Source: Aestuariimicrobium kwangyangense DSM 21549 (GTDB lineage: Bacteria > Actinomycetota > Actinomycetes > Propionibacteriales > Propionibacteriaceae). Taken from it: DNA of 64,000 nt. The stretch lies in NCBI RefSeq assembly GCF_000421525.1, contig NZ_ATXE01000004.1, forward strand, positions 248,001 through 312,000, read 5' to 3'. Positions 1-64,000 of the stretch are shown here, piece after piece. The notes under the pieces were generated by a model that saw only the letters and a list, made by a program, of their open reading frames with translations, ran no database searches and was not told the origin of the DNA. Position numbers and translations under genes: made by a program. The number at the start of each line of letters is the position of its first letter. The first letter of the stretch is position 1.

Positions 1-394
1 GGGCGCTGACCGCATCGCGGACGAGTCCACGCGCTGGCTCCTCGAAGCTGATGTCGGCCGGCAGCAGCACGGCCTTGCGCCCGGTCTGCTCGATCAGGGC
101 AGCCACCTCTTCGGCATCGTCCTGCTCCGAGGGGACGTAGTTGAGGGCCACGTCTGCACCCTCGCGGGCGAAGGCGATGGCGACTGCTCGTCCGATCCCG
201 GAGTCGGCACCCGTGATCAAGGCCTTGCGCCCCAGCAACCTGCCACTGCCGCGGTAGGTGGACTCACCGTGGTCCGCCTTGGGGTCCAGTTTGTGGTCGA
301 ATCCCGGCCATTCATGGGTCTGCTCGGGGAATTCACCCGAGTGGTACTGGGTACGCGGGTCGGGAAGGTCGGGGGTGGTGGGCTGATCAGGCAC
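1..394 (-). CDS. SDR family oxidoreductase, partial (C-terminus off the window)
   Basis: This is an NAD(P)-dependent short-chain dehydrogenase of the YghA/general stress protein 39 type; about 131 N-terminal residues are present. A roughly 45-residue N-terminal extension with a proline-rich stretch and a WPGFDHKLDP segment precedes the Rossmann nucleotide-binding motif ITGADSGIGRA. The next segment (AFAREGADVALNYVP) matches the second strand of the fold. The catalytic Tyr-x3-Lys lies beyond the window edge, so activity cannot be judged. I chose a GTG start at 394 because an AGGAG-type ribosome binding site sits just upstream. The substrate is unknown; members of this subgroup usually reduce small aldehydes or ketones and are often stress-induced. 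The family is clear, the specificity is not. Confidence 0.88.
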   Translation of the reverse strand, partial: MPDQPTTPDLPDPRTQYHSGEFPEQTHEWPGFDHKLDPKADHGESTYRGSGRLLGRKALITGADSGIGRAVAIAFAREGADVALNYVPSEQDDAEEVAALIEQTGRKAVLLPADISFEEPARGLVRDAVSA

Positions 395-484
395 GGTGGT
401 CTCCTCGAAGTGGGGTGGTCCGGCTGTTCTTCTCCTCCACCCTAGGCACGCGAACCACCCGGGCACACCCCCCAATGGGCGCAA

Positions 485-1279
485 TCACAGCCAGCTGACT
501 CGTCCGGCGAGGAAGGAGTAGCCCACGAAACTGGCGACGTCGAGCAGGGTGTGCGCGATGACCAGCGGCCAGATGCGCCTGACCTTGACGAAGAAGACCC
601 CGAAGATCAGCCCCATCACCAGGTTGCCGACGAATCCGCCGAAGCCCTGGTAGAGGTGGTAGGCCCCTCGGATCAGGGCCGAGCAGGCCACCACCACCCA
701 CGTGCGCCAGCCGGCCTGCAGCCACCGGGTCACCAGGTAGCCGATCATGACGACTTCCTCGAGCACCCCGTTCATCGCGGCGGCCAGCACCAGCACCGGC
801 ACCGTCCACCAGTTCTCGCCCAGGTTGGCCGCCTGCACGGTGGTGTTGATCCCCAGGGCGCGTGCACCCAGGTAGAGGCCGAGCCCCGGGATTCCGATGC
901 CAGCGGCCACACCCACTCCCCACACGAGGTCCCGTCCGACTCTCCTCGGAGAGGTACCCAGCGCCGCGGCGACGCCGCCTCGGGGGACGAACCGGCTGGC
1001 CAGCAGGTGGACGGCCAACAACGCGGGCACGATGCCGAAGCCGACATTGGCCAGTTGGTAGGCGAGGTCCAACCACGGACGATCAGGGGTGGCCGAGGTG
1101 TTGAGCTGGGAGGTCTGCTGTGCCAGCGGCACCGCCCGGGTGAGGCGCTCGATGATGCTGAGCACGGAGTAGACCGCCGACTGCCCCAGCGAGATGGCGA
1201 GCACGATCGCGGTCTCGACCAGCAGGGTGCGTCGGCGCCGATTGGTGGCCAGAACCTCGAGGACCGGGACACCGGTCAC
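485..1279 (-). CDS. CPBP family intramembrane glutamic endopeptidase-like protein
   Basis: This is a polytopic membrane protein of about 264 residues with roughly seven hydrophobic segments. Three CPBP (Abi/Rce1-like) motifs appear in order: an EE pair in LEEVVMIGYL, a histidine in GAYHLYQG and a histidine in IAHTLLD. The arginine that usually follows the EE pair is replaced by Ile here, a variant I recall from other actinobacterial members. The family cleaves or binds membrane-embedded substrates, such as prenylated proteins in eukaryotes; the bacterial substrate is generally unknown. The frame is open further upstream inside the proline dehydrogenase gene. I prefer the GTG at 1279, a few bases past that gene's stop, which makes the two genes a translationally linked pair. 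Confidence 0.8.
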   Translation of the reverse strand: MTGVPVLEVLATNRRRRTLLVETAIVLAISLGQSAVYSVLSIIERLTRAVPLAQQTSQLNTSATPDRPWLDLAYQLANVGFGIVPALLAVHLLASRFVPRGGVAAALGTSPRRVGRDLVWGVGVAAGIGIPGLGLYLGARALGINTTVQAANLGENWWTVPVLVLAAAMNGVLEEVVMIGYLVTRWLQAGWRTWVVVACSALIRGAYHLYQGFGGFVGNLVMGLIFGVFFVKVRRIWPLVIAHTLLDVASFVGYSFLAGRVSWL

Positions 1280-1284
1280 GGTGG

Positions 1285-2214
1285 TCAGCGCCGTCCGATC
1301 AACTGGCGTGCGAACAACGACACCGTGGCGGGCTTCTCGGCCACCCGTCGGGTGAAGTAGCCGTACCAGTCCGTGCCGTAGGGCAGGTAGACCCGGCACT
1401 GGTGACCGATGTCGACCAGTCTGCGCTGCTCGATCGGGCGCACACCGAACAACATCTGGAACTCGAACGACCCCGGGTCACGGCCGAGTTTGCGGGCCAG
1501 CGCCACCCCGATCTCGACCAGCCGCGGGTCATGGGTGGCGATCATCGGATGTCCGGGACCCTCCATCAGTACCCGGAGGCACCTGGCATAGGAGAGGTCG
1601 ATCTCGTGGCGCGACTGCAGGGCGACACCGGCGGGCTCGGAGTAGGCGCCCTTGCACAGTCGTACCCGCGACTCTTCGGTCGCCAGGGCTCGACAGTCGG
1701 ACTCGGTGCGCCGGAGGTAGGCCTGCAGCACGGCACCCGTCGAGGGGAAGTCCTGCCGCAGTCGCTCGACGACGGCGAGTGTGGCATCGGTGGTGGTGTG
1801 GTCCTCCATGTCGACCGTCACGGTCGCGCCGATCCCGGCAGCGGCCTCGCAGATGCGGCGGGTGAAGTCGTGGGCAAGCTGCTCACCGGCGCGCCCCAGC
1901 TGCAGTCCCACGGCCGACAACTTGACCGAGACGTCGACCTGGTCGGCCCATGGCTCCTGCGCCACCAGGGCCAGCAGGTCGAGATAGCCCTGGGTGCACT
2001 CGGCTGCCTCGTCCTCGTCGGTCGCGTTCTCGCCCAACCGGTCGAAGGTCACCTGCAGACCCTTGCTGGTCAGGTCGTCGGCCACGGCGACCACCTCGGG
2101 AGCGGTCCGTCCGGCCACGAACCTGGACACCAACTCATCGGTTCCCGGGGCGGACTCGACACGTGAGCGCACCCTCGGGTCGTTGGCCATGCGCAGCAGG
2201 CTTCGTCGCAGCAT
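1285..2214 (-). CDS. Proline dehydrogenase family protein (monofunctional)
   Basis: This is an FAD-dependent proline dehydrogenase that oxidises L-proline to 1-pyrroline-5-carboxylate, the first step of proline catabolism. The 309 residues match the length of monofunctional actinobacterial enzymes, and there is no fused P5C dehydrogenase domain. The (beta-alpha)8 barrel shows typical segments: VDVSVKLSAVG near residue 97, TVDMEDHTTTD, VRLCKGAYSEP, MIATHDPRLVE, EFQMLFGVRP and the substrate-binding C-terminal YLPYGTDWYGYFTRRVAEKP. The ATG at 2214 directly follows an AGGGAGAG ribosome binding site. The CPBP gene starts five bases after its stop and is probably cotranscribed. The P5C dehydrogenase partner is not in this window. 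Confidence 0.95.
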   Translation of the reverse strand: MLRRSLLRMANDPRVRSRVESAPGTDELVSRFVAGRTAPEVVAVADDLTSKGLQVTFDRLGENATDEDEAAECTQGYLDLLALVAQEPWADQVDVSVKLSAVGLQLGRAGEQLAHDFTRRICEAAAGIGATVTVDMEDHTTTDATLAVVERLRQDFPSTGAVLQAYLRRTESDCRALATEESRVRLCKGAYSEPAGVALQSRHEIDLSYARCLRVLMEGPGHPMIATHDPRLVEIGVALARKLGRDPGSFEFQMLFGVRPIEQRRLVDIGHQCRVYLPYGTDWYGYFTRRVAEKPATVSLFARQLIGRR

Positions 2215-2278
2215 TGCTCTCCCTCACAAGCGGGGACGCCCACCCCGGGTCGTCGCCCGGTCCGTCCGGCGTCGGTCG

Positions 2279-3229
2279 TCAGTGTTTCACGCCACCGGAG
2301 CGGCTGAGGTCGAAGTGGGGACCATCGGTGAAGGGCAGGTCACCTGCCACCAGGTCGTGCGGAGCCGTCTGCTCCTCTTCGTGGGCGTGGCGCGTCTCCG
2401 TCTCGGTGGTCTCCGACACCGGCTCGCCCAGACGCTCGCGCATCGCGATCAAGGAGTCGCCGAGCCTGGCCTCTCGTCCCGCCCGGCCACCGGAGCGTCG
2501 CGAGTTGACCTCGAGCACGATGTCACCGGTGAACCCGGCCAGCCGCAGGTCGTCCAGGAGTTCGAGGGATTCCTGGGTTCCCTCCCCCGGGAAGAGGTGG
2601 TCGTCCTTGATGGAGCCGACCCCGTCGGTGAGGTGCACATGGTGCAACCGGTCACCCCACTGGGCGGCCAGGTCGCGCGAGCGCATCTGCGCCGTCGAGG
2701 CGTGGGAGCAGTCGAGCACCAGGTGGTTGTAGGGCAGCTCGCTGGGGTCGTAGGCCGGCAGGTAGGCCTGGAACGGACGTGCGAACGAGCGCCACGGGTA
2801 CATGTTCTCGACCGCGAAGGTGACCCCGGGGAACTCGTGGTTCAGCCGGGCGATGCCCTTCACGAAGCCGGTGGCGTAGGTCTTCTGCCACCTGAAGGGC
2901 GGGTGGACGACGACGGTGGTCGCCCCCAGCCGCTCCGCGGCTTTACCGGAGCGCTGCAGTTTCGTCCAGGGGTCGCGCCCCCAGGTCTTCTGGGTCACCA
3001 GCAGGCATGGTGCATGCACCGAGGTGACGGGAACCTGGTGGGTGTCACGCAGCCGCTCGACGGCGTCGACGTCCGCGGCGAGCGGGTCGATGCCCACCAT
3101 CAGTTCGATGCCGTCGAAACCGAGTGCAGCGGCGACCTCGAAGCCCGCTTCGACGCCGTCGGGATAGACGGATGTGGTGGACAACACCACCTTGGACTGG
3201 CTTGCTGGAGTGCCATTCACCCGTGCCAC
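2279..3229 (-). CDS. Sugar phosphate isomerase/epimerase family TIM-barrel protein
   Basis: This protein of about 316 residues has the xylose-isomerase-like/AP-endonuclease-2 TIM-barrel fold. Strand-end motifs are visible in order: GFDGIELMVGIDP, VTSVHAPCLL, TTVVVHPPFRW, VTFAVENMYPW, LVLDCSHAS, HHVHLTDGVGS and FTGDIVLEVNSR. The Glu, Asp and His residues at these strand ends are the usual metal ligands, so a metal-dependent isomerase, epimerase or endonuclease-like activity is plausible. The C-terminal 60 residues are charged and unlike the barrel. The GTG at 3229 was chosen because a GGGAG sequence lies about five bases upstream; a second GTG at 3220 is possible. The substrate is unknown and the neighbours do not suggest one. 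Confidence 0.82.
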   Translation of the reverse strand: MARVNGTPASQSKVVLSTTSVYPDGVEAGFEVAAALGFDGIELMVGIDPLAADVDAVERLRDTHQVPVTSVHAPCLLVTQKTWGRDPWTKLQRSGKAAERLGATTVVVHPPFRWQKTYATGFVKGIARLNHEFPGVTFAVENMYPWRSFARPFQAYLPAYDPSELPYNHLVLDCSHASTAQMRSRDLAAQWGDRLHHVHLTDGVGSIKDDHLFPGEGTQESLELLDDLRLAGFTGDIVLEVNSRRSGGRAGREARLGDSLIAMRERLGEPVSETTETETRHAHEEEQTAPHDLVAGDLPFTDGPHFDLSRSGGVKH

Positions 3230-3341
3230 GCTACTCCCAGCGCGACACTCACGGACCCGAATCCCCACTGCTGTGGCGCCGCTGGACGGCTTGGAGGGGG
3301 CCGGTTTCACGTTTGTCGGCGGGTCGGTCCATGATGATCCC

Positions 3342-3980
3342 ATGCACGTCGACCACTTGATCTTTGCCTGCGGACCCGAGGGGCTGCATGCCCGCGTCGA
3401 ACAGCTCAGTGAGGTGCTGGGCGAGAAGTTCAAGGACGGTGGCTTCCATCCCCGTTTTGGCACCCGTAACCACATCCTGCCGTTGACCGACGGTCGCTAC
3501 CTCGAGGTGGTCGAGGTGCTCGACCACCCGGCCAGCGAGAAGGCCGTCTTCGGCCAGGCCGTGCGCGCCCGCTCCGAGATGGGCGGTGGCTGGCTCGGCT
3601 GGGTCATCAGCGTTGACGACCTCGCACCCTACGAACAACGCCTCGACCGCAAGGCCGTGCCGGGATCGCGTCACTTCCCGGACGGTCGCCTGCTCGAGTG
3701 GGAGCAGATCGGCATCAAGGGCCTGATGGCCGACCCGCAGCTGCCCTACTTCCTGAAGTGGCAGTCGACCCCCGACCTGTTGCCGAGCGCCCTGCAGGGC
3801 GACATCGCGCTGCGTGGTCTGGAACTCGCCGGCTCCAAGGATCGAGTCGACGAGTGGATCGGCGAGGAACTCGGCTCCGATCTCGACGGGGTGAACCTGA
3901 ACTTCACCAGTGAGAATGGCCAGCCCGGTATCCAGTCGGTGACCTTCGAGGTGCCCGGCAAGGGACTCGTCCGCATCTGA
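3342..3980 (+). CDS. VOC superfamily (glyoxalase-like domain) protein
   Basis: This 212-residue protein belongs to the vicinal-oxygen-chelate superfamily, glyoxalase-like type. It opens with HVDHLIFACGPEGLHARVEQL, the usual first beta-alpha unit with a potential metal-ligand His. The following segment, FGTRNHILPLTDGRYLEVVEVLDHP, supplies further ligands (His, Glu). The ATG at 3342 gives a start in keeping with the family, whose members begin almost directly with the first strand. Members range from lyases to antibiotic-binding proteins, and the reaction is not predictable from sequence alone. It is divergent from the TIM-barrel gene and about 65 bases upstream of radA on the same strand, so cotranscription with radA is possible. 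Confidence 0.8.
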   Translation: MHVDHLIFACGPEGLHARVEQLSEVLGEKFKDGGFHPRFGTRNHILPLTDGRYLEVVEVLDHPASEKAVFGQAVRARSEMGGGWLGWVISVDDLAPYEQRLDRKAVPGSRHFPDGRLLEWEQIGIKGLMADPQLPYFLKWQSTPDLLPSALQGDIALRGLELAGSKDRVDEWIGEELGSDLDGVNLNFTSENGQPGIQSVTFEVPGKGLVRI

Positions 3981-4044
3981 GGTCCGCGGTGGCCGATCAA
4001 CCACCGACGCTGAATTGTCGGCGCCCTCCCCTACAGTCATCGGC

Positions 4045-5493
4045 ATGGCCAAGGCGAAGACCCAGGACGCGTTCCAGTGCACCGAGTGCGGCTGGACGAG
4101 CGTGCGCTGGGTGGGTCGATGCGGCGAGTGCCAGGCCTGGGGTTCGGTGGCCGAGCGTGGCGCCCCGAAACTGCAACAGGTCACCAGCAGCGTGCCTGCG
4201 ACCAAGGCCATCCGGATCTCCCAGGTGCCCGCCGGCCAGGCCGACCGGCAACTGACCGGCATCGGTGAACTCGACCGGGTGCTCGGCGGCGGGTTGGTGC
4301 CGGGAGTCGTCGTCCTGCTCGCCGGCGAGCCCGGGGTGGGCAAGTCCACCCTGCTGCTGGAGGTGGCCGCGAAGTGGGCCCGCGGTGAAGCAGCCACGGC
4401 AGGCGATGGTCGGGCCGGTCGTCCCACCCTCTATGTGACGGGCGAGGAGTCAGCCGCCCAGGTGCGGTTGCGGGCCACCCGCACCGACGCCCTGGCCGAC
4501 GACCTCTACCTGGCGGCCGAGACCGACCTGGGCACCGTCCTGGGTCACATCGAAGAGGTGGAACCCAGCCTTCTGGTGGTCGACTCGGTGCAGACCATCG
4601 GCACGGCCGAGGCCGACGGTTCGCCCGGCGGCATCACCCAGGTCCGTGAGGTGACGGGCGCCCTGGTGCGGGTCGCCAAACGGCGGGGGATGGCTGTCGT
4701 GATCATCGGGCACGTCACCAAGGACGGGAGCATCGCCGGACCCCGACTGCTCGAGCACCTGGTCGACGTGGTGCTGGCCTTCGAGGGCGACCGACACTCC
4801 GGTTTCCGGATGGTGCGGGCCGCCAAGAACCGCTACGGGCCTGCCGACGAGGTGGGCTGCTTCGAGATGTCCGAGACCGGCATCAACGAGGTCACCGACC
4901 CCTCGGGGCTGTTCACCAGCCACCACACCGAACCCGTGCCCGGCACCTGCGTCACGGTCACGGTCGAGGGCCGTCGACCGCTGCTCGCCGAGGTGCAGGC
5001 GCTGGTGGCACCCTCCCCGTACCAGACCTCTCCGCGCCGGACGACCTCGGGCATCGAGTCCTCGCGGGTGGCGATGATCCTGGCGGTGCTCGAACGCAAG
5101 GCCAGGGTGCCCCTCTCCCAGCACGACGTCTACGTGTCCACCGTGGGCGGGGCCCGGGTCGGCGACCCCTCGGTCGACCTTGCGGTGGCGATTGCGGTGG
5201 CCTCCGCGGCGGTCGACCGGAACTTCCCGCAACGGGTGGTGGCCTTGGGTGAGATCGGTCTCGCCGGCGACCTGCGCCGGGTGCCGGGGCTGGAACGCCG
5301 CGTCGGCGAGGCCGCCCGGTTGGGGTTCGAACTGGCGATCGTCCCGGCCAACTCCCGCGATTCGTCCCAGAAGATCCCGCGCATGCACGGGCTCAAGGTG
5401 GTCGAGTGCGCCACCTTGGCCGACGCGTTGGGGGTGCTCGATCTTCGCCGCAGCGGTTCGGATTCGTCCGACTACAGTGGTCGCCGTGGCTGA
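4045..5493 (+). CDS. radA: DNA repair protein RadA
   Basis: RadA (Sms) is a hexameric RecA-like ATPase that drives branch migration during recombinational repair. The 482 residues match the family length. An N-terminal C4 zinc finger (Cys12, Cys15, Cys26, Cys29) is followed by a RecA-like core with Walker A GEPGVGKST at about 94-102, a Walker B LLVVDSVQT segment, and the RadA-specific KNRYG motif. A Lon-protease-like C-terminal domain contains VGGARVGDPSVDLAVA. The ATG at 4045 puts the zinc finger at the expected distance from the N-terminus. Its last eight bases overlap disA, an arrangement conserved in Gram-positive bacteria where RadA restrains DisA cyclase activity. Confidence 0.97.
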   Translation: MAKAKTQDAFQCTECGWTSVRWVGRCGECQAWGSVAERGAPKLQQVTSSVPATKAIRISQVPAGQADRQLTGIGELDRVLGGGLVPGVVVLLAGEPGVGKSTLLLEVAAKWARGEAATAGDGRAGRPTLYVTGEESAAQVRLRATRTDALADDLYLAAETDLGTVLGHIEEVEPSLLVVDSVQTIGTAEADGSPGGITQVREVTGALVRVAKRRGMAVVIIGHVTKDGSIAGPRLLEHLVDVVLAFEGDRHSGFRMVRAAKNRYGPADEVGCFEMSETGINEVTDPSGLFTSHHTEPVPGTCVTVTVEGRRPLLAEVQALVAPSPYQTSPRRTTSGIESSRVAMILAVLERKARVPLSQHDVYVSTVGGARVGDPSVDLAVAIAVASAAVDRNFPQRVVALGEIGLAGDLRRVPGLERRVGEAARLGFELAIVPANSRDSSQKIPRMHGLKVVECATLADALGVLDLRRSGSDSSDYSGRRG

Positions 5494-6544
5494 CGACACC
5501 CGCCTGCGCAAGTACCAGGCCCTCCTGGCACCGGGCAGCGCGATGCGTGACGGGTTGGAACGCATCCTGCACGGGCGAACCGGTGCCCTGATCGTGCTGG
5601 GCAACGGTCGGAGCGTGTTGAACGCATCGTCGGGCGGGTTCGAGATCGACGTCGACTTCACTCCCCAGGCGCTGCGGGAACTGTCGAAGCTCGACGGCGG
5701 CATCATCATGTCGACCGATCTCGACCGCATCGTCCGGGCCGGGGTGCACTTCGTGCCCGAGGGATCCCTGCCCACGGCAGAGACCGGCACCCGGCACCGC
5801 TCGGCCGACCGGATGGCACAACAGACCGGCGTCCCGGTGGTGACGGTGTCGGCATCGATGTCGACGATCGCCCTGTTCATGGACGGCCAGCGGCACCCGG
5901 TCGAACGGCCCGAGCAGATCATCAGCCGCGCCTCGCAGGCGCTGGCGGCCCATGCCTCCTACCGTCAGCGGCTCAACGAACTGACCGCCCAACTGACCTC
6001 GCTGGAGGTCGCTGACCAGGTGACCGTGCGCGACGTCACCCTGGTGGCCCAACGACTCGCCATGCTGCGGCGGCTGGGAACCGAACTGTCGGGGTACGTG
6101 ACCGCCCTGGGTATCGAGGGACGCCTGCTCGAACTGCAGGTTCGCGAACAGAACCAGGGTCTGGACGAGTTGGCCGATGCCCTCGCCGAGGACTATCGGC
6201 CAGCCGAGAGCGACGCCCCGTTCGGGTGGGCGGGGCTGGGAGCGCTGCACACCGACGGACTGTTCGACGTGCTGGAGGTGGCGCGAGTGTTCGGTTTCAG
6301 CGCCGACCAACTCGACACCGGCGTCACGCCTCGCGGGTACCGCCAGGTGCAGGCGATCCCACGACTGCCCCAGTCCGTGGTGCACCGCGTGGTCGAGCAC
6401 TTCGGCTCGCTGCAGGCCATCATCGGTGCCACCATCCCCGATCTGCTCGAGGTCGACGGCATCGGCGACCAACGGGCCAGACTCATCCGCGAGGGTGTGC
6501 TCAGGATCGCAGAACACGCCCTGCAGGACTCCCGCCGGGGCTGA
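5486..6544 (+). CDS. disA: DNA integrity scanning diadenylate cyclase DisA
   Basis: DisA makes the second messenger c-di-AMP from two ATP molecules and scans DNA for branched lesions. The 352 residues carry the N-terminal DAC domain, a long helical linker and a C-terminal helix-hairpin-helix DNA-binding domain (LLEVDGIGDQRARLI). The conserved RHR motif (Arg103-His104-Arg105) is intact. The usual DGA motif reads Asp70-Gly71-Gly72, a conservative change that keeps the catalytic Asp. The GTG at 5486 lies inside the end of radA, giving an eight-base overlap and probable translational coupling. DisA may be this organism's c-di-AMP synthase, but no other synthase can be excluded from one window. 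Confidence 0.96.
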   Translation: MADDTRLRKYQALLAPGSAMRDGLERILHGRTGALIVLGNGRSVLNASSGGFEIDVDFTPQALRELSKLDGGIIMSTDLDRIVRAGVHFVPEGSLPTAETGTRHRSADRMAQQTGVPVVTVSASMSTIALFMDGQRHPVERPEQIISRASQALAAHASYRQRLNELTAQLTSLEVADQVTVRDVTLVAQRLAMLRRLGTELSGYVTALGIEGRLLELQVREQNQGLDELADALAEDYRPAESDAPFGWAGLGALHTDGLFDVLEVARVFGFSADQLDTGVTPRGYRQVQAIPRLPQSVVHRVVEHFGSLQAIIGATIPDLLEVDGIGDQRARLIREGVLRIAEHALQDSRRG

Positions 6545-6549
6545 CGGGG

Positions 6550-7302
6550 TCAGCCCAGGTAGAGCACCGTCCGGTAGCTGGCGCTCTGGCTGCCGAGGGT
6601 GGCCTTCGCCCAGTAGGTGCCGCCACGCAACTGCTGCTTGACCAGTGAGCATCCCGAACTGGACCGTTGGGTCGTCCACGTGATCGGGAAGACCCGCTCG
6701 GCACCGGCCTTGATGCGCAGGGTGCCGTGCGGACCCCAGGTCGCACAGTCAGCGGTCGTCCAGATCTTGTCGGTGCCCGAAGTGATGGCCAGGGTGATCG
6801 GCTGTCCGGCCAGGGGGACCGCGCAGTCGGCTTCCGAGGTGTTGACCACCCGGATGCGATAGGTGGTCGTCGCACCCGACTTCACCTGGCGTGCTCCGGC
6901 CAAGGCGACCCGCAGGTCGTCGACGGAACAGGTCGGCCTGATCGGGGTGGGGTTGGTCGGCGTTGGCTGGGAGGTCGGCTTCGCACTGGGGCTGGCGGAG
7001 GTGCCGGCGGGCCCGGGTGTGGAACTGCGGGCGGCAGCGGGGCTGACACTCGCGGCGCTGGTGGTGGGCTCCGCACCCGAAGCCGTGGCGGACGTGCGGG
7101 TCGCTGACCGGCTCGCGGTCGTGGCGGAGGAGACAGGCGCGTTGGCCCGGATCGTGGCCGAGGAGTCCCCTCGTCCGGCGATGACGTCGACCACACGGAC
7201 GGCCAACGCCAGCACCACCAGGGCAACCACCACGGCGAGGCCACGTCGGAGCCAGTAGGTCCGCGACGACTCCGGCCCTTGGGGGTGAAGCCATGGGTTC
7301 AT
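6550..7302 (-). CDS. Hypothetical membrane-anchored extracytoplasmic protein
   Basis: This 250-residue protein has a short cytoplasmic N-terminus and one transmembrane helix (GLAVVVALVVLALAV, about residues 21-36). About 80 residues rich in Ser, Thr, Ala and Pro follow, and then a compact C-terminal domain of about 120 residues. The C-terminal domain holds paired cysteines (Cys at the CSVDDL, EADCAVP, DCATWG and GCSLVK segments) that could form disulfides outside the cell, and a beta-sandwich-like pattern resembling DUF4232-type secreted domains. I do not recognise a function. It sits five bases beyond the disA stop, convergent, with no obvious terminator between them. The layout resembles the zinc-ribbon protein at 59188-60048, which has the same helix plus Ser/Pro/Thr linker plus C-terminal domain. 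Confidence 0.7.
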   Translation of the reverse strand: MNPWLHPQGPESSRTYWLRRGLAVVVALVVLALAVRVVDVIAGRGDSSATIRANAPVSSATTASRSATRTSATASGAEPTTSAASVSPAAARSSTPGPAGTSASPSAKPTSQPTPTNPTPIRPTCSVDDLRVALAGARQVKSGATTTYRIRVVNTSEADCAVPLAGQPITLAITSGTDKIWTTADCATWGPHGTLRIKAGAERVFPITWTTQRSSSGCSLVKQQLRGGTYWAKATLGSQSASYRTVLYLG

Positions 7303-7379
7303 GACCGCATGCTAGGCAGCCGACCCGTGCGAGGTGTCAGTACACGCCGAGCCGCAGCCAGCCGACTAGGCTTTTCACG

Positions 7380-8273
7380 ATGGACGAGCCCCCACCACAG
7401 CCCGCCGACCCCGATCTCGTGGTCGACATCGTGCTGCATTGGTACACCGAGCACCGGCGCGACCTGCCGTGGCGGAGCGCCGAGCGCACCCCGTGGGGCG
7501 TGCTGGTCAGCGAGGTGATGCTGCAGCAGACGCCGGTCGTGCGGGTCCTGCCGGTCTGGCTGGAGTGGATGGCCCGCTGGCCCGAACCCGCCGACCTGGC
7601 CTCGGACCCCAGTTCATCGGCCGTGGCGGCCTGGGGACGACTCGGCTACCCCCGCCGAGCCCTGCGGCTGCACGCGGCTGCCACCGCCATCGCCACCGAC
7701 CACGAGGGACGGGTTCCCCCAGACCTGGCCACCCTGCGCACGCTCCCCGGTGTCGGCGAGTACACCGCCGCCGCGGTGGCCTCGTTCGCGTTCGGACAGC
7801 GCGCCGTGGTGCTCGACACCAACGTGCGCCGGGTGTTGGCGCGGCTCGCCGGTGGGGTGGAGTTCCCCGCCGACCACCTCACCCGTGCCGAACGCGACCT
7901 CGCGGCCGCCTGGACCCCGGACGACCCGCGGGTCGCGTCCACCTGGGCCGTCGCGGCGATGGAACTGGGAGCGCTGGTCTGCACCGCGAAGGCCCCCGCC
8001 TGCGATCGCTGCCCCGTGAGTTCGTCCTGCCGCTGGTTCCTGGCTGGCCGGCCAGCCCACCAGGGCAAACCGCGCCGCGGTCAGGCCTGGCACGGCACCG
8101 ATCGGCAGTGCCGTGGGGTGATGCTGGCCGAACTGCGCGAGAGTCCTCGTCCGCTCGGCACCGACGAGTTGCTGGCCCTGTGGACCCGCGATGCCGACCA
8201 GGCCCGGCGCTGCCTGGACTCGCTGGCGGCCGACGGGTTGGCCCGACGGGGCGTCGACGGCTGGACCCTGTGA
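7380..8273 (+). CDS. mutY: A/G-specific adenine glycosylase MutY
   Basis: MutY removes adenine mispaired with 8-oxoguanine. Of 297 residues, the N-terminal catalytic domain shows the Glu general acid in LVSEVMLQQT (Glu45), the helix-hairpin-helix LPGVGEYTAAAVASFAF (about 122-138) and the catalytic Asp in LDTNVRRV (Asp146). A [4Fe-4S] cluster is implied by Cys201-x6-Cys208-x2-Cys211-x5-Cys217. The C-terminal NUDIX-like 8-oxoG recognition domain is absent. About 80 residues follow the cluster, ending in a winged-helix-like segment (PLGTDELLALW...), as in many actinobacterial MutY proteins. The start at ATG 7380 agrees with the family. Its position after radA-disA groups three DNA-repair genes. 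Confidence 0.95.
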   Translation: MDEPPPQPADPDLVVDIVLHWYTEHRRDLPWRSAERTPWGVLVSEVMLQQTPVVRVLPVWLEWMARWPEPADLASDPSSSAVAAWGRLGYPRRALRLHAAATAIATDHEGRVPPDLATLRTLPGVGEYTAAAVASFAFGQRAVVLDTNVRRVLARLAGGVEFPADHLTRAERDLAAAWTPDDPRVASTWAVAAMELGALVCTAKAPACDRCPVSSSCRWFLAGRPAHQGKPRRGQAWHGTDRQCRGVMLAELRESPRPLGTDELLALWTRDADQARRCLDSLAADGLARRGVDGWTL

Positions 8274-8360
8274 CCGGTCGTGACGCCTGAGATGCGGGGT
8301 CGGCGCCGAACCTGACCGCCAGGTGTCGCCCGCGTGACAGTTCCGGGACACCCGACCCAC

Positions 8361-8386
8361 CTTCGGTGAACCCTCGGCGAACCTTG
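8361..8386. promoter_or_regulatory. PHO-box-like direct repeat upstream of ugpA
   Basis: Two seven-base units, GGTGAAC (8365-8371) and GGCGAAC (8376-8382), lie exactly 11 bases apart. Read on the minus strand they are GTTCGCC and GTTCACC with four-base spacers, which matches the 11-base direct-repeat unit of actinobacterial PhoP (PHO) boxes. The site lies about 100 bases before ugpA, whose operon belongs to the Pho regulon in several bacteria. The repeat and its spacing are seen directly; PhoP binding is inference. Confidence 0.6.
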
Positions 8387-8481
8387 CCCACGGAAATCGT
8401 TTGTCGTCTTGTCGCGCCCATGGGGGGTTGGTGGACTCACCGAGGACTCGCCACCGGGTGGGTCCGGAAGGTTGCCCCTCG

Positions 8482-9411
8482 ATGACTGTCGCTGCACCCG
8501 CACCGACCACCGCCCACAAGCGGCCGTATTTCGCCAGCCCGCGCAATCGCCGCGACGCGTTGATCTTCACCATGATGGCTCTGCCCAATGTGGCGCTGAT
8601 CGCAGCCTTCACCTACCGCCCGCTGATCGTGAACCTGCAGTACTCCACTCTCGACTGGCAGCTGGGCTCCCGCACGGCCACGGTGATCGGCCTCAACAAC
8701 TACGTCGAGTGGTTCACCAGTGGGGACGCTGCCCTGGTGCTGCGCACCACCGGCCTGTTCGCCCTGGCCACGGTCGGCGGTTCGATGCTGCTGGGCCTGC
8801 TGGTGGCCCTCGCCCTCAACACGGCCGTGCCGGGACGAACCTTCGCGCGGGCCACCGTCTTCGCCCCCTACGTGCTCTCGGGTGTCGGGGTCGGCCTGAT
8901 CTGGTCGTTCATCTTCGACCCCACCTATGGCGTGCTGTCGTTCTACCTGCGCGGGATGGGGCTGAGCAGCCCGCAGTGGTTCTCCGACCCCGGCTTGTCG
9001 CTGGTGATGGTGATCATCGTCTACGTCTGGAAGAACCTCGGCTACTGCGCCGTCGTCTACCTCGCCGGGCTGCAGTCGATGCCCTCCGACGTGATGGAGG
9101 CCGCGTCCATCGACGGTGCCTCGGGATGGTCACGGTTCCGCCACATGACCCTGCCGCTGCTGGGCCCCACCACCCTGTTCCTGACGATCACCACGATCCT
9201 CAACTCCCTGCAGGCCTTCGACCTGATCAAGATCATGACCCCCGCCTCGGACGGCACCCGCGTGCTCATCTACGAGGCCTACCTGCAGGCCTTCGGCGCC
9301 TACCAACGGGCCGGTTACTCCGCTGCCATCTCCGTGATCCTGTTCGTCATCCTGCTGGCGCTCACCGTCATCCAGCTCGCCTGGGTCGAGAAGAAGGTGC
9401 ACTACGCATGA
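8482..9411 (+). CDS. ugpA: ABC transporter permease, UgpA type (glycerol-3-phosphate/glycerophosphodiester)
   Basis: This is one of two inner-membrane permease subunits of a carbohydrate-type (CUT1) ABC importer. The 309 residues include about six transmembrane segments and the cytoplasmic EAA loop EAASIDGASGWSRFRHMTLP, which contacts the ATPase. The N-terminal stretch AFTYRPLIVNLQYSTLDW and the GLNNYVEWFT segment resemble mycobacterial and corynebacterial UgpA closely. The ATG at 8482 was chosen over upstream codons because it gives the usual short cytoplasmic tail before the first helix. The stop overlaps the next start (ATGA). No ATPase gene follows, so a shared UgpC/MsiK-like ATPase encoded elsewhere must energise it. 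Confidence 0.92.
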   Translation: MTVAAPAPTTAHKRPYFASPRNRRDALIFTMMALPNVALIAAFTYRPLIVNLQYSTLDWQLGSRTATVIGLNNYVEWFTSGDAALVLRTTGLFALATVGGSMLLGLLVALALNTAVPGRTFARATVFAPYVLSGVGVGLIWSFIFDPTYGVLSFYLRGMGLSSPQWFSDPGLSLVMVIIVYVWKNLGYCAVVYLAGLQSMPSDVMEAASIDGASGWSRFRHMTLPLLGPTTLFLTITTILNSLQAFDLIKIMTPASDGTRVLIYEAYLQAFGAYQRAGYSAAISVILFVILLALTVIQLAWVEKKVHYA

Positions 9412-10304
9412 CCAGCACCCCCGTCGTCGACCGTCGCGCGCTGGTCGAGCAACCACTCCCCGGCATGTGGACGCGGAAGAACCTCGTCGCCACCCTGCTC
9501 GGTGGTGCCCTGCCGCTGCTGCTGGCCACCCTCGTGGTCGCCCTGCCGCTGCTCTACATGGTGTTGTCGAGCTTCAAGACGGTGCACGAGATCGTCACCC
9601 TCACGCCGAAACTGCTGCCCGACCACTGGGCGTTCACCAACTACTCCGAGGCGATGCGCAACGTCCCCTTCGGGCGCATCTTCCTGAACTCGGTGATGTT
9701 GACCACGGTCGGGTCGTCCATCAAGGTCGTGCTCGCCCTGCTCACCGCCTACGCACTGGTGTTCGTGCGATTCCCGTTCAAGAACGTGATCTTCGTGCTG
9801 GTGCTGGTCGCCCTGATGGTGCCCAGCCAGGTCTCGATCCTGCCGAACTACGTGCTGATCGCCTCCATGGGGGGCGAGAACACCTACTGGGGAATCCTGC
9901 TCCCGGGGCTCGGCACCGCCTTCGGTACCTTCCTGCTGCGCCAGCACTTCAAGACCCTGCCCACCAGCATGCTCGAGGCCGCCGAGGTGGACGGTGCAGG
10001 TCACTGGCGAAGGCTGTGGCAGATCGTTGTCCCCGTGTCGGGGCCCAGCATCGCCACCGTGGCGCTCGTCACCATCGTCAGCGAGTGGAACGAGTACATC
10101 TGGCCGCTGATCATCACGACCGACCCCAACAAGATGACCCTCCCGGTCGGACTGACTCTGCTCGCCTCGAACGAGTCCGGACCGCAGGGCTGGGGCGTGA
10201 TGATGGCCGGCTCGGTGCTGGTGATCCTGCCCGTGCTGGTCGTCTTCTCGATGCTGCAGCGCTACATCGTCGCGGGCCTCACCCAGGGCTCCCTCTCCAA
10301 CTGA
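9408..10304 (+). CDS. ugpE: ABC transporter permease, UgpE type
   Basis: This is the second permease of the Ugp importer, 298 residues with about six transmembrane helices. The EAA motif reads EAAEVDGAGHWRRLWQIVVP. C-terminal segments such as VSEWNEYIWPLI, KMTLPVGLTLLAS and LQRYIVAGLTQGS are typical of CUT1 MalG/UgpE permeases. The ATG at 9408 overlaps the ugpA stop by four bases, so the two permeases are translationally coupled. The binding-protein gene starts 67 bases downstream. Confidence 0.92.
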   Translation: MTSTPVVDRRALVEQPLPGMWTRKNLVATLLGGALPLLLATLVVALPLLYMVLSSFKTVHEIVTLTPKLLPDHWAFTNYSEAMRNVPFGRIFLNSVMLTTVGSSIKVVLALLTAYALVFVRFPFKNVIFVLVLVALMVPSQVSILPNYVLIASMGGENTYWGILLPGLGTAFGTFLLRQHFKTLPTSMLEAAEVDGAGHWRRLWQIVVPVSGPSIATVALVTIVSEWNEYIWPLIITTDPNKMTLPVGLTLLASNESGPQGWGVMMAGSVLVILPVLVVFSMLQRYIVAGLTQGSLSN

Positions 10305-10371
10305 GCCCACCCACCACCCACAAACCCACCCCTGCACCAACCACGTGAGTCAAACCATCGAAAGGTCCGTC

Positions 10372-11718
10372 ATGTCCCTCCCCGAGTTTGCGAACCTCAA
10401 CCGTCGCGGCTTCATCGGCCTCGCCGGTGCTGCCGCCGGAGTCACCGCGCTGGCCGCGTGCGGTGGCCCCTCGACCTCGGGCGGCGCCTCGGCGTCGTCG
10501 TCGAGCGAGTCGGTCGACTGGAAGTCGGTCAAGCCGGCCAAGGAGATCCAGTTCTGGTCGAACCACCCAGGCAAGTCCAAGGACGTCGAGACCGCGATCG
10601 TGAACGCGTTCAACTCCTCGCAGTCCGAGACCAAGGTCAGCCTGGTCACGGCGGGTGCCTCCTACGAAGAGGTCGCCCAGAAGTTCCAGACCGCCCAGAC
10701 CGGCGGTCAGCTGCCGGGCGTGATCCTGCAGTCGGACGTCTGGTGGTTCCGCAACATGATCAACGAGCTGATCATCCCCCTCGACGACCTGATGAAGGCC
10801 ATTGAGTTCGACGCCACCGACTACCAGGACTCGCTGGTCAAGGACTACCAGTACGGCGACAAGCAGTGGGGCGTTCCCTACGCCCGCTCGACCCCGCTGT
10901 TCTACTACAACGCCGAGATGTTCAAGGCTGCCCGCGTGCAGGCCCCCAAGACCTGGCAGGAACTCGAGGAGATGTCGACCAAGATCAAGTCGGCCAACTC
11001 GGGCATCCAGTCGGTCTACCAGCACCCGGCCCCCGCCGACTACGACTCCTGGACCCTGCAGAACAAGATCTGGGCCTGGGGCGGCGAGCTGTCGAAGGAC
11101 TTCGACATCACCTGCAACAGCCAGGCCGTGATCGACGCCGTCACCTTCTCGAAGAACTCCGTCGGCACGTGGGCCGGGGTCTCGGCCAAGGATGCCACCG
11201 CCGACTTCTCGGCGAAGGCCGTCGCCTGCACCGTGGGTTCGACCGGTTCCCTGGTGGGCATCCTCGAGGCCGCCCAGTTCGAGGTCGGGGTCGCCTTCCT
11301 GCCCGGTGGCCCCAAGGCCACCGACCAGGTCTGCCCCACTGGTGGTGCCGGCCTCGGCATCCCGAAGAACCTCAAGCCCGAGCAGCAGTTGGCGGCCGCC
11401 AACTTCCTGAAGTTCATGGGCCAGCCCGAGAATGCCGCCAAGTTCGCGCAGGCCACCGGCTACATGCCTGTGCGCAAGTCGGCCGACATGTCGTCGGTCT
11501 TCAAGGAGCGTCCGCAGGCGCAGGAGGCCATCAAGCAGCTCGCGCACACCCGCGTGCAGGACACCGCCCGCGTGTTCCTGCCCGGCGGCGACCGTGAGAT
11601 CGGCATGGCCAACTCCGACGTCATGACCGGCAAGGCTGAGCCGCAGGCTCGGTTCGACCAGCTCAAGACCACTCTCGAGGGCATCTACACCAAGGAGGTC
11701 AAGCCGAAGCTCGGCTGA
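10372..11718 (+). CDS. ugpB: Extracellular solute-binding lipoprotein, UgpB type
   Basis: This is the substrate-binding protein of the Ugp importer, 448 residues. The N-terminus has an Arg-Arg pair (NRRGF, residues 10-14), a hydrophobic stretch and a lipobox LAAC with Cys30 as the lipidated residue, so it is a membrane-anchored lipoprotein and possibly Tat-exported. A Ser/Gly-rich linker follows. The mature part contains IQFWSNHPG, a tryptophan pair in DVWWFRNM and the strongly conserved VPYARSTPLFYYN, all close to mycobacterial UgpB, which binds glycerophosphocholine. The ATG at 10372 has a GAAAGG ribosome binding site. The substrate is inferred as glycerol-3-phosphate or a glycerophosphodiester; a sugar ligand cannot be fully excluded. 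Confidence 0.9.
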   Translation: MSLPEFANLNRRGFIGLAGAAAGVTALAACGGPSTSGGASASSSSESVDWKSVKPAKEIQFWSNHPGKSKDVETAIVNAFNSSQSETKVSLVTAGASYEEVAQKFQTAQTGGQLPGVILQSDVWWFRNMINELIIPLDDLMKAIEFDATDYQDSLVKDYQYGDKQWGVPYARSTPLFYYNAEMFKAARVQAPKTWQELEEMSTKIKSANSGIQSVYQHPAPADYDSWTLQNKIWAWGGELSKDFDITCNSQAVIDAVTFSKNSVGTWAGVSAKDATADFSAKAVACTVGSTGSLVGILEAAQFEVGVAFLPGGPKATDQVCPTGGAGLGIPKNLKPEQQLAAANFLKFMGQPENAAKFAQATGYMPVRKSADMSSVFKERPQAQEAIKQLAHTRVQDTARVFLPGGDREIGMANSDVMTGKAEPQARFDQLKTTLEGIYTKEVKPKLG

Positions 11719-11749
11719 CCCGCTGGCGGTTCGGCGGTATGCTCTCCTC

Positions 11750-11845
11750 AGCAACACGGGAGTCCGGGGAACCGGACTGAGAGGAGGGCTGCCGCCCTCG
11801 ACCGTCGAACCTGATCTGGGTCATGCCAGCGCAGGGAGATGATCT
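11750..11845 (+). ncRNA. TPP riboswitch (THI element)
   Basis: The conserved thi-box sequences are present in order: GGGGAACC...CTGAGAGG around 11764-11784, ACCTGATCTGGGTCATGCCA around 11809-11826, and GCGCAGGGA just after. The P1-closing segments lie near 11755 and 11838, and a variable P3 hairpin (GGAGGGCTGCCGCCCTC) fills the middle. The element ends about 50 bases before the YkoE-type gene, whose ribosome binding site could be sequestered. When thiamine pyrophosphate binds, expression of the downstream transporter operon should fall. Confidence 0.95.
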
Positions 11846-11896
11846 CGCCGCGCCGAAGGTCGGCGCCACCCGTGCCCTGATGAATCGGAGGCACAC

Positions 11897-12574
11897 ATGT
11901 CCAACCCCCACACCAATCCCATCACCCACCCCGACGACATCAACCCGGGCGCCACCCAGCCCCCGGCGGTGGACGAGACCACCCCGGTCACCCAGCGGGG
12001 CTGGCGGGTCGTCGACATCGTCGTCGCCGCCGTCCTCGGCGTGGCCATCGGGCTGGTCTTCTGGATCTGGAACTCCATCGGAGGGGCCCTCTTCGGCACC
12101 CTCGACGCGATCACGCCCGGAGTCGGCGGGCTGGTCGTCGGACCCTGGCTGCTCGGCGGTGTGCTGGGTGGCCTGATCATCCGCCGCCCCGGTGCCGCGC
12201 TGCTGGTCGAACTGGTCGCGGCCATCGTCAGCGCCGCCATCGGCAACCAGTGGGGCTGGTCGACCGTCGTCTCGGGCCTCTTCCAGGGTCTTGGCGCCGA
12301 ACTGGTCTTCCTGGCCTTCCTCTACCGCCGCTTCACGCTGCCGGTTGCCGCCCTGGCCGGCGCGGCCGCTGGAGCCGGTGCCTGGCTCAACGAGTTCATC
12401 TTCTTCGGCAACCGAGCCAAGTCGGCTGTCTTCAACCTCACCTACCTGGGCTGCCTGCTGGTCTCGGGTGCCGTCCTCGCCGGCGCCCTCGGTTGGGCCC
12501 TCACCCGAGCCTTGGCGGCATCGGGTGCCCTGAACCGTTTCGCTGCCGGACGCGAGCACCGGGCGAGGGTCTGA
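11897..12574 (+). CDS. ECF transporter S component, YkoE family (thiamine/HMP)
   Basis: This is the substrate-binding membrane component of an energy-coupling-factor importer. Of 225 residues, the first 40 form a Pro/Thr-rich cytoplasmic tail. About six transmembrane segments follow, with characteristic stretches VVDIVVAAVLGVAIGLVFWIWN, PGVGGLVVGPWLLGG and GNQWGWSTVVSGLFQGLGAELVF. YkoE proteins are predicted to import thiamine or its hydroxymethylpyrimidine moiety, and the upstream TPP riboswitch fits that. The ATG at 11897 has a GGAGG ribosome binding site. The two ATPase domains and the T component follow in the same operon. Confidence 0.92.
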   Translation: MSNPHTNPITHPDDINPGATQPPAVDETTPVTQRGWRVVDIVVAAVLGVAIGLVFWIWNSIGGALFGTLDAITPGVGGLVVGPWLLGGVLGGLIIRRPGAALLVELVAAIVSAAIGNQWGWSTVVSGLFQGLGAELVFLAFLYRRFTLPVAALAGAAAGAGAWLNEFIFFGNRAKSAVFNLTYLGCLLVSGAVLAGALGWALTRALAASGALNRFAAGREHRARV

Positions 12575-12612
12575 TCCCACACCCATGAGTGCCCTGACAT
12601 GAGCACACGGAC

Positions 12613-14043
12613 ATGACCGCAGTGATCGAGGCGCGAGGGTTCGGCTGGCGGCATGCCGCCCGCCGGACCTGGGCGGTACGCGACCTCACCTTCACCATCG
12701 AGGCCGGCGAGCGGGTACTGCTGCTGGGCCCGTCCGGGTCGGGCAAGTCCACCGTGCTGCGTGCCCTCGCGGGGGTGCTCGGTGACAGTGACGATGGTGA
12801 ATCGGCCGGTCAACTGCTGATCGACGGACGCCACCCGACCCGCACCATCGGTCACCAGGCGCTCGTGCAGCAGGACCCTGACTCCCAGATCGTGCTCGCT
12901 CGGGTGGGCGATGACGTGGCCTTCGGCTGCGAGAACCTCAGGGTTCCGGCCGAGCAGATCTGGCCCCGCGTCGACGATGCGCTCGTCCGGGTCGGTCTCG
13001 ACGTCGGACGGGACCATCCCACCGCCCACCTGTCGGGCGGTCAGAAGCAGCGGCTGGCGTTGGCCGGGGCCATAGCGATGCGCTCCGACATCGTCCTGCT
13101 GGACGAACCCACGGCCAACCTCGATCCCGACGGGGTCGACGAGGTGGTCGACGCAGTGGCGGCCCTGGTCGCCGACCGGCATCGCACCCTGGTGGTCGTC
13201 GAACACCGGGTCGAGGCCTGGGCGGGGCTGGTCGACCGGGTGATCGTGTTGTCGTCCGAGGGCACCCTGCTGGCCGACGGGCCCATCGGCCGAGTGCTCG
13301 CCGACCAGCGACAGTCGCTGCTGGCGGCCGGGGTCTGGGTGCCGGGTGTGCCCATCGACGTGGACCCGCTCGACCATGACCGCCCCGCATCGGGACCCGC
13401 CCCCCTGCTGGCCGACGACCTGGTGATCGGCCGCGACACCGCTTTGCGGGAGCCCATGACGGTCGCTGTCGAACGGCTCTCGACCGTGGTCACCGGACCC
13501 AATGGCGTCGGCAAGTCGACCCTGGCGCTGACCTTGGCGGGACTGCTTCGTCCCATCTCGGGCAGCGTTCGCGCAGACCCGCAGCTGCGCGGCAGCCTCT
13601 CCCCCGACCCGCTGCGCTGGAAGTCGCGGCAACTGGCCGGTCGGATCGGTTACGTGTTCCAGGAGCCGGAACACATGTTCGTCACCTCGACGGTGCGAGA
13701 GGAACTGGCCCTGGCCGCCACGACCGGGGCCGAGGTCGACGAGCTGCTGGCACGACTGCATCTCGACCACCTGGCCGCGGCCAATCCGTTCTCGTTGTCG
13801 GGTGGTGAGAAGAGGAGGCTCTCGGTGGGGGTGGTGTTGGGCGCTCGTCCGCAGGTGATCATGGTCGACGAGCCGACCTTCGGGCAGGACCGCACCACCT
13901 GGCACGACCTGGTGCGTCTGCTGATGGGGCTCGCCCACGACGGCCACGCCCTCGTGCAGGTGACCCACGACCAGCCCTTCATCGACGTGATGGGGCAGCG
14001 GCGCATCGACCTCCGCAACCGGGAGCGGGTGTCGGCACCATGA
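12613..14043 (+). CDS. ECF transporter ATP-binding protein with two ABC domains (YkoD type)
   Basis: This is a fused ATPase of 476 residues that powers the ECF importer. The first domain has Walker A GPSGSGKST (about residues 37-45), signature LSGGQKQRLAL and Walker B IVLLDEPTANLDP. The second has GPNGVGKST, signature LSGGEKRRLSV and Walker B VIMVDEPTFGQD. Both nucleotide-binding sites look complete. The start at ATG 12613 follows closely on the S-component gene, and the stop overlaps the T-component start (ATGA), indicating one operon under the TPP riboswitch. Confidence 0.94.
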   Translation: MTAVIEARGFGWRHAARRTWAVRDLTFTIEAGERVLLLGPSGSGKSTVLRALAGVLGDSDDGESAGQLLIDGRHPTRTIGHQALVQQDPDSQIVLARVGDDVAFGCENLRVPAEQIWPRVDDALVRVGLDVGRDHPTAHLSGGQKQRLALAGAIAMRSDIVLLDEPTANLDPDGVDEVVDAVAALVADRHRTLVVVEHRVEAWAGLVDRVIVLSSEGTLLADGPIGRVLADQRQSLLAAGVWVPGVPIDVDPLDHDRPASGPAPLLADDLVIGRDTALREPMTVAVERLSTVVTGPNGVGKSTLALTLAGLLRPISGSVRADPQLRGSLSPDPLRWKSRQLAGRIGYVFQEPEHMFVTSTVREELALAATTGAEVDELLARLHLDHLAAANPFSLSGGEKRRLSVGVVLGARPQVIMVDEPTFGQDRTTWHDLVRLLMGLAHDGHALVQVTHDQPFIDVMGQRRIDLRNRERVSAP

Positions 14044-14792
14044 GGTCCCCGGTGCTCGAGAAGCTCAATCCCGTCACCTCGCTGGCCATCGGGCTGGTGC
14101 TGCTGCTGCCGTTGGTGGTCACCATTGACTGGCTCTCGGCGACCGTCGTGCTGGCAGCACTCGTGGTGACGGTGGTCGCGGCACGGGTGCCCATCGTGCC
14201 CCTGCTGCGCCGAAGCGTTCCCCTGCTGGTCGTGGCCCCGATCGGTGCGACCTCGATGGCTCTCTACGGACAGGTCGGGGGACACGTCTGGTGGCGTCTG
14301 GGACCGGCCGTCGTCTCCGACCAGTCGCTGGTGCTCGCCGCCGCGGTGGTGCTTCGCGTCTTCGCACTGGGTTGGTCGGCGATCGTGCTCGGCTCAGCCA
14401 TGGACGCCACCCGGCTCGCGGACGCCCTCTCACAGGTACTGCGGTTGCCGCCGCGATTCGTGCTCGGCACCGTCGCCGGAGCGCGCATGGTGGGCCTGTT
14501 CACCGAGGACTGGCAGGCCCTCGCCCACGCCCGGCGCGCCCGGGGACTGGGTGACGCGGGCCGCCTGCGCCGCTGGTTCACCGTGTCCTTCGCCCTGCTG
14601 GTCTTCGCGGTCCGCCGGGGCAGCGTGCTCGCCACCGCGATGGAGGCCCGCGGCTTCGGCGGCGCGCCGCGTACCTGGGCCCGTCCCTCCCGGTTGGGCC
14701 GGATCGATGCCATCGCCTTCGGTCTGGCGCTGCTGGTCGCGATCCTCGCTGTCGTCGCCGCTGTCGGGTTCGGTACGGCGTGGGTCTACTGA
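14040..14792 (+). CDS. ECF transporter T component (YkoC/CbiQ-like)
   Basis: This is the transmembrane coupling subunit of the ECF importer, 250 residues. It has four to six hydrophobic segments and the two short Ala-Arg-containing coupling motifs of this family, visible as ARRARGLGDAG and AMEARGFGG, which bind the ATPase domains. The ATG at 14040 overlaps the ATPase stop by four bases, and its own stop overlaps the next start as TGATG. It would work with the S component and the double ATPase to import thiamine or its pyrimidine precursor. Confidence 0.93.
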   Translation: MRSPVLEKLNPVTSLAIGLVLLLPLVVTIDWLSATVVLAALVVTVVAARVPIVPLLRRSVPLLVVAPIGATSMALYGQVGGHVWWRLGPAVVSDQSLVLAAAVVLRVFALGWSAIVLGSAMDATRLADALSQVLRLPPRFVLGTVAGARMVGLFTEDWQALAHARRARGLGDAGRLRRWFTVSFALLVFAVRRGSVLATAMEARGFGGAPRTWARPSRLGRIDAIAFGLALLVAILAVVAAVGFGTAWVY

Positions 14793-15319
14793 TGTCCGGC
14801 GCAGCGCCCTGGCCGGGACTGGCCGCCTGGGTGGAGTCCCGCCGTCCGACCGGTGGACGAACCGTGGCGATCATCGACGGCGGCTCCGGAGCCGGCAAGA
14901 CCAGCCTGGCGAGCCGACTGGCGGACGACCTCGGGGCGCAGCTGGTGAGCCTCGACGCGGTCTACCCCGGCTGGCACGGGTTGGCGGCGGCGCAGCAGTG
15001 GCTGCCGGGCATCATCGCCGGCGAGGGGCACCCCACGTGGGACTGGGAGCACCACTGCCGCTCGGGATGGGTCGACGTGCCCGCCGACGGCGACCTGGTG
15101 ATCGAGGGGTGCGGTGCCCTCACTCCGGCCAGCGCGGCCCTGTCCACCGCCACGCTCTGGTGCGAACTGGACGCCCATACCCGCAAGCGGCGGGCACTCG
15201 AGCGGGACGGGGACGGGTTTCGTCCATGGTGGGATGTCTGGGCCGACCAGGAACATGACCACTGGCGCAGGCACCAGCCGTGGCGGCTGGCCCGGCTGGT
15301 GCTCCCGATGCCGGCCTGA
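14792..15319 (+). CDS. Small P-loop kinase-like ATP-binding protein
   Basis: This 175-residue protein resembles uridine kinase/AAA-type P-loop kinases. It contains Walker A DGGSGAGKTSLA at about residues 29-40, a Walker B-like DLVIEGCGAL segment and a C-terminal lid rich in Arg, Trp and His (DGFRPWWDVWADQEHDHWRRHQPW). Its start is fused to the stop of the ECF T component as TGATG, so it is translated with the thiamine-type importer and controlled by the same TPP riboswitch. Similar small proteins are common in actinobacteria without a known substrate. The operon suggests phosphorylation of a thiamine-related compound such as HMP or a thiamine-salvage alcohol, but this is inference. Confidence 0.75.
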   Translation: MSGAAPWPGLAAWVESRRPTGGRTVAIIDGGSGAGKTSLASRLADDLGAQLVSLDAVYPGWHGLAAAQQWLPGIIAGEGHPTWDWEHHCRSGWVDVPADGDLVIEGCGALTPASAALSTATLWCELDAHTRKRRALERDGDGFRPWWDVWADQEHDHWRRHQPWRLARLVLPMPA

Positions 15320-15354
15320 GGCGGGTTGGGGACGGCCCTAGAGTGGAGGGCACG

Positions 15355-15927
15355 ATGAGTGCAACCCAACCTCCCCCACCGGTGCCCCTCGGGGAGCTGC
15401 CTCCGCCGCACGTGGGTGGCGGGGGGCCCCAGCAGGGCTCGTGGGCACCTCGTCCGGCCATGCCCCGACCCCGGTCACGTCCGCTGCGGGTCTTCGGTGT
15501 CGCGTGGGTCTGCGTCAGCATCCTGGTCCTCGTCGGAGGGCTCGTCCTTCCGTTCGTGCAGCCACCCTCGGCCACCAGTCGTTGGTCGGGCGGCCCCACC
15601 CTGTCGCAGTTCCGCCCCCACCTGCTGGGCGACAAGGCCGGACCGGTGGTCGTCTACGTGGCCATGTTCCTCGCCCTGACCGGCATGTCGCTGGTGCTGC
15701 TGGCCGGGCTGGCCAGGCTCGTCGGGCAGGTGTTGTGGGTGCTCATGATCATCTGCAGTGTGCTGCTGGCCGGCTGGTCCGGGCTGTTGCTGATCGGGCT
15801 CAGCGCCACCGACGGGGCGAGCGCGGGGCTGGGCGCGATGGCCGTTCCGGTCGGCGCCCTGGCCAGCTTCCTGTGTTGCGTCATTCCCGCGGTCAAGGAC
15901 GCCTGGGTTCGTCCCCGCCCCTTCTGA
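15355..15927 (+). CDS. Hypothetical four-helix membrane protein
   Basis: This 190-residue protein has a proline-rich cytoplasmic N-terminus of about 45 residues. Four predicted transmembrane helices follow, starting at FGVAWVCVSILVLVGGLVLPF, VVVYVAMFLALTGMSLVLL, VLWVLMIICSVLLAGWSGLLLI and MAVPVGALASFLCCVIP. No enzymatic motif is visible. The ATG at 15355 is preceded by a GTGGAGGG ribosome binding site. It lies 35 bases after the kinase-like gene and may be an operon tail, but nothing links it to thiamine uptake. It converges on the epimerase gene with only 20 bases between. Confidence 0.7.
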   Translation: MSATQPPPPVPLGELPPPHVGGGGPQQGSWAPRPAMPRPRSRPLRVFGVAWVCVSILVLVGGLVLPFVQPPSATSRWSGGPTLSQFRPHLLGDKAGPVVVYVAMFLALTGMSLVLLAGLARLVGQVLWVLMIICSVLLAGWSGLLLIGLSATDGASAGLGAMAVPVGALASFLCCVIPAVKDAWVRPRPF

Positions 15928-15947
15928 GCCCCCCGAGGTGTGAGGAG

Positions 15948-16835
15948 TCAGCCGAACAGGTGGGTCAGGGCCCGGTCGACGGTGGTGTCCTGGAACTGGT
16001 GGCCGATCCGCCCGAGAACCGCCGGACGAACGCGCTGGCTCGCCAGCATGGCCGTGGTCACCATCTCCTGTCCGAACACCGCGCGCGCCACGGGTAGCGG
16101 AAGGGGCAGCACGGTCGGACGATGGAACACCCGCCCCAAGGCCTTGGTGAACTCGATGTTGCGGACGGGGTCGGGGCCGACCAGGTTCGCCGGACCGTGG
16201 TGGTCGGCGGTGAGCAGCGCCTCCGTGGCGGCGACGTGGTCACGCAGCGAGATCCAACTCACCCACTGCTGGCCGTCGCCGATCCGCCCGCCGAGACCCA
16301 GGCGATAGATGAGCGCCTGCTTGCCGATCAGGCCACCGGTGGAGGCGAGCACGTGCCCGGTGCGCAGGTTGACCACCCGGACGTGCTCGGGAGCGCGGTC
16401 GGCCTCGGCCTCCCAGTCACGGCACAGTTCGGCGAGGAAGTCGTCGCCAGCCGGGCTGCTCTCGTCGAGTTCACGGTCACCGCAATCGCCGTAGATGCCG
16501 ATGGCGGAGCCAGCCAGGAAGACCCGGCACCGCTCGGACTCGGTCAGAGCCGCGGTGATGGTGCGGGTGGTGTCGATCCTGGAGCTGCGCAGGTCGCGCT
16601 TGCGGGACTGCGTCCAACGGGCATCGGCGATGCCCGCCCCAGCCAGGTTCACCACCGCGTCGACGTCGGTGAGGCCCGGGCCCTCGATGGTTCCCCCGGA
16701 CGGGTTCCACGCGCGCTGGTCAGGTGAGATGGGTTGCGATCGCACCAACCGCACGACCTCATGTCCGCTCCAACGCAGGCGCTGGGTGAGGGCGTGACCG
16801 ATGAGTCCGTGGGAACCGGCGATGGCGATGCGCAT
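15948..16835 (-). CDS. TIGR01777-type NAD-dependent epimerase/dehydratase family protein
   Basis: This 295-residue extended-SDR protein of the SulA/YfcH (TIGR01777) subfamily begins at the Rossmann motif MRIAIAGSHGLIGHAL. Other markers are VDAVVNLAGAGIADARWTQSRKRDLRSSR (split here by family convention), FLAGSAIGIYGDCGDRELDE and a C-terminal FHRPTVLPLPLPVARAVFGQEM segment of the DUF1731 type. The catalytic Tyr is in the IGIYGDCG segment. The substrate is unknown; plant and cyanobacterial relatives act in cell or organelle division, but bacterial roles are unproven. I chose the ATG at 16835 because the nucleotide-binding strand normally begins at the start codon. Confidence 0.85.
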   Translation of the reverse strand: MRIAIAGSHGLIGHALTQRLRWSGHEVVRLVRSQPISPDQRAWNPSGGTIEGPGLTDVDAVVNLAGAGIADARWTQSRKRDLRSSRIDTTRTITAALTESERCRVFLAGSAIGIYGDCGDRELDESSPAGDDFLAELCRDWEAEADRAPEHVRVVNLRTGHVLASTGGLIGKQALIYRLGLGGRIGDGQQWVSWISLRDHVAATEALLTADHHGPANLVGPDPVRNIEFTKALGRVFHRPTVLPLPLPVARAVFGQEMVTTAMLASQRVRPAVLGRIGHQFQDTTVDRALTHLFG

Positions 16836-16866
16836 GCCGCCCACTGTAATCAGCCCGTGGGCGGCC

Positions 16867-18609
16867 TCAGCGGGGGATGTTGCGCAGGTTCGACTTGGCC
16901 ATCGCGACCGCCTCACCGGCGCCACGATTGAGCACGATCTTGCTCATGGCCGTGGCGAACCCGAACAACTGCTCGCCCGTCACGCCCGGCGGCACCGACA
17001 GCGCGTTGGGATCGGTGATCACCTCGACCAGACTCGGCCCATGGTGCTTGAGCGCCTTGGCGAGTGCTTCGCGCACCTGACGGGGATCGTCCACCCGTTG
17101 CGCCTGGAAGCCGATCGCCTCACCCACCTTGGAGTAGTCGACCATCGGCACGTCGGTGCCGAAGTCGGGCAGGCCGTCGACCAACATCTCGAGCTTGACC
17201 ATGCCGAGGGTGGAGTTGTTGAAGACCACCACGGTGACCGGGAGGTCGTAGGCGGCCACCGCCACCAGCTCTCCGAGCAACATGGCCAGTCCGCCGTCAC
17301 CCGAGACCGAGATGACCTGTCGCCCGGGGTGCGACACGGCAGCGCCGATGGCGTGGGGCAGGGCGTTGGCCATCGACCCGTGCAGGAACGAGCCGATCAG
17401 GCGGCGGCGTCCGTTGGGATTGATGTAGCGGGCCGTCCAGACATTGCACATGCCGGTGTCGGCGGTGAAGATGGCGTCGTCGTCGGCCAGCTCGTCGAGG
17501 ATGGAGGCCACCCATTCCGGGTGGATGGGCTTGTGGCGCTCGACATTGCGGGTGTAGGCACCGACCGCCTTGGTCATCAACTTGTCGTGCCGCTTGAGCG
17601 TGGACTTGAGGAACCGGTCGTCCTTGCTGTCGACCAGGGGCAGCACCGACGTGACGGTCGGCAGCACGTCGGCGTGGATGGGAAGGTCGACCCCGGTGCG
17701 ACGACCCAACACCTCGCCGTGGCAGTCGACCTGCACGGTGGCCACGTCGGGCAGGAACTGCTCGTAGGGGAAGTCAGTTCCGAGCAGCAGCAGCAGGTCG
17801 GCCTCCTGCATGCCCTCGGCGGCCGCCCCGTAGCCGAGCAGCCCGGTCATGCCGACGTCGAACGGATTGTCGTACTGGATGAAGTCCTTGCCGCGCAGCG
17901 AGTGCCCGATGGGGGCGTTGAGCTTGGCCGCGAGGGCGATCACCTCGTCGTGGGCCCCTTCGACGCCGGCCCCGGCGAAGATCGCCACCTTCCTGGCCTT
18001 GTTGATCATGGTCACCAGTTCGTGGACGACCTCGTCACCAGGCACCAGTGTGGGACGCGCCGCCGGCACGTACTTGGGGGCGACGCCGACGCTGTCACGG
18101 TCGGCGAGATCGCCCGGGAGGGTGATCACCGATACCCCGCGCAGGGTGACGGCGTGGCGGATGGCCGATGCCACCACCCGGGGGGACTGCTGGGCGGACG
18201 AGATCATCTCGGAGTAGACCGAGCACTCGTTGAACAGTCGGTCGGGGTGGGTCTCCTGGAAATAGCTCATGCCGATCTGCTGGCTGGGGATGTGCGAGGC
18301 GATGGCGAGCACGGGGGCATGGCTGCGGTTGGCGTCGTAGAGACCGTTGATCAGGTGCAGGTTGCCGGGCCCGCAGGAGCCGGCGCACACGGCCAGTTCC
18401 CCCGTCAGTTGGGCATCCGCGGCCGCCGCGAAGGCGGCCGCCTCCTCGTGCCGCACGTGGATCCAGTCGATGCCGCCCTTCGCCGAACCGCCGGTGCGAC
18501 GCACGGCGTCGACCACCGGATTCAGTGAGTCACCGACGATGCCGTAGATGCGCCGCACCCCGGCCCCGACGAGTTGCTGCACGAGTTGGTCTGCAATCTT
18601 GGTCGCCAT
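16867..18609 (-). CDS. poxB: Pyruvate dehydrogenase (quinone)/pyruvate oxidase PoxB
   Basis: This thiamine-diphosphate and FAD enzyme decarboxylates pyruvate to acetate and passes electrons to the membrane quinone pool. The 580 residues match PoxB of Corynebacterium and Escherichia coli. The N-terminal ThDP half has the catalytic Glu in HVRHEEAAAFAAAADAQLTG. The FAD-binding middle domain carries GHSLRGKDFI and NPFDVGMTGLLGYGAA. The C-terminal ThDP/Mg motif is GDGGLAMLLGE...VVFNNSTLGMV. The C-terminal 25 residues could form the lipid-binding helix of this family. The ATG at 18609 is divergent from the PAP2 gene. Indolepyruvate or acetolactate-type activity is unlikely given the length and the C-terminus. 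Confidence 0.92.
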   Translation of the reverse strand: MATKIADQLVQQLVGAGVRRIYGIVGDSLNPVVDAVRRTGGSAKGGIDWIHVRHEEAAAFAAAADAQLTGELAVCAGSCGPGNLHLINGLYDANRSHAPVLAIASHIPSQQIGMSYFQETHPDRLFNECSVYSEMISSAQQSPRVVASAIRHAVTLRGVSVITLPGDLADRDSVGVAPKYVPAARPTLVPGDEVVHELVTMINKARKVAIFAGAGVEGAHDEVIALAAKLNAPIGHSLRGKDFIQYDNPFDVGMTGLLGYGAAAEGMQEADLLLLLGTDFPYEQFLPDVATVQVDCHGEVLGRRTGVDLPIHADVLPTVTSVLPLVDSKDDRFLKSTLKRHDKLMTKAVGAYTRNVERHKPIHPEWVASILDELADDDAIFTADTGMCNVWTARYINPNGRRRLIGSFLHGSMANALPHAIGAAVSHPGRQVISVSGDGGLAMLLGELVAVAAYDLPVTVVVFNNSTLGMVKLEMLVDGLPDFGTDVPMVDYSKVGEAIGFQAQRVDDPRQVREALAKALKHHGPSLVEVITDPNALSVPPGVTGEQLFGFATAMSKIVLNRGAGEAVAMAKSNLRNIPR

Positions 18610-18649
18610 GAGCCGATCCTAGGTTGCCCGTTCGGTCGATACTGGTGCG

Positions 18650-19552
18650 ATGGAGTTGACCAACCGGCCGTTCGAACAGTCCATCGGCGCACGTGACCTC
18701 ACCCATTGGCGCACCCCCATGGGCCGATGGCTCGCCCGGCTGGTGATGAGGGCCGGCCAGCTGACGACGTGGCGGCTGGTGGCATGGGCCCTGGCGATCG
18801 GCGGGACGGTGCTCGTCCTGGGACTCGTCTGGTTGGCCAGCGAGGTCTACGAGCAGATCAAGGGGGTCGGGGCCTTCTCGCCGCTCGACCAGCCGATGCT
18901 GCACTGGGCGGTGCACCACCGGCCCAGCGGCGTTGCCCAGGCAGTCACGTGGTTCACCGACATCGGCGGACCGATCGTCACCCCCGTCGTGGCCGTGGTG
19001 GCGCTGGGGCTGATGACCTGGAGGTGGCGCACCCCCACCCCGATCGTGCTTGGGCTGCTGGCCGGCGCCGGGTCGTTGGCGATCACGCTCGGCGGCAAGC
19101 TCTCGGTCGGACGAGCCCGTCCCCCCTTGGTCGACGCGGTGCCTCCCTACGAGCGATCCTTCAGCTTCCCCAGCGGGCACGCCACCAACGCGGTGGTGAT
19201 CGGAGGGATCATCGCGTACGTGCTGCTGACCCGTGCCAGCCGCAAGACGACGCGCGTGCTGATCATCGTGCTGGCCGTGCTCTACGCGGCGGCCATGGGG
19301 TTCAGCCGCGTCTACCTCGGCCACCACTGGGCCTCGGACGTGATGGCTGGATGGCTGATCGGGTCGGCATGGCTGGCGCTGGTGATCACCGCTCATCGCC
19401 TGCAACTGACCCATCACCGCTACCACGAGCAGGTCGCCGAACTCGAGCGGGACCAGGCCGAGAAGGATCGTCTGGAGAAGGAGGACGCCGGCAGGCGTCG
19501 GGCCGCCAAGGAAGGGGCCGGGAAGCACGGTCGCGACCAGGCCCGCGGCTAG
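18650..19552 (+). CDS. PAP2 family membrane phosphatase
   Basis: This is an integral-membrane acid phosphatase of 300 residues that removes phosphate from lipids such as phosphatidate or undecaprenyl diphosphate. The three PAP2 motifs are intact: KLSVGRARPP, FPSGHATN with the acid/base His, and SRVYLGHHWASD with the nucleophilic His. About six hydrophobic helices surround them. A charged tail of about 50 residues rich in Lys, Glu and Arg (from VAELERDQAEKD onward) probably forms a cytoplasmic helix. The ATG at 18650 gives an N-terminal cytoplasmic segment of about 40 residues. It is divergent from poxB across 40 bases. Confidence 0.9.
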   Translation: MELTNRPFEQSIGARDLTHWRTPMGRWLARLVMRAGQLTTWRLVAWALAIGGTVLVLGLVWLASEVYEQIKGVGAFSPLDQPMLHWAVHHRPSGVAQAVTWFTDIGGPIVTPVVAVVALGLMTWRWRTPTPIVLGLLAGAGSLAITLGGKLSVGRARPPLVDAVPPYERSFSFPSGHATNAVVIGGIIAYVLLTRASRKTTRVLIIVLAVLYAAAMGFSRVYLGHHWASDVMAGWLIGSAWLALVITAHRLQLTHHRYHEQVAELERDQAEKDRLEKEDAGRRRAAKEGAGKHGRDQARG

Positions 19553-19585
19553 CCAGGCTCGGGTTCGTGCAGGTCACTGAACCAA

Positions 19586-19666
19586 GGCGATCCAAAACCG
19601 TGCCGCGGCGATGAACGTGAGCCGCCACGTGCCACATCTGGCGGTCAACGACGGTTCTGGATCGCC
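19586..19666 (+). repeat. 80-bp element with 16-bp terminal inverted repeats (copy 1)
   Basis: The left end GGCGATCCAAAACCGT (19586-19601) is the reverse complement of the right end ACGGTTCTGGATCGCC (19651-19666) with one mismatch. An inner hairpin (CCGCCA at 19622-19627 with TGGCGG at 19639-19644) sits between. It aligns without gaps over its length to copy 2 at 20691-20770; the ends and an inner GCCGCCACG-like block are shared. It lies between the convergent PAP2 and DUF559-like genes and could also end transcription. No target-site duplication is visible. Confidence 0.75.
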
Positions 19667-19673
19667 CGCCCCG

Positions 19674-20567
19674 TCAGATGACCCGCACGCCGCGCTCGCG
19701 CTGGCGGTTGAGCAGGGCCAGGACCTCCCTCATCACCAGAGCGGGTTCGGTCCTGATGCGCGTGGGCGTCACGTAGATGACTCTCCAACCCGCGCCCTCC
19801 AGGGCGTTGTGGCGGCGATAGTCCATCGCAATGGCATGATCAGAGGAGTGCCACTCGTCACTGGCCACCTCCACGATCCTGCGAACTCTGACGAAGACCG
19901 CATCGCCGAAGTACGTGCTGCCGTCGATCAGCAAGCGGTGATTGCCCCGCCACCCACGCAGGCCCCACCTTCGAAACATGCGGTGCAACTCGAGTTCGGG
20001 GTGTGACCACGGGAACGACCTGAGCTCCAGCGCAAGCCGCTCCCACTCCTTCCTCAACCCGTACGGTGCGATCGCCGCCGCTGTGCGCAGGTCGGAGGGC
20101 TGGAAGACCCTGTCGCGGAAACCTCGGAATGCCAACTCCAGGTCGCCTCGCGTGCCCGACCAGAGAGCCCCCGCAGGCGGGGTCAACGTCCGAACCACGG
20201 TGTCGGACTGCAGTAGACCATCGGGCCATCGCATGCTCGAGAGGGTGACGCCAGCAGGAGCGGTCCGGTGGAGTCGGGGCAAGGTCGCCTCGACGTCGCT
20301 GATCGGGACGGATGGCCAGTGGGTCAGGCGCGCGGCAGACCGGCCGAGCAGGACCGCGTTCGGCTGCCACAGCGCGAGGGCACGAGTGAGGGTGGCAGGA
20401 TCGTCGGCCAGGGCTGACGCGACAACCACTCCCGGGAACGGTCGCTTGCACTCGCCGGACCTCACCAGGCGACGCGCCTGTTGGGCGAGGTGTGGCGCGT
20501 CAGCCAACCGCAGACAGCCCCCGCGCCGCCGCAACTCCGAGACGATCTCCGGTTCACGATTCACCAT
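19674..20567 (-). CDS. DUF559-like (restriction-endonuclease-fold) protein with AbiEi-like N-terminus
   Basis: This 297-residue protein has a winged-helix-like N-terminus (LRRRGGCLRLADAP...RRLVRSGECKRPFPGVVV), as in AbiEi-type antitoxins and the many actinobacterial DUF559 proteins. Its C-terminal domain resembles the Vsr/restriction-endonuclease fold. Likely active-site residues are in the segments LELHRMFRRWGL, YFGDAVFVRVRRIVEVASDEWH and RRHNALEGAGWRVIYVT. The first acidic position usually found as D in this fold appears as GDAVF here, so catalysis is possible but unproven. The ATG at 20567 was chosen as the first start. The gene is enclosed by two related palindromic repeats, described separately. 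No cognate toxin or antitoxin gene is adjacent. Confidence 0.72.
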   Translation of the reverse strand: MVNREPEIVSELRRRGGCLRLADAPHLAQQARRLVRSGECKRPFPGVVVASALADDPATLTRALALWQPNAVLLGRSAARLTHWPSVPISDVEATLPRLHRTAPAGVTLSSMRWPDGLLQSDTVVRTLTPPAGALWSGTRGDLELAFRGFRDRVFQPSDLRTAAAIAPYGLRKEWERLALELRSFPWSHPELELHRMFRRWGLRGWRGNHRLLIDGSTYFGDAVFVRVRRIVEVASDEWHSSDHAIAMDYRRHNALEGAGWRVIYVTPTRIRTEPALVMREVLALLNRQRERGVRVI

Positions 20568-20690
20568 GCCCCGACTGTGCGGATGAGAAGGGCCTCGTGC
20601 TCCGCGGGCGGCTCAGGCTGTGGACAGTGCCCCTGTGGGTGCCTCCCACCCAGGGCTTGACCTCCTTGTCGGTTCGTGTCCAGCCGGTGA

Positions 20691-20770
20691 TCGATCCAGA
20701 CCCGTGCCGTGGCGCGGTTTGTGGTCCGCCACGAGCAACAAATCCCGACCCATCACGGTTCTGGGTCGCG
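20691..20770 (+). repeat. 80-bp element with terminal inverted repeats (copy 2)
   Basis: The left end CGATCCAGACCCGTG (20692-20706) is inverted at the right as CACGGTTCTGGGTCGCG (20754-20770) with a few mismatches. A perfect inner 7-bp stem, CGTGGCG (20708-20714) with CGCCACG (20727-20733), is present. Copy 1 and copy 2 have the same length, spacing and orientation, so they are direct repeats about 1.1 kb apart that enclose the DUF559-like gene. A separate small hairpin (TGGGTG 20636-20641 with CACCCA 20647-20652) lies between copy 2 and that gene's start. Confidence 0.72.
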
Positions 20771-20783
20771 TAGCGTCCACCGC

Positions 20784-21497
20784 ATGCAGATCGAGACCTT
20801 CACCGCCGAGGTCAAGCGCGTTTTGTGCGTGGTGGCCCATCCCGACGACATGGAGTACGGCGCCTCAGCGGCGGTGGCACACTGGACGAACTCCGGCGCT
20901 CACGTCGCCTACCTGCTGCTCACCCACGGCGAGGCGGGTATGCAGCGCTCCCCGGACGAGGCGGCCCGGGTTCGTCCCGAGGAGCAACGCGCGGCCTGCG
21001 CCACCGTCGGGGTGGACCAACTCACCATCCTCGACCACCCCGATGGCGTGCTCGAGATGACACTCGACCTGCGCCGTGACATCGCGCGCGAGATCCGGCG
21101 GTTCGAACCGGACACCGTGCTGACGAGCACGTGGGACGTGGAACCGACGTGGGGAGGCCTCAACCAGGCCGACCACCGCGTCGCCGGGCTGAGCGTCGTC
21201 GACGCGATCGCTGCCGCAGGCAACAGGTGGATCTTCCCAGAACTGATCACCGAAGGCTTCCAGCCCCACGCGGTCACCCGGCTGATGGTCACCGGTTCCA
21301 CCCCCACGCACGCCGTGGTGGTCGACCGAGCCGACGTCGACCGCGCAGTGGCGTCCCTCCAGTGCCACACGGCCTATCTCGCAGACCTGCCGAACCACCC
21401 CGTGCCGTCGGAGTTCATCCCCGAGGCGCTGGCGGGTGCCGGGCAGATCGTCGGAGCCGACCATGCGGTCGCGTTCCGCGTCTTCGAGATGCGCTGA
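20784..21497 (+). CDS. PIG-L family deacetylase
   Basis: This zinc-dependent N-acetylglucosaminyl deacetylase-like enzyme has 237 residues. The metal-binding motif AHPDDMEYG is near residue 18, and a second His ligand is in GGLNQADHRVAG. Additional family segments are LLTHGEAGM and LDHPDGVLE. The family includes MshB and Mca of mycothiol metabolism, but this protein is shorter than MshB, so it is more likely a general LmbE-like deacetylase. The ATG at 20784 begins just after the palindromic repeat. The promoter must therefore lie in or before that repeat, which makes the element a potential regulator. Confidence 0.88.
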   Translation: MQIETFTAEVKRVLCVVAHPDDMEYGASAAVAHWTNSGAHVAYLLLTHGEAGMQRSPDEAARVRPEEQRAACATVGVDQLTILDHPDGVLEMTLDLRRDIAREIRRFEPDTVLTSTWDVEPTWGGLNQADHRVAGLSVVDAIAAAGNRWIFPELITEGFQPHAVTRLMVTGSTPTHAVVVDRADVDRAVASLQCHTAYLADLPNHPVPSEFIPEALAGAGQIVGADHAVAFRVFEMR

Positions 21498-21572
21498 CGA
21501 GTCGGCCATTCACCCGGCCGCCCCGTCGGATCGTCCATGTGTGACCTCTTTCACTCGACTAGCGTTGACGGC

Positions 21573-22445
21573 ATGACAGACACCATGGAGCAGCAGATCG
21601 TGCGGGGAATCTCGCAGGCAGAACTCGACCAGTTCAACCGCGACGGATACACGATCGCGCGGGGACTCTTCGATGCCGAAGAGATCGAGCGCTTCCGCGA
21701 GCACTACATGCAGCTCAATGCCGAGGGCACCCACGACGGCGACTACGCAGGGGTCGAGGGCGGTGGTGAGTTCGACCCGCTGAAGCAGTACCCCCGAATG
21801 ATCCACATGCACCGCTGGGACGACCTGTCGCGAGAGTTCCTGCTCGACCCGCGTGTGTTCGATGCACTCAACGCGCTGCTGGGCGGCGATCCGTACGCCG
21901 TTCAGACGATGCTCTACTTCAAGCCCCCGGGCGCTCGCGGTCAGGCGGTGCACCAGGACAACTTCTACCTGCGCGCCGAGCCCAGCACCTGTTGCGCGGC
22001 GTGGCTCGCGCTCGACGTGTGCGATGCCGACAACGGGGCCCTGATGGTGGTGCCGGGGTCGCAGACCTGGCCGCTGCTGTGCACGGTGAAGGCCGACACG
22101 TCCGCCTCGTTCACCGATGTGACGGTGCCGCTGCCAGACGGGGTCAGCCCGGTCACGATGACGATGCAGCCCGGCGACATGTTGTTCTTCAACGGTCAGG
22201 TGGTGCACGGCTCCACCCCCAACTCGACGGACGACCGGTTCCGCCGTTCGCTGATCGGCCACTACATCCAGGGCGACGCCGAGAAGGTGTCGAAGTTCTA
22301 CTCCCCCATGCTGCGCCGTGACGGGTCCGAGTACTCCATCGGCATCTCCGAGGGCGGCGGCTCGTGCGGGGTCTGGGTCGACCGCGACGGCGTTCCCGTG
22401 ATCGAGGACCAGGGCCTGGAGGGCAACAAGCTCGAGCACGAGTGA
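21573..22445 (+). CDS. Phytanoyl-CoA dioxygenase (PhyH) family protein
   Basis: This Fe(II)/2-oxoglutarate-dependent oxygenase of 290 residues has the double-stranded beta-helix fold. The metal triad is visible as His and Asp in VHQDNFYLRAE, and the distal His in QVVHGSTPN. The 2-oxoglutarate-binding Arg is probably in RFRRSLIGHY. Typical family text includes ALMVVPGSQTW and MTMQPGDMLFFNG. The start is ATG 21573, with a second ATG at 21585. The substrate is unknown; bacterial members hydroxylate small molecules, including ectoine-like compounds and secondary metabolites. It has no clear operon partner. Confidence 0.88.
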   Translation: MTDTMEQQIVRGISQAELDQFNRDGYTIARGLFDAEEIERFREHYMQLNAEGTHDGDYAGVEGGGEFDPLKQYPRMIHMHRWDDLSREFLLDPRVFDALNALLGGDPYAVQTMLYFKPPGARGQAVHQDNFYLRAEPSTCCAAWLALDVCDADNGALMVVPGSQTWPLLCTVKADTSASFTDVTVPLPDGVSPVTMTMQPGDMLFFNGQVVHGSTPNSTDDRFRRSLIGHYIQGDAEKVSKFYSPMLRRDGSEYSIGISEGGGSCGVWVDRDGVPVIEDQGLEGNKLEHE

Positions 22446-22505
22446 GGCTTCATCCTCTGGCGAACGGACGAGAGTGGCCCCGTCGACCCCGCGTAGCCTC
22501 ACAGC

Positions 22506-22991
22506 ATGAGCCTTTACGACATCCCCCTCACCCGCCTCTCGGGTGAGCCGACCAGCCTGGCCGACTACTCCGGACGGGTGCTGCTGCTGGTCAACGTTGC
22601 CTCGAAGTGCGGGCTGACCCCTCAGTACGGGGCGCTGGAGAAGTTGCAGGAGGAGTACGCCGACCGCGGTCTCACCGTGGTCGGCTTCCCCTGCAACCAG
22701 TTCGGTGGGCAGGAGCCGGGCACTGCGGAGGAGATCGAGGAGTTCTGCTCGCTCACCTACGGCGTGACCTTCCCGATGATGAGCAAGATCGAGGTCAACG
22801 GCCCAGACCGTCATCCCGTCTACCAGGTGCTCACCGAGACCAAAGACGCCGAGGGCGAGGCCGGCGACATCCAGTGGAACTTCGAGAAGTTCCTAGTCAG
22901 CAGGTCAGGTGACGTGGTCGCGCGCTTCCGTCCCGGCACCACCCCGGACGACCCGGCCGTGGTGACGGCGGTCGAGGCGCAACTCGGCTGA
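22506..22991 (+). CDS. Glutathione peroxidase family thiol peroxidase
   Basis: This is a thioredoxin-fold peroxidase of 161 residues that reduces hydroperoxides. The peroxidatic Cys35 is in NVASKCGLTPQY. The conserved Gln is in FPCNQFGGQEPG, which also holds a possible second Cys, and the Trp-Asn pair is in IQWNFEKFLV. It has Cys rather than selenocysteine and lacks the tetramerisation loop of animal enzymes, so it probably uses thioredoxin or mycoredoxin instead of glutathione. The ATG at 22506 fits the family start exactly. Confidence 0.93.
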   Translation: MSLYDIPLTRLSGEPTSLADYSGRVLLLVNVASKCGLTPQYGALEKLQEEYADRGLTVVGFPCNQFGGQEPGTAEEIEEFCSLTYGVTFPMMSKIEVNGPDRHPVYQVLTETKDAEGEAGDIQWNFEKFLVSRSGDVVARFRPGTTPDDPAVVTAVEAQLG

Positions 22992-23014
22992 CCCCGGCCC
23001 TCCCTGCCGGAGAC

Positions 23015-23662
23015 TCACGCTGCCTGGGTAGCGGGGATTCGGAGCCCCTTGGCGACCAGCCAGACGGCCCACGAGATCTCCCACGCGAACACCGGGACCG
23101 CCGCTGCCGCCGCTTGCGGCAGCCCGAACATGACTGCCAGGTTCGCGAGCCCCACCAGTGGACCCCCGACAATCCCGAGCGCAGCGATCCATCGGGGCGC
23201 CAACCGGGTGCGCCACAACCACCCAGCCAGCAGCGCCGTGTGGAAGGGAACCATCAGTCCGGGCCCGACCAGGAACGTCCAACCGTGCACTGCCTTCAAC
23301 GCAGTGCTGATCTCGGACGACAGCGGGGGCGCGGCGGTGGTGGCCGGTAGTGCCACGATCGGGAGCAGCACCACCACGCCGACCAGGATCACCGACGCCT
23401 CCAACGTTCGCAGCGCCAGATAGCCGGCGCCGACCACGGACGACCGCCGACGCAACAGGGCGAAGATGGTGATGCCCGTGCCGGTCACGCCAAGAGCCAG
23501 CAGGATCTCGAGCGCTGCACCGAGGAGCACGCTGGTTCGTCCGGCGAGGGCCTCAGTCGGGTCGGTCGTCGATCCCCCGTAGAGGAACACGGCGGCCACC
23601 GAGGTCACGTGGGTGAGGAAGTACAGCAGACCGGTCAGAACCTCAAGGCGTCGCGATGGCAT
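23015..23662 (-). CDS. DUF4386-like membrane protein
   Basis: This 215-residue protein has about six transmembrane helices and the arrangement of DUF4386 family proteins. Recognisable segments are LTGLLYFLTHVTSVAAVFLYG, GALLEILLALGVTGT-like helix two, LRTLEASVILVGVVVLLPI and HGWTFLVGPGLMVPFHTALLAGWLW. Function is unknown. The ATG at 23662 has a GGGAGA ribosome binding site. It is divergent from a TetR-type regulator, and two operator-like palindromes lie between them, so it is very likely the regulator's target. Confidence 0.82.
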   Translation of the reverse strand: MPSRRLEVLTGLLYFLTHVTSVAAVFLYGGSTTDPTEALAGRTSVLLGAALEILLALGVTGTGITIFALLRRRSSVVGAGYLALRTLEASVILVGVVVLLPIVALPATTAAPPLSSEISTALKAVHGWTFLVGPGLMVPFHTALLAGWLWRTRLAPRWIAALGIVGGPLVGLANLAVMFGLPQAAAAAVPVFAWEISWAVWLVAKGLRIPATQAA

Positions 23663-23683
23663 GGTGTCTCCCTGTGCGTGTCG

Positions 23684-23700
23684 GGTGTACGGCGTACACC
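23684..23700. promoter_or_regulatory. Operator-like perfect palindrome, site 1
   Basis: The 17-base sequence GGTGTACG-G-CGTACACC is a perfect palindrome around one central base. It lies 22 bases upstream of the DUF4386 start codon and in the intergenic region shared with the divergent TetR gene. The length and symmetry fit a TetR-family dimer site. Binding is inferred from position. Confidence 0.7.
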
Positions 23701-23718
23701 TTTGATGGATCGAGGGTA

Positions 23719-23735
23719 GGTGTACGGTGTCCACC
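23719..23735. promoter_or_regulatory. Operator-like palindrome, site 2
   Basis: GGTGTACG-G-TGTCCACC repeats site 1, with the left half identical and two mismatches in the right half. The centres of the two sites are 35 bases apart. It lies 63 bases upstream of the TetR start and could serve autoregulation. Confidence 0.62.
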
Positions 23736-23798
23736 ACGTCAACAGCCATCTGGCTGCAGTCCCATCGCGCATGTCGCCCCCAGGAGACAGAGAGCACC

Positions 23799-24446
23799 AT
23801 GCCCACCCCACGCGTCCCCCTCACCCGATCCCGCGTGCTCGCGTCCGCCATCACGCTGGCTGACGCCGAGGGACTCGAGGCCGTCAGCATGCGCCGGCTC
23901 GCGGAGACGCTGTCGGTCGTCCCCATGGCCCTCTACAAGCACGTCGCCGACAAGGAAGACCTGGTCAACGGCATGGTCGACACCGTCATCGAGGTATTTA
24001 CGGCGTCGGAGCCTGCCTCCGATGACTGGCAAGGCGTGGTCAGAGAGCGGACGATGGCTGCCCGCGCCGCGGTGCTGGCACACCCGTGGCTGCGCCGCGC
24101 GATCGAGACGCGCACCACCCGGACGATCGCAGTGCTCAGACACATGGAGGCACTGACCTCGGCGATGTTGGCCGGCGGGATGGACGCGAATCTGGTGCAC
24201 CACGCCATGCACACACTCGGGAACCGCATCTGGGGGTTCAGCCCTGAGATGTTCGACGAGACCCGTCAACCCACGTCCAAGCAGGCCGGGCCACCACCTG
24301 ACCCCTCGGAGTTCCCGGGCATCATGGCGGTGGCCATGGACGCGCAGGAGCGGCGTCCCGGAAAGGGGTGCGACGAGGAATTCGAATTCGAGTTCGCCCT
24401 CACCCTGATCCTTGATGGAGTTGCGCGGCTGGCTGCGACCGAATGA
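23799..24446 (+). CDS. TetR/AcrR family transcriptional regulator
   Basis: This 215-residue repressor has an N-terminal helix-turn-helix: VLASAITLADAEGLEAVSMRRLAETLSVVPMALYKHVADKEDLVNGM (motif spread over about residues 14-60; recognition helix around SVVPMALYKHV). Its C-terminal ligand domain belongs to the TetR_C class (WLRRAIETRTTRT, HTLGNRIWGFSPE, FEFALTLILDGV). The ATG at 23799 follows an AGGAGA ribosome binding site. It probably represses itself and the divergent DUF4386 gene through the two palindromes between them. The ligand is unknown. Confidence 0.92.
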   Translation: MPTPRVPLTRSRVLASAITLADAEGLEAVSMRRLAETLSVVPMALYKHVADKEDLVNGMVDTVIEVFTASEPASDDWQGVVRERTMAARAAVLAHPWLRRAIETRTTRTIAVLRHMEALTSAMLAGGMDANLVHHAMHTLGNRIWGFSPEMFDETRQPTSKQAGPPPDPSEFPGIMAVAMDAQERRPGKGCDEEFEFEFALTLILDGVARLAATE

Positions 24447-24519
24447 TGGCTGCCATGCGGCGGTGATTCGAGTCTCCTGTGCCACAGAAAATGTCAGAGG
24501 CTGCGCGCAGAATGAGGTC

Positions 24520-25926
24520 ATGGGGATGGCCACCGACGACGAACTCACCGACCAGATGCTTCGCGGCATTCTGGACGAAGCGGTCGTCGCCTCGAATCGA
24601 CGACGTCGCGCCGAGGCGGACGAGCTGGTCCACGCCCTTCACTTCGCCGAAGCCTGCGCCTCACGTCGGAAGGGGGACGAGGACCGCGAGCGCCGAACGC
24701 GGTTGGCCAGCGATGGCACGCCCGAGGTGCCTGAGTTCTGCCACCTGGAATACGCGGCGCGACTGGGAATGCGTCCGGAGTCGGGATTCTCGGTCATCGC
24801 CATTGCCCTGGACCTGCACCATCGCTTCCCCGAGGTGTGGGATCTCGTCCACCGTCTGAGCATGCCCGTCTGGGTGGCGAAGAAGGTGGCCCACGCCACC
24901 ACCGAATTGCCGCTGGACCAAGCGCGGCGCCTGTCGGCCACGTTGCCGGCCGAGTGGCGACGGCTGTCCCCCACGGCCTTCATCGAGCACGTCAAAGCCT
25001 GCGTACTCATGCTCCAGGCCCCGCGCGAGGTGGCGGCCGGCGACCAGGAGTTGGCGAGTCGCGGCGTCGCCTTCGTCCAGAATCAGCACACGACCGAGCT
25101 GCACGCGCGACTCTCGAAGGCCGACGCTGCCTTCCTGGACGCACAGCTCAACAGGTTGGCGACCGAACTTGGACGCGCCGGCGACACCAGCAGTCGAGCG
25201 GTGCGACTCTCGAAGTCCTTGGGGCTGCTGGCCACGCCGGCGCGCGCCCTGCAGATCCTTCAGGGCGCGATCGCTGACGAGACCGACGTCCTGCCGTCGG
25301 GGCTCGAGACCGAGGAACAGCGGGAGTGCCCGTCGACAGGCTTCCGGGGTCATCTGTGCGGACAGGTGACAGTTGATCCCGACCGTCTGCTCCCCACGAT
25401 GGAGCTCGTGGTGCACATCGCCCAGGACGCGCTGACGAGCGGGGACTCCGCGGTGGCGCGCACGTCACACTTCGGACCGCAGTCGGCCGCGACCGTGCGA
25501 CAGTGGCTGGGCCACGGCCGGGTCACCGTCCGCCCGGTACTGGACACGGCGTCGGTGCTGCCGTCCAGTGCCTACGAGGTGCCCGGACGGATGCGCGAGT
25601 TGCTCGATCTTCGGAACCCGACCTCAGTGTTCCCCCATTCGACCAGACGATCGAGGCGCCTCGATCAGGATCACACCGTGCCCTATTCGACGAGTGGGCC
25701 TGCGGGGCAGACCCGCCCCGACAACCTGGGGCCACTCACCCGCCGCGAGCATCGAGCCAAGACCCTCGGCGGGTGGCGGGTCACCCAGACGAGTCCCGGG
25801 GTGTTCGAGTGGGAGTCGCCTCTGGGCTATCGCTACATGCGCACTCCGGATCACACCTCCATGGTGAAGGATCCTGATGCACAGTCGTGGGTGGAGCGGA
25901 TGCTGGTGGCGTTGCTGCGGACGTGA
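24520..25926 (+). CDS. HNH endonuclease, DUF222 (13E12 repeat) family
   Basis: This protein of about 468 residues combines an N-terminal DUF222 helical domain (YAARLGMRPESGFSVIAIALDLHHRFPEVW..., HVKACVLMLQ) with a C-terminal HNH nuclease domain. The HNH segment reads LDQDHTVPYST...RPDNLGPLTRREHRAKTLGGW, giving the expected His, Asn and His. The zinc-binding Cys pairs of some relatives are absent. DUF222/HNH genes are highly multiplied in actinobacterial genomes and are thought to be mobile or selfish, although their biological role is unclear. Either ATG 24520 or ATG 24526 may be the start; the latter is better spaced from a GAGG sequence. Confidence 0.85.
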   Translation: MGMATDDELTDQMLRGILDEAVVASNRRRRAEADELVHALHFAEACASRRKGDEDRERRTRLASDGTPEVPEFCHLEYAARLGMRPESGFSVIAIALDLHHRFPEVWDLVHRLSMPVWVAKKVAHATTELPLDQARRLSATLPAEWRRLSPTAFIEHVKACVLMLQAPREVAAGDQELASRGVAFVQNQHTTELHARLSKADAAFLDAQLNRLATELGRAGDTSSRAVRLSKSLGLLATPARALQILQGAIADETDVLPSGLETEEQRECPSTGFRGHLCGQVTVDPDRLLPTMELVVHIAQDALTSGDSAVARTSHFGPQSAATVRQWLGHGRVTVRPVLDTASVLPSSAYEVPGRMRELLDLRNPTSVFPHSTRRSRRLDQDHTVPYSTSGPAGQTRPDNLGPLTRREHRAKTLGGWRVTQTSPGVFEWESPLGYRYMRTPDHTSMVKDPDAQSWVERMLVALLRT

Positions 25927-26019
25927 GTGCGACCCGTTAGGTGAGAAATGGCTCCTCCTTTTCCCATCGTTCGCGCCAGGCGCGTTGGTTCTGACACACC
26001 CACCTGGAACACTGCTGGG

Positions 26020-29000
26020 ATGGACGACAATTCCCGCCCGGAGGGCCTCTATGACGAGCTTGTGACGTCGAAAGTCGAGCGCGATCTCGCCCGGCTTCTG
26101 GGCGGGCACATGAGCGCGGAGTACCGAGAGGTGGGCAACGCTGAGGCACCCGACGCACTGTCACGGCATGTGCAACGGCAGGCGCTCACCGTGTTCAGCC
26201 AACTGAAGGAAGCAGAGCGGATTTCTGCCGCGAATGAGGTGCTTCGCACCCTCAGTGGTGACACCGAACTGCTGCCCGACAAGCTGCAACGCCTGATCGC
26301 CTTGAGGGCTCCAGAACCTGGCTTCAGCAACGAGCCTGTGCTTCCAGTGGGCGAGATGGCATTGCTGACGAACGGCCCAGACGAACCAGCCGTGGGTCAC
26401 GAGATTCGGGGAGAGTTGGCCAGTGCCAACTCGGTCCGACTCATCTGTGCGTTCATCAAGTGGTACGGCTTGCGCACCCTCTCGAAACAATTGGAGCGAA
26501 ACGCTGCACGGGGCATTCCGTTCCGGGTGATCACAACTACTTATCTGGGGTCCACTGACCGCAAGGCACTTGATCAGCTGGTGCGTGAGTTTGGCGCTCA
26601 GGTCAAGGTCCACTATGAGATCGAGCGGACTCGCCTTCACGCCAAGGCGTGGATGTTTGAGCGAAACACTGGTTTCCACACCGCCTACGTGGGAAGCAGC
26701 AACCTCTCCAAGACGGCTCTCCTCGACGGAGTCGAATGGAACGTGCGCCTCACAGAACCTGCGGCACCCGCTCTGCTGCGAAAGTTCGACGCCACCTTCG
26801 AGTCCTACTGGCACGATCCGGCGTTCGAGAGCTACGACCCGGACGTGGACGCGGATCGCTTCGATCAAGCCATAGCCGAAGCGAGCGGACAGCGCTCCGA
26901 CCGAGTGACGATCTCGCTGTCGGGACTCGAAGTGCGCCCCTACCCACATCAGACACAGATCCTGGAGAAGCTGTCTGTGGAGCGGCACGTCTTCGATCGC
27001 CACCGGAACCTGGTGGTCGCGGCGACGGGCACGGGCAAGACCGTCATCGCCGCACTCGACTACCGCCGCTTGGCGCAGGACGCCGGCCGACGCCCAAGCC
27101 TGCTCTTCGTGGCCCACCGGCAAGAGATCCTGCTGCAGGCACAACGCACGTACCGTGAAGTGCTCAACGACCCGAACTTCGGCGAAACCTACGTCGCTGG
27201 TACCAAGCCCGAGACGTGGGCTCACGTCTTCGCGTCTATCCAGAGTCTGAACGCAGGCGCTCTCGCCTCGATGCCCGCCGATGCCTTCGATGTGGTCGTG
27301 ATCGACGAGTTCCATCACGCTGCCGCCGCCAGTTACCGACAGCTGCTGAGCAGGCTGCAACCCATCGAACTACTGGGGCTGACGGCCACGCCAGAGCGAA
27401 CAGATGGCTTCGACGTACGCACGTTCTTCGACGGAAATACTGCTGCCGAAATCCGGTTGTGGGACGCCCTCGAGGCCGAACTCCTCAGCCCCTTTCACTA
27501 CTTCGGCGTCCATGACAACGTCGATCTGAGGACCGTCGAGTGGAAGCGCGGGGCCTACGACCAAGCCAGCCTCGACAGCCTCTTCACCGGCAACGGTGCA
27601 CGAGCCAGACTCGTGCTGAAGGAGCTTGAAGACAAGACTCCAGATCTCGGACGCATGCGCGCCCTCGGGTTCTGTGCGGGCGTGAAGCATGCGGAGTTCA
27701 TGGCCCGAGCCTTCAACGAAGCCGGAGTTCCGTCGGCTGCCGCGACGGGTTCCATGAGCAGTCATGATCGCCGCAAGGTTCTGGACGACCTGTTGGCCCG
27801 TCGCATCAATGTGATCTTCTCTGCGGACCTCTACAACGAGGGCGTGGACCTTCCCGACGTGGATACCGTGATGTTCCTCCGCCCAACCGAGAGCGCCACG
27901 ATATTTCTGCAGCAGCTCGGCCGAGGACTCCGCCGCACCCAGGACAAGGCTGTCCTGACAGTTCTGGACTTTGTGGGCCATCACAGGGCCGAGTTCCGGT
28001 ATGACGAACGCTTCACGGCCATCACGGGCATCCCGCGTGGGCACCTCCGCGCGGAACTCGAGCATGGATTCCCCACATTGCCCTCCGGCTGTCAGATCTT
28101 GCTTGACCGCAAAGCGACGTCCCTGGTGCTGGAGAACCTCAAGCGCCAAGTGGGAGGGAACCGCGCTGCCATGGTGAAGGCGCTGCGCACCAGCACGGCG
28201 GACACACTCAGCCAGTTCCTCGAGGAACAGGGACTGGAACTGTCGGACGTTATCCGGAAGGGGCAGAGTGGGCCCCCCGGATGGACTGTCCTGCAACGGG
28301 ACGCGGGGCGTGAACTGCCACTCGGTGGACCTTCAGAGACGTCTCTGCTGGGACGAGTCGGGGCGCTGGCGCATGTGGATGACGCCGACCGCTACGGCGC
28401 GTACCGCCGGATCCTGCAGGGCGACCTCGACTACGCCCAACTGAGTCCGACAGACCAAGCGTTCGCGCGCATGCTGATCTTCACGCTGTGGCCGACGCTG
28501 CCGTTCTCTTCTTACGCCGACGCCTTGGGCAGCCTGCTCCCTGAGCTCAGCTTCCGAAGCGAGGCGGTTGAGGTCCTCAACCACAGTTGGTCCCTGGTGC
28601 AACATGAGGCGCTCCGACTTTCAGGGACGCTGGCCTTCAGTCCGCTGCGCTCGCACGCCAGATACCTTCGAGAGGAACTGCTCTCGGCTCTGGGCCATGC
28701 AACCCCGCAACGTCTGCCCGGGAATTTTCGCGAGGGCGTGGTCTGGATTCCAGAGCTCCAAACGGACGCCTTCCTCATCACGCTGCACAAGGATGAGAAG
28801 CAGTTCTCCCCCACCACCATGTATCGCGACTACGCGCTCGCCCCCGGCATCTTCCACTGGGAGAGCCAGTCGGGTACCTCGATCGCCTCCACCACCGGTC
28901 AGCGTTACATCAACCAAGCTAAGGCAGGGACAAACGTGGTCCTCTTCACCCGCACGTCTGGGGCGAACGAGATGGGTAAGGGTGCACCCTATACATGCTT

Positions 29001-29115
29001 GGGGACCGCCGAATACGTCTCCCACAAGGGTGAGAAGCCCATCGCGATCACCTATCACCTGGACCGCGGAATGCCCGCGGATGTGTTCCGCGAGGCATCA
29101 GTCACCGCATCGTGA
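26020..29115 (+). CDS. PLD nuclease-like / SF2 helicase / DUF3427 protein
   Basis: This three-part protein has 1,031 residues. Residues about 120-290 form a phospholipase-D-like domain with a single HxK motif (His207, Lys209 in RLHAKAWMFE) and the following GSSNLS. Residues about 310-660 form an SF2 helicase with Walker A ATGTGKT near 340, DEFH near 429, TATPER near 453 and arginine-finger motif QLGRGLRRT near 633. The C-terminal 330 residues match DUF3427. It probably acts on nucleic acid with ATP hydrolysis; a nuclease role needs a second HxK motif from a dimer. Its base composition is visibly less GC-rich than its neighbours, with many AAG/GAA/TTC-type codons, suggesting transfer. The ATG at 26020 follows a CTGGG sequence. 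Confidence 0.87.
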   Translation: MDDNSRPEGLYDELVTSKVERDLARLLGGHMSAEYREVGNAEAPDALSRHVQRQALTVFSQLKEAERISAANEVLRTLSGDTELLPDKLQRLIALRAPEPGFSNEPVLPVGEMALLTNGPDEPAVGHEIRGELASANSVRLICAFIKWYGLRTLSKQLERNAARGIPFRVITTTYLGSTDRKALDQLVREFGAQVKVHYEIERTRLHAKAWMFERNTGFHTAYVGSSNLSKTALLDGVEWNVRLTEPAAPALLRKFDATFESYWHDPAFESYDPDVDADRFDQAIAEASGQRSDRVTISLSGLEVRPYPHQTQILEKLSVERHVFDRHRNLVVAATGTGKTVIAALDYRRLAQDAGRRPSLLFVAHRQEILLQAQRTYREVLNDPNFGETYVAGTKPETWAHVFASIQSLNAGALASMPADAFDVVVIDEFHHAAAASYRQLLSRLQPIELLGLTATPERTDGFDVRTFFDGNTAAEIRLWDALEAELLSPFHYFGVHDNVDLRTVEWKRGAYDQASLDSLFTGNGARARLVLKELEDKTPDLGRMRALGFCAGVKHAEFMARAFNEAGVPSAAATGSMSSHDRRKVLDDLLARRINVIFSADLYNEGVDLPDVDTVMFLRPTESATIFLQQLGRGLRRTQDKAVLTVLDFVGHHRAEFRYDERFTAITGIPRGHLRAELEHGFPTLPSGCQILLDRKATSLVLENLKRQVGGNRAAMVKALRTSTADTLSQFLEEQGLELSDVIRKGQSGPPGWTVLQRDAGRELPLGGPSETSLLGRVGALAHVDDADRYGAYRRILQGDLDYAQLSPTDQAFARMLIFTLWPTLPFSSYADALGSLLPELSFRSEAVEVLNHSWSLVQHEALRLSGTLAFSPLRSHARYLREELLSALGHATPQRLPGNFREGVVWIPELQTDAFLITLHKDEKQFSPTTMYRDYALAPGIFHWESQSGTSIASTTGQRYINQAKAGTNVVLFTRTSGANEMGKGAPYTCLGTAEYVSHKGEKPIAITYHLDRGMPADVFREASVTAS

Positions 29116-29222
29116 GAGTCGTGTCCGTTACCAAGCTCTCGCAATGGAGCATGGGCGGAATTTCTACCCCGATGGCGGGCAGCTATCGTTTGCCGTGCCG
29201 CCCTCATCGCATTCGCCCCCGA

Positions 29223-30767
29223 ATGGAATCCCCCATGCGCCCCCTCGCAGGCCTCCTGACCTCCGCACTGCTCAGCCTCGCCCTCCTGGCCCAACCTCTC
29301 CCCGCCGCCGCAACCACTGTCAGCGTCCCTGACATCGAATTGCGCACCTGTGTCAATGACACTCTCGGGCAGGCCGCGAACGCACCCATCACCGACGCAC
29401 AGATGCGCACCCTCACCACCCTCGACTGCTTCGGCGCTTTCTCCAGCATCACCGGACTGCAGTACGCCACCAACCTGGTCACCCTCGACCTGGCATTGGG
29501 CGACCTCTCGGGATCGCTCACGGTGCCGAAGCAGTGGACAAAACTGAAGTCGCTCAGAATGTGGGGCAACCGGCTCACCCAGGTGACCATCCCCGGCACA
29601 CTCACCAGCCTGCGTGAGATCGACCTGTCGTCCAATGACCTCACCTCCTTCACCCTGCCCAACACCTTGGTGCAGGTGCAGCAGATCGACGTGTCGGGCA
29701 ACCACATCGGCAGCCTGCACCAACTCAGCTGGCTGCCCCGCGAGACCCAGGTGTGGGCGTTCGGCCAGGTCGTCGAACTGCCCGCCTGGACCACGGGTAC
29801 CGCCTATCCACTGGTCAGTCGCCGCCGCGACGGCAGCACCACCTCACTCAGCCTCCCAGCCGGTGTCACCCGCACCCCGTCCGGTCTGGTGTACGCGAAG
29901 GCCGGTAGCTACTCGATCAGCTTCAACGGCGACGACGAGACCCACTGGACCACCAGTTTCGACGGGCGGTTCGTGCAGCGGGTGACCACCACCTCGACCA
30001 CCGCACCCAGCGGCGCCAAGGGTGACCACACGGGCGATCGGATCGCCGACGTCTATGCCGTGGACTCCTCCGGCGCCCTGCAGTTCTACCGGGGCAGCAC
30101 CTCGTCCGGTCTCACCTTGGTCGGCTCCCGCGGGAGTGGCTGGTCGGGCATGAGCTACCTGACCCAGGTCGGCGACGTCTCCGGCGACGGGTGGTCCGAT
30201 CTGATCGCCCGCCGCCGCAGCGACAACTCCCTGTGGCTCTACAAGGCGGGGGCGGGTGGCCACATCTCCGGAGCCGTGCAGATCGGACGGAACTGGGGAG
30301 GCATCGACCAGATCGTCCCCGTCGCGAACCTCGCCGGCACCGCCACCCAGTACGTGGTCGGACGACAGGCCTCCACCGGGGCCCTCTACCGCTACACGCT
30401 CACCCCGACGGGCCTGACCGGCATCACCCAGATCGGACGCAACTGGAACGGCATGCGCCAGATCATCGGGTTGGGCGACTTCACCGGAGACGGACGAGCC
30501 GATGTTCTTGCCATCCGCACCGATGGCACCCTGTGGGCCTACCAGGGCACCACGCAGGCCACCATCGGTGCGGGCAAACAGGTCGGACGAGGATGGACGG
30601 GATTCCGCCAGGCCTTCTCCGCCGGCGACATCTCCGGCGACGGGCGCCCTGACCTGTTCGGCCAACGCGACGACGGCACCGTGTACGTCTACAACAATCT
30701 GGTCGGCACGTGGTCCTACCCCCGTGTCGTCATGAGCGGCACCCAGGGCTTCCGTCTGCTGGCCTGA
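29223..30767 (+). CDS. Secreted LRR and FG-GAP/VCBS repeat protein (copy 1)
   Basis: This extracellular protein of about 514 residues has a clear signal peptide (LLTSALLSLALLAQPLPAAA). A leucine-rich-repeat part spans about residues 30-190, with an internalin-like cap VPDIELRTCVNDTLG and repeats such as LREIDLSSNDLTSFTLP. The C-terminal half carries FG-GAP/VCBS-type repeats with DxxGDG calcium-binding loops: DHTGDRIADV, DVSGDGWSDLIARR, DFTGDGRADVLAIR and DISGDGRPDLFGQR. Each repeat shares a GR.W.G.. phrase (GRNWGGIDQI, GRNWNGMRQI, GRGWTGFRQA). Its likely role is surface binding or adhesion. The start could also be ATG 29235. The next gene is a paralogue in the same orientation. Confidence 0.8.
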   Translation: MESPMRPLAGLLTSALLSLALLAQPLPAAATTVSVPDIELRTCVNDTLGQAANAPITDAQMRTLTTLDCFGAFSSITGLQYATNLVTLDLALGDLSGSLTVPKQWTKLKSLRMWGNRLTQVTIPGTLTSLREIDLSSNDLTSFTLPNTLVQVQQIDVSGNHIGSLHQLSWLPRETQVWAFGQVVELPAWTTGTAYPLVSRRRDGSTTSLSLPAGVTRTPSGLVYAKAGSYSISFNGDDETHWTTSFDGRFVQRVTTTSTTAPSGAKGDHTGDRIADVYAVDSSGALQFYRGSTSSGLTLVGSRGSGWSGMSYLTQVGDVSGDGWSDLIARRRSDNSLWLYKAGAGGHISGAVQIGRNWGGIDQIVPVANLAGTATQYVVGRQASTGALYRYTLTPTGLTGITQIGRNWNGMRQIIGLGDFTGDGRADVLAIRTDGTLWAYQGTTQATIGAGKQVGRGWTGFRQAFSAGDISGDGRPDLFGQRDDGTVYVYNNLVGTWSYPRVVMSGTQGFRLLA

Positions 30768-30898
30768 AACGTGGTGCGGGCGGTCGTCCCGAACAGCCCA
30801 AGCAACGAGCCGGGAGAGGACCGGCCATTTCTGAGGGCGGACCACCTCAAAGCACGCCCGAGTCTCTTGGTTGCGCCCCCGCGGGTGGAGGATGAGAA

Positions 30899-32491
30899 GT
30901 GAACACAACGTTCGCGATGGAGCGAACCAAGACAGGGGGACGAGCCGTGGCTTCGATGCGAATGATCGGCAGCGCTCTTGCGTTGACTCTGATGCTGGCA
31001 CTGGCTGGCGGACCCATGGCGCGCGCTGAGGGGGGCACGGTCAACATTCCTGACGCTGTCCTGCAGAAGTGCGTGAATGGCAGACTCGGCCAGCCCGCCA
31101 CCTCCTCGGTGACCACAGCCCAGGCGGAGAGCATCACCGTGCTGTCCTGCGGCGCTCCGAACGACCTCACTGGGCTCGAGGCACTGACGGCTCTGCGTGA
31201 TCTCTCGTTCTACAACGTGAACAGTCCGACATTCTCCATCCCAGCCAGCCTGAAGGACCTCCAGGTCTTGGCCATTTACGGGGGCGAGGTCACAGTCGTG
31301 AATCTGCCTTCAACCTTGGCCAAACTCGAAACTCTCACGGTGACCCGGACCTACCTTGGTGGCCTCAGGTTGCCCACGGGGCTGACCTCGCTGAAGACCC
31401 TGTTGCTCAATGAGAACCGCATCTTGGCTGTGGCGGATGTCACCGGGGTGCCTGCCCTCACGGACGTCTGGATGTACGGCCAGACTCCCGCACCCTTCCC
31501 CGACTGGCCACAGCGCACCCCCTACCCATTCCCTTCGACCGATCGGACGGGCCAACCCTTACAGACCACCAATGTCCTCGCTGTTGTCGACGGGAAGAGC
31601 ATCACTTATCAAGAACCGGGTGATTACGCCTACATCCTCGGCGCCAGGACCGGTCGATTCTCCCTGAAGATCACACAGCGCGTCACAGACCCCAAAGCTC
31701 CGCAGTTCACGCCCACGCCCTTCCCCCTCGAATATCACTTGAGGCCCTTTGGAGACCACACGGGCGACGGCGTGTCCGACACGTACGGTATCGATGCCGG
31801 ACAACGCCTGCTGATGTATCCCGGGACGACTGTCGGCCGATTCCAGAACCCCACGGTTGTGGGCACCAACATGGGCGACTTGACGACCCTCACCCAGACG
31901 CCTCGGGCCAGACAGGGCGACGGCGCCCTGATCGCTCGGCGTGCTGTCGACGATGGCTTGTACAGCTATGAGACCAGCATGGGCGGCTACATCGTTCGCA
32001 CCACCAAGATCGGCACGAAGTGGGGTGGTATGGACCTCATCGTGGCGACTAGCCTCCACGTCTACGCCCGTCAGGCAAGCACGGGCGATCTGTTCCTGTT
32101 TGACTACAACCCCAACGCCGAAGACCTGACCAACCGTGGCCGGGTGGGGCGAGGGTGGAGCGCCATCAAGCAGATCGTCGCCATCGACGTTACTGGTGAG
32201 GGAGACGCAGACCTCGTGGCCATCCGCAAGGACGGCACCCTACTGACCTACCGTGTGGCACCCGACGGCACGATCGGAGGCGCCCGAGTGACGGGACGGG
32301 GCTGGAACACCTTCCGACAAGCATGGGTTCCTGGCAATGTCACAACCCTCATGCAGTACACCACCGCCAGAGATGACCTCATGGGGCAATCGTTGACGGG
32401 CAACGTCTATGTTTACGAGAATCGGCTCGGCTCGTGGGGGTACCCCCGGTTGGCCATGACGCGCGCAGCTGGCCTACGCTTGATGGCCTGA
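30899..32491 (+). CDS. Secreted LRR and FG-GAP-like protein (copy 2, degenerate repeats)
   Basis: This 530-residue paralogue of the preceding gene has the same architecture: signal peptide (MIGSALALTLMLALAGGPMARA), LRR cap IPDAVLQKCVNGRLG, LRR part, then C-terminal repeats. The first calcium loop is intact (DHTGDGVSDTYG), but later ones are altered (RQGDGALIARRA, VTGEGDADLVAIR, TARDDLMGQS), so calcium binding is probably reduced. The GTG at 30899 follows a GGAGG ribosome binding site. Codon use is less GC-rich than in copy 1, which suggests faster divergence or separate acquisition followed by tandem placement. The ligand is unknown. Confidence 0.78.
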   Translation: MNTTFAMERTKTGGRAVASMRMIGSALALTLMLALAGGPMARAEGGTVNIPDAVLQKCVNGRLGQPATSSVTTAQAESITVLSCGAPNDLTGLEALTALRDLSFYNVNSPTFSIPASLKDLQVLAIYGGEVTVVNLPSTLAKLETLTVTRTYLGGLRLPTGLTSLKTLLLNENRILAVADVTGVPALTDVWMYGQTPAPFPDWPQRTPYPFPSTDRTGQPLQTTNVLAVVDGKSITYQEPGDYAYILGARTGRFSLKITQRVTDPKAPQFTPTPFPLEYHLRPFGDHTGDGVSDTYGIDAGQRLLMYPGTTVGRFQNPTVVGTNMGDLTTLTQTPRARQGDGALIARRAVDDGLYSYETSMGGYIVRTTKIGTKWGGMDLIVATSLHVYARQASTGDLFLFDYNPNAEDLTNRGRVGRGWSAIKQIVAIDVTGEGDADLVAIRKDGTLLTYRVAPDGTIGGARVTGRGWNTFRQAWVPGNVTTLMQYTTARDDLMGQSLTGNVYVYENRLGSWGYPRLAMTRAAGLRLMA

Positions 32492-32493
32492 TC

Positions 32494-32580
32494 ATGGCCA
32501 GGCCCGACCAGTCGTCCTACTGGGGTCTGCGCGATGGCCAGGTGCTGGTCGACGACGGCACCGGTCCGGTCATTGGTTGA
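32494..32580 (+). CDS. Possible 28-residue peptide or gene remnant
   Basis: A short open frame begins two bases after copy 2 of the LRR/FG-GAP pair and encodes MARPDQSSYWGLRDGQVLVD plus eight residues. It has high-GC codon use like the core genome and no obvious ribosome binding site. It may be a fragment of a lost gene. I do not recognise it. Confidence 0.2.
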   Translation: MARPDQSSYWGLRDGQVLVDDGTGPVIG

Positions 32581-32589
32581 GGTCGAGCC

Positions 32590-33252
32590 TCACTCGTGCG
32601 CCTCATGCGGTGAGCCGACCTTCTTGCTCTCCGACGAGCCGCGCTCCCGCAGGAAGATCGCGAACACCGTCATCGAGGTGACCGCGAGGAACTCCGACTG
32701 CCAGTTCTGCAGGCTGCGGTTCCAGAAGTCCGGTTCGCTCACGTACTTCAGCCACGACCAGGCCTGCATCCCCGCCTCCTCGCGCTGGGCGTTGTAGGCG
32801 GCGTGCCCGGCCACCGACTGGGCGAACCACGATCCCAGGAACAACACACCCATCAGCAACCCCAGCGAGTGCGAGTACAGCCCCAGTCGCCACCCGGCCG
32901 CTCGAGCCCAACGGGGCGAGTCCGGGCCGGCGAACCGGCCGACCTTCTGCTCCTCGTCCGACTCGAAACCCTCGTCCCCGGGCTTCTTCGACTCCGACGA
33001 ACCCTTCTGCACCAGCCAGACCGTCAGCATGATCAACAGGAAGAACTGCAGGTACTCGCTCTGCCAGTTCTCGGCGACGTCGGCGGAGAAGTCCGGCCCG
33101 ACGAGGTAGCTCGCCAGCGGCACCGTGGGGCTGCCACTCATCTGCTGTTCCTGGTTGTAGGCGGCATGTCCCACCAGCGCCTGCCCGACCAGGGTCGCGA
33201 GGAACAGCAGGAAGAAGAACAGGGTCAATCCGTGGTTGCGAAGCCTCTTCAC
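32590..33252 (-). CDS. DUF6766 family membrane protein with internal duplication
   Basis: This 220-residue membrane protein is built from two similar halves. Each half has a hydrophobic helix ending in a GQ/AQ..xGHAAYN motif, then a loop with YLVGPDF or YVSEPDF, then ENWQSEYLQF or QNWQSEFLAV and a second helix, closing with GSSESKK. The first half ends near residue 90 and the second begins near residue 125. The function of DUF6766 is unknown. The start GTG at 33252 overlaps the stop of a one-helix peptide gene, so the two are probably translated together. The repeated HAAYN and GSSESKK signatures suggest a conserved interaction site on both faces. Confidence 0.85.
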   Translation of the reverse strand: MKRLRNHGLTLFFFLLFLATLVGQALVGHAAYNQEQQMSGSPTVPLASYLVGPDFSADVAENWQSEYLQFFLLIMLTVWLVQKGSSESKKPGDEGFESDEEQKVGRFAGPDSPRWARAAGWRLGLYSHSLGLLMGVLFLGSWFAQSVAGHAAYNAQREEAGMQAWSWLKYVSEPDFWNRSLQNWQSEFLAVTSMTVFAIFLRERGSSESKKVGSPHEAHE

Positions 33253-33338
33253 GACACCAGTCCGATCACGATCATCACGACCAACGAGACCACCACGAAC
33301 CCGAGTACGACGCCGAACAACACCTTCACCCTGACCAC
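33249..33338 (-). CDS. Small single-helix membrane peptide
   Basis: This short frame of about 29 residues is almost entirely one hydrophobic helix (VKVLFGVVLGFVVVSLVVMI followed by VIGLVS). Its stop overlaps the start of the DUF6766 gene by four bases (GTGA), which argues for real translation and coupling. Two GTG codons, 33338 and 33329, are possible starts. The frame is open further upstream, but that extension is soluble and unlikely. Function is unknown. Confidence 0.45.
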   Translation of the reverse strand: MVRVKVLFGVVLGFVVVSLVVMIVIGLVS

Positions 33339-33528
33339 CTGACTGTGAGACTCGAGCCTGCCGAGAGACGATCCTGCCGCGGAGAGCCTATGCCCGGTCC
33401 CACCCCGAAGGCTGGAAGATCCCACGATCACGACACCCCGCCCAACCCCGACCTAGGCTCGAAGCTGCCGCCGCACACGCGAGCGGTGGCCGCGCAGCGG
33501 CCCCATCAAGCCTTGTCAGGAGACAGAC

Positions 33529-34722
33529 ATGCGAGCACTCACGTGGCAGTCAGCCGCCACCGTCGCCGTCATCGACGTGCCCCGACCCACCCTGGTTCAC
33601 CCGACGGATGCCATCGTCCGCGTCACCTCGACCGCCATCTGCGGATCCGACCTTCATCTGTACGACGCCCTCGGCCCGGCGATGCGCAACGGTGACGTGC
33701 TCGGCCACGAGTTCATGGGGGTGGTCGACGAGGTCGGTTCCGAGGTCACCCGCCTCAAGGTCGGCGACCGGGTCGTCGTCCCCTTCAACATCTCGTGCGG
33801 GCACTGCTGGATGTGCGATCGCGGCTTCTACAGCCAGTGCGAGACCACCCAGAACACCGATCAGGGCACGGGGGCGTCCCTGTTCGGCTACAGCACCCTG
33901 TACGGCGAGGTGCCCGGCGGCCAGGCCGAGTTCGTCCGGGTGCCACACGCCGACTTCGGACCGGTGCTCGTACCCGAGGGTTTCGCCGACGAGCGGGCCC
34001 TGTACCTGTCCGACATCCTGCCGACCGCCTGGCAGGGAGTGACCTGGGCCGATGTTCCCCAGGACGGCTCGATCGCGATCGTCGGCGCCGGCCCGGTCGG
34101 CCAACTCGCAACCCGGGTGGCGCGCCACCAGCAGCGGGCGTCCCGGATCATCGTCGTCGACCTGGTCGACGAACGCCTCGCCCTGGCCCGCGAGTGGGGG
34201 GCCGAGACCATCGACCTGCGTCAGGTCGACTCCGTGGGCGACGCCGTGCGCGACCTGACCGACGGACGCGGTGCCGACTCGGTGCTCGATGCCGTCGGCA
34301 TGGAGGCCCACGGCAACCCGGTCACGGCCGCCATGATCGCTGCCGTCAACCACCTGCCGGGGCCGGTTGGTCGTCCGTTGCTGAAGCACGCGGGCATGGA
34401 CCGCACGGCAGCCCTGCTCAGTGCGGTCGATGCCGTGCGCCGATCCGGAACGGTGTCGATCAGCGGCGTCTACGGGGGCAACCGCGACGTGCTTCCCCTC
34501 TTCGACATGTTCGACAAGGGACTCACCGTGCGCATGGGCCAGTGTCACGTGCGCCAATGGACCGACGAACTCAGCAACATCCTCTTCCAAGACGAGGACG
34601 TGCTGGGGGTGGAGAAGTTGGCCACGCACCATCTCGGACTCTCCGAGGCGCCCGCCGCCTACGAACTGTTCCGCAGCAAGCAGGACGGCTGCATCAAGGT
34701 GGTGCTCGACCCGACCCGCTGA
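33529..34722 (+). CDS. Zinc-dependent alcohol dehydrogenase (formaldehyde-dehydrogenase-like)
   Basis: This is a medium-chain dehydrogenase of 397 residues. The catalytic zinc ligands are Cys38 in AICGSDLH, the His-Glu pair in GHEFMG, and a later Asp/Glu. The structural zinc site is partly conserved in CGHCWMCDRGFYSQC. The Rossmann motif is VGAGPVGQLA. The long insertion near MEAHGN and PVTAAMIAAVNHLPG is typical of glutathione-independent formaldehyde dehydrogenase-like enzymes, which often carry tightly bound NAD. Physiological substrates include aldehydes or threonine-like alcohols; the exact one is unknown. The ATG at 33529 has an AGGAGA ribosome binding site. Confidence 0.88.
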   Translation: MRALTWQSAATVAVIDVPRPTLVHPTDAIVRVTSTAICGSDLHLYDALGPAMRNGDVLGHEFMGVVDEVGSEVTRLKVGDRVVVPFNISCGHCWMCDRGFYSQCETTQNTDQGTGASLFGYSTLYGEVPGGQAEFVRVPHADFGPVLVPEGFADERALYLSDILPTAWQGVTWADVPQDGSIAIVGAGPVGQLATRVARHQQRASRIIVVDLVDERLALAREWGAETIDLRQVDSVGDAVRDLTDGRGADSVLDAVGMEAHGNPVTAAMIAAVNHLPGPVGRPLLKHAGMDRTAALLSAVDAVRRSGTVSISGVYGGNRDVLPLFDMFDKGLTVRMGQCHVRQWTDELSNILFQDEDVLGVEKLATHHLGLSEAPAAYELFRSKQDGCIKVVLDPTR

Positions 34723-34726
34723 CAGA

Positions 34727-34762
34727 AGAAGGGCGCGACCCCCGCGGGGGTCGCGCCCTTCT
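34727..34762. terminator. Perfect 36-bp palindromic bidirectional terminator
   Basis: AGAAGGGCGCGACCCCCG is followed directly by its exact reverse complement, giving an 18-base-pair inverted repeat with no unpaired centre. The A and T residues at the two ends supply short A/U flanks in either direction. It sits four bases after the ADH stop and 24 bases after the clpC stop on the other strand, so it should end both transcripts. Confidence 0.88.
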
Positions 34763-34786
34763 GTCGTCAGGCAGCAGGAGCCGTGC

Positions 34787-37288
<2,502 letters not shown>

Positions 37289-37452
37289 GAATCTCCTTCG
37301 TTGGTGAATCCACCAGTGGACCCAGTCTAGTGAGCGCCCACGTCACTCCCCAGCTTCCATCATCCGCTGAGAGCACAACGCGGGCAACGACATTGCGCAC
37401 CGGCTTGTGAGCCCGGCAATCGACCGCCACCCGGCCCGACTAGGGTGGAGCC

Positions 37453-38205
37453 GTGACCGACGCCGATCCGACCCCTCGAGGTGACGGATTGCGCCCCCTG
37501 CTGGTGATCGCGGGACTGGTCGTCGGCCTGCTGGTCGTGGTCGGGTTCGCCTCGACCAGCAGCCTCGGACGACTCGGTGAGATCCTGCCCGCGGCGCCGA
37601 TCAGCATCACGCTCCCCACCCAGACACCGCAGACCCGACCGACGGTGTCGGCCTCACCGTTCCAGATGCCCGACCAAGGCCCGCCGGTCCAGCTGCCCGA
37701 GTGGGCCCGCAACGCCATCCCCTTCCTGATCGCAGCCGCCGCGCTGGTGGCCATCGCGGTACTGGTGCGGTTGGTCGCGGGCAACCTGCGGGGCAAGGCC
37801 CTGCACAAGGCCGGGGGGGTCCACACCAGCGGCGTGCCGATCCCCCAACTGGACGCCGACCAGGTGGCCAGCGAACTGGACGAGGCGCTCGACCAGCTGC
37901 GCTCGGGTGTCGGGGTGGACGATGCCATTCTCGAGTGCTGGCGAAGACTCGAACGGGTGGCCGCCCGCCAGGGCGTGGAACGGCGTCCCGAACAGACAGC
38001 GGGAGAGTTCGTCACCGACTTGTTGGCGGGTACCACGGCACCCGCCGACGCGCTGGACGAACTGGCCCGCCTCTACCGGCTGGCCATGTTCTCGACCCAT
38101 CCCCGCACCGAGCACGACCGCGCCCGGGCCATCGCCTGCCTCGACCGGCTCAGCCACGCCCTGCGCCCCGCTCCTCAACCCGTCGAGCCGGCGGTGACCC
38201 CGTGA
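37453..38205 (+). CDS. DUF4129 domain membrane protein
   Basis: This 250-residue protein has two transmembrane helices (LLVIAGLVVGLLVVVGFAS near residue 17, and IPFLIAAAALVAIAVLVRLV near residue 88). A Pro/Thr-rich extracellular loop lies between them, and a C-terminal cytoplasmic DUF4129 domain carries ILECWRRLERVAARQGVERRPEQTAGEF. DUF4129 is found with MoxR ATPases, DUF58 proteins and transglutaminases. The GTG at 37453 opens the operon 37453-41597, and its stop overlaps the next start (GTGA). Confidence 0.85.
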   Translation: MTDADPTPRGDGLRPLLVIAGLVVGLLVVVGFASTSSLGRLGEILPAAPISITLPTQTPQTRPTVSASPFQMPDQGPPVQLPEWARNAIPFLIAAAALVAIAVLVRLVAGNLRGKALHKAGGVHTSGVPIPQLDADQVASELDEALDQLRSGVGVDDAILECWRRLERVAARQGVERRPEQTAGEFVTDLLAGTTAPADALDELARLYRLAMFSTHPRTEHDRARAIACLDRLSHALRPAPQPVEPAVTP

Positions 38206-38708
38206 CCAGCGCCTTCGAGGGACTCGTCACCCACCTCGTGGTGGCGCTGCTGGCCGTCGGACTGCTGATCGCCGCCAGCCCCCTGATGGGGCTGCGCCTC
38301 GAGGTGCTGCCCTGGCTGGTGATCGCGCTGGTCGGTGGGGTCGGTGCCTGGTTGTTGCGGCGGGGATGGGACCCCGCACCCCATCCCACCTGGGTGGAAC
38401 ACCAGGCCGAGGTCGGCACGGCTCGTCCGCAGGCCGACCTGCGCACCTCGCGCCTGGCCGACGCCATCAGCTCGGCCCAACCCGGGCGCGCGTTCACCAC
38501 CCGCACCCTGGTCGGGGCCCTGCACGAGGTGACCGCCCAACGCCTCGTACGCAAGCACGGGGCCGATCCCGAACACCCCTTCGATGGTGCCGAGGGCCTG
38601 CTCAGCCCGACCCTGCTCGCCTACCTGGCCACCGCAGATCACGACCACAGCCCCACGGTCACCCGCTCGACGGTGCACCGATTCCTGAAGGAGATCTCCG
38701 AACTGTGA
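38202..38708 (+). CDS. Hypothetical two-helix membrane protein in the MoxR operon
   Basis: This 168-residue protein has two adjacent N-terminal transmembrane helices (LVTHLVVALLAVGLLIAAS and LPWLVIALVGGVGAWLLRR). A cytoplasmic C-terminal domain of about 110 residues follows, with no motif I recognise (LGALHEVTAQRLV-like and LLAYLATADHDHSPTVTRS segments). The GTG at 38202 overlaps the previous gene by four bases, and its stop overlaps the moxR start by four bases, so it is firmly part of the operon. Confidence 0.75.
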   Translation: MTSAFEGLVTHLVVALLAVGLLIAASPLMGLRLEVLPWLVIALVGGVGAWLLRRGWDPAPHPTWVEHQAEVGTARPQADLRTSRLADAISSAQPGRAFTTRTLVGALHEVTAQRLVRKHGADPEHPFDGAEGLLSPTLLAYLATADHDHSPTVTRSTVHRFLKEISEL

Positions 38709-39685
38709 ACACGATGTCCGTGACCGAGGCCACCGAAGCCGCCCACCGGGTCCTCGACCAGGTCGAGCGCGCCGTTGTCGGCAAGCGGGCCCAGCTGACG
38801 CAAGTGCTCGCCGGGGTACTGGCCGGCGGCCACGTGCTGCTCGAGGACCTGCCCGGGTTGGGCAAGACGCTGGCTGCACGCTCGCTCTCACAGGCGTTGG
38901 GGCTGAGGTTCACCCGCGCCCAGTTCACCCCCGACCTGCTACCCAGCGACCTGACGGGGTCGTACCTGTTCAACCAGAACACGGGCGAGTTCACCTTCCG
39001 CGAGGGACCGATCTTCACCGGTCTGCTGCTGGCAGACGAGATCAACCGCACCCCTCCCAAGACCCAGTCGGCGTTGCTCGAGGCGATGCAGGAACACCAG
39101 GTCACCGTCGAGGGCCACACCTTCGGCCTGCCTCGTCCGTTCCACGTGTTGGCCACCGCCAACCCCATCGAGCACGAGGGCACCTATCCCCTGCCCGAGG
39201 CCCAACTCGACCGCTTCCTGCTGCGGCTGAGCTTCGGCCACCCCAGCATCGACGAGGAGTGGGAGGTCGTGCAGCGACGGATCGCCCGCCGCACCGAGGA
39301 CCAGCATGTCGACGCCGTGCTCGACGCCGAAGGACTGCTCGCCGTGCAGGCGACCGTCGAGGGGGTGCACGTCGCGGAATCAGTGGGGCGGTACGCCGTC
39401 TCCCTGGCCTCGGCCACCCGGCACCACGCCTCCGCGCTGGTGGGCGCCTCGCCCCGTGGCTCGTTGGCACTCGTCACGGTGGCCCGCGCCATGGCCCTGC
39501 TCGACGGGCGGGACTTCGTCATTCCCGAGGACGTGAAGGCACTCGCCGTCCCGGCCCTGGCCCACCGGGTGAGCGTGCGTCCGGAGTTGTGGCTCAACAA
39601 CGTCACCTCCGAGGCGATCGTCGGCTCCGTGGTCGAGCAGGTTCCGGTGCCGGACGCCTCCGACGTGCGGCCGTCGGGCCGCTGA
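38705..39685 (+). CDS. MoxR family AAA+ ATPase
   Basis: This AAA+ chaperone-like ATPase of 326 residues belongs to the MoxR class. It has Walker A EDLPGLGKT near residue 55, Walker B LLLADEINRTPPKTQSALLEAM near residue 110, sensor I ATANPIEHEGTYPLPEAQLDRF and the lid segment GASPRGSLALV. Such ATPases are thought to mature or assemble VWA/DUF58-containing complexes. The adjacent DUF58 gene, 17 bases downstream, fits this. The GTG at 38705 overlaps the preceding gene by four bases. Confidence 0.93.
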   Translation: MNTMSVTEATEAAHRVLDQVERAVVGKRAQLTQVLAGVLAGGHVLLEDLPGLGKTLAARSLSQALGLRFTRAQFTPDLLPSDLTGSYLFNQNTGEFTFREGPIFTGLLLADEINRTPPKTQSALLEAMQEHQVTVEGHTFGLPRPFHVLATANPIEHEGTYPLPEAQLDRFLLRLSFGHPSIDEEWEVVQRRIARRTEDQHVDAVLDAEGLLAVQATVEGVHVAESVGRYAVSLASATRHHASALVGASPRGSLALVTVARAMALLDGRDFVIPEDVKALAVPALAHRVSVRPELWLNNVTSEAIVGSVVEQVPVPDASDVRPSGR

Positions 39686-39702
39686 GGGAACGGACGACCA
39701 CC

Positions 39703-41043
39703 ATGTCCCCGCCCAGCAGTCCTGTCGGTTCCTCAGGGGGAGGCCCCCACTCGACCGCGTTCGACCCCACCAGTGCCTTCGCCCGCTCCACGGGCCTCTC
39801 CCTGCTGGTGCTGCTGCTGGCTGCCGCCCTGGCCCGTCCCGACCTGGCCCTGCTCGCGGTACCCCTGGTGGTGCACGCAGCCTGGGGCTGGTGGAGGCGA
39901 CCGGACGCCTCCCTGCCCGACCTGACCGTCGTGACCGTGCCGCAACGGGTCGGCATCACCGAGGGTGAGGTCGTCGACCTGGGGTTGCACGTACCCGACC
40001 TGCCCGCACACCACTGGCTGAGCGCCCAGTGGACCGGGCTGGTGCAGACCACCTGGGACCCACCCCTGGGTGCGGTCGTCGACTCGGCACCCGATGGAAT
40101 CGTGACGGTCGGTCTCGAACCCGCTCGCTGGGGGCGGTACGAGACGGGTCACCCGGGACTGCAGGTGGTGGACTCCTCGGGAAGTTGGCGGGCCGAGCTT
40201 CGTCCTGCCTCGTCGTTGGTGACCGTACGGCCGCTGGCTGCGACCCTGCACGGTGCGAGCGGGGTCGCTCGTCCGATCGGGTTGACGGGGGCGCACACGT
40301 CATCGGTGCGAGGGGACGGCACCCAACTGGCTGACATCCGCGAGTACCGCACCGGCGACCGGTTGCGGCGCATCAACTGGCGGGTGACCTCACGCACCCA
40401 GCGCCTGCACGTGACCTCGACGTTCACCGAACGTGACACCGACGTGGTGGTGGTCACCGACACCCTGCGCGACCTGCCCGACCCACACCAGACCTCCACC
40501 AGCCTCGACGCCACCGTGCGAGCGGTGGCGGCCATCAGCCAGCACTACATCGGTTTCGGCGACCGGGTGGCGGTGCACGACCTCGGACGCCGCCTCGGAC
40601 ACGTGCGCGCCGCGACCGGACCGCGACAGATGCGACTCATCCTCGAGGTGTTGTCGCGTACCGTCCGCGAACTGCCCGACCACGTCGCCCTGCGACCGGT
40701 CGCCTCGGTGCGCTCGGGGACGCTCGTCTTCTTCTGCTCACCCCTGCTCGACGACCGGATCATCGACCAGCTGGTACGGCTGCGTCAGCTGGGCGGCGAG
40801 GTGATCGCCGTCGACACCATGCCGGCTGCCCTGGGAACCGTCGAGACGCTGCGAGGCAGCCGCAACCGTGCCTTCCTGGACGAGGCCTGGGTGCTCCGGC
40901 GGCTGCAGCGCGACGAGGTGCTGGCGGGCATCGAGCGGCTCGGCATCCCCGTCACCGCCTGGCGTGGACCAACCAGCCTCGGTTCGGTGTTGTTGGCCAT
41001 GGAGGCCGCTCGCAGCGCCCCCCGTCGGACGGTCGGACGATGA
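39703..41043 (+). CDS. DUF58 domain membrane protein
   Basis: This 446-residue protein has two N-terminal transmembrane helices and a large cytoplasmic domain. The diagnostic DUF58 signature lies near residues 205-235 (GTQLADIREYRTGDRLRRIN followed by WRVTSR). The C-terminal region has a von Willebrand A-like alternation (VVVVTDTLRDLPD..., GDRVAVHDLGRR, LVFFCSPLLDD). It is probably the partner or substrate of the MoxR ATPase. The ATG at 39703 follows a GAACGGA sequence. A transglutaminase gene often found with this set is absent. Confidence 0.9.
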   Translation: MSPPSSPVGSSGGGPHSTAFDPTSAFARSTGLSLLVLLLAAALARPDLALLAVPLVVHAAWGWWRRPDASLPDLTVVTVPQRVGITEGEVVDLGLHVPDLPAHHWLSAQWTGLVQTTWDPPLGAVVDSAPDGIVTVGLEPARWGRYETGHPGLQVVDSSGSWRAELRPASSLVTVRPLAATLHGASGVARPIGLTGAHTSSVRGDGTQLADIREYRTGDRLRRINWRVTSRTQRLHVTSTFTERDTDVVVVTDTLRDLPDPHQTSTSLDATVRAVAAISQHYIGFGDRVAVHDLGRRLGHVRAATGPRQMRLILEVLSRTVRELPDHVALRPVASVRSGTLVFFCSPLLDDRIIDQLVRLRQLGGEVIAVDTMPAALGTVETLRGSRNRAFLDEAWVLRRLQRDEVLAGIERLGIPVTAWRGPTSLGSVLLAMEAARSAPRRTVGR

Positions 41044-41597
41044 GGGGCCTCGCCGAGTGGATCGCCGAGCAACTGCTGAGGGCGGCGCGCACCTCACCCC
41101 TGCAGTGGACGCTGCGCGGGCTCGTGCTGCTCAGCGGGCTGGGGGTACTGCTGCTGTCGTGGCAGTGGCTGCACGTGTTCTTCGGGCCGGCCCTCTTCGC
41201 GATCGGGGCGCTCGTGCTGGTGGCCGCCATGCTCTTCCCAGATTCGCCGGCACCGGCCGCCTTCATGGTGGTGGTGGTCGGGTGGTGGCTGATGGGTGGC
41301 TTTGCCGCTCCGTTGTGGCAGGCAGCGGTCGTGGCCGTCGTGATCGCGGTGCTGCACCAAGCTGCGGCGTGGGCAGCGCTGGGTCCGAGCCACGGCGTGG
41401 GACGACGCCGGCTGGCCCGGCCGATGGCCCAAACCGCCCTGGGTTACCTGATGGCGGTGGTCGTCGGTCTCGGCCTGGTCCTGGCCGTCGTCGCGGTGCC
41501 AGAGTCCGCGGTGCCACGCGGCTGGGTCTGGCTGGTGATCACCGTGGTGGCCGTGGCCGTGATCAGCAGTCGCCTGTTGCCCGGCCGTCGGGAATGA
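41040..41597 (+). CDS. Hypothetical membrane protein, last gene of the MoxR operon
   Basis: This 185-residue protein has about five hydrophobic segments (LRGLVLLSGLGVLLLSWQWLH, FGPALFAIGALVLVAAMLF, AAFMVVVVGWWLMGGFA, AVVAVVIAVLHQAAAW, and the C-terminal pair MAVVVGLGLVLAVVAV and VWLVITVVAVAVI). The ATG at 41040 overlaps the DUF58 stop by four bases. No motif is recognised. Position suggests a membrane partner of the MoxR/DUF58 proteins. Confidence 0.75.
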   Translation: MRGLAEWIAEQLLRAARTSPLQWTLRGLVLLSGLGVLLLSWQWLHVFFGPALFAIGALVLVAAMLFPDSPAPAAFMVVVVGWWLMGGFAAPLWQAAVVAVVIAVLHQAAAWAALGPSHGVGRRRLARPMAQTALGYLMAVVVGLGLVLAVVAVPESAVPRGWVWLVITVVAVAVISSRLLPGRRE

Positions 41598-41679
41598 CCA
41601 CAAAGGGCCTCCACACACAGGAATCGAGGCACCCGACTCCCGTCGAATGCCCCGAAACCCTGTTTCTGGTTCAGATGCC

Positions 41680-41997
41680 TCAGTGTGCGCGCTCGTAGGC
41701 GTCACGAACCTCGGACGAAACCCGTCCGCGATCCGAAACCTTCATGCCCTGGGCACGAGCCCACTCGCGGACCTCGTTGGTTGATCCACTGCCGCGGCGA
41801 GGACCACGGGCCCGAGGAGCCTTGGCCTTCCTGCGGGCGTGGGAGACCCACGGCGCCACTGCGTCGCGGAACTTCTTGGCGTTGGCCTCATTGAGATCGA
41901 TCTCGTAGCTGGCGCCGTCAAAATCAAAGCTGATGGTCGAGGCGGCCGGAGAACCATCGATGTCGTCTTCCAGCACCACGTGCACTCGCTGTGCCAT
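41680..41997 (-). CDS. lsr2: Lsr2 family nucleoid-associated protein
   Basis: This 105-residue H-NS-like protein bridges DNA and silences AT-rich, often horizontally acquired genes. The N-terminal oligomerisation domain begins MAQRVHVVLEDDIDGSPA with FDFDGASYEIDLNEANAKKF after it. A basic linker (RRKAKAPRARGPRRG) leads to the C-terminal DNA-binding domain (VREWARAQGMKVSDRGRVS), where the RGR triplet inserts into the minor groove. The ATG at 41997 has a GAGAGGA ribosome binding site. It converges on the MoxR operon, and the 80 bases between contain a GAGGCA/TGCCTC pairing that may help terminate. Confidence 0.96.
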   Translation of the reverse strand: MAQRVHVVLEDDIDGSPAASTISFDFDGASYEIDLNEANAKKFRDAVAPWVSHARRKAKAPRARGPRRGSGSTNEVREWARAQGMKVSDRGRVSSEVRDAYERAH

Positions 41998-42171
41998 GGG
42001 ATTTGTCCTCTCGGTTGGGATTTGCGGGTTCGCAGGCTCAACTGTGACAAAGGGGGCGCGCATATTCAAGTAATCAGCGGCGAACCTTCAGCAATGTGCA
42101 CGGCCAACGTTTTCCACTTTTCTCCCGAGCATGGGGATTCATGCCATCGCCGGGACTGTCACACTTGGACC

Positions 42172-43332
42172 ATGGCCCTCCTCGAAATCGGCGCCCTGGC
42201 CGCTGCCGATCGCGCTGTCGATCTCGGCCCCGAACACCCCAGCCGGGCCGGGCTGGTCCGCTTCGACGTGACCACCGAAGGGCGCGGGCCGCAGGCCCTG
42301 ATCACCCGCGTCGACATCCAACCGGGCCTGATGCACCGTGGCGCCGAGAAGCTCTTCGAGGTGCGTGACTACCGGCAGGTGCTCATGCTGGCCGACCGCC
42401 ATGACTGGCAGGCCCCGTTCATGGGGGAACTGGGGGTGGCACTGACCTGTGAGCGCCTGCTGGGACTCGTACCGCCCACCCGGGCCACGGTGCTTCGCAC
42501 GTTGCTCGCCGAGGTGGCGCGGCTGCAGTCCCATCTGGGATATCTGACCTTCGTGCCCTTCCACCAGCGCTCCACCGAGGTCGCCGCATTGGTGCGCGAG
42601 GCCCGCGACCGCGTGCGCGACCTGATGATGATGTGGACGGGGAATCGGTTGCACCCGATGATCAATCGGTTGGGCGGTCTGGCCAGCGATGTCGGACCCG
42701 GGTGGTTCCAGTCCCTCGACGAGTGGCTGGCGCTGCTCGACCGGGTGATGAATCGAATGACCGGCCTGATGGACGAGGATTCCTGGCAGTCGGTTGCTGC
42801 CATCGCGCCCGTTGATGGCGACATCGCGAGAAGGTACGGACTGTCGGGGCCGACAGTTCGTGCTGCCGGAATCGTCCTGGATTTGCGCACCACGACCACC
42901 ATGCTGGATTATGCCCAGATCGATGCCGGCGAGGTTCTCGCGGTGATCCCCGACGCGCGGACCAACGCCCAACGACAGGTAACGGCTTCGGACAGATTCC
43001 GACAATGGCTCGTCGAATTGGGTCAGTCGGCGCAGTTGGTCAGACGTTCCAGCATGCGCGCACGTGAGGTCACCGGCCCCGTGAATGTGCCCCTGTCGAA
43101 GATCATCAAGCTGCCCGAAGCCGAGGAATGGATGGAACTCGAGGCTCCCTTGGGCGTGGCCGGATTCCATCTCGTCTCGCGCGGCGGCACCACACCCTGG
43201 CGGCTCAAGTTGCGCACTCCCTCGTTCGCCCAGGTGAATGCCCTGCACACGTTGCTGGTGGGGGTGCCCCTCGACCGGGTGGCGGTGGTCGTCGCCAGCA
43301 TGGGCTACACCGTCGGCGACCTGGACAAATGA
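42172..43332 (+). CDS. Stand-alone NuoD-like (complex I 49-kDa family) protein
   Basis: This 386-residue protein belongs to the NuoD/NiFe-hydrogenase large-subunit family. It starts with LGPEHPSRAG, the counterpart of the GPQHPSTHG motif, and continues with PGLMHRGAEKLFEVRDYRQV, CERLLGLVPPTRATVLRTLL and a C-terminal SRGGTTPWRLKLRTPSFAQV. Relative to Thermus Nqo4, the quinone-ligand His of the HPSTHG motif is Ala26 and the RMDY tyrosine is Trp79. No hydrogenase CxxC pairs are present. No other nuo gene is nearby. A catalytic complex I role is therefore doubtful; it may be an assembly or accessory paralogue. The ATG at 42172 has only a weak TGGA ribosome binding site. Confidence 0.82.
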   Translation: MALLEIGALAAADRAVDLGPEHPSRAGLVRFDVTTEGRGPQALITRVDIQPGLMHRGAEKLFEVRDYRQVLMLADRHDWQAPFMGELGVALTCERLLGLVPPTRATVLRTLLAEVARLQSHLGYLTFVPFHQRSTEVAALVREARDRVRDLMMMWTGNRLHPMINRLGGLASDVGPGWFQSLDEWLALLDRVMNRMTGLMDEDSWQSVAAIAPVDGDIARRYGLSGPTVRAAGIVLDLRTTTTMLDYAQIDAGEVLAVIPDARTNAQRQVTASDRFRQWLVELGQSAQLVRRSSMRAREVTGPVNVPLSKIIKLPEAEEWMELEAPLGVAGFHLVSRGGTTPWRLKLRTPSFAQVNALHTLLVGVPLDRVAVVVASMGYTVGDLDK

Positions 43333-43335
43333 CAA

Positions 43336-43362
43336 CCCCGCTCCGGAGTGCTCGGAGCGGGG
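43336..43362. terminator. Bidirectional hairpin terminator
   Basis: A perfect 10-base-pair stem, CCCCGCTCCG with CGGAGCGGGG, closes a seven-base loop. It lies directly after the NuoD-like stop and before the stop of the convergent coiled-coil gene. There is no strong U-tract. Confidence 0.75.
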
Positions 43363-43393
43363 CTGGTCAGGGAGGTCGGTGGCGGTCCTTCGG

Positions 43394-44065
43394 TCAGATC
43401 GCCTGACGGCGCACGGGCCGGCCCCCGGCCAGCAGCGCGACGTCGAGGGCCTCGAGGTCGACGTCGGTGGGGTGCTCCCCGTTCGTCCACAACTCGGCGG
43501 CGGTGGGCACCCGCTCGGCCATGGTCTTGCGGGCGATACCGCGGCTGGGAAGGGTGACCACCTCGGACTCGTCCGCGGTCAGCGCCTCGAGGTGCTCCAG
43601 CCTCTCCTGCAGGGCGCTCAGCTGGGCCTGCAGGTCGGCGATGGTGCGACCCTTCGCGACGGCCTCGGCCCGTGCCGAGACCAGGTTGCCGCGAACGGTC
43701 GACAGCTCCTGCTGCAGACCGGCCATGTCACCGCGCAGGTCGTCGACCTGGGTGGCGTGGGCGAGGTAGCGGGTCTTGAAGGTGTGGATGAGTTCCATCG
43801 ACTCGGCGTGGTGGGCGCGGTCGGCCGCGGCGCGTGCGAGGCGCTCGGTCTTCAGTTCCGTGTGGTGCAGCACCTCCATGCGCGACAGCTCACGGAACGC
43901 GAACCAGACCGAACCGACGGCACCGAGCACGGAGACCACCAACCCGGCGCGGACGACCCAGATGGGTCCGAACGCACACGCCAGGGCGATGACGGCCCCG
44001 ACGATCAGCACGATGAGAGCGGCCTTGCGCTCTCGGGACATGACGGCTTGATGCTTTGCACTCAC
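43394..44065 (-). CDS. Membrane protein with C-terminal coiled coil
   Basis: This protein of about 223 residues has two N-terminal transmembrane helices (KAALIVLIVGAVIALACAFG and VVRAGLVVSVLGAVGSVWFAF). A long amphipathic region (about residues 60-155) with heptads such as DLRGDMAGLQQELSTVRGNL is a likely coiled coil, and an acidic tail of about 60 residues follows. GTG 44065 or ATG 44041 could start it; neither has a strong ribosome binding site. It resembles actinobacterial cell-envelope or division-associated membrane proteins, but no family is recognised. Confidence 0.7.
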   Translation of the reverse strand: MSAKHQAVMSRERKAALIVLIVGAVIALACAFGPIWVVRAGLVVSVLGAVGSVWFAFRELSRMEVLHHTELKTERLARAAADRAHHAESMELIHTFKTRYLAHATQVDDLRGDMAGLQQELSTVRGNLVSARAEAVAKGRTIADLQAQLSALQERLEHLEALTADESEVVTLPSRGIARKTMAERVPTAAELWTNGEHPTDVDLEALDVALLAGGRPVRRQAI

Positions 44066-44139
44066 GGGGTCGAGGATACGGTCCGACTGGGGGAATCCCC
44101 AGCCGACCAGCCGAGTCTTGGCACAATCTCAGGCTCGGG

Positions 44140-44658
44140 TCACTCCACCCGGGCCGACCGTTCCGCCAGCCAGCCGCCGGCCGCCAGGAGCAGCGACGAC
44201 ACCACGGCGATGGATCCGAAGATGACCCGCTGCCGTGGCATCGGGATCGCCCACTGACCCACGTTGAGCAGCACGTAGGTGAGGTGCCCCCCGGCGAGCA
44301 GGGCGCCGGTGAAGATCATGGTCTTGCCCAGGGCCAGCATGAACACCCCTGCGCTGGCCGCCTGGTCGGGATGTCGACGCAGGTAGCCCTTCACCTGCAC
44401 CCGGGCACGCCAGCCGACGACGAGCCCGACGAGGGCCATCAGCACCGACATGGCCAACGGGGTCACCGGCACGACCTGGTCGAGGGATCGCATCGTCTCG
44501 ACGACGAACCACCCCACCACCACTCCGACCAGGCAGGCAACGGCGAACTGGAACCACGTCGTGGGGCCCAGACCCGGCGAGTGCTGGCTGGGGGGTTCCG
44601 GGCTGTCGGGGGACGAGGCAGGTCTCTCGTCCGGCTCGTCGTCGAAGACGCGGGTCAC
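44140..44658 (-). CDS. DUF3180 family membrane protein
   Basis: This 172-residue protein has an acidic, proline-rich N-terminal tail of about 30 residues followed by four transmembrane helices, two before and two after the cytoplasmic RARVQVKGYLRRHPD loop. The family is conserved after folK in actinobacteria. The GTG at 44658 overlaps the folK stop by four bases, so it is the last gene of the ftsH-fol operon. Function is unknown; its position suggests a link to folate synthesis or simply operon conservation. Confidence 0.88.
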   Translation of the reverse strand: MTRVFDDEPDERPASSPDSPEPPSQHSPGLGPTTWFQFAVACLVGVVVGWFVVETMRSLDQVVPVTPLAMSVLMALVGLVVGWRARVQVKGYLRRHPDQAASAGVFMLALGKTMIFTGALLAGGHLTYVLLNVGQWAIPMPRQRVIFGSIAVVSSLLLAAGGWLAERSARVE

Positions 44659-45194
44659 GGCAGGTCGATGCGCTCGTCGATCCTGGTGACCCCGCTGGTG
44701 TCGAGTCCGGCCACCAGGTCGACGAGGGTGCCGTGACCGGCCAACTCGCCCAACGGGTCGGCCTCGAGCCAGGGCACCAGCACGAAGGCACGCTCGTGTG
44801 CACGCGGGTGCGGCAGCACCAGCCGGTCGTCGGCCCGTTCGCGCTTGCCGACCATGATCAGGTCGATGTCGAGGGTGCGTGGGCCCCCCGGCTGCTCGCG
44901 CACCCGCCCGAACGCGCTCTCGAGGGCTTCGGCCCGTTCGAGCAGGGTCAGCGGTTCGAGGGTGGTCTCAGCGACGAAGACGAGGTTGTAGAAGTCGTCC
45001 TGGTCACGCACGTCACCCACGGGGGCGGTGAGGTAGACCGAGCTGAGGTCGACCGGGATCAGGTCGGGTGTGGTGGCCAGTTCGTTGATGGCCGACTGCA
45101 GGATCTCGAGGCTGTCGCCCACGTTCGATCCGAGGCTGAACACCACTTTGGATATGGGTCGCAGGTTTCCCAGCGTGTCGACGTCAATCACCAT
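44655..45194 (-). CDS. folK: 2-amino-4-hydroxy-6-hydroxymethyldihydropteridine diphosphokinase FolK
   Basis: This enzyme transfers pyrophosphate from ATP to 6-hydroxymethyl-dihydropterin in folate synthesis. The 179 residues show FSLGSNVGDSLEILQSAI near the N-terminus, the pterin-binding DFYNLVFVAET segment, and the Mg/ATP motif GGPRTLDIDLIMVG with LVLPHPRAHERAFVLVPW. The start lies 11 bases inside the end of folB, so the genes are translationally coupled. Confidence 0.96.
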   Translation of the reverse strand: MVIDVDTLGNLRPISKVVFSLGSNVGDSLEILQSAINELATTPDLIPVDLSSVYLTAPVGDVRDQDDFYNLVFVAETTLEPLTLLERAEALESAFGRVREQPGGPRTLDIDLIMVGKRERADDRLVLPHPRAHERAFVLVPWLEADPLGELAGHGTLVDLVAGLDTSGVTRIDERIDLP

Positions 45195-45552
45195 GGGTAC
45201 TCCTCGTGACGGTCACCGAGACATCGGTGAAGGGGGTCGATAGGGGGGCGTGCGGCTTGTGCACCGTCACCTGCGCCTCGCGCACTCGGGGCAGGGCGGC
45301 CAGGTCGTCGGCGATGCGGCTGGCCAAGGTCTCGATCAGGTTCACGGCGTCACCCCCGAGCCGGTGCTCGATACGGGTGGCGACCTGCCCGTAGTCGACG
45401 GTGCCGGCGAGGTCGTCCGAGTTGGTGTCGCAGTCGACGACCAGGACGGCGTCGGCGGTGAAGACCTGCGGTTGGTCGCGTTCGAAGTCGAACCAGCCGT
45501 GTCGTCCCGTGGCGGAGACACCGCTGAGTCGGATGGTCACTGGCTCGGTCAC
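45184..45552 (-). CDS. folB: Dihydroneopterin aldolase FolB
   Basis: This 122-residue enzyme cleaves dihydroneopterin to 6-hydroxymethyl-dihydropterin and glycolaldehyde. Family markers are GRHGWFDFERDQPQVF with the active-site Tyr replaced by Phe/Trp surroundings as in many FolB proteins, then DLAGTVDYGQVA, NLIETLASRIADDLAA and VTVHKPHAPLSTPFTDVSV with the catalytic Lys. I chose GTG 45552, five bases after a GGGAGG ribosome binding site, over GTG 45558, which lies too close to it. Confidence 0.95.
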   Translation of the reverse strand: MTEPVTIRLSGVSATGRHGWFDFERDQPQVFTADAVLVVDCDTNSDDLAGTVDYGQVATRIEHRLGGDAVNLIETLASRIADDLAALPRVREAQVTVHKPHAPLSTPFTDVSVTVTRSTHGD

Positions 45553-45554
45553 GA

Positions 45555-46451
45555 TCACCTCCCGGGGTCGGGTGCTGCGCCAGTGAGACTACCGGAGTCG
45601 TCAGTACCCCTCGCGGGGCGGGTGGTCGACGTGGAACGCAGCCGCGCGACCACCTCCACGGCGTCCCGCTGGCCGCGAACCTCGTGGGTGCGAACCGCCC
45701 ACACCCCCTGCAGGGCGCACAGGGTGGTCAGCGCCTGGGTTGCGGCATCGCGCCGTTCAGCCGGACGAGGGACACCATCGGCGGCCAGCAGTTCACCCAG
45801 GAAGCGCTTGCGGCTCACGCCCACCAGCACTCGGTGCCCGTGCTGGAGGAAGGACCCGTTGTCGGCGAACAACTGCCAGTTCTGCTCGCCGGTCTTCGAG
45901 AACCCGTAGCCGGGGTCGAGCACGAGCCGATCGGCCGCGATGCCCGCGGCCAGGGCGGCGTCGCGGCGCTGGAGCAACTCGCGGGTCACGTCGGCGACCA
46001 CGTCGTCGTAGTGGGCCTCGGCGTTCATCACCGATCCGTGTGCCCGCCAGTGCATGGCCACGTAGTCGACGTCGGCGTGGGCAGCGACGGTGGCCAGCAT
46101 TGAATCGTCGGCCAGTCCCCCCGAGACGTCGTTGACGATGCTGGCGCCCGCCCCGATCGCCACGCGGGCCACCTCGGCACGCATGGTGTCGACCGAGATC
46201 GGGACGCCGAGGCCGGCGATGGCCTCGACCACGGGCACGACCCGGTGCAGTTCCTCGTCCACCGAGGGGCGGGTCGAGCCGGGCCGGGTCGACTCCCCGC
46301 CGACGTCGATCAGGTCGGCCCCGTCGTCGACCATGGCCCGGGCATGCTCGACAGCTCGGGTCGGGGAGGCCCATCGTCCGCCATCGCTGAAGGAGTCGGG
46401 GGTGACGTTGAGGATCCCCATCACCAGGGTCCGAGCGGGTGTGCGGGTCAC
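45555..46451 (-). CDS. folP: Dihydropteroate synthase FolP
   Basis: This TIM-barrel enzyme condenses p-aminobenzoate with the activated pterin. It has 298 residues with the two diagnostic motifs [15 protein letters not shown] near residue 11 and [14 protein letters not shown] near residue 50. The sulfonamide-sensitive SRKRFLG motif is near residue 205. A C-terminal tail of about 35 residues beyond the barrel is poorly conserved. The GTG at 46451 overlaps the folE stop by four bases, and its own stop is two bases from the folB start. Confidence 0.97.
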
Positions 46452-47026
46452 GAGCGGCCGGAGTTGATCAAGCTCATGGCCTCGGCGCGGGTGGCGGGTT
46501 CGCGCATCCGTCCGCGGACCGCCGAGGTGATCGTCCGGGCACCGGGCTTGCGCACCCCACGCATGGTCATGCACTGGTGCTCGGCCTCGATCACCACCAG
46601 CGCGCCGTTGACCCCCAGATGGGTGACCAGCGCGTCGGCGATCTGGGCCGTCAACCGCTCCTGCACCTGCGGACGCTTGGCGAACAGGTCGACCAGTCGG
46701 GCCAGCTTGCTGAGCCCGGTGACGCGACCGTCACCAGCCGGGAGGTAGGCGACGTGCGCCACCCCGGTGAAGGGCAGCAGGTGGTGCTCGCAGACGCTCC
46801 ACAACTCGATGTCACGCACCATCACCATCTCGTCGTGGTCGACGGCGAAGGTGGTGGCCAGCAGGTCGGCCGGGTCGCAGTGCATGCCGGCGAAGATCTC
46901 GGCGTAGGCGCGGGCCACGCGGGCGGGGGTCTCACGGAGCCCGTCGCGGTCGGGGTCCTCGCCGACGGCGAGCAGGATCTCGCGGACGGCTGCCTCGATG
47001 CGTGGGTGGTCAACCTCGGCGGTCAT
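46448..47026 (-). CDS. folE: GTP cyclohydrolase I FolE
   Basis: This enzyme converts GTP to dihydroneopterin triphosphate, the first step of folate synthesis. The 192 residues contain the zinc ligand segment [10 protein letters not shown], the [25 protein letters not shown] signature (residues about 117-141) and a second Cys in [14 protein letters not shown]. The ATG at 47026 is seven bases downstream of the ftsH stop, so it is cotranscribed with ftsH. Confidence 0.97.
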
Positions 47027-47033
47027 CGCGGAC

Positions 47034-49127
<2,094 letters not shown>

Positions 49128-49256
49128 TGCCTGCCTTGCAACCAAAGGGCTCGCTGACGCGAGATGACGGGGCGGGACGAGCCTACCAGCGGGGTTTCAG
49201 TCACCCCGGGGAGCGATGTTCGCGGGCGGAGGAAGGAACCCTCACCAGGCCCCCGC

Positions 49257-50630
49257 TCACCAGGCAACGGAGAAGTACTGGGTCTCCTGGAACTCGCGCA
49301 GCCCCTCGCGGGCTCCCTCGCGACCAAGCCCGGACTGCTTGAACCCGCCGAAGGGTGCGGCCGGGTCAGAGACGAGACCCCGGTTGATGCCGACCATGCC
49401 CGCCTCGATCCGCTCCGCCAGGTGGAGGGCGTGGCCGAGTTCGGCGAAGACGTAGGCGCTGAGCCCGAACTCGGTGTCGTTGACGCGGGCGACCAGATCA
49501 TCCTCATCGCTCCATCGCGTCACGGAGGCGACCGGTCCGAACACCTCCTCGGCGAGCAGGCGGGAGTCGGCGGGCACGTGGTCGAGCACCAGCGGACGAA
49601 CGAACCAGCCCTGGGCGGGTGGCTCTGCACCCTCGCCCACGACCACCGCTCCGGCCGCAACCGCCTCGTCGACCACCCTGGTGATGCGGTCACGCGCCGC
49701 CGGGGTGATCACGGGGCCGATGGCGCACCCGGACGATGCGGGGCCCACGGTCAGTCGTCCGACCTCGACCGACAACCGCGCCACGAACGCGTCGGCGACG
49801 GACTCGTGCACGAAGATGCGGTTGGCTGCGGTGCAGGCCTGACCGCCCCCACGGAACTTCGCGGTCATCGTGCCCTCGACCGCGACGTCGAGATCGGCGT
49901 CGGCGCAGACCACCACCGGTGCATTGCCGCCCAGTTCCAAGGAGGTGTTCACCACCCGGTCGGCGGCCTGCCGCAGCAGGTGCCTGCCCACCGCGGTCGA
50001 CCCCGTGAACGACAGTTTGCGCACCCGCCGGTCCCGCAGCCAGGTGCCGACCACTCCGTCGGCGTCGGTGGTGGTGACCAGACTGACGACTCCGTCGGGC
50101 AGACCCGCCTCGGACAGCAGGGCGGCCACGGCCAGGGCGGTGAGCGGGGTCTCCGCGGCCGGCTTGAGCACGACGGTGCAGCCTGCCGCCAGGGCGGGCG
50201 CGAGCTTGCGGGTGGCCATCGCCGCGGGGAAGTTCCACGGGGTCACGAGCGCCGCAACGCCCACGGGCACGTGTCGGACGATCGTCCTGGTGCCCCCCGC
50301 GGGGGACTCGGTGTAGTCACCCTCGGAGCGCACCGCCTCCTCGGAGAACCAGCGGAAGAATTCGGCGGCGTAGGTGACCTCGGCGACGGCATCGGCTGTC
50401 GACTTGCCGTTCTCGGACGAGATCAGGTCTGCCAGGCGATCCTTGTCGCGCAGCATCAGGTCGAAGACCCGTCGCAGCACCTCCGCGCGCTGTCGTGGCG
50501 GTGTCGCGCGCCACCCGGGCAGGGCGGCGGCCGCCGCGTCCACGGCTGCTGTCGCGTCGTCCGGGGTCTGGTCGTCGAGTCGATGCAGCACCCGGCCGGT
50601 GGCCGGGTCGAGCACCTCGAAGGTGGTCAT
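49257..50630 (-). CDS. Aldehyde dehydrogenase, NAD(P)-dependent (succinate-semialdehyde type)
   Basis: This aldehyde dehydrogenase of 457 residues is probably of the GabD group. It has the cofactor-binding TPWNFP...KPAAETPLTAL, the catalytic Glu in LELGGNAPVVV and the nucleophilic Cys in GGGQACTAANRIFV. The C-terminal INRGLVSDPAAPFGGFKQSG motif is typical of succinate-semialdehyde dehydrogenases. No GABA aminotransferase gene is adjacent, so the physiological substrate is uncertain. The ATG at 50630 is divergent from the DUF202 pair. The gene lies between ftsH and hpt, which are often close neighbours in related genomes. Confidence 0.92.
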   Translation of the reverse strand: MTTFEVLDPATGRVLHRLDDQTPDDATAAVDAAAAALPGWRATPPRQRAEVLRRVFDLMLRDKDRLADLISSENGKSTADAVAEVTYAAEFFRWFSEEAVRSEGDYTESPAGGTRTIVRHVPVGVAALVTPWNFPAAMATRKLAPALAAGCTVVLKPAAETPLTALAVAALLSEAGLPDGVVSLVTTTDADGVVGTWLRDRRVRKLSFTGSTAVGRHLLRQAADRVVNTSLELGGNAPVVVCADADLDVAVEGTMTAKFRGGGQACTAANRIFVHESVADAFVARLSVEVGRLTVGPASSGCAIGPVITPAARDRITRVVDEAVAAGAVVVGEGAEPPAQGWFVRPLVLDHVPADSRLLAEEVFGPVASVTRWSDEDDLVARVNDTEFGLSAYVFAELGHALHLAERIEAGMVGINRGLVSDPAAPFGGFKQSGLGREGAREGLREFQETQYFSVAW

Positions 50631-50722
50631 GCGGACACCCTAATCCGGCTCCGGAGGGCCGCGCTGTGTAGGTTGTCGCTGACAGCGAAGAGGCCCTTCC
50701 ACCCCCAGACAGGCACGCCCCC

Positions 50723-51085
50723 ATGGACGACAAGCGGTTCCCCACCCGGGTCTACTCCCACGGCAGCGAACCCGACGCCCGGTTCAGCCTGGCCAACGAG
50801 CGCACCTTCCTGGCGTGGGTGAGCACTGGTCTGGCACTGGTCTCGGTGGGGGTCGGACTGGAGGCCTTCGGGCTGTCGCTGCAGCACGGGTTCAGGTTGG
50901 CCACGTCGGCGTTGCTGGTCTGTCTGGGGATCGCCACGACGGTGCATGCCTGGTTCAACTGGATGCGGGTGGAGTCGTCGATGCGCGACCACCGTCCGCT
51001 CCCCTCCATGGCCAACGGACTGGTGCTGGCGATCGGGCTGTCGGTGGCCGGTGTGCTGGTGCTGATCGGCATCGTGACGGCCTGA
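50723..51085 (+). CDS. DUF202 (YidH family) membrane protein 1
   Basis: This 120-residue protein has three transmembrane helices and the DUF202 signature (FSLANERTFLAWVSTGLALVSVGVG). The NERTFLAW motif near residue 27 is intact. The function of the family is unknown; distant relatives are fused to SPX/VTC domains in eukaryotes. The ATG at 50723 was chosen as the first in frame. A second DUF202 gene starts two bases after its stop. Confidence 0.88.
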   Translation: MDDKRFPTRVYSHGSEPDARFSLANERTFLAWVSTGLALVSVGVGLEAFGLSLQHGFRLATSALLVCLGIATTVHAWFNWMRVESSMRDHRPLPSMANGLVLAIGLSVAGVLVLIGIVTA

Positions 51086-51087
51086 CC

Positions 51088-51447
51088 ATGACGACCGAAC
51101 GCGTCTGGGACGCCGGCCTGCAACCCGAACGGACCGCCCTGGCCTGGCGCCGGATCGGGCTGGCTGTCATCGGGGTGGGCCTGGCGGTGCCCCGACTGAC
51201 CTGGCCGAGCCTGGGCGCGTGGTCGATCCCGGCCGGACTGTGCGCGCTGGTCGTGGGAGTGGTCGCGCTGCACCAGTCACTGCACCGCTATCGACGCGCT
51301 CACACCACCCTCACCACCGAGGACGTACCGCGACTGCCCAGTGGGCGCGGGCTGCTGATGGTGATGCTGACCGTGTTGCTGACGGGCCTCACCGCCCTGG
51401 CCGCACTGGTGGTGCAGGCCCTGGGCCTGGGAGCGGCTCAGTTGTAG
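51088..51447 (+). CDS. DUF202 membrane protein 2
   Basis: This 119-residue companion of the preceding gene has the signature GLQPERTALAWRRIGLAVIG, where PERTALAW replaces NERTFLAW, plus three transmembrane helices. Such non-identical DUF202 pairs are common and suggest a heteromeric membrane complex. The last ten bases overlap the 3' end of the convergent hpt gene, so the two mRNAs are complementary there and no separate terminator is possible. Confidence 0.85.
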   Translation: MTTERVWDAGLQPERTALAWRRIGLAVIGVGLAVPRLTWPSLGAWSIPAGLCALVVGVVALHQSLHRYRRAHTTLTTEDVPRLPSGRGLLMVMLTVLLTGLTALAALVVQALGLGAAQL

Positions 51448-51989
51448 ACAGACGGGCTGAGCACGCCCACGTCTCGCAAGTTGCGGTAGCGGCCGGCGTA
51501 GTCGAGGCCGTAGCCGACCACGAACTGGTTGGGGATGTCGAAGCCGACGTACTTGACGGCCACGTCGACGGTCAGCGCCTCGGGCTTGCGGAACATGGTC
51601 ATGATCTCGAGGCTGGCCGGCTCGCGGCTCTGCAGGTTCTGCACGAGATAGCTGAGGGTCAGGCCGGTGTCGACGATGTCCTCGACGATCAGCACGTGCT
51701 TGCCCGAGATGTCGGTCGTGAGGTCCTTGAGGATGCGCACCACACCGGAACTCTTCGTGCCCGAGCCGTAGCTCGAGATGGCCATCCAGTCCATCGTGCA
51801 GTGGCTCTTGAGCGCCCGACTCAGGTCGCTCATCACCATCACGGCGCCGTTGAGCACCCCGATCAGCAGCAGCTCCTTGCCGACGTAGTCGGCGTCGATC
51901 TGCGCGGCCACCTCGGCGAGGCGGGCTTCGATGTCGGCGCTGGTGTGCAGCACCTCGGTCAGTTCGGAGGAGAGATCAGCGGCATCCAC
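51438..51989 (-). CDS. hpt: Hypoxanthine phosphoribosyltransferase
   Basis: This purine-salvage enzyme converts hypoxanthine or guanine plus PRPP to IMP or GMP. The 183 residues contain the PRPP-binding motif VLIVEDIVDTGLTL near residue 100, the flexible loop with SYGSGTKSSG and the purine-binding VGFDIPNQFVVGYGLDYAGRYR (spread near residues 148-169). The start is GTG 51989. The gene follows tilS in the same orientation as in most actinobacteria, separated by a hairpin. Confidence 0.96.
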   Translation of the reverse strand: MDAADLSSELTEVLHTSADIEARLAEVAAQIDADYVGKELLLIGVLNGAVMVMSDLSRALKSHCTMDWMAISSYGSGTKSSGVVRILKDLTTDISGKHVLIVEDIVDTGLTLSYLVQNLQSREPASLEIMTMFRKPEALTVDVAVKYVGFDIPNQFVVGYGLDYAGRYRNLRDVGVLSPSVYN

Positions 51990-52024
51990 GCGGCGACTCT
52001 ACCGCGCCCCCGCCCTGCAGAACG

Positions 52025-52069
52025 TGCACCCGAATGCCCGATCGCGGCTCGATCGGGATGCGAGGTGCC
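52025..52069 (-). terminator. Strong hairpin between tilS and hpt
   Basis: A perfect eight-base-pair stem, CCCGATCG (52037-52044) with CGATCGGG (52050-52057), is closed by a five-base loop. It is extended by an outer GCACC/GGTGC pairing across an internal loop. It lies between the tilS stop and the hpt start. With no U-tract, it may act as an attenuator or RNA-processing site rather than a full terminator. Confidence 0.55.
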
Positions 52070-52097
52070 GTTCAGGTGCGCGGGTTGCAGGTGGGGC

Positions 52098-53129
52098 TCA
52101 CGGTCGCACGATCACCAGGGCGGCCGGCCCGCTGGCGCCTCCTCGCCGGCGGACGCTGGCCCCCGGAAGGTCGACACCGGCCTGTCCGTGCCAGTCGACC
52201 ACGAGGTCATGCACGGCCAGCACCTGCTCCCTCGACGGTGTGACCCCCCGGCCGACCAGCCAGGCACGGATGACCCGGGTGGCGCGGGCGATCGGGACCC
52301 CGACCAGCGAGGACACCACCAAGTCGTCCCCGTCGGTCGCCTCCGCGAGCCACTCACCGGTGAGGCTGTCGAGCAGGTCTGCGTCCTCGCGCAGCAGGTC
52401 GGCCGTCCGGGCCAGGGCAGCCGCCACCCCTGGCCCGAGTTCGGCCTCGAGCACCGGCATCACCCGCCGCCGGACACGGGAACGAAGGAACTTCGGGTCG
52501 TCGTTGTGCGGGTCATCCCACGGGCTCAACCCCCAGTCGGTGCATGCCTGCCGGGTCTCGGCGCGGGCCACCCCGAGCAGGGGACGAACCATCCGCAGCC
52601 CGCGCTCGTCACCCTCGGACCACGTCTGGTCGGGAGGGATACCCGCGAGCGAGCGAGCACCCGAGCCGCGGGCCAGCCCCAGCAACACCTGTTCGGCGAC
52701 GTCGTCACGGGTGTGCGCCAGCCAGACCGGGGCTCCCCCCGCCGCCTCTGCCAGCAGCCTCAGCCGCAGGTCACGCGCGACCGATTCTGGTCCACCGGAG
52801 GAGTCGGGCCTCACCGACCCGCGCAGGGCTCGCGCCGGCAGGCCGAGCCCGGCAAGCGCGGCAACGGTCGCCTCCGCGACGAGGTCAGAGCCCTCCTGCA
52901 GGCCGTGGTCGACCACCACGGCCGCCACCCGGGGGAGGGCCGCCCGGCGACGGGTCCGGGATGCCATCTCCCAGCCCACGGCTGCCGCCATGGCGAGCGA
53001 GTCGGCTCCACCGCTGACCGCAAGCACCACCCGGCCCCCCGCCTCTCGTGCCCCCGCCTCTCGTCCCAGGGGCGGACGGACGGCGCGCACCACGGCCAAC
53101 TGGGCGGCAGTGAGGTCACGGGCCGCCAT
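52098..53129 (-). CDS. tilS: tRNA(Ile)-lysidine synthetase TilS
   Basis: TilS modifies C34 of tRNA-Ile(CAU) to lysidine so that it reads AUA; it is essential. The 343 residues have the PP-loop SGGADSLAM near residue 40, then VVVDHGLQEGSD, WLAHTRDDVAEQVLLGLARGSG (split over residues about 129-150) and the tRNA-binding DDPHNDDPKFLRSRVR. The C-terminal domain is short, as in other actinobacterial enzymes. The ATG at 53129 overlaps the zincin stop, so the two genes are coupled. Confidence 0.96.
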   Translation of the reverse strand: MAARDLTAAQLAVVRAVRPPLGREAGAREAGGRVVLAVSGGADSLAMAAAVGWEMASRTRRRAALPRVAAVVVDHGLQEGSDLVAEATVAALAGLGLPARALRGSVRPDSSGGPESVARDLRLRLLAEAAGGAPVWLAHTRDDVAEQVLLGLARGSGARSLAGIPPDQTWSEGDERGLRMVRPLLGVARAETRQACTDWGLSPWDDPHNDDPKFLRSRVRRRVMPVLEAELGPGVAAALARTADLLREDADLLDSLTGEWLAEATDGDDLVVSSLVGVPIARATRVIRAWLVGRGVTPSREQVLAVHDLVVDWHGQAGVDLPGASVRRRGGASGPAALVIVRP

Positions 53130-54160
53130 CAGCCGCCCACCCGGCGCAGCCATCCCATCGGGTCGGCGAGTTCGTGGCGCCGGGGAAGGTTGCGCGCCTG
53201 CTGCCAGACCAGGTTGAGCCCGGGCAGTCCGGCCGAGGAGATCACCGCACGACAGAACGAGGCACCGTCGCGGTACTGGGCGAGTTTCGCGTCCATGCCG
53301 AGCAGGCGTCCGAAGGCGGCACTGGCCCCGGTCGCCGCCCGTCGTCCCTCGAAACGCTCGCGAATCCGAGGCAGGCTGTTGACCAGGCCCGCGGCAGCCT
53401 CGTCCATCATCACGTCGGCGTGGCCCTCGAGCAGCGACATGACAGCCGTGATCTGGTCGACGAGGCGGCGTGCCTCGGGGCTCGAGGTGATGTCGAGCAC
53501 GACCCCATTGCTGGGCTGGTTGTCGCGACCCGACAGCCGAGCGCGCCCGCGCTGCAGCATGGCGGTCAGGTTCTGCTCCCCTTCTGCGGCCAACACGTCG
53601 CCCACCAGGCCGATGACGTGGTCGACCAGCCAGGGGGCGGCCAGGAACTGGGCCCGGTGGGTCTGCTCGTGCAGACACACCCACAGCCTGAAGTCAGCCG
53701 GGTCGAGCCCCAGCGAGCGCTCCACCTCGAGCACGTTCGGGGCGACCAGCAACAACCCGGGACGATCCGAGAACGGGTCGTACTGCCCCAGCACCCGACG
53801 ACTCACCAACCCCAGCACCCCACCCAACTGCACGGCGCGGGCTCCACCGGCGGCTCGGTCGGCGAGATTCCTCGGACGATCGGGGTGCCCCAGTCGGCCC
53901 AGCACCGTCATCGCCATCCGGGTGTTGTTGGTGACCCAGGTGCGGCGGTCGACCACCAGGACGCGCATGGCGTCGGTGGCGGCGGTCAGGGGCAGGTCGG
54001 CCGCGCGGGCGATCAGGGCGGGGGCGCGGTGAGCCGCCGCGCGCAGTTCCGCCACGAGGTCGTCCCGCTCCGTGGCCGAGGCCTGCGGACCGGCGCCGGT
54101 CAGGCTTCGTCCGACCTTCTCGGCGGCGGAGGCATCGATCCAGTCGAGCATCAGCGGCAT
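53129..54160 (-). CDS. Zinc-dependent metalloprotease, DUF2342 (F420 biosynthesis-associated) family
   Basis: This 343-residue zincin-like protein has the metal motif LHEQTHRAQF (HExxH near residue 167) and a downstream Glu in LEGHADVMMDEAA. Other family segments are DRRTWVTNNTRMAM near residue 72 and GLLLVAPNVLEVERSL near residue 138. The family is conserved in actinobacteria, often next to tilS and dacB, and was named for association with coenzyme F420 genes, but its substrate is unknown. ATG 54160 and ATG 54151 are both possible starts; the second overlaps the dacB stop by one base. Confidence 0.9.
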   Translation of the reverse strand: MPLMLDWIDASAAEKVGRSLTGAGPQASATERDDLVAELRAAAHRAPALIARAADLPLTAATDAMRVLVVDRRTWVTNNTRMAMTVLGRLGHPDRPRNLADRAAGGARAVQLGGVLGLVSRRVLGQYDPFSDRPGLLLVAPNVLEVERSLGLDPADFRLWVCLHEQTHRAQFLAAPWLVDHVIGLVGDVLAAEGEQNLTAMLQRGRARLSGRDNQPSNGVVLDITSSPEARRLVDQITAVMSLLEGHADVMMDEAAAGLVNSLPRIRERFEGRRAATGASAAFGRLLGMDAKLAQYRDGASFCRAVISSAGLPGLNLVWQQARNLPRRHELADPMGWLRRVGG

Positions 54161-55596
54161 CCGCAGCCGGTGACGGTGGCGGCGACCTGGTCGATCCAGA
54201 CCCGGGCGAACCAGTCGTTCTTGGAGTCATTGACCATCACGGCCAGCACGACGGGTTGACCATCGGCCGTCACCGTCCAGCCCGACAGTGACGAGACACC
54301 GGTCAACGTGCCCGTCTTGCCGTGCACCCAGCCGCGCCCGGCCTGGGCCCCCTGGGCGAAGCTGAACCGGTCGGTCAGGGTGCCGCTGACCCCGGCGATG
54401 GGGGTCGAGACGAGCAGGCCCTGCAACTGCTGGTCGCTCGAGATGCGCTGCCAGGCGAGGGCCAGCATGCGAGCGCTGACCCGGTTGGAGCGCGAGAGAC
54501 CCGAGCCATCGGTGGCGACGGCCCCGGTGCGCCACAGTCCGTCGCTGGTGAGCACGGCGCGCAGGGCCTGCGCCCCCCCGGCGAAGGAGGCTGGACGATG
54601 CTGGGCGAGGGCCAGTTGGCGAAACAGCACCTCGGCCCCGAAGTTGTCGGAGTGCACCATCACCTCGGTGGCGATGTCGATCAGCGGCATCGAGCTGACC
54701 GAGGCGACCACCTCGCCGGTGCCGGCCGTGGGGGCGGGGGTGGGTGCGATGGTGCCGGTGACGGTGATGCCGGCCGCCTTCAGTTGCTGGGTGAAGGCCG
54801 TTGCTGCCTGCCGTGCCGGGTCCTGCGCCAATGGGGTGCCCGGCACCCTCGCCCCGGTGGCGTCGAGGGTGCGTCCGGCACCGAGGGAGAGCGCCGAGAT
54901 GCGCGCGACCTGGTCGGAGTAGTCGGCTGGCCAGGTGGGGTGCCAGGCGGGCCCGCTGAACAGGCTGGCGTCGTAGCCCAGGGTGACGCTGGTGACGCCC
55001 TGCTGCTTGAGGCGGGCGGCGGTCGCTGCGGCCAGTTGGGCGGTGGTCGCCGCCCGGGGGCGGTTCGGGTTGGCAACCCGTTCAAGGTAGGGGTCACCGC
55101 CACCCACCAGCACGAGGTGACCCGGCGAGGACGAGGCGACGGTGGTCGTGAACCTGTGGTCGGGACCCCACGCCTGCAGCGTGGCCAGCATCACCAGGGT
55201 CTTCAGGTTCGAGGCAGGGATCATCAGGGTGTCACCGCCCCGATCGACGAGCACCCGACCGGTCGCGTGGTCGACCACCAGCACGGAGGATCGTCCCTTG
55301 AAGTTCGGCTTGAGCGCGTCGATGCGTGTGAGCAGGCCGGACGAGGCGAGGGTCGCGCTGGGGGTGATCGGGTCGGGCTCGGCGACCACGCCGTCACCGG
55401 ACTGCTGACCCGCCGCCTGCGAGGGGGTGGGCGGGGCGAAGATCGAGGGAGCGATGGTGCTGGGCTGCAGACCGGAGCTGCGGAGGCCCGTGGAGCGGGC
55501 GATGGGCGAGGCGAAGGCGATCAGGGCGGTGATGACGATGCCGACGACGAGCCCGGCCAGGGAGAGCCCCATCACGGTGCCCGAGCTGCGCCGCAT
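54151..55596 (-). CDS. dacB: D-alanyl-D-alanine carboxypeptidase/endopeptidase (PBP4, S13 family)
   Basis: This cell-wall hydrolase of 481 residues trims or cleaves peptide cross-links in peptidoglycan. One N-terminal transmembrane helix ([18 protein letters not shown]) is followed by a Ser/Pro-rich linker and the PBP4 domain. All three penicillin-binding motifs are present: SxxK in [10 protein letters not shown], SxN in HSDNFGAEV and KTG in [14 protein letters not shown]. The C-terminus ends in three closely spaced cysteines and arginine (TGCGCR), which is unusual. It heads the reverse operon to hpt and is divergent from ppa. Confidence 0.94.
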
Positions 55597-55622
55597 CCAT
55601 TCCCCCTGTTCAGGCGCTATTC

Positions 55623-55651
55623 TTGAGCGCGCAACGGTGCCCCAATCATAG
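55623..55651 (+). promoter_or_regulatory. Possible ppa promoter
   Basis: TTGAGC (55623-55628) and TCATAG (55646-55651) are 17 bases apart, in position for a housekeeping -35/-10 pair about 14 bases before the ppa GTG. The -10 match is weak. The 68-base region must also hold the divergent dacB promoter. Confidence 0.28.
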
Positions 55652-55664
55652 AGAGAGTGCGCGC

Positions 55665-56225
55665 GTGACCGACGAGTTCCAGCGGGTAGAGCTGTCCGCT
55701 CCCCCGGCAGGTCTGACCTTTGATGTCACCATCGAGATTCCCAAGGGCACCAAGAACAAGTACGAGATGGATCACACCACGGGTCGCATTCGCCTCGATC
55801 GGACCTTGTTCACCTCGACCCAGTACCCCTACGACTACGGCTTCGTCGAGGGAACCCTCGGTGAGGACGGTGACCCGCTCGACGCGCTCGTGCTCGTTCC
55901 CGAGCCCACCTTCCCCGGTTGCCTGATCGAGTGCCGCGCCGTCGCGATGTTCCGCATGAAGGACGAAATGGGCGGCGACGACAAGGTGCTGTGCGTGCCG
56001 GTTGCCGACCACCGTCGCGATTCCCTGGTCGAGATCGAGGACGTCTCGGAGTTGATGTTGCTCGAGATCGAGCACTTCTTCACCGTCTACAAGGACCTCG
56101 AGCCGGGCAAGTCGGTCGAGGGCGCCACCTGGACCGGTCGCCCCGCCGCGGAGGCGGAGATCCACAACTCGTTCGAGCGGGCCAAGGGAACCCCCTTCGA
56201 GCACCACCACGTGAACCTGCACTGA
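55665..56225 (+). CDS. ppa: Inorganic pyrophosphatase (family I)
   Basis: This cytosolic enzyme hydrolyses pyrophosphate and pulls biosynthetic reactions forward. The 186 residues include the signature Asp cluster [11 protein letters not shown], the [17 protein letters not shown] substrate-binding segment and [13 protein letters not shown]. The C-terminal [16 protein letters not shown] is histidine-rich. The GTG at 55665 fits the family start. A rho-independent hairpin follows about 50 bases after the stop. Confidence 0.97.
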
Positions 56226-56273
56226 TCTCGGCCAGTTCCTGATCCGGCACCGTTGGCCCTCGCGGCCAAGCCC

Positions 56274-56299
56274 GAACCCCCGCCCTGGTGCGGGGGTTC
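56274..56299 (+). terminator. Rho-independent-like terminator after ppa
   Basis: A perfect ten-base-pair stem, GAACCCCCGC with GCGGGGGTTC, closes a six-base loop and is followed by TTGCGT. Confidence 0.82.
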
Positions 56300-56423
56300 T
56301 TGCGTGTGGAGCCGGTTGCTCGGCGGCCAAACGTGTCGATCGTGTGCTCCTGCACCAGATGTTCCCTCCCGGGGGCCACGATCGCTGTGACGGCACACGA
56401 TCCGCACGATTGAGCCGCGGGCA

Positions 56424-56483
56424 CTGACTCGACTGGCCCTGACTCGACTAGGCCTGACTCGACTGGGCCTGACTCGACTGGGC
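56424..56483 (+). repeat. Four tandem 15-bp repeats
   Basis: Four head-to-tail copies of CTGACTCGACTGGGC (with GGCC and AGGC variants in the first two) fill the intergenic space, ending 26 bases before the methyltransferase start. The last two units are identical, which points to recent slippage. There are no spacers between units. Confidence 0.9.
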
Positions 56484-56509
56484 CCGCATCCCCGGGGGAC
56501 ACTGGTGCG

Positions 56510-57559
56510 GTGACCCGATCCGCACTGCTGCTCTCACCCTCCGCCAACCGCGTCTACGCCGGCGAGGCCGCCGCCCTGGCCGCGGGGGAACTGCGCATCT
56601 GCGTGCCGGAGGGTCGTGAGGTGGCCACCTCGACCATCGCCGGCGTCGACTACCTCACCTTCGAGCACCCCGATGCGCCAACGGGCGGCTGGCCGGACGA
56701 CCTGGCGGGGGCAATCGCGGGGCTGTCGGCGACCCTGGCGGTGTTCGACCTGGTGGACGATCCCGCCAACGCAGACCAGCCCTTGCTGCGACCGGTGGCG
56801 TTGCCGCGCCGTGACTGGCTCGACGACGATCTCGTCACCATTCCCAAGTATCCCGGCAAGACCAACGAACAGTTCACCCGGCTGCTGGTCAACGTCACCC
56901 TCGCCGCGATGGTGCGTGAGTCCGAGCCCGGCCAGCCCCTGAGCATCCTTGATCCCCTCTGTGGACGAGGCACCACCCTGTTCACCGCCTGGCTGCTCGG
57001 CCACCACGGTTACGGCGTCGAGGGCGACACCAAGGCCGTCGAGCAGATGGCGGCCTACCTGAAGACGTGGCTGCGCCGCAAGCGCCTCAAGCACACCGCT
57101 GAGGTGTCGCCCGTGCGCCGCGAGGGCAAGGCGATCGGAAAGAGGTTCGACGCCGAACTCCGGCTCCCGGATCGTCCCGCCCTGAACCTCGGCGTGTTCA
57201 CGGGTGACACCCGCACCAGCCGCGAGCTCTGGGGCAGGAAGACCTTCGACGCGATCATCACCGATGCTCCCTACGGAGTGGTGCACGGCTCGTCCACCGA
57301 CGTGCGCGGGGTCACGGGCAAGCGGGATCGCTCCCCCGCGGGCCTGCTGGGAGAGGCCGTGCCAGTCTGGGCCGGACAGCTGAAGCCCGGCGGTGCACTC
57401 GGACTGTCGTGGAACACCCACGGGCTCAGCTACGAGAACCTGGCCGAGGTGATGGAGTCGGCGGGTCTGACCGTGTGCGAGGGCGAGGAGTGGCAGGGCT
57501 TCAACCACCGCGTCGACTCGAGCATCCAGCGCGACCTGATGGTGGCCGTCAAGCTCTGA
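56510..57559 (+). CDS. TRM11-like SAM-dependent methyltransferase
   Basis: This 349-residue RNA methyltransferase resembles the Trm11/UPF0020 group. The SAM-binding motif is SILDPLCGRGTTLFTAWLLG near residue 144, and the catalytic motif IV reads IITDAPYGVVHG near residue 248, the DPPY-like signature of N2-guanine or N6-adenine transfer to nucleic acid. The N-terminal 130 residues have no clear THUMP domain and include a conserved KYPGKTNEQFTRLLVNV segment. Its substrate is probably tRNA or rRNA. The GTG at 56510 lies close after the 15-bp tandem repeats. Confidence 0.82.
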   Translation: MTRSALLLSPSANRVYAGEAAALAAGELRICVPEGREVATSTIAGVDYLTFEHPDAPTGGWPDDLAGAIAGLSATLAVFDLVDDPANADQPLLRPVALPRRDWLDDDLVTIPKYPGKTNEQFTRLLVNVTLAAMVRESEPGQPLSILDPLCGRGTTLFTAWLLGHHGYGVEGDTKAVEQMAAYLKTWLRRKRLKHTAEVSPVRREGKAIGKRFDAELRLPDRPALNLGVFTGDTRTSRELWGRKTFDAIITDAPYGVVHGSSTDVRGVTGKRDRSPAGLLGEAVPVWAGQLKPGGALGLSWNTHGLSYENLAEVMESAGLTVCEGEEWQGFNHRVDSSIQRDLMVAVKL

Positions 57560-57579
57560 CCCAGCGCCCCCGAGCAGCC

Positions 57580-58629
57580 TCAGGAGGCCGAGCGGCGGCC
57601 CCGGCGGGGTGCCTTGGCCGGCTTGGCCTGCAGCTGCACCCGGTCGCGCAACCAGCCCAACTGTTCCCAGCGCTGGATCTGCTGACCACCCTCGTGCCCG
57701 TTGTAGGGGTAGACATTGATGGCCGACTCTGGGGCCGTGTCTGCCTTCTGGCCCCACTGGTTGAAGGCGGCGTAGACCGTGCTCGGCGGGCAGACCTGGT
57801 CCATCAGCGCCACCGAGAACAGGGTCGGGCAGGTGGCCCGGCGAGCGAGGTTGACCCCGTCGAAGTAGCTGAGGGTGCGCATCGACTGCTCGATGTCTCG
57901 GGGACGGGTGCAGAAGTACTCGCCGATCTCCTTGTAGGGCCGCGAGTCGGTGAGCGTGAGGGCGCGTTCGAAGTGGCACAGGAAGGGCACGTCGGGCAGG
58001 GCGCCGGCCAGGGTGATACCCGCCATCGGGGCCAGCCCAGCCGCCGCGATCGTCATCGCCCCACCTTGGGACCCGCCCGCGACGAAGACCAGGTCGGGGT
58101 CGATCTGGGGCACCTGTTGGGCGACCTCGAGCAGGCGCACCACGTCGACGTAGAGACGCCGGTAGTAGTAGCGGTCGGGATCGTCCAGTCCGGTGGTCAT
58201 GACGCCGGGGACGTTCCCGCCTGCGAATTCGGACGAGTCCGGGGTGCCCTCGAAGATGCTGGCCGTCGACCAGCCCTGACCGCGGGTGTCGAGCACCAGG
58301 TGGGCGTAGCCGGCATTCACGTACTCGCCTGGGAAGGGCATCCCGCGACCGCCGGAGTAGCCGTGGTACTGCACGACGACCGGGACGTTGTCGTGGTCGG
58401 CGGGCACGAACAACCAGGCCTTCACGTCCTGCCCGCCGAAACCGGCGAAGGTCACGTCATAGGTGTCGTGGAGGGTGGCACGGGCGTCGATCGGCTCGAG
58501 CCTGAGGTTGAGGTCGTGCCGTCTGGCCTCGTCGAGGGTGCGCTGCCAGAAATCGTCGAAGTCTCCCGGTTCGGAGACGTCGGGGCGGTACGACTGCAGT
58601 TCCTCGAGGGGAAGGTCAAACAAGGCCAT
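57580..58629 (-). CDS. Acetylxylan esterase (AXE1, cephalosporin C deacetylase) family hydrolase
   Basis: This 349-residue alpha/beta hydrolase belongs to carbohydrate esterase family 7. It starts MALFDLPLEELQSYRP as in the family. The RGQ motif is in VLDTRGQGWSTAS, the nucleophilic Ser in VAGGSQGGAM, the Asp in VALMDQVCPP and the catalytic His in YNGHEGG. Family members remove acetyl groups from xylo-oligosaccharides and cephalosporin C. There is no signal peptide, so it acts inside the cell. A basic tail (PRRGRRSAS) ends it. The ATG at 58629 fits the family start. Confidence 0.93.
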   Translation of the reverse strand: MALFDLPLEELQSYRPDVSEPGDFDDFWQRTLDEARRHDLNLRLEPIDARATLHDTYDVTFAGFGGQDVKAWLFVPADHDNVPVVVQYHGYSGGRGMPFPGEYVNAGYAHLVLDTRGQGWSTASIFEGTPDSSEFAGGNVPGVMTTGLDDPDRYYYRRLYVDVVRLLEVAQQVPQIDPDLVFVAGGSQGGAMTIAAAGLAPMAGITLAGALPDVPFLCHFERALTLTDSRPYKEIGEYFCTRPRDIEQSMRTLSYFDGVNLARRATCPTLFSVALMDQVCPPSTVYAAFNQWGQKADTAPESAINVYPYNGHEGGQQIQRWEQLGWLRDRVQLQAKPAKAPRRGRRSAS

Positions 58630-58686
58630 GCGCCGAATCCTATGCTGCCGGGGACCGGCGGCGACCATCGTCCCTAAGCTGGGAGG

Positions 58687-59169
58687 GTGCCCACCCTGTT
58701 CCTGCTCAGACACGCGAAGACCGAGGCCGCGCATTCCGGGGGCGACAAGGCCCGCGAGCTCACCGATCGGGGACGCGCGGACGCCCGTGCCGTGGGTGCC
58801 CAGCTGCGCCGGCGCGGCATCGACCTGGTGCTGTGCTCCTCGGCGGTGCGCACCCGTCAGACCGTGCAGGAACTGGGGCTCGACGCCCGGGTCGAGACCA
58901 TGGACGCGCTCTACAACTGCGATGTCGAGACGATGCTGCAGCGCATCGGCGAGACCGAAGACTCGGTGTCGCACCTGCTCGTGGTGGGCCACTCCCCCAC
59001 CATCCCTGCAGCCGCGGCCGAACTGGTGTGGGCCGCGCAGCCGCGCGAGGCCGACCAATTGGCATGCAGCTTCCCGACGGCTGCGTGGGCCGAGATCACC
59101 TTCGAGGGCACCTGGCGGGATCTGGAAAGGGCCAGGTTGGCGGCCGTGCATCGTCCCCGAGACGTCTGA
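58687..59169 (+). CDS. Histidine phosphatase family protein (SixA type)
   Basis: This 160-residue phosphatase has the catalytic LLRHAKTEA motif (His at residue 9) at the N-terminus and the second His in VVGHSPTIPA near residue 99. Its length and RHAK motif match SixA, which dephosphorylates histidine phosphotransfer proteins in E. coli; in actinobacteria the target is unknown. The GTG at 58687 is divergent from the esterase gene. Confidence 0.92.
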   Translation: MPTLFLLRHAKTEAAHSGGDKARELTDRGRADARAVGAQLRRRGIDLVLCSSAVRTRQTVQELGLDARVETMDALYNCDVETMLQRIGETEDSVSHLLVVGHSPTIPAAAAELVWAAQPREADQLACSFPTAAWAEITFEGTWRDLERARLAAVHRPRDV

Positions 59170-59187
59170 GCGTCGGACAAAGCCCTC

Positions 59188-60048
59188 TCACAGGGGCTGC
59201 AGCAGGATGCGGACTGATCTGCCGCCGGTGCACACGATGAAGTCCGGGCGGGTGCACGACAGGGTGTAGGTCTGCTTGGTCACCGGGCTGGTGGCCACCA
59301 CGGTGAACGGCCCGGTGCGGGTGCGGTCGACCTGGGCGAGCACCGTCCGGGCGAAGGCACACGAGGTCTGGCGGTTGACGGCCACGTCGGCGCCGCAGGG
59401 GGTGGCCGACGCGGGCCACGGCAACCGGGTGGGCGTGGGCCTGGGTGTGGGCGTGGGCTTCCGGCTGGTCGAGATGGACGGCGCAGAACTGGCCTTGGTG
59501 GTGGACGACGGGGCAGCTGACGGCACCGTGGGGGAAGTGGTCACGGAGGCGGACGGGCTCGGATCGGCCGAGGGGCCGAGGTTGAACAACGACCACGACA
59601 CGATCACGATCGGCACCACCGCCACCAGCAGCGCCATCGCCAGCACGACCAAGGCGATGCGGTTGCGTCGGGTGTGTTGTCTGGACGAGGCCGCCCGCAC
59701 ATGTCGTTGGGCCGCGTCGGCGCGCACCTGCTGGGCGCGTTCGTCGAACAACCGGGGGTCGATCGGGAGCTCATGGGTGGCATCGGTGGGCGTCGAGGGA
59801 GCTGCGGCCGTGGCGGACCCCACCCGGTGGTCGGCGGGCGGAGGAGGTGGCGTCGATGCTTCGTGATCGAGGGGCAGGGGTGGACGGATCGCCGTCTCGA
59901 CCAGCTCCTCGGGCAGCTCGCGGACGATCTCGGCGCGGGTCATCGGAGGGGTGAGTCGGACCGCGCCCGAGCTGCGCAGGTCGGCACCGCACCGGGGGCA
60001 GTGGTCGGCGGTCGCCGGGATGGGACCACCGCACTGGCTGCAGAACAT
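59188..60048 (-). CDS. Zinc-ribbon single-pass membrane protein with extracytoplasmic domain
   Basis: This 286-residue protein begins with a zinc ribbon (MFCSQCGGPIPATADHCPRC), followed by about 110 cytoplasmic residues rich in Pro, Ala and Glu. One transmembrane helix (ALVVLAMALLVAVVPIVIVSW) leads to a Ser/Thr/Pro linker and an extracytoplasmic C-terminal domain of about 75 residues with Cys residues (TPCGADV, TSCAFAR, LSCTRPD, VCTGG) suited to two disulfides. Function is unknown. It is divergent from amt, separated by about 140 bases. The architecture echoes the protein at 6550-7302. Confidence 0.75.
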   Translation of the reverse strand: MFCSQCGGPIPATADHCPRCGADLRSSGAVRLTPPMTRAEIVRELPEELVETAIRPPLPLDHEASTPPPPPADHRVGSATAAAPSTPTDATHELPIDPRLFDERAQQVRADAAQRHVRAASSRQHTRRNRIALVVLAMALLVAVVPIVIVSWSLFNLGPSADPSPSASVTTSPTVPSAAPSSTTKASSAPSISTSRKPTPTPRPTPTRLPWPASATPCGADVAVNRQTSCAFARTVLAQVDRTRTGPFTVVATSPVTKQTYTLSCTRPDFIVCTGGRSVRILLQPL

Positions 60049-60188
60049 TCACACCTCCTTCGCCGACCCTACGTGCCCGGTCCGCACGCAGCGGGGCGAC
60101 ATCTGCTCGTAACACAGACCACGATCTCGTCACATGACTGTGACCCGGACGCGACTCGAGTGAAAAACCCGCCAGTCAGAGTACTGGC

Positions 60189-61571
60189 ATGACCATTCTC
60201 GAGCTCAACACCGGCGACACGGCCTGGGTGCTCATCTCAGCTGCGCTCGTGCTGTTGATGACCCCCGCCCTCGCCTTCTTCTACGGCGGCATGGTGCGCT
60301 CCAAGAGCGTGCTGAACATGATGATGATGTCGATCGTCACCATGGGCATCGTCAGCATCCTGTGGGTGCTCTTCGGTTTCTCGATGTCGTTCGGCAACTC
60401 CTGGCACGGGTTCGTCGGAAACCCGCTGCAGTTCGCCGGCATGAAGGGTACCTTCGACACCCTCGTCGGTCCGGAGGGGCACCAGATCCCCTTGCTGGTC
60501 TTCGTCGGTTTCCAGGCTGCCTTCGCCATCATCGCCGTCGCCCTGGTCTCGGGCGCCGTCGCCGACCGCATGAAGTTCTCGGCCTGGATCGTCTTCGCCA
60601 CCCTCTGGGCGGTGCTCGTCTACTTCCCGGCCGCCCACTGGGTCTTCGCGTTCGACGGCTTCGTGGCCGAGCGCGGCGGATGGATCGCCAACCAGGTGAA
60701 GGCCTTCGACTTCGCCGGCGGGACCGCCATCCACATCAACGCTGGCGCCGCCGCGCTGGTGCTCGCGCTTGTACTGGGCAAGCGACTGGGATTCGGCACC
60801 AAGCCGATGCGCCCCCACAACCTGACCCTGGTGATGCTGGGGGCGGGCCTGCTGTGGTTCGGCTGGTTCGGCTTCAACGCCGGTTCCGCTCTCGGAGCCA
60901 ACGGACTGGCCGGCCTGGCGTGGATCAACACCCTGGTCGCCACTGCGGGCGCCATGCTCGCCTGGCTCGTCGTCGAGAAGGTCCGCGACGGTCACCCCAC
61001 CTCGCTCGGTGCCGCCTCGGGCATCGTGGCCGGTCTGGTCGCCATCACTCCGGCGTGCGCCACCGTCACCCCGCTGGGGGCCATCGCCATCGGCGCGCTG
61101 GCCGGTATCGCCTGCCCGCTGGCGCTCAGCCTGAAGACCCGCTTCGGCTATGACGATGCGCTCGACGTGGTCGGCGTCCACCTGGTCGGTGGCCTCGTCG
61201 GCACCCTCGCCATCGGACTGTTCGCCAAGGGATCGCTCACCGGTGGTGTGGCTGGCCTGTTCTACGGGGGCGGCTTCGAGCAGCTCGGACGCCAGGCGAT
61301 CGGCGCCTTCGCCGTGATGGCGTACTCGGGTCTGGTCACCCTGCTGATCGCGCTCGCCATCAAGTACACGATCGGCCTGCGTGTCTCGACCGATGACGAG
61401 GTCAGCGGCGTCGACATCACCGAGCATGCCGAGAACGGCTACGACTTCAGCCGGGTGGGCTACTCGTCCTACCGAGTGCAGCAGACCCTGGTGATCCCCG
61501 CCGCCCCGGTCAGCCCCGTCGATTTCGAGACCACCGACGCCCCGGCCCGCATCAAGGAGGAGGTCAAGTGA
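60189..61571 (+). CDS. amt: Ammonium transporter (Amt family)
   Basis: This trimeric ammonium channel of 460 residues has about eleven transmembrane helices. The family signature lies near residues 177-195 (FDFAGGTAIHINAGAAALVL), with the first of the twin pore histidines. The second is in DVVGVHLVGGLVGTLA near residue 325. The C-terminal cytoplasmic tail (STDDEVSGVDITEHAENGYD) is the usual PII-contact region. The ATG at 60189 gives the expected start, and the stop overlaps the glnB start (GTGA). Expression is probably nitrogen-controlled; no clear GlnR or AmtR box could be established. Confidence 0.96.
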   Translation: MTILELNTGDTAWVLISAALVLLMTPALAFFYGGMVRSKSVLNMMMMSIVTMGIVSILWVLFGFSMSFGNSWHGFVGNPLQFAGMKGTFDTLVGPEGHQIPLLVFVGFQAAFAIIAVALVSGAVADRMKFSAWIVFATLWAVLVYFPAAHWVFAFDGFVAERGGWIANQVKAFDFAGGTAIHINAGAAALVLALVLGKRLGFGTKPMRPHNLTLVMLGAGLLWFGWFGFNAGSALGANGLAGLAWINTLVATAGAMLAWLVVEKVRDGHPTSLGAASGIVAGLVAITPACATVTPLGAIAIGALAGIACPLALSLKTRFGYDDALDVVGVHLVGGLVGTLAIGLFAKGSLTGGVAGLFYGGGFEQLGRQAIGAFAVMAYSGLVTLLIALAIKYTIGLRVSTDDEVSGVDITEHAENGYDFSRVGYSSYRVQQTLVIPAAPVSPVDFETTDAPARIKEEVK

Positions 61572-61906
61572 AGCTGATCACCGCGATCGTCCAGCCCACC
61601 ATCCTGCAGACCGTGCAGGTGGCCCTGGCCCAGTACGGAGTGACCGGCATGACCGTCTCGGAGGCCAGCGGGTTCGCCCGCCAGCGGGGCCACACCGAGG
61701 TGTACCGCGGCACCGAGTACACCATCGACTTCATCTCCAAGGCCCGCATCGAGGTGCTGGCCACCGACGAGAAGGCCGACCGCATCGTCCAGGTGATCTG
61801 TGACGCCGCCCGCACCGGTTCGGTCGGCGACGGCAAGGTCTGGGTCAGCACACTCGACCAGGTCGTGCGCATCCGCACCTCAGAGACCGGGGACGACGCC
61901 ATCTGA
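61568..61906 (+). CDS. glnB: Nitrogen regulatory PII protein
   Basis: This PII signal protein of 112 residues senses ATP/ADP and 2-oxoglutarate and blocks Amt when nitrogen is plentiful. The T-loop is RQRGHTEVYRGTEYTIDF with Tyr46 and Tyr51 both present. The C-terminal signature is GDGKVWVSTLDQVVRIRT. The N-terminal KP motif reads VQPT instead of the usual VKPF, with Gln at position 9. The GTG at 61568 overlaps amt by four bases. A glnD uridylyl/adenylyltransferase gene, common next in actinobacteria, does not follow. Confidence 0.96.
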   Translation: MKLITAIVQPTILQTVQVALAQYGVTGMTVSEASGFARQRGHTEVYRGTEYTIDFISKARIEVLATDEKADRIVQVICDAARTGSVGDGKVWVSTLDQVVRIRTSETGDDAI

Positions 61907-61947
61907 GCGGACCCTTGTACCCGATGTGACGGTACGTCCCCGTAAAG

Positions 61948-61979
61948 CAGGGCCCCGGCCAGGTGTGGTCGGGGCCCTG
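61948..61979. terminator. Terminator after amt-glnB
   Basis: A perfect ten-base-pair stem, CAGGGCCCCG with CGGGGCCCTG, encloses a 12-base loop and is followed by TTGCGT. It stands between glnB and the convergent amine oxidase gene. Confidence 0.82.
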
Positions 61980-61994
61980 TTGCGTGATCTTGGG

Positions 61995-63341
61995 TCAGGC
62001 GAGCGCCTGCAGCACCTGGGCAGCCCCGGCCAGACCCGAGCGCACCGCGCCCTCCATGTAGCCGTTGAAGGTGGTGGCGAACTCGGCGCCCGCGAAGAAC
62101 TCGCGTCCATTCGGCTCCGCCAGGGCGGGCCCGGAGGCCGTCCAGACACCGGGGGCGAAGTGGGCCCCGTGGCAGCCTCGGGTGAACTCCTCCGACGACC
62201 AGTCACGGTCGACGTACTCCAGCGGCTCGTCGGGGGCGGGTCCGAAGGCGGCGGTGACGGCATCGGTGAAGGCTCGCTGGCGCAGGTAGACGCTCTTGGT
62301 GCCCCAGCCGTCGGCGTCGGGGCCGGAGAAGAAGCCGAGCAGCACTCCTCGTCCACCCTCCTGGCTGGAGTCGAAGCTCACCCGCACGGGGCCGGCGTCG
62401 GAGCCCATCTGCCCCGAGTGACCGCGCTCGCGCCACCACGGCGTGGGGTAGACGAGGAAGGCCTTGATGACATTGCCCGCTGGCACCTTGGCCGCCAGGT
62501 CGAGGCGCCACTCGGGCAGCGCGGGTTCGTGGACGAGACCCACCGCGAGCTTGGGCGGAAGGCAGTTGACCACCGAACGGGCCTGCAACTGCTCGCCCGA
62601 GGCGAGGGTGACGGTGACCCATTCGTCGGACTGGGCGACACCGGTGACGACGCAGCCGAGTCGGATGGCGTCCCCCAGATCGGAGGCGAGGCGCTCACAG
62701 ATGGCGGCAGCACCGCCGGCGACCCGCCGCTGCCTGACACCGCCGTTGACGGCGATCATCGTCTCCATGTCGGTGCCCGAGTTGGCCCGGTGGAGGGCCT
62801 CGGTCAGCGAGATCTGGTCGGGCTCCACGCGGAAGCTGGCCCGGAAGACGCGCAGGAACCACTGCTGCGCGGCGGGCGTGCGCAGGTTGGAGTTGACCCA
62901 TCGGACGAGCGCCCGCGACAACCACTTCACGTTGCCCTCGGCCCACGCGGGGTCATCGGCGATGCGCTCGGCCAGGTGACGGAACCGGGCCAGGCCCTCG
63001 CCCAGATCGGCCAGCTCGAAGGGGTTCAGGCTGGCTGCCAGTTCGTCGCGGGTGGGCAGCTTCGAGACATTCCCACCCATGCGCACGGCGACGTCGCCGG
63101 CGCTGGGTGCGACGAGTTCCAGGTGCAGCCGAGCCACCAGTTCGTGCATGCGGGTGTGGCCGTCGGCGATCCACTGCCCGCCGAAGTCGACCACCTGTCC
63201 GTCGCCGAGCACCCCGGCCTCGACCCGGCCGCCGATGCGGTCGCGAGCCTCCACGACCACGACGGAGCGGCCCTTGGCGACGAGTTCGGTGGCGGCGCTC
63301 AGCCCCGCGAGACCAGCTCCCAGCACGATGCAGTCGAGCAT
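61995..63341 (-). CDS. Flavin monoamine oxidase family protein
   Basis: This FAD-dependent amine oxidase of 448 residues starts with MLDCIVLGAGLAGLSAA, the dinucleotide-binding GxGxxG motif, and VVVVEARDRIGGRV. It has the typical FGGQWIADGHTRMHEL segment. The C-terminal FAD motif is FFAGAEFATTFNGYMEGAVRSG (spread over residues about 412-433). There is no signal peptide. The substrate may be a polyamine or aromatic amine; this cannot be decided from sequence. The ATG at 63341 follows a GAAAGGA ribosome binding site. Confidence 0.92.
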   Translation of the reverse strand: MLDCIVLGAGLAGLSAATELVAKGRSVVVVEARDRIGGRVEAGVLGDGQVVDFGGQWIADGHTRMHELVARLHLELVAPSAGDVAVRMGGNVSKLPTRDELAASLNPFELADLGEGLARFRHLAERIADDPAWAEGNVKWLSRALVRWVNSNLRTPAAQQWFLRVFRASFRVEPDQISLTEALHRANSGTDMETMIAVNGGVRQRRVAGGAAAICERLASDLGDAIRLGCVVTGVAQSDEWVTVTLASGEQLQARSVVNCLPPKLAVGLVHEPALPEWRLDLAAKVPAGNVIKAFLVYPTPWWRERGHSGQMGSDAGPVRVSFDSSQEGGRGVLLGFFSGPDADGWGTKSVYLRQRAFTDAVTAAFGPAPDEPLEYVDRDWSSEEFTRGCHGAHFAPGVWTASGPALAEPNGREFFAGAEFATTFNGYMEGAVRSGLAGAAQVLQALA

Positions 63342-63465
63342 GCGGGGTCCTTTCCGTGGGTCGGAGCGTGGCGGATGCCACATCTCAGTGCGGAGTTGAC
63401 CCTACGCGCCCCGGCCACCGGCCCGACCCCTGGGGGTGCCCATTGAGACCCCTGGGCAGCGTGAG

Positions 63466-63538
63466 AGCCGCCTACGGGAATCGAACCCGTGACCTACGCT
63501 TTACGAGAGCGTCGCTCTACCATCTGAGCTAAGGCGGC
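63466..63538 (-). tRNA. tRNA-Thr (anticodon CGU)
   Basis: On the minus strand a full cloverleaf forms: acceptor GCCGCCT with AGGCGGC, D arm GCTC/GAGC, anticodon stem ACGCT/AGCGT with loop CTCGTAA (anticodon CGT) and T arm ACGGG-TTCGATT-CCCGT. CCA is not encoded. The length is 73 bases including the discriminator. Confidence 0.96.
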
Positions 63539-63647
63539 ATGCTGAGCAACCAGCGCGGGAAACCTTACCAACGCAGGACCGAGCCGCGCACCTCAGGCCG
63601 AAGTCAGCCGTTCCAGGTGTCGGCGTCAGCCCCTGCAGGTGCCGACG

Positions 63648-64000
63648 TCAGCCCCTGCAGGTGATGGCCTTCGGCACCGTCCCCTCGTTCAGGTAGGCCT
63701 CCACCGGCCCCCGGACGCAGGCCCCACCCAACTCGTAGGCGGAGTGCCCCGCACCCTCGCGGGTGATCAGCACGGCATGGTCGAGTTGCTCAGACATCCA
63801 CACCGCCTGCTGGTAGGGGGTCGCCGGGTCGATGGTCGACCCCAGCACCACGATCGGCGCCGATCCCTTGGCGGTCAACCGCAACTGTGGGGCCGGACGG
63901 GCCGTCCAGACCGGACAGGTCAGGTTCACCCCGAACCAGAAGCCGAAGATCGGTGCGCGTCCGCGGTCGACCACCCATTGGCGTCGGGCGCCGGCCACGC
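63648..64000 (-). CDS. Alpha/beta hydrolase, C-terminal part (TAP-like domain), partial
   Basis: The last 117 or so residues of an alpha/beta hydrolase lie in the window; the N-terminus is off the right edge. The fragment has the strand-Asp segment APIVVLGSTIDPATPYQQA and the catalytic His in EGAGHSAYELGG, as in tripeptidyl aminopeptidase-like (SlpD/TAP) exported hydrolases. A Cys in the PVWTARPAPQL-preceding NLTCPVW and in CVRGP/ITCRG could form disulfides. The catalytic Ser is outside the window. Confidence 0.88.
   Translation of the reverse strand, partial: VAGARRQWVVDRGRAPIFGFWFGVNLTCPVWTARPAPQLRLTAKGSAPIVVLGSTIDPATPYQQAVWMSEQLDHAVLITREGAGHSAYELGGACVRGPVEAYLNEGTVPKAITCRG

Follow-up and report, generated by a model that had tools for sequence, protein, structure and literature searches.

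The 64,000-nucleotide stretch of DNA analysed in this study (the window) contains two copies of a palindromic element of about 80 bp that enclose a gene for a DUF559-family nuclease, and such palindromes are systematically associated with DUF559 genes, both in this genome and in its relatives. This looks like an unreported mobile system of a nuclease plus palindromes, which resembles REP/RAYT but is based on an unrelated enzyme. Among the explanations considered below, the best one, and in our judgment a probable one, is that the DUF559 nuclease and its own palindromes form a two-part mobile system. This is based on the observed bracketing of the gene, the gene-specific arms, the dispersal of the element at a fixed length, its intergenic placement, and the presence of element-free sites in sister species.

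Positions of the palindromic elements and the DUF559-family gene in the window
Feature	Position	Strand	Remarks
F1 palindromic element, copy 1	19586..19666	+	Arms 19586-19601 and 19651-19666
F1 palindromic element, copy 2	20690..20770	+	
DUF559-family gene, 297 aa	19674..20567	-	AbiEi_4-like winged helix (N-terminal); Vsr/DUF559 nuclease domain (C-terminal)
F2-type palindromic element	56330..56410	+	Arms AACGTGTCGATCGTGTG / CACACGATCCGCACGAT; 81-column length; between two tandem + strand genes

A preliminary description of the window had reported two related palindromes of about 80 bp, gapless and in the same orientation, and this was confirmed by alignment of the two F1 copies: ungapped over 78-81 bp, 72% identity over 78 bp, and 56 of 82 positions identical in a wider frame. 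The terminal inverted repeats of 15-16 bp given there corresponded to the arms of copy 1, a 16-nt inverted repeat with 94% complementarity and a spacer of 49 nt. Copy 1 begins 33 bp past the stop codon of the PAP2 gene, with its other end 7 bp from the stop codon of the DUF559 gene, and copy 2 is located 122 bp upstream of the DUF559 start. Copy 2 ends 13 bp before the start codon of the PIG-L gene; the preliminary description placed it at the PIG-L promoter. The sole gene between the copies is the minus-strand DUF559-family gene, the C-terminus of which has a Pfam match to DUF559 (24.0 bits). Because the element recurs across the genome at one fixed length, the similarity of the pair is far beyond chance. 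The two copies of the preliminary description are therefore real, while a third element in the window, of the F2 type, had been overlooked.

The window's own genome (2.99 Mb) was searched using the arm pattern first, and then a covariance model. The window type (F1) was found in 10 copies with the arms GCGATCCAGAACCGTG, and F2, including the element in the window, in 18 copies with the arms AATCGTGC(C/G)GATCGTGTG. All 28 copies have exactly 81 columns without indels, with the arms at a constant offset, and the arms are more conserved than the centres. F1 and F2 differ in their arms and have a loosely conserved inner core in common (half-site about CTSTGGCGSCRAWTGTTGC). All copies are intergenic (tandem gene pairs, 15; convergent pairs, 7; divergent pairs, 6), mostly 15-60 bp past a stop codon, and no common theme was found among the neighbouring genes. 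In this genome, each F2 arm match with zero or one mismatch was part of an 81-column copy. These matches revealed no bigger element carrying the arms, and the only larger unit observed was palindrome-DUF559-palindrome. The preliminary description had proposed a search for further copies, and would have been refuted if the sequence occurred nowhere else or if the termini were not conserved; this does not hold, as 28 copies with conserved ends, divided between two arm types, were found. Searches of the same-genus genome (G001) and of the remaining family genomes sampled gave neither F1 nor F2.

A profile search revealed six DUF559 paralogs in the genome. Listing the neighbours of the 28 copies showed that one of them (DUF559-b), with 43% identity to the window protein (DUF559-a), is bracketed by an F2 pair at C1:1124439/1125745; its DUF559 score of 18.4 bits is just under the cut-off of 20.6. 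A third palindrome type, with arms of about GAGCTGC..GCACCTGAAC, flanks paralog P4 on both sides, P3 and P5 each have one palindrome type upstream, and P6 has no clear element. Further copies of the P3-type and P4-type palindromes are present elsewhere in the genome. The clustering of copies near DUF559 genes, which the preliminary description had suggested examining, was thus found for the F1 pair around DUF559-a, the F2 pair around DUF559-b, and the third type around P4. At the P5 locus (L164; C1:31060-37989), three related palindromes with arms of about TGTCCAGAAATGGSCCC occur at 1263, 3994, and 5735, within 4.5 kb, which suggests local multiplication.

Bracketing in relatives was assessed by a two-sided test, in which the 600 bp upstream of a gene were compared with the 600 bp downstream, both orientations were allowed, and the best match without gaps was scored; a score of 24 or higher was taken as a pass. 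In the sampled family, 18 of 62 DUF559 loci passed, 16 of them with palindromic matches, and elsewhere in the class 29 of 45 passed, 23 of them with palindromic matches: 39 clearly palindromic loci in family and class. None of 146 control genes of the window's own genome reached this score (maximum, 21). When flanks were paired across different loci, the mean score was 14.5 and the 95% quantile was 19.5, and pairings of closely related loci were among the few outliers. The association between palindromes and DUF559 genes is thus systematic. The other 44 of the 62 family loci failed the test. The system may be commoner than counted, since the test did not score three loci (L168, L177, and L183 in G052, G109, and G098, respectively) that have palindromes of 77-79 bp downstream of DUF559 with short, similar arms (TGTGGAAATC..GATCGCCACA). 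Four loci (L281, L305, L279, and L292) had a two-sided match without clear palindromy by the score used, and two non-palindromic class-level matches (L311 and L282) were judged probable artefacts of locus coordinates or repeated contigs.

The arms are gene-specific: proteins with identities of up to about 65% (even 60-65%) have unrelated elements, and among the proteins compared, only a pair with 75% identity has arms in common. In contrast to this rapid divergence, several DUF559 loci of one family in class-level genomes (L297-L300 and L289/L313) have related arms across genomes (GATTTCGGTGTAG..; GCGAGCGCTCACTCTTGTACGG..). At two other loci (L142 and L140 in G055 and G121), the DUF559 frame reads through the downstream palindrome, giving 547 aa against about 290; the element lies inside the ORF because there is no stop codon before it.

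A concatenated query of elements was compared with twelve genomes, and in nearly every case tested, the DUF559-linked element was dispersed in its own genome. Tens of copies were present in most (G092, G063, G053, G004/G044, G069, and G055/G121), the matches being to the genome's own element; copy numbers are roughly half of the match counts, because both strands of the palindromes were counted. Only one match was obtained in G043. The copies in G092, G063, and G053 have a fixed length in each genome (79, 76, and 66 bp, respectively), apart from one G092 copy that is one base shorter, and their flanks are unrelated. Solo palindromes far outnumbered complete units, and there were no internal deletion scars. 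The insertion sites differ and have no flanking sequence in common; no excess of matching flanks that would indicate target-site duplication was detected in five element sets, and there was no signal of insertion into palindromic flanks. Two contigs of the G092 assembly (L225 on C19 and L234 on C11) have the same flanks around slightly different copies of the element, which suggests that two strains are mixed in this assembly.

Empty sites were searched for by comparing the flanks of G092 copies, after removal of the element, with four sister species and G001. Conserved flanking genes without the G092 element were found at three intergenic sites, in G078, G063, or G044. At one of these sites, G092 has one palindrome type, G063 has its own different type, and G078 has none. 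This pattern looks like lineage-specific gain (or loss) of mobile repeats; the exact junctions could not be read and loss could not be separated from gain at every site, because the intergenic flanks were too diverged. The empty-site comparison proposed in the preliminary description, made here between sister species, showed orthologous sites lacking the element.

In the Pfam analysis, the DUF559 match of the window protein exceeded the gathering cut-off (20.6 bits) and was accompanied by a weaker match to MTES_1575 and, below its cut-off, by an N-terminal winged helix of the AbiEi_4 type. An alignment of 25 homologs showed this N-terminal winged-helix region and a nuclease motif (..E..D..ExD..H), in which W-S-x-x-E, D, and E are invariant and H is nearly invariant. 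The motif residues E, D, E, and H are kept in the window protein, whose ExD reads EVA (EVD in most homologs). Since some homologs tied to abundant elements share EVA, as in the L156 protein, whose genome holds dozens of element copies, we do not call the window protein dead, with its nuclease activity remaining an inference from sequence. A profile comparison with solved structures gave matches to the endonuclease-like protein 3hrl and to 3r3p, which is a mobile intron protein of the EDxHD type. For the window protein and the F2-linked paralog, Pfam returned DUF559, MTES_1575, and AbiEi_4 only, with no Y1/HUH transposase. By these comparisons, the protein is assigned as an AbiEi-type DNA-binding domain joined to a nuclease of the Vsr/EDxHD fold, without a Y1/HUH transposase. 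An AlphaFold model of the window protein made without an alignment was too poor (mean pLDDT, 43) and was not used.

Single-strand folds of the copies were better than those of shuffled sequences, with z values of -4.8 and -5.1 for copy 1, and -2.8 and -2.1 for copy 2. Pairing within copies was equal to that between halves of different copies, for both F1 and F2 and for both their outer and inner parts. A covariation test found no compensatory base-pair changes within F1 or F2, and no alternative helix exceeded the column-shuffled controls in a scan. Since the pairing does not covary between copies, the element is unlikely to be maintained as an RNA or hairpin structure; the inner hairpin in the preliminary description is therefore left without support as a maintained structure. 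A reading as RNA, in which the outer stem of a hairpin would enclose a pseudoknot, was attractive from single copies but was rejected on the same absence of excess within-copy pairing and of helices beyond the shuffled controls, and because Rfam contained no family above threshold for the element. When F1 and F2 were compared, both arms differed together, and the arm sequence was constant inside each type. Because the arms change jointly between types without compensating pairs within a type, they look like inverted sites recognised by a protein, for which there are no binding data.

Under the model of a two-part mobile system, the DUF559 gene would form one unit with its own palindromic element, and the winged helix of the protein would recognise the inverted arms of this element. 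The gene would keep one element just past its stop codon and another upstream of its start, and the Vsr-fold domain may cut or nick at the arms. Short palindromes would be copied into intergenic sites to give tens of gene-less copies per genome, with the whole palindrome-gene-palindrome unit copied only occasionally, and arm sequence and protein would change together, resulting in a private palindrome for each protein lineage. The binding and cutting of its own arms by the nuclease, its role in driving the copying, and the insertion chemistry are all inferred, in the absence of biochemical or strain-level evidence of movement. Also counting against the model are the lack of target-site duplication, the 44 family loci that failed the two-sided test, the absence of a clear element at P6, the EVA of the window protein, and flanks too diverged to distinguish loss from gain at every site.

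The arms being more conserved than the centres, the intergenic location of 28/28 copies, and the AbiEi_4-like N-terminal domain might also be explained by a regulatory circuit, in which the DUF559/AbiEi-type protein autoregulates through the palindromes and the dispersed copies are selected operators or structural sites. We regard this as unlikely: one element lies directly past the stop codon of the gene, most copies follow stop codons instead of being located in promoters, the neighbouring genes have no common theme, and the copies are species-specific, missing from the same-genus genome and from orthologous sites in sister species. A homing-type selfish gene, whose nuclease cuts chromosomes lacking the unit at the target that the palindrome interrupts and whose unit is copied by break repair, would leave solo palindromes as by-products or decayed units. 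In spite of the use of a Vsr-like/EDxHD fold by known homing endonucleases and the profile match to 3r3p, there is little room for this explanation, since solo palindromes far outnumber units, have one fixed length, and show no internal deletion scars, and since the differing insertion sites have no flanking sequence in common.

Inverted terminal repeats of 15-24 bp and short gene-less copies are MITE-like, and the palindromes could be the termini of a conventional insertion sequence or MITE that another transposase moves in trans, with DUF559 as cargo or hitchhiker. However, the enclosed gene always belongs to the same nuclease family, the arms differ in almost every lineage, no target-site duplication was detected, and the F2 arm matches revealed no larger element bearing these arms; we consider this explanation very doubtful. 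A related alternative in the preliminary description was a small element that had moved a gene. This alternative is less likely, because the nuclease family enclosed is constant and the arms vary. The two-part mobile system is thus retained as the preferred reading.

REP-type palindromes are common in bacteria. In REP/RAYT and TIRYT/TIRtron, the gene for a tyrosine transposase lies between copies of its own repeat, and the repeats are scattered over intergenic regions near the 3' ends of genes (PMC3733652, PMC8266576). Some REP families, those with CGTC, are described as being without a dedicated transposase (PMC3733652). The DUF559 system is similar to these (REPtron and REPIN/BIME, as well as TIRYT/TIRtron) in its intergenic palindromes near gene ends, its bracketed nuclease gene, and a private repeat for each enzyme. 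It meets the REPtron criteria of a gene bracketed by its own repeat (controls, 0/146) and of repeats that are intergenic near 3' ends, but not those of a Y1/HUH transposase and a GTAG/CGTC foot tag. The enzyme is a winged-helix protein with a Vsr/DUF559-fold nuclease, and the elements measure about 40-97 bp and carry a pair of inverted outer arms, each of 15-24 bp. Neither F1 and F2 nor the elements from other genomes have a conserved GTAG/CGTC tag; a single GTAG next to copy 2 in the window has no counterpart at other copies. Since the enzyme is unrelated and the tag is absent, the system works like a REPtron without being one, and is not REP/RAYT by descent. The REP/RAYT-like reading of the preliminary description was in this sense supported by the bracketing (18/62 and 29/45 against 0/146), the dispersal, and the element-free sites in sister species.

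DUF559 proteins have been treated as Vsr-like repair enzymes or unknown endonucleases (PMC12907096). The same nuclease domain is found in DUF559/Vsr-like endonucleases (PF04480 and PF18741; VsrA of Caulobacter, PMC12907096), for which the role known or proposed is mismatch (VSP) repair, or else is unknown. No literature linking DUF559 to palindromic repeats was found among openly licensed papers, and a prior description elsewhere is not excluded. EDxHD homing endonucleases are alike in that a Vsr-related fold serves a mobile element, whereas they reside in introns and home to a single site; in the present system, dispersed palindromes bracket the gene and a winged-helix domain is added. MITEs and ERIC-like intergenic palindromes are similarly gene-less, imperfect palindromes of about 80 bp and fixed length, but the present elements showed no target-site duplication and are linked to a specific nuclease gene family. 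We lean, only slightly, toward the broader proposal that there is an actinobacteria-wide class of mobile DNA, not recognised before, in which winged-helix Vsr-fold (DUF559) nucleases spread private palindromes and in which reader specificity and arms co-diversify rapidly. Such a class would be a non-HUH counterpart to REP/RAYT that uses a new transposition chemistry. A widespread, functionally obscure family of DUF559 nucleases with AbiEi-type readers is genetically tied to its own dispersed palindromes, which offers a large class of "orphan restriction-fold" genes a function that can be tested. The system would represent a second, independent enzyme solution for spreading bacterial palindromes, and offers dozens of natural enzyme/site pairs for studying the diversification of DNA specificity.

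Several other origins and matches were rejected. Integron attC core sites (RYYYAAC...GTTRRRY) are absent from the arms GCGATCCAGAACCGTG and AATCGTGCSGATCGTGTG. Viral contigs had neither a match to either arm type nor a DUF559 relative, and plasmids had only chance arm matches and no DUF559 relative. A scan of a genome collection for F2 arms gave six scattered matches, which were in coding sequence with inconsistent spacing and were attributed to chance. The single BLAST match in relatives was inside a coding gene, and covariance-model matches in other genomes of the family (E about 1e-3) were chance or coding by inspection of the sequences.

Two further observations concern the surroundings of the elements. 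A GC-rich inverted repeat, ATACCCCCCGGGGTGTTAT, which an F1 element adjoins, is located upstream of a rhodanese/persulfide-dioxygenase-like operon (L003 1610-1660; C1, about 1035700), and looks like the operator of a CsoR/CstR-type repressor. In the window, a 504-aa ORF (24412-25926) without a Pfam match has an HNH-like motif at its C-terminus, and resembles the multicopy DUF222/13E12-type HNH proteins of actinobacteria.
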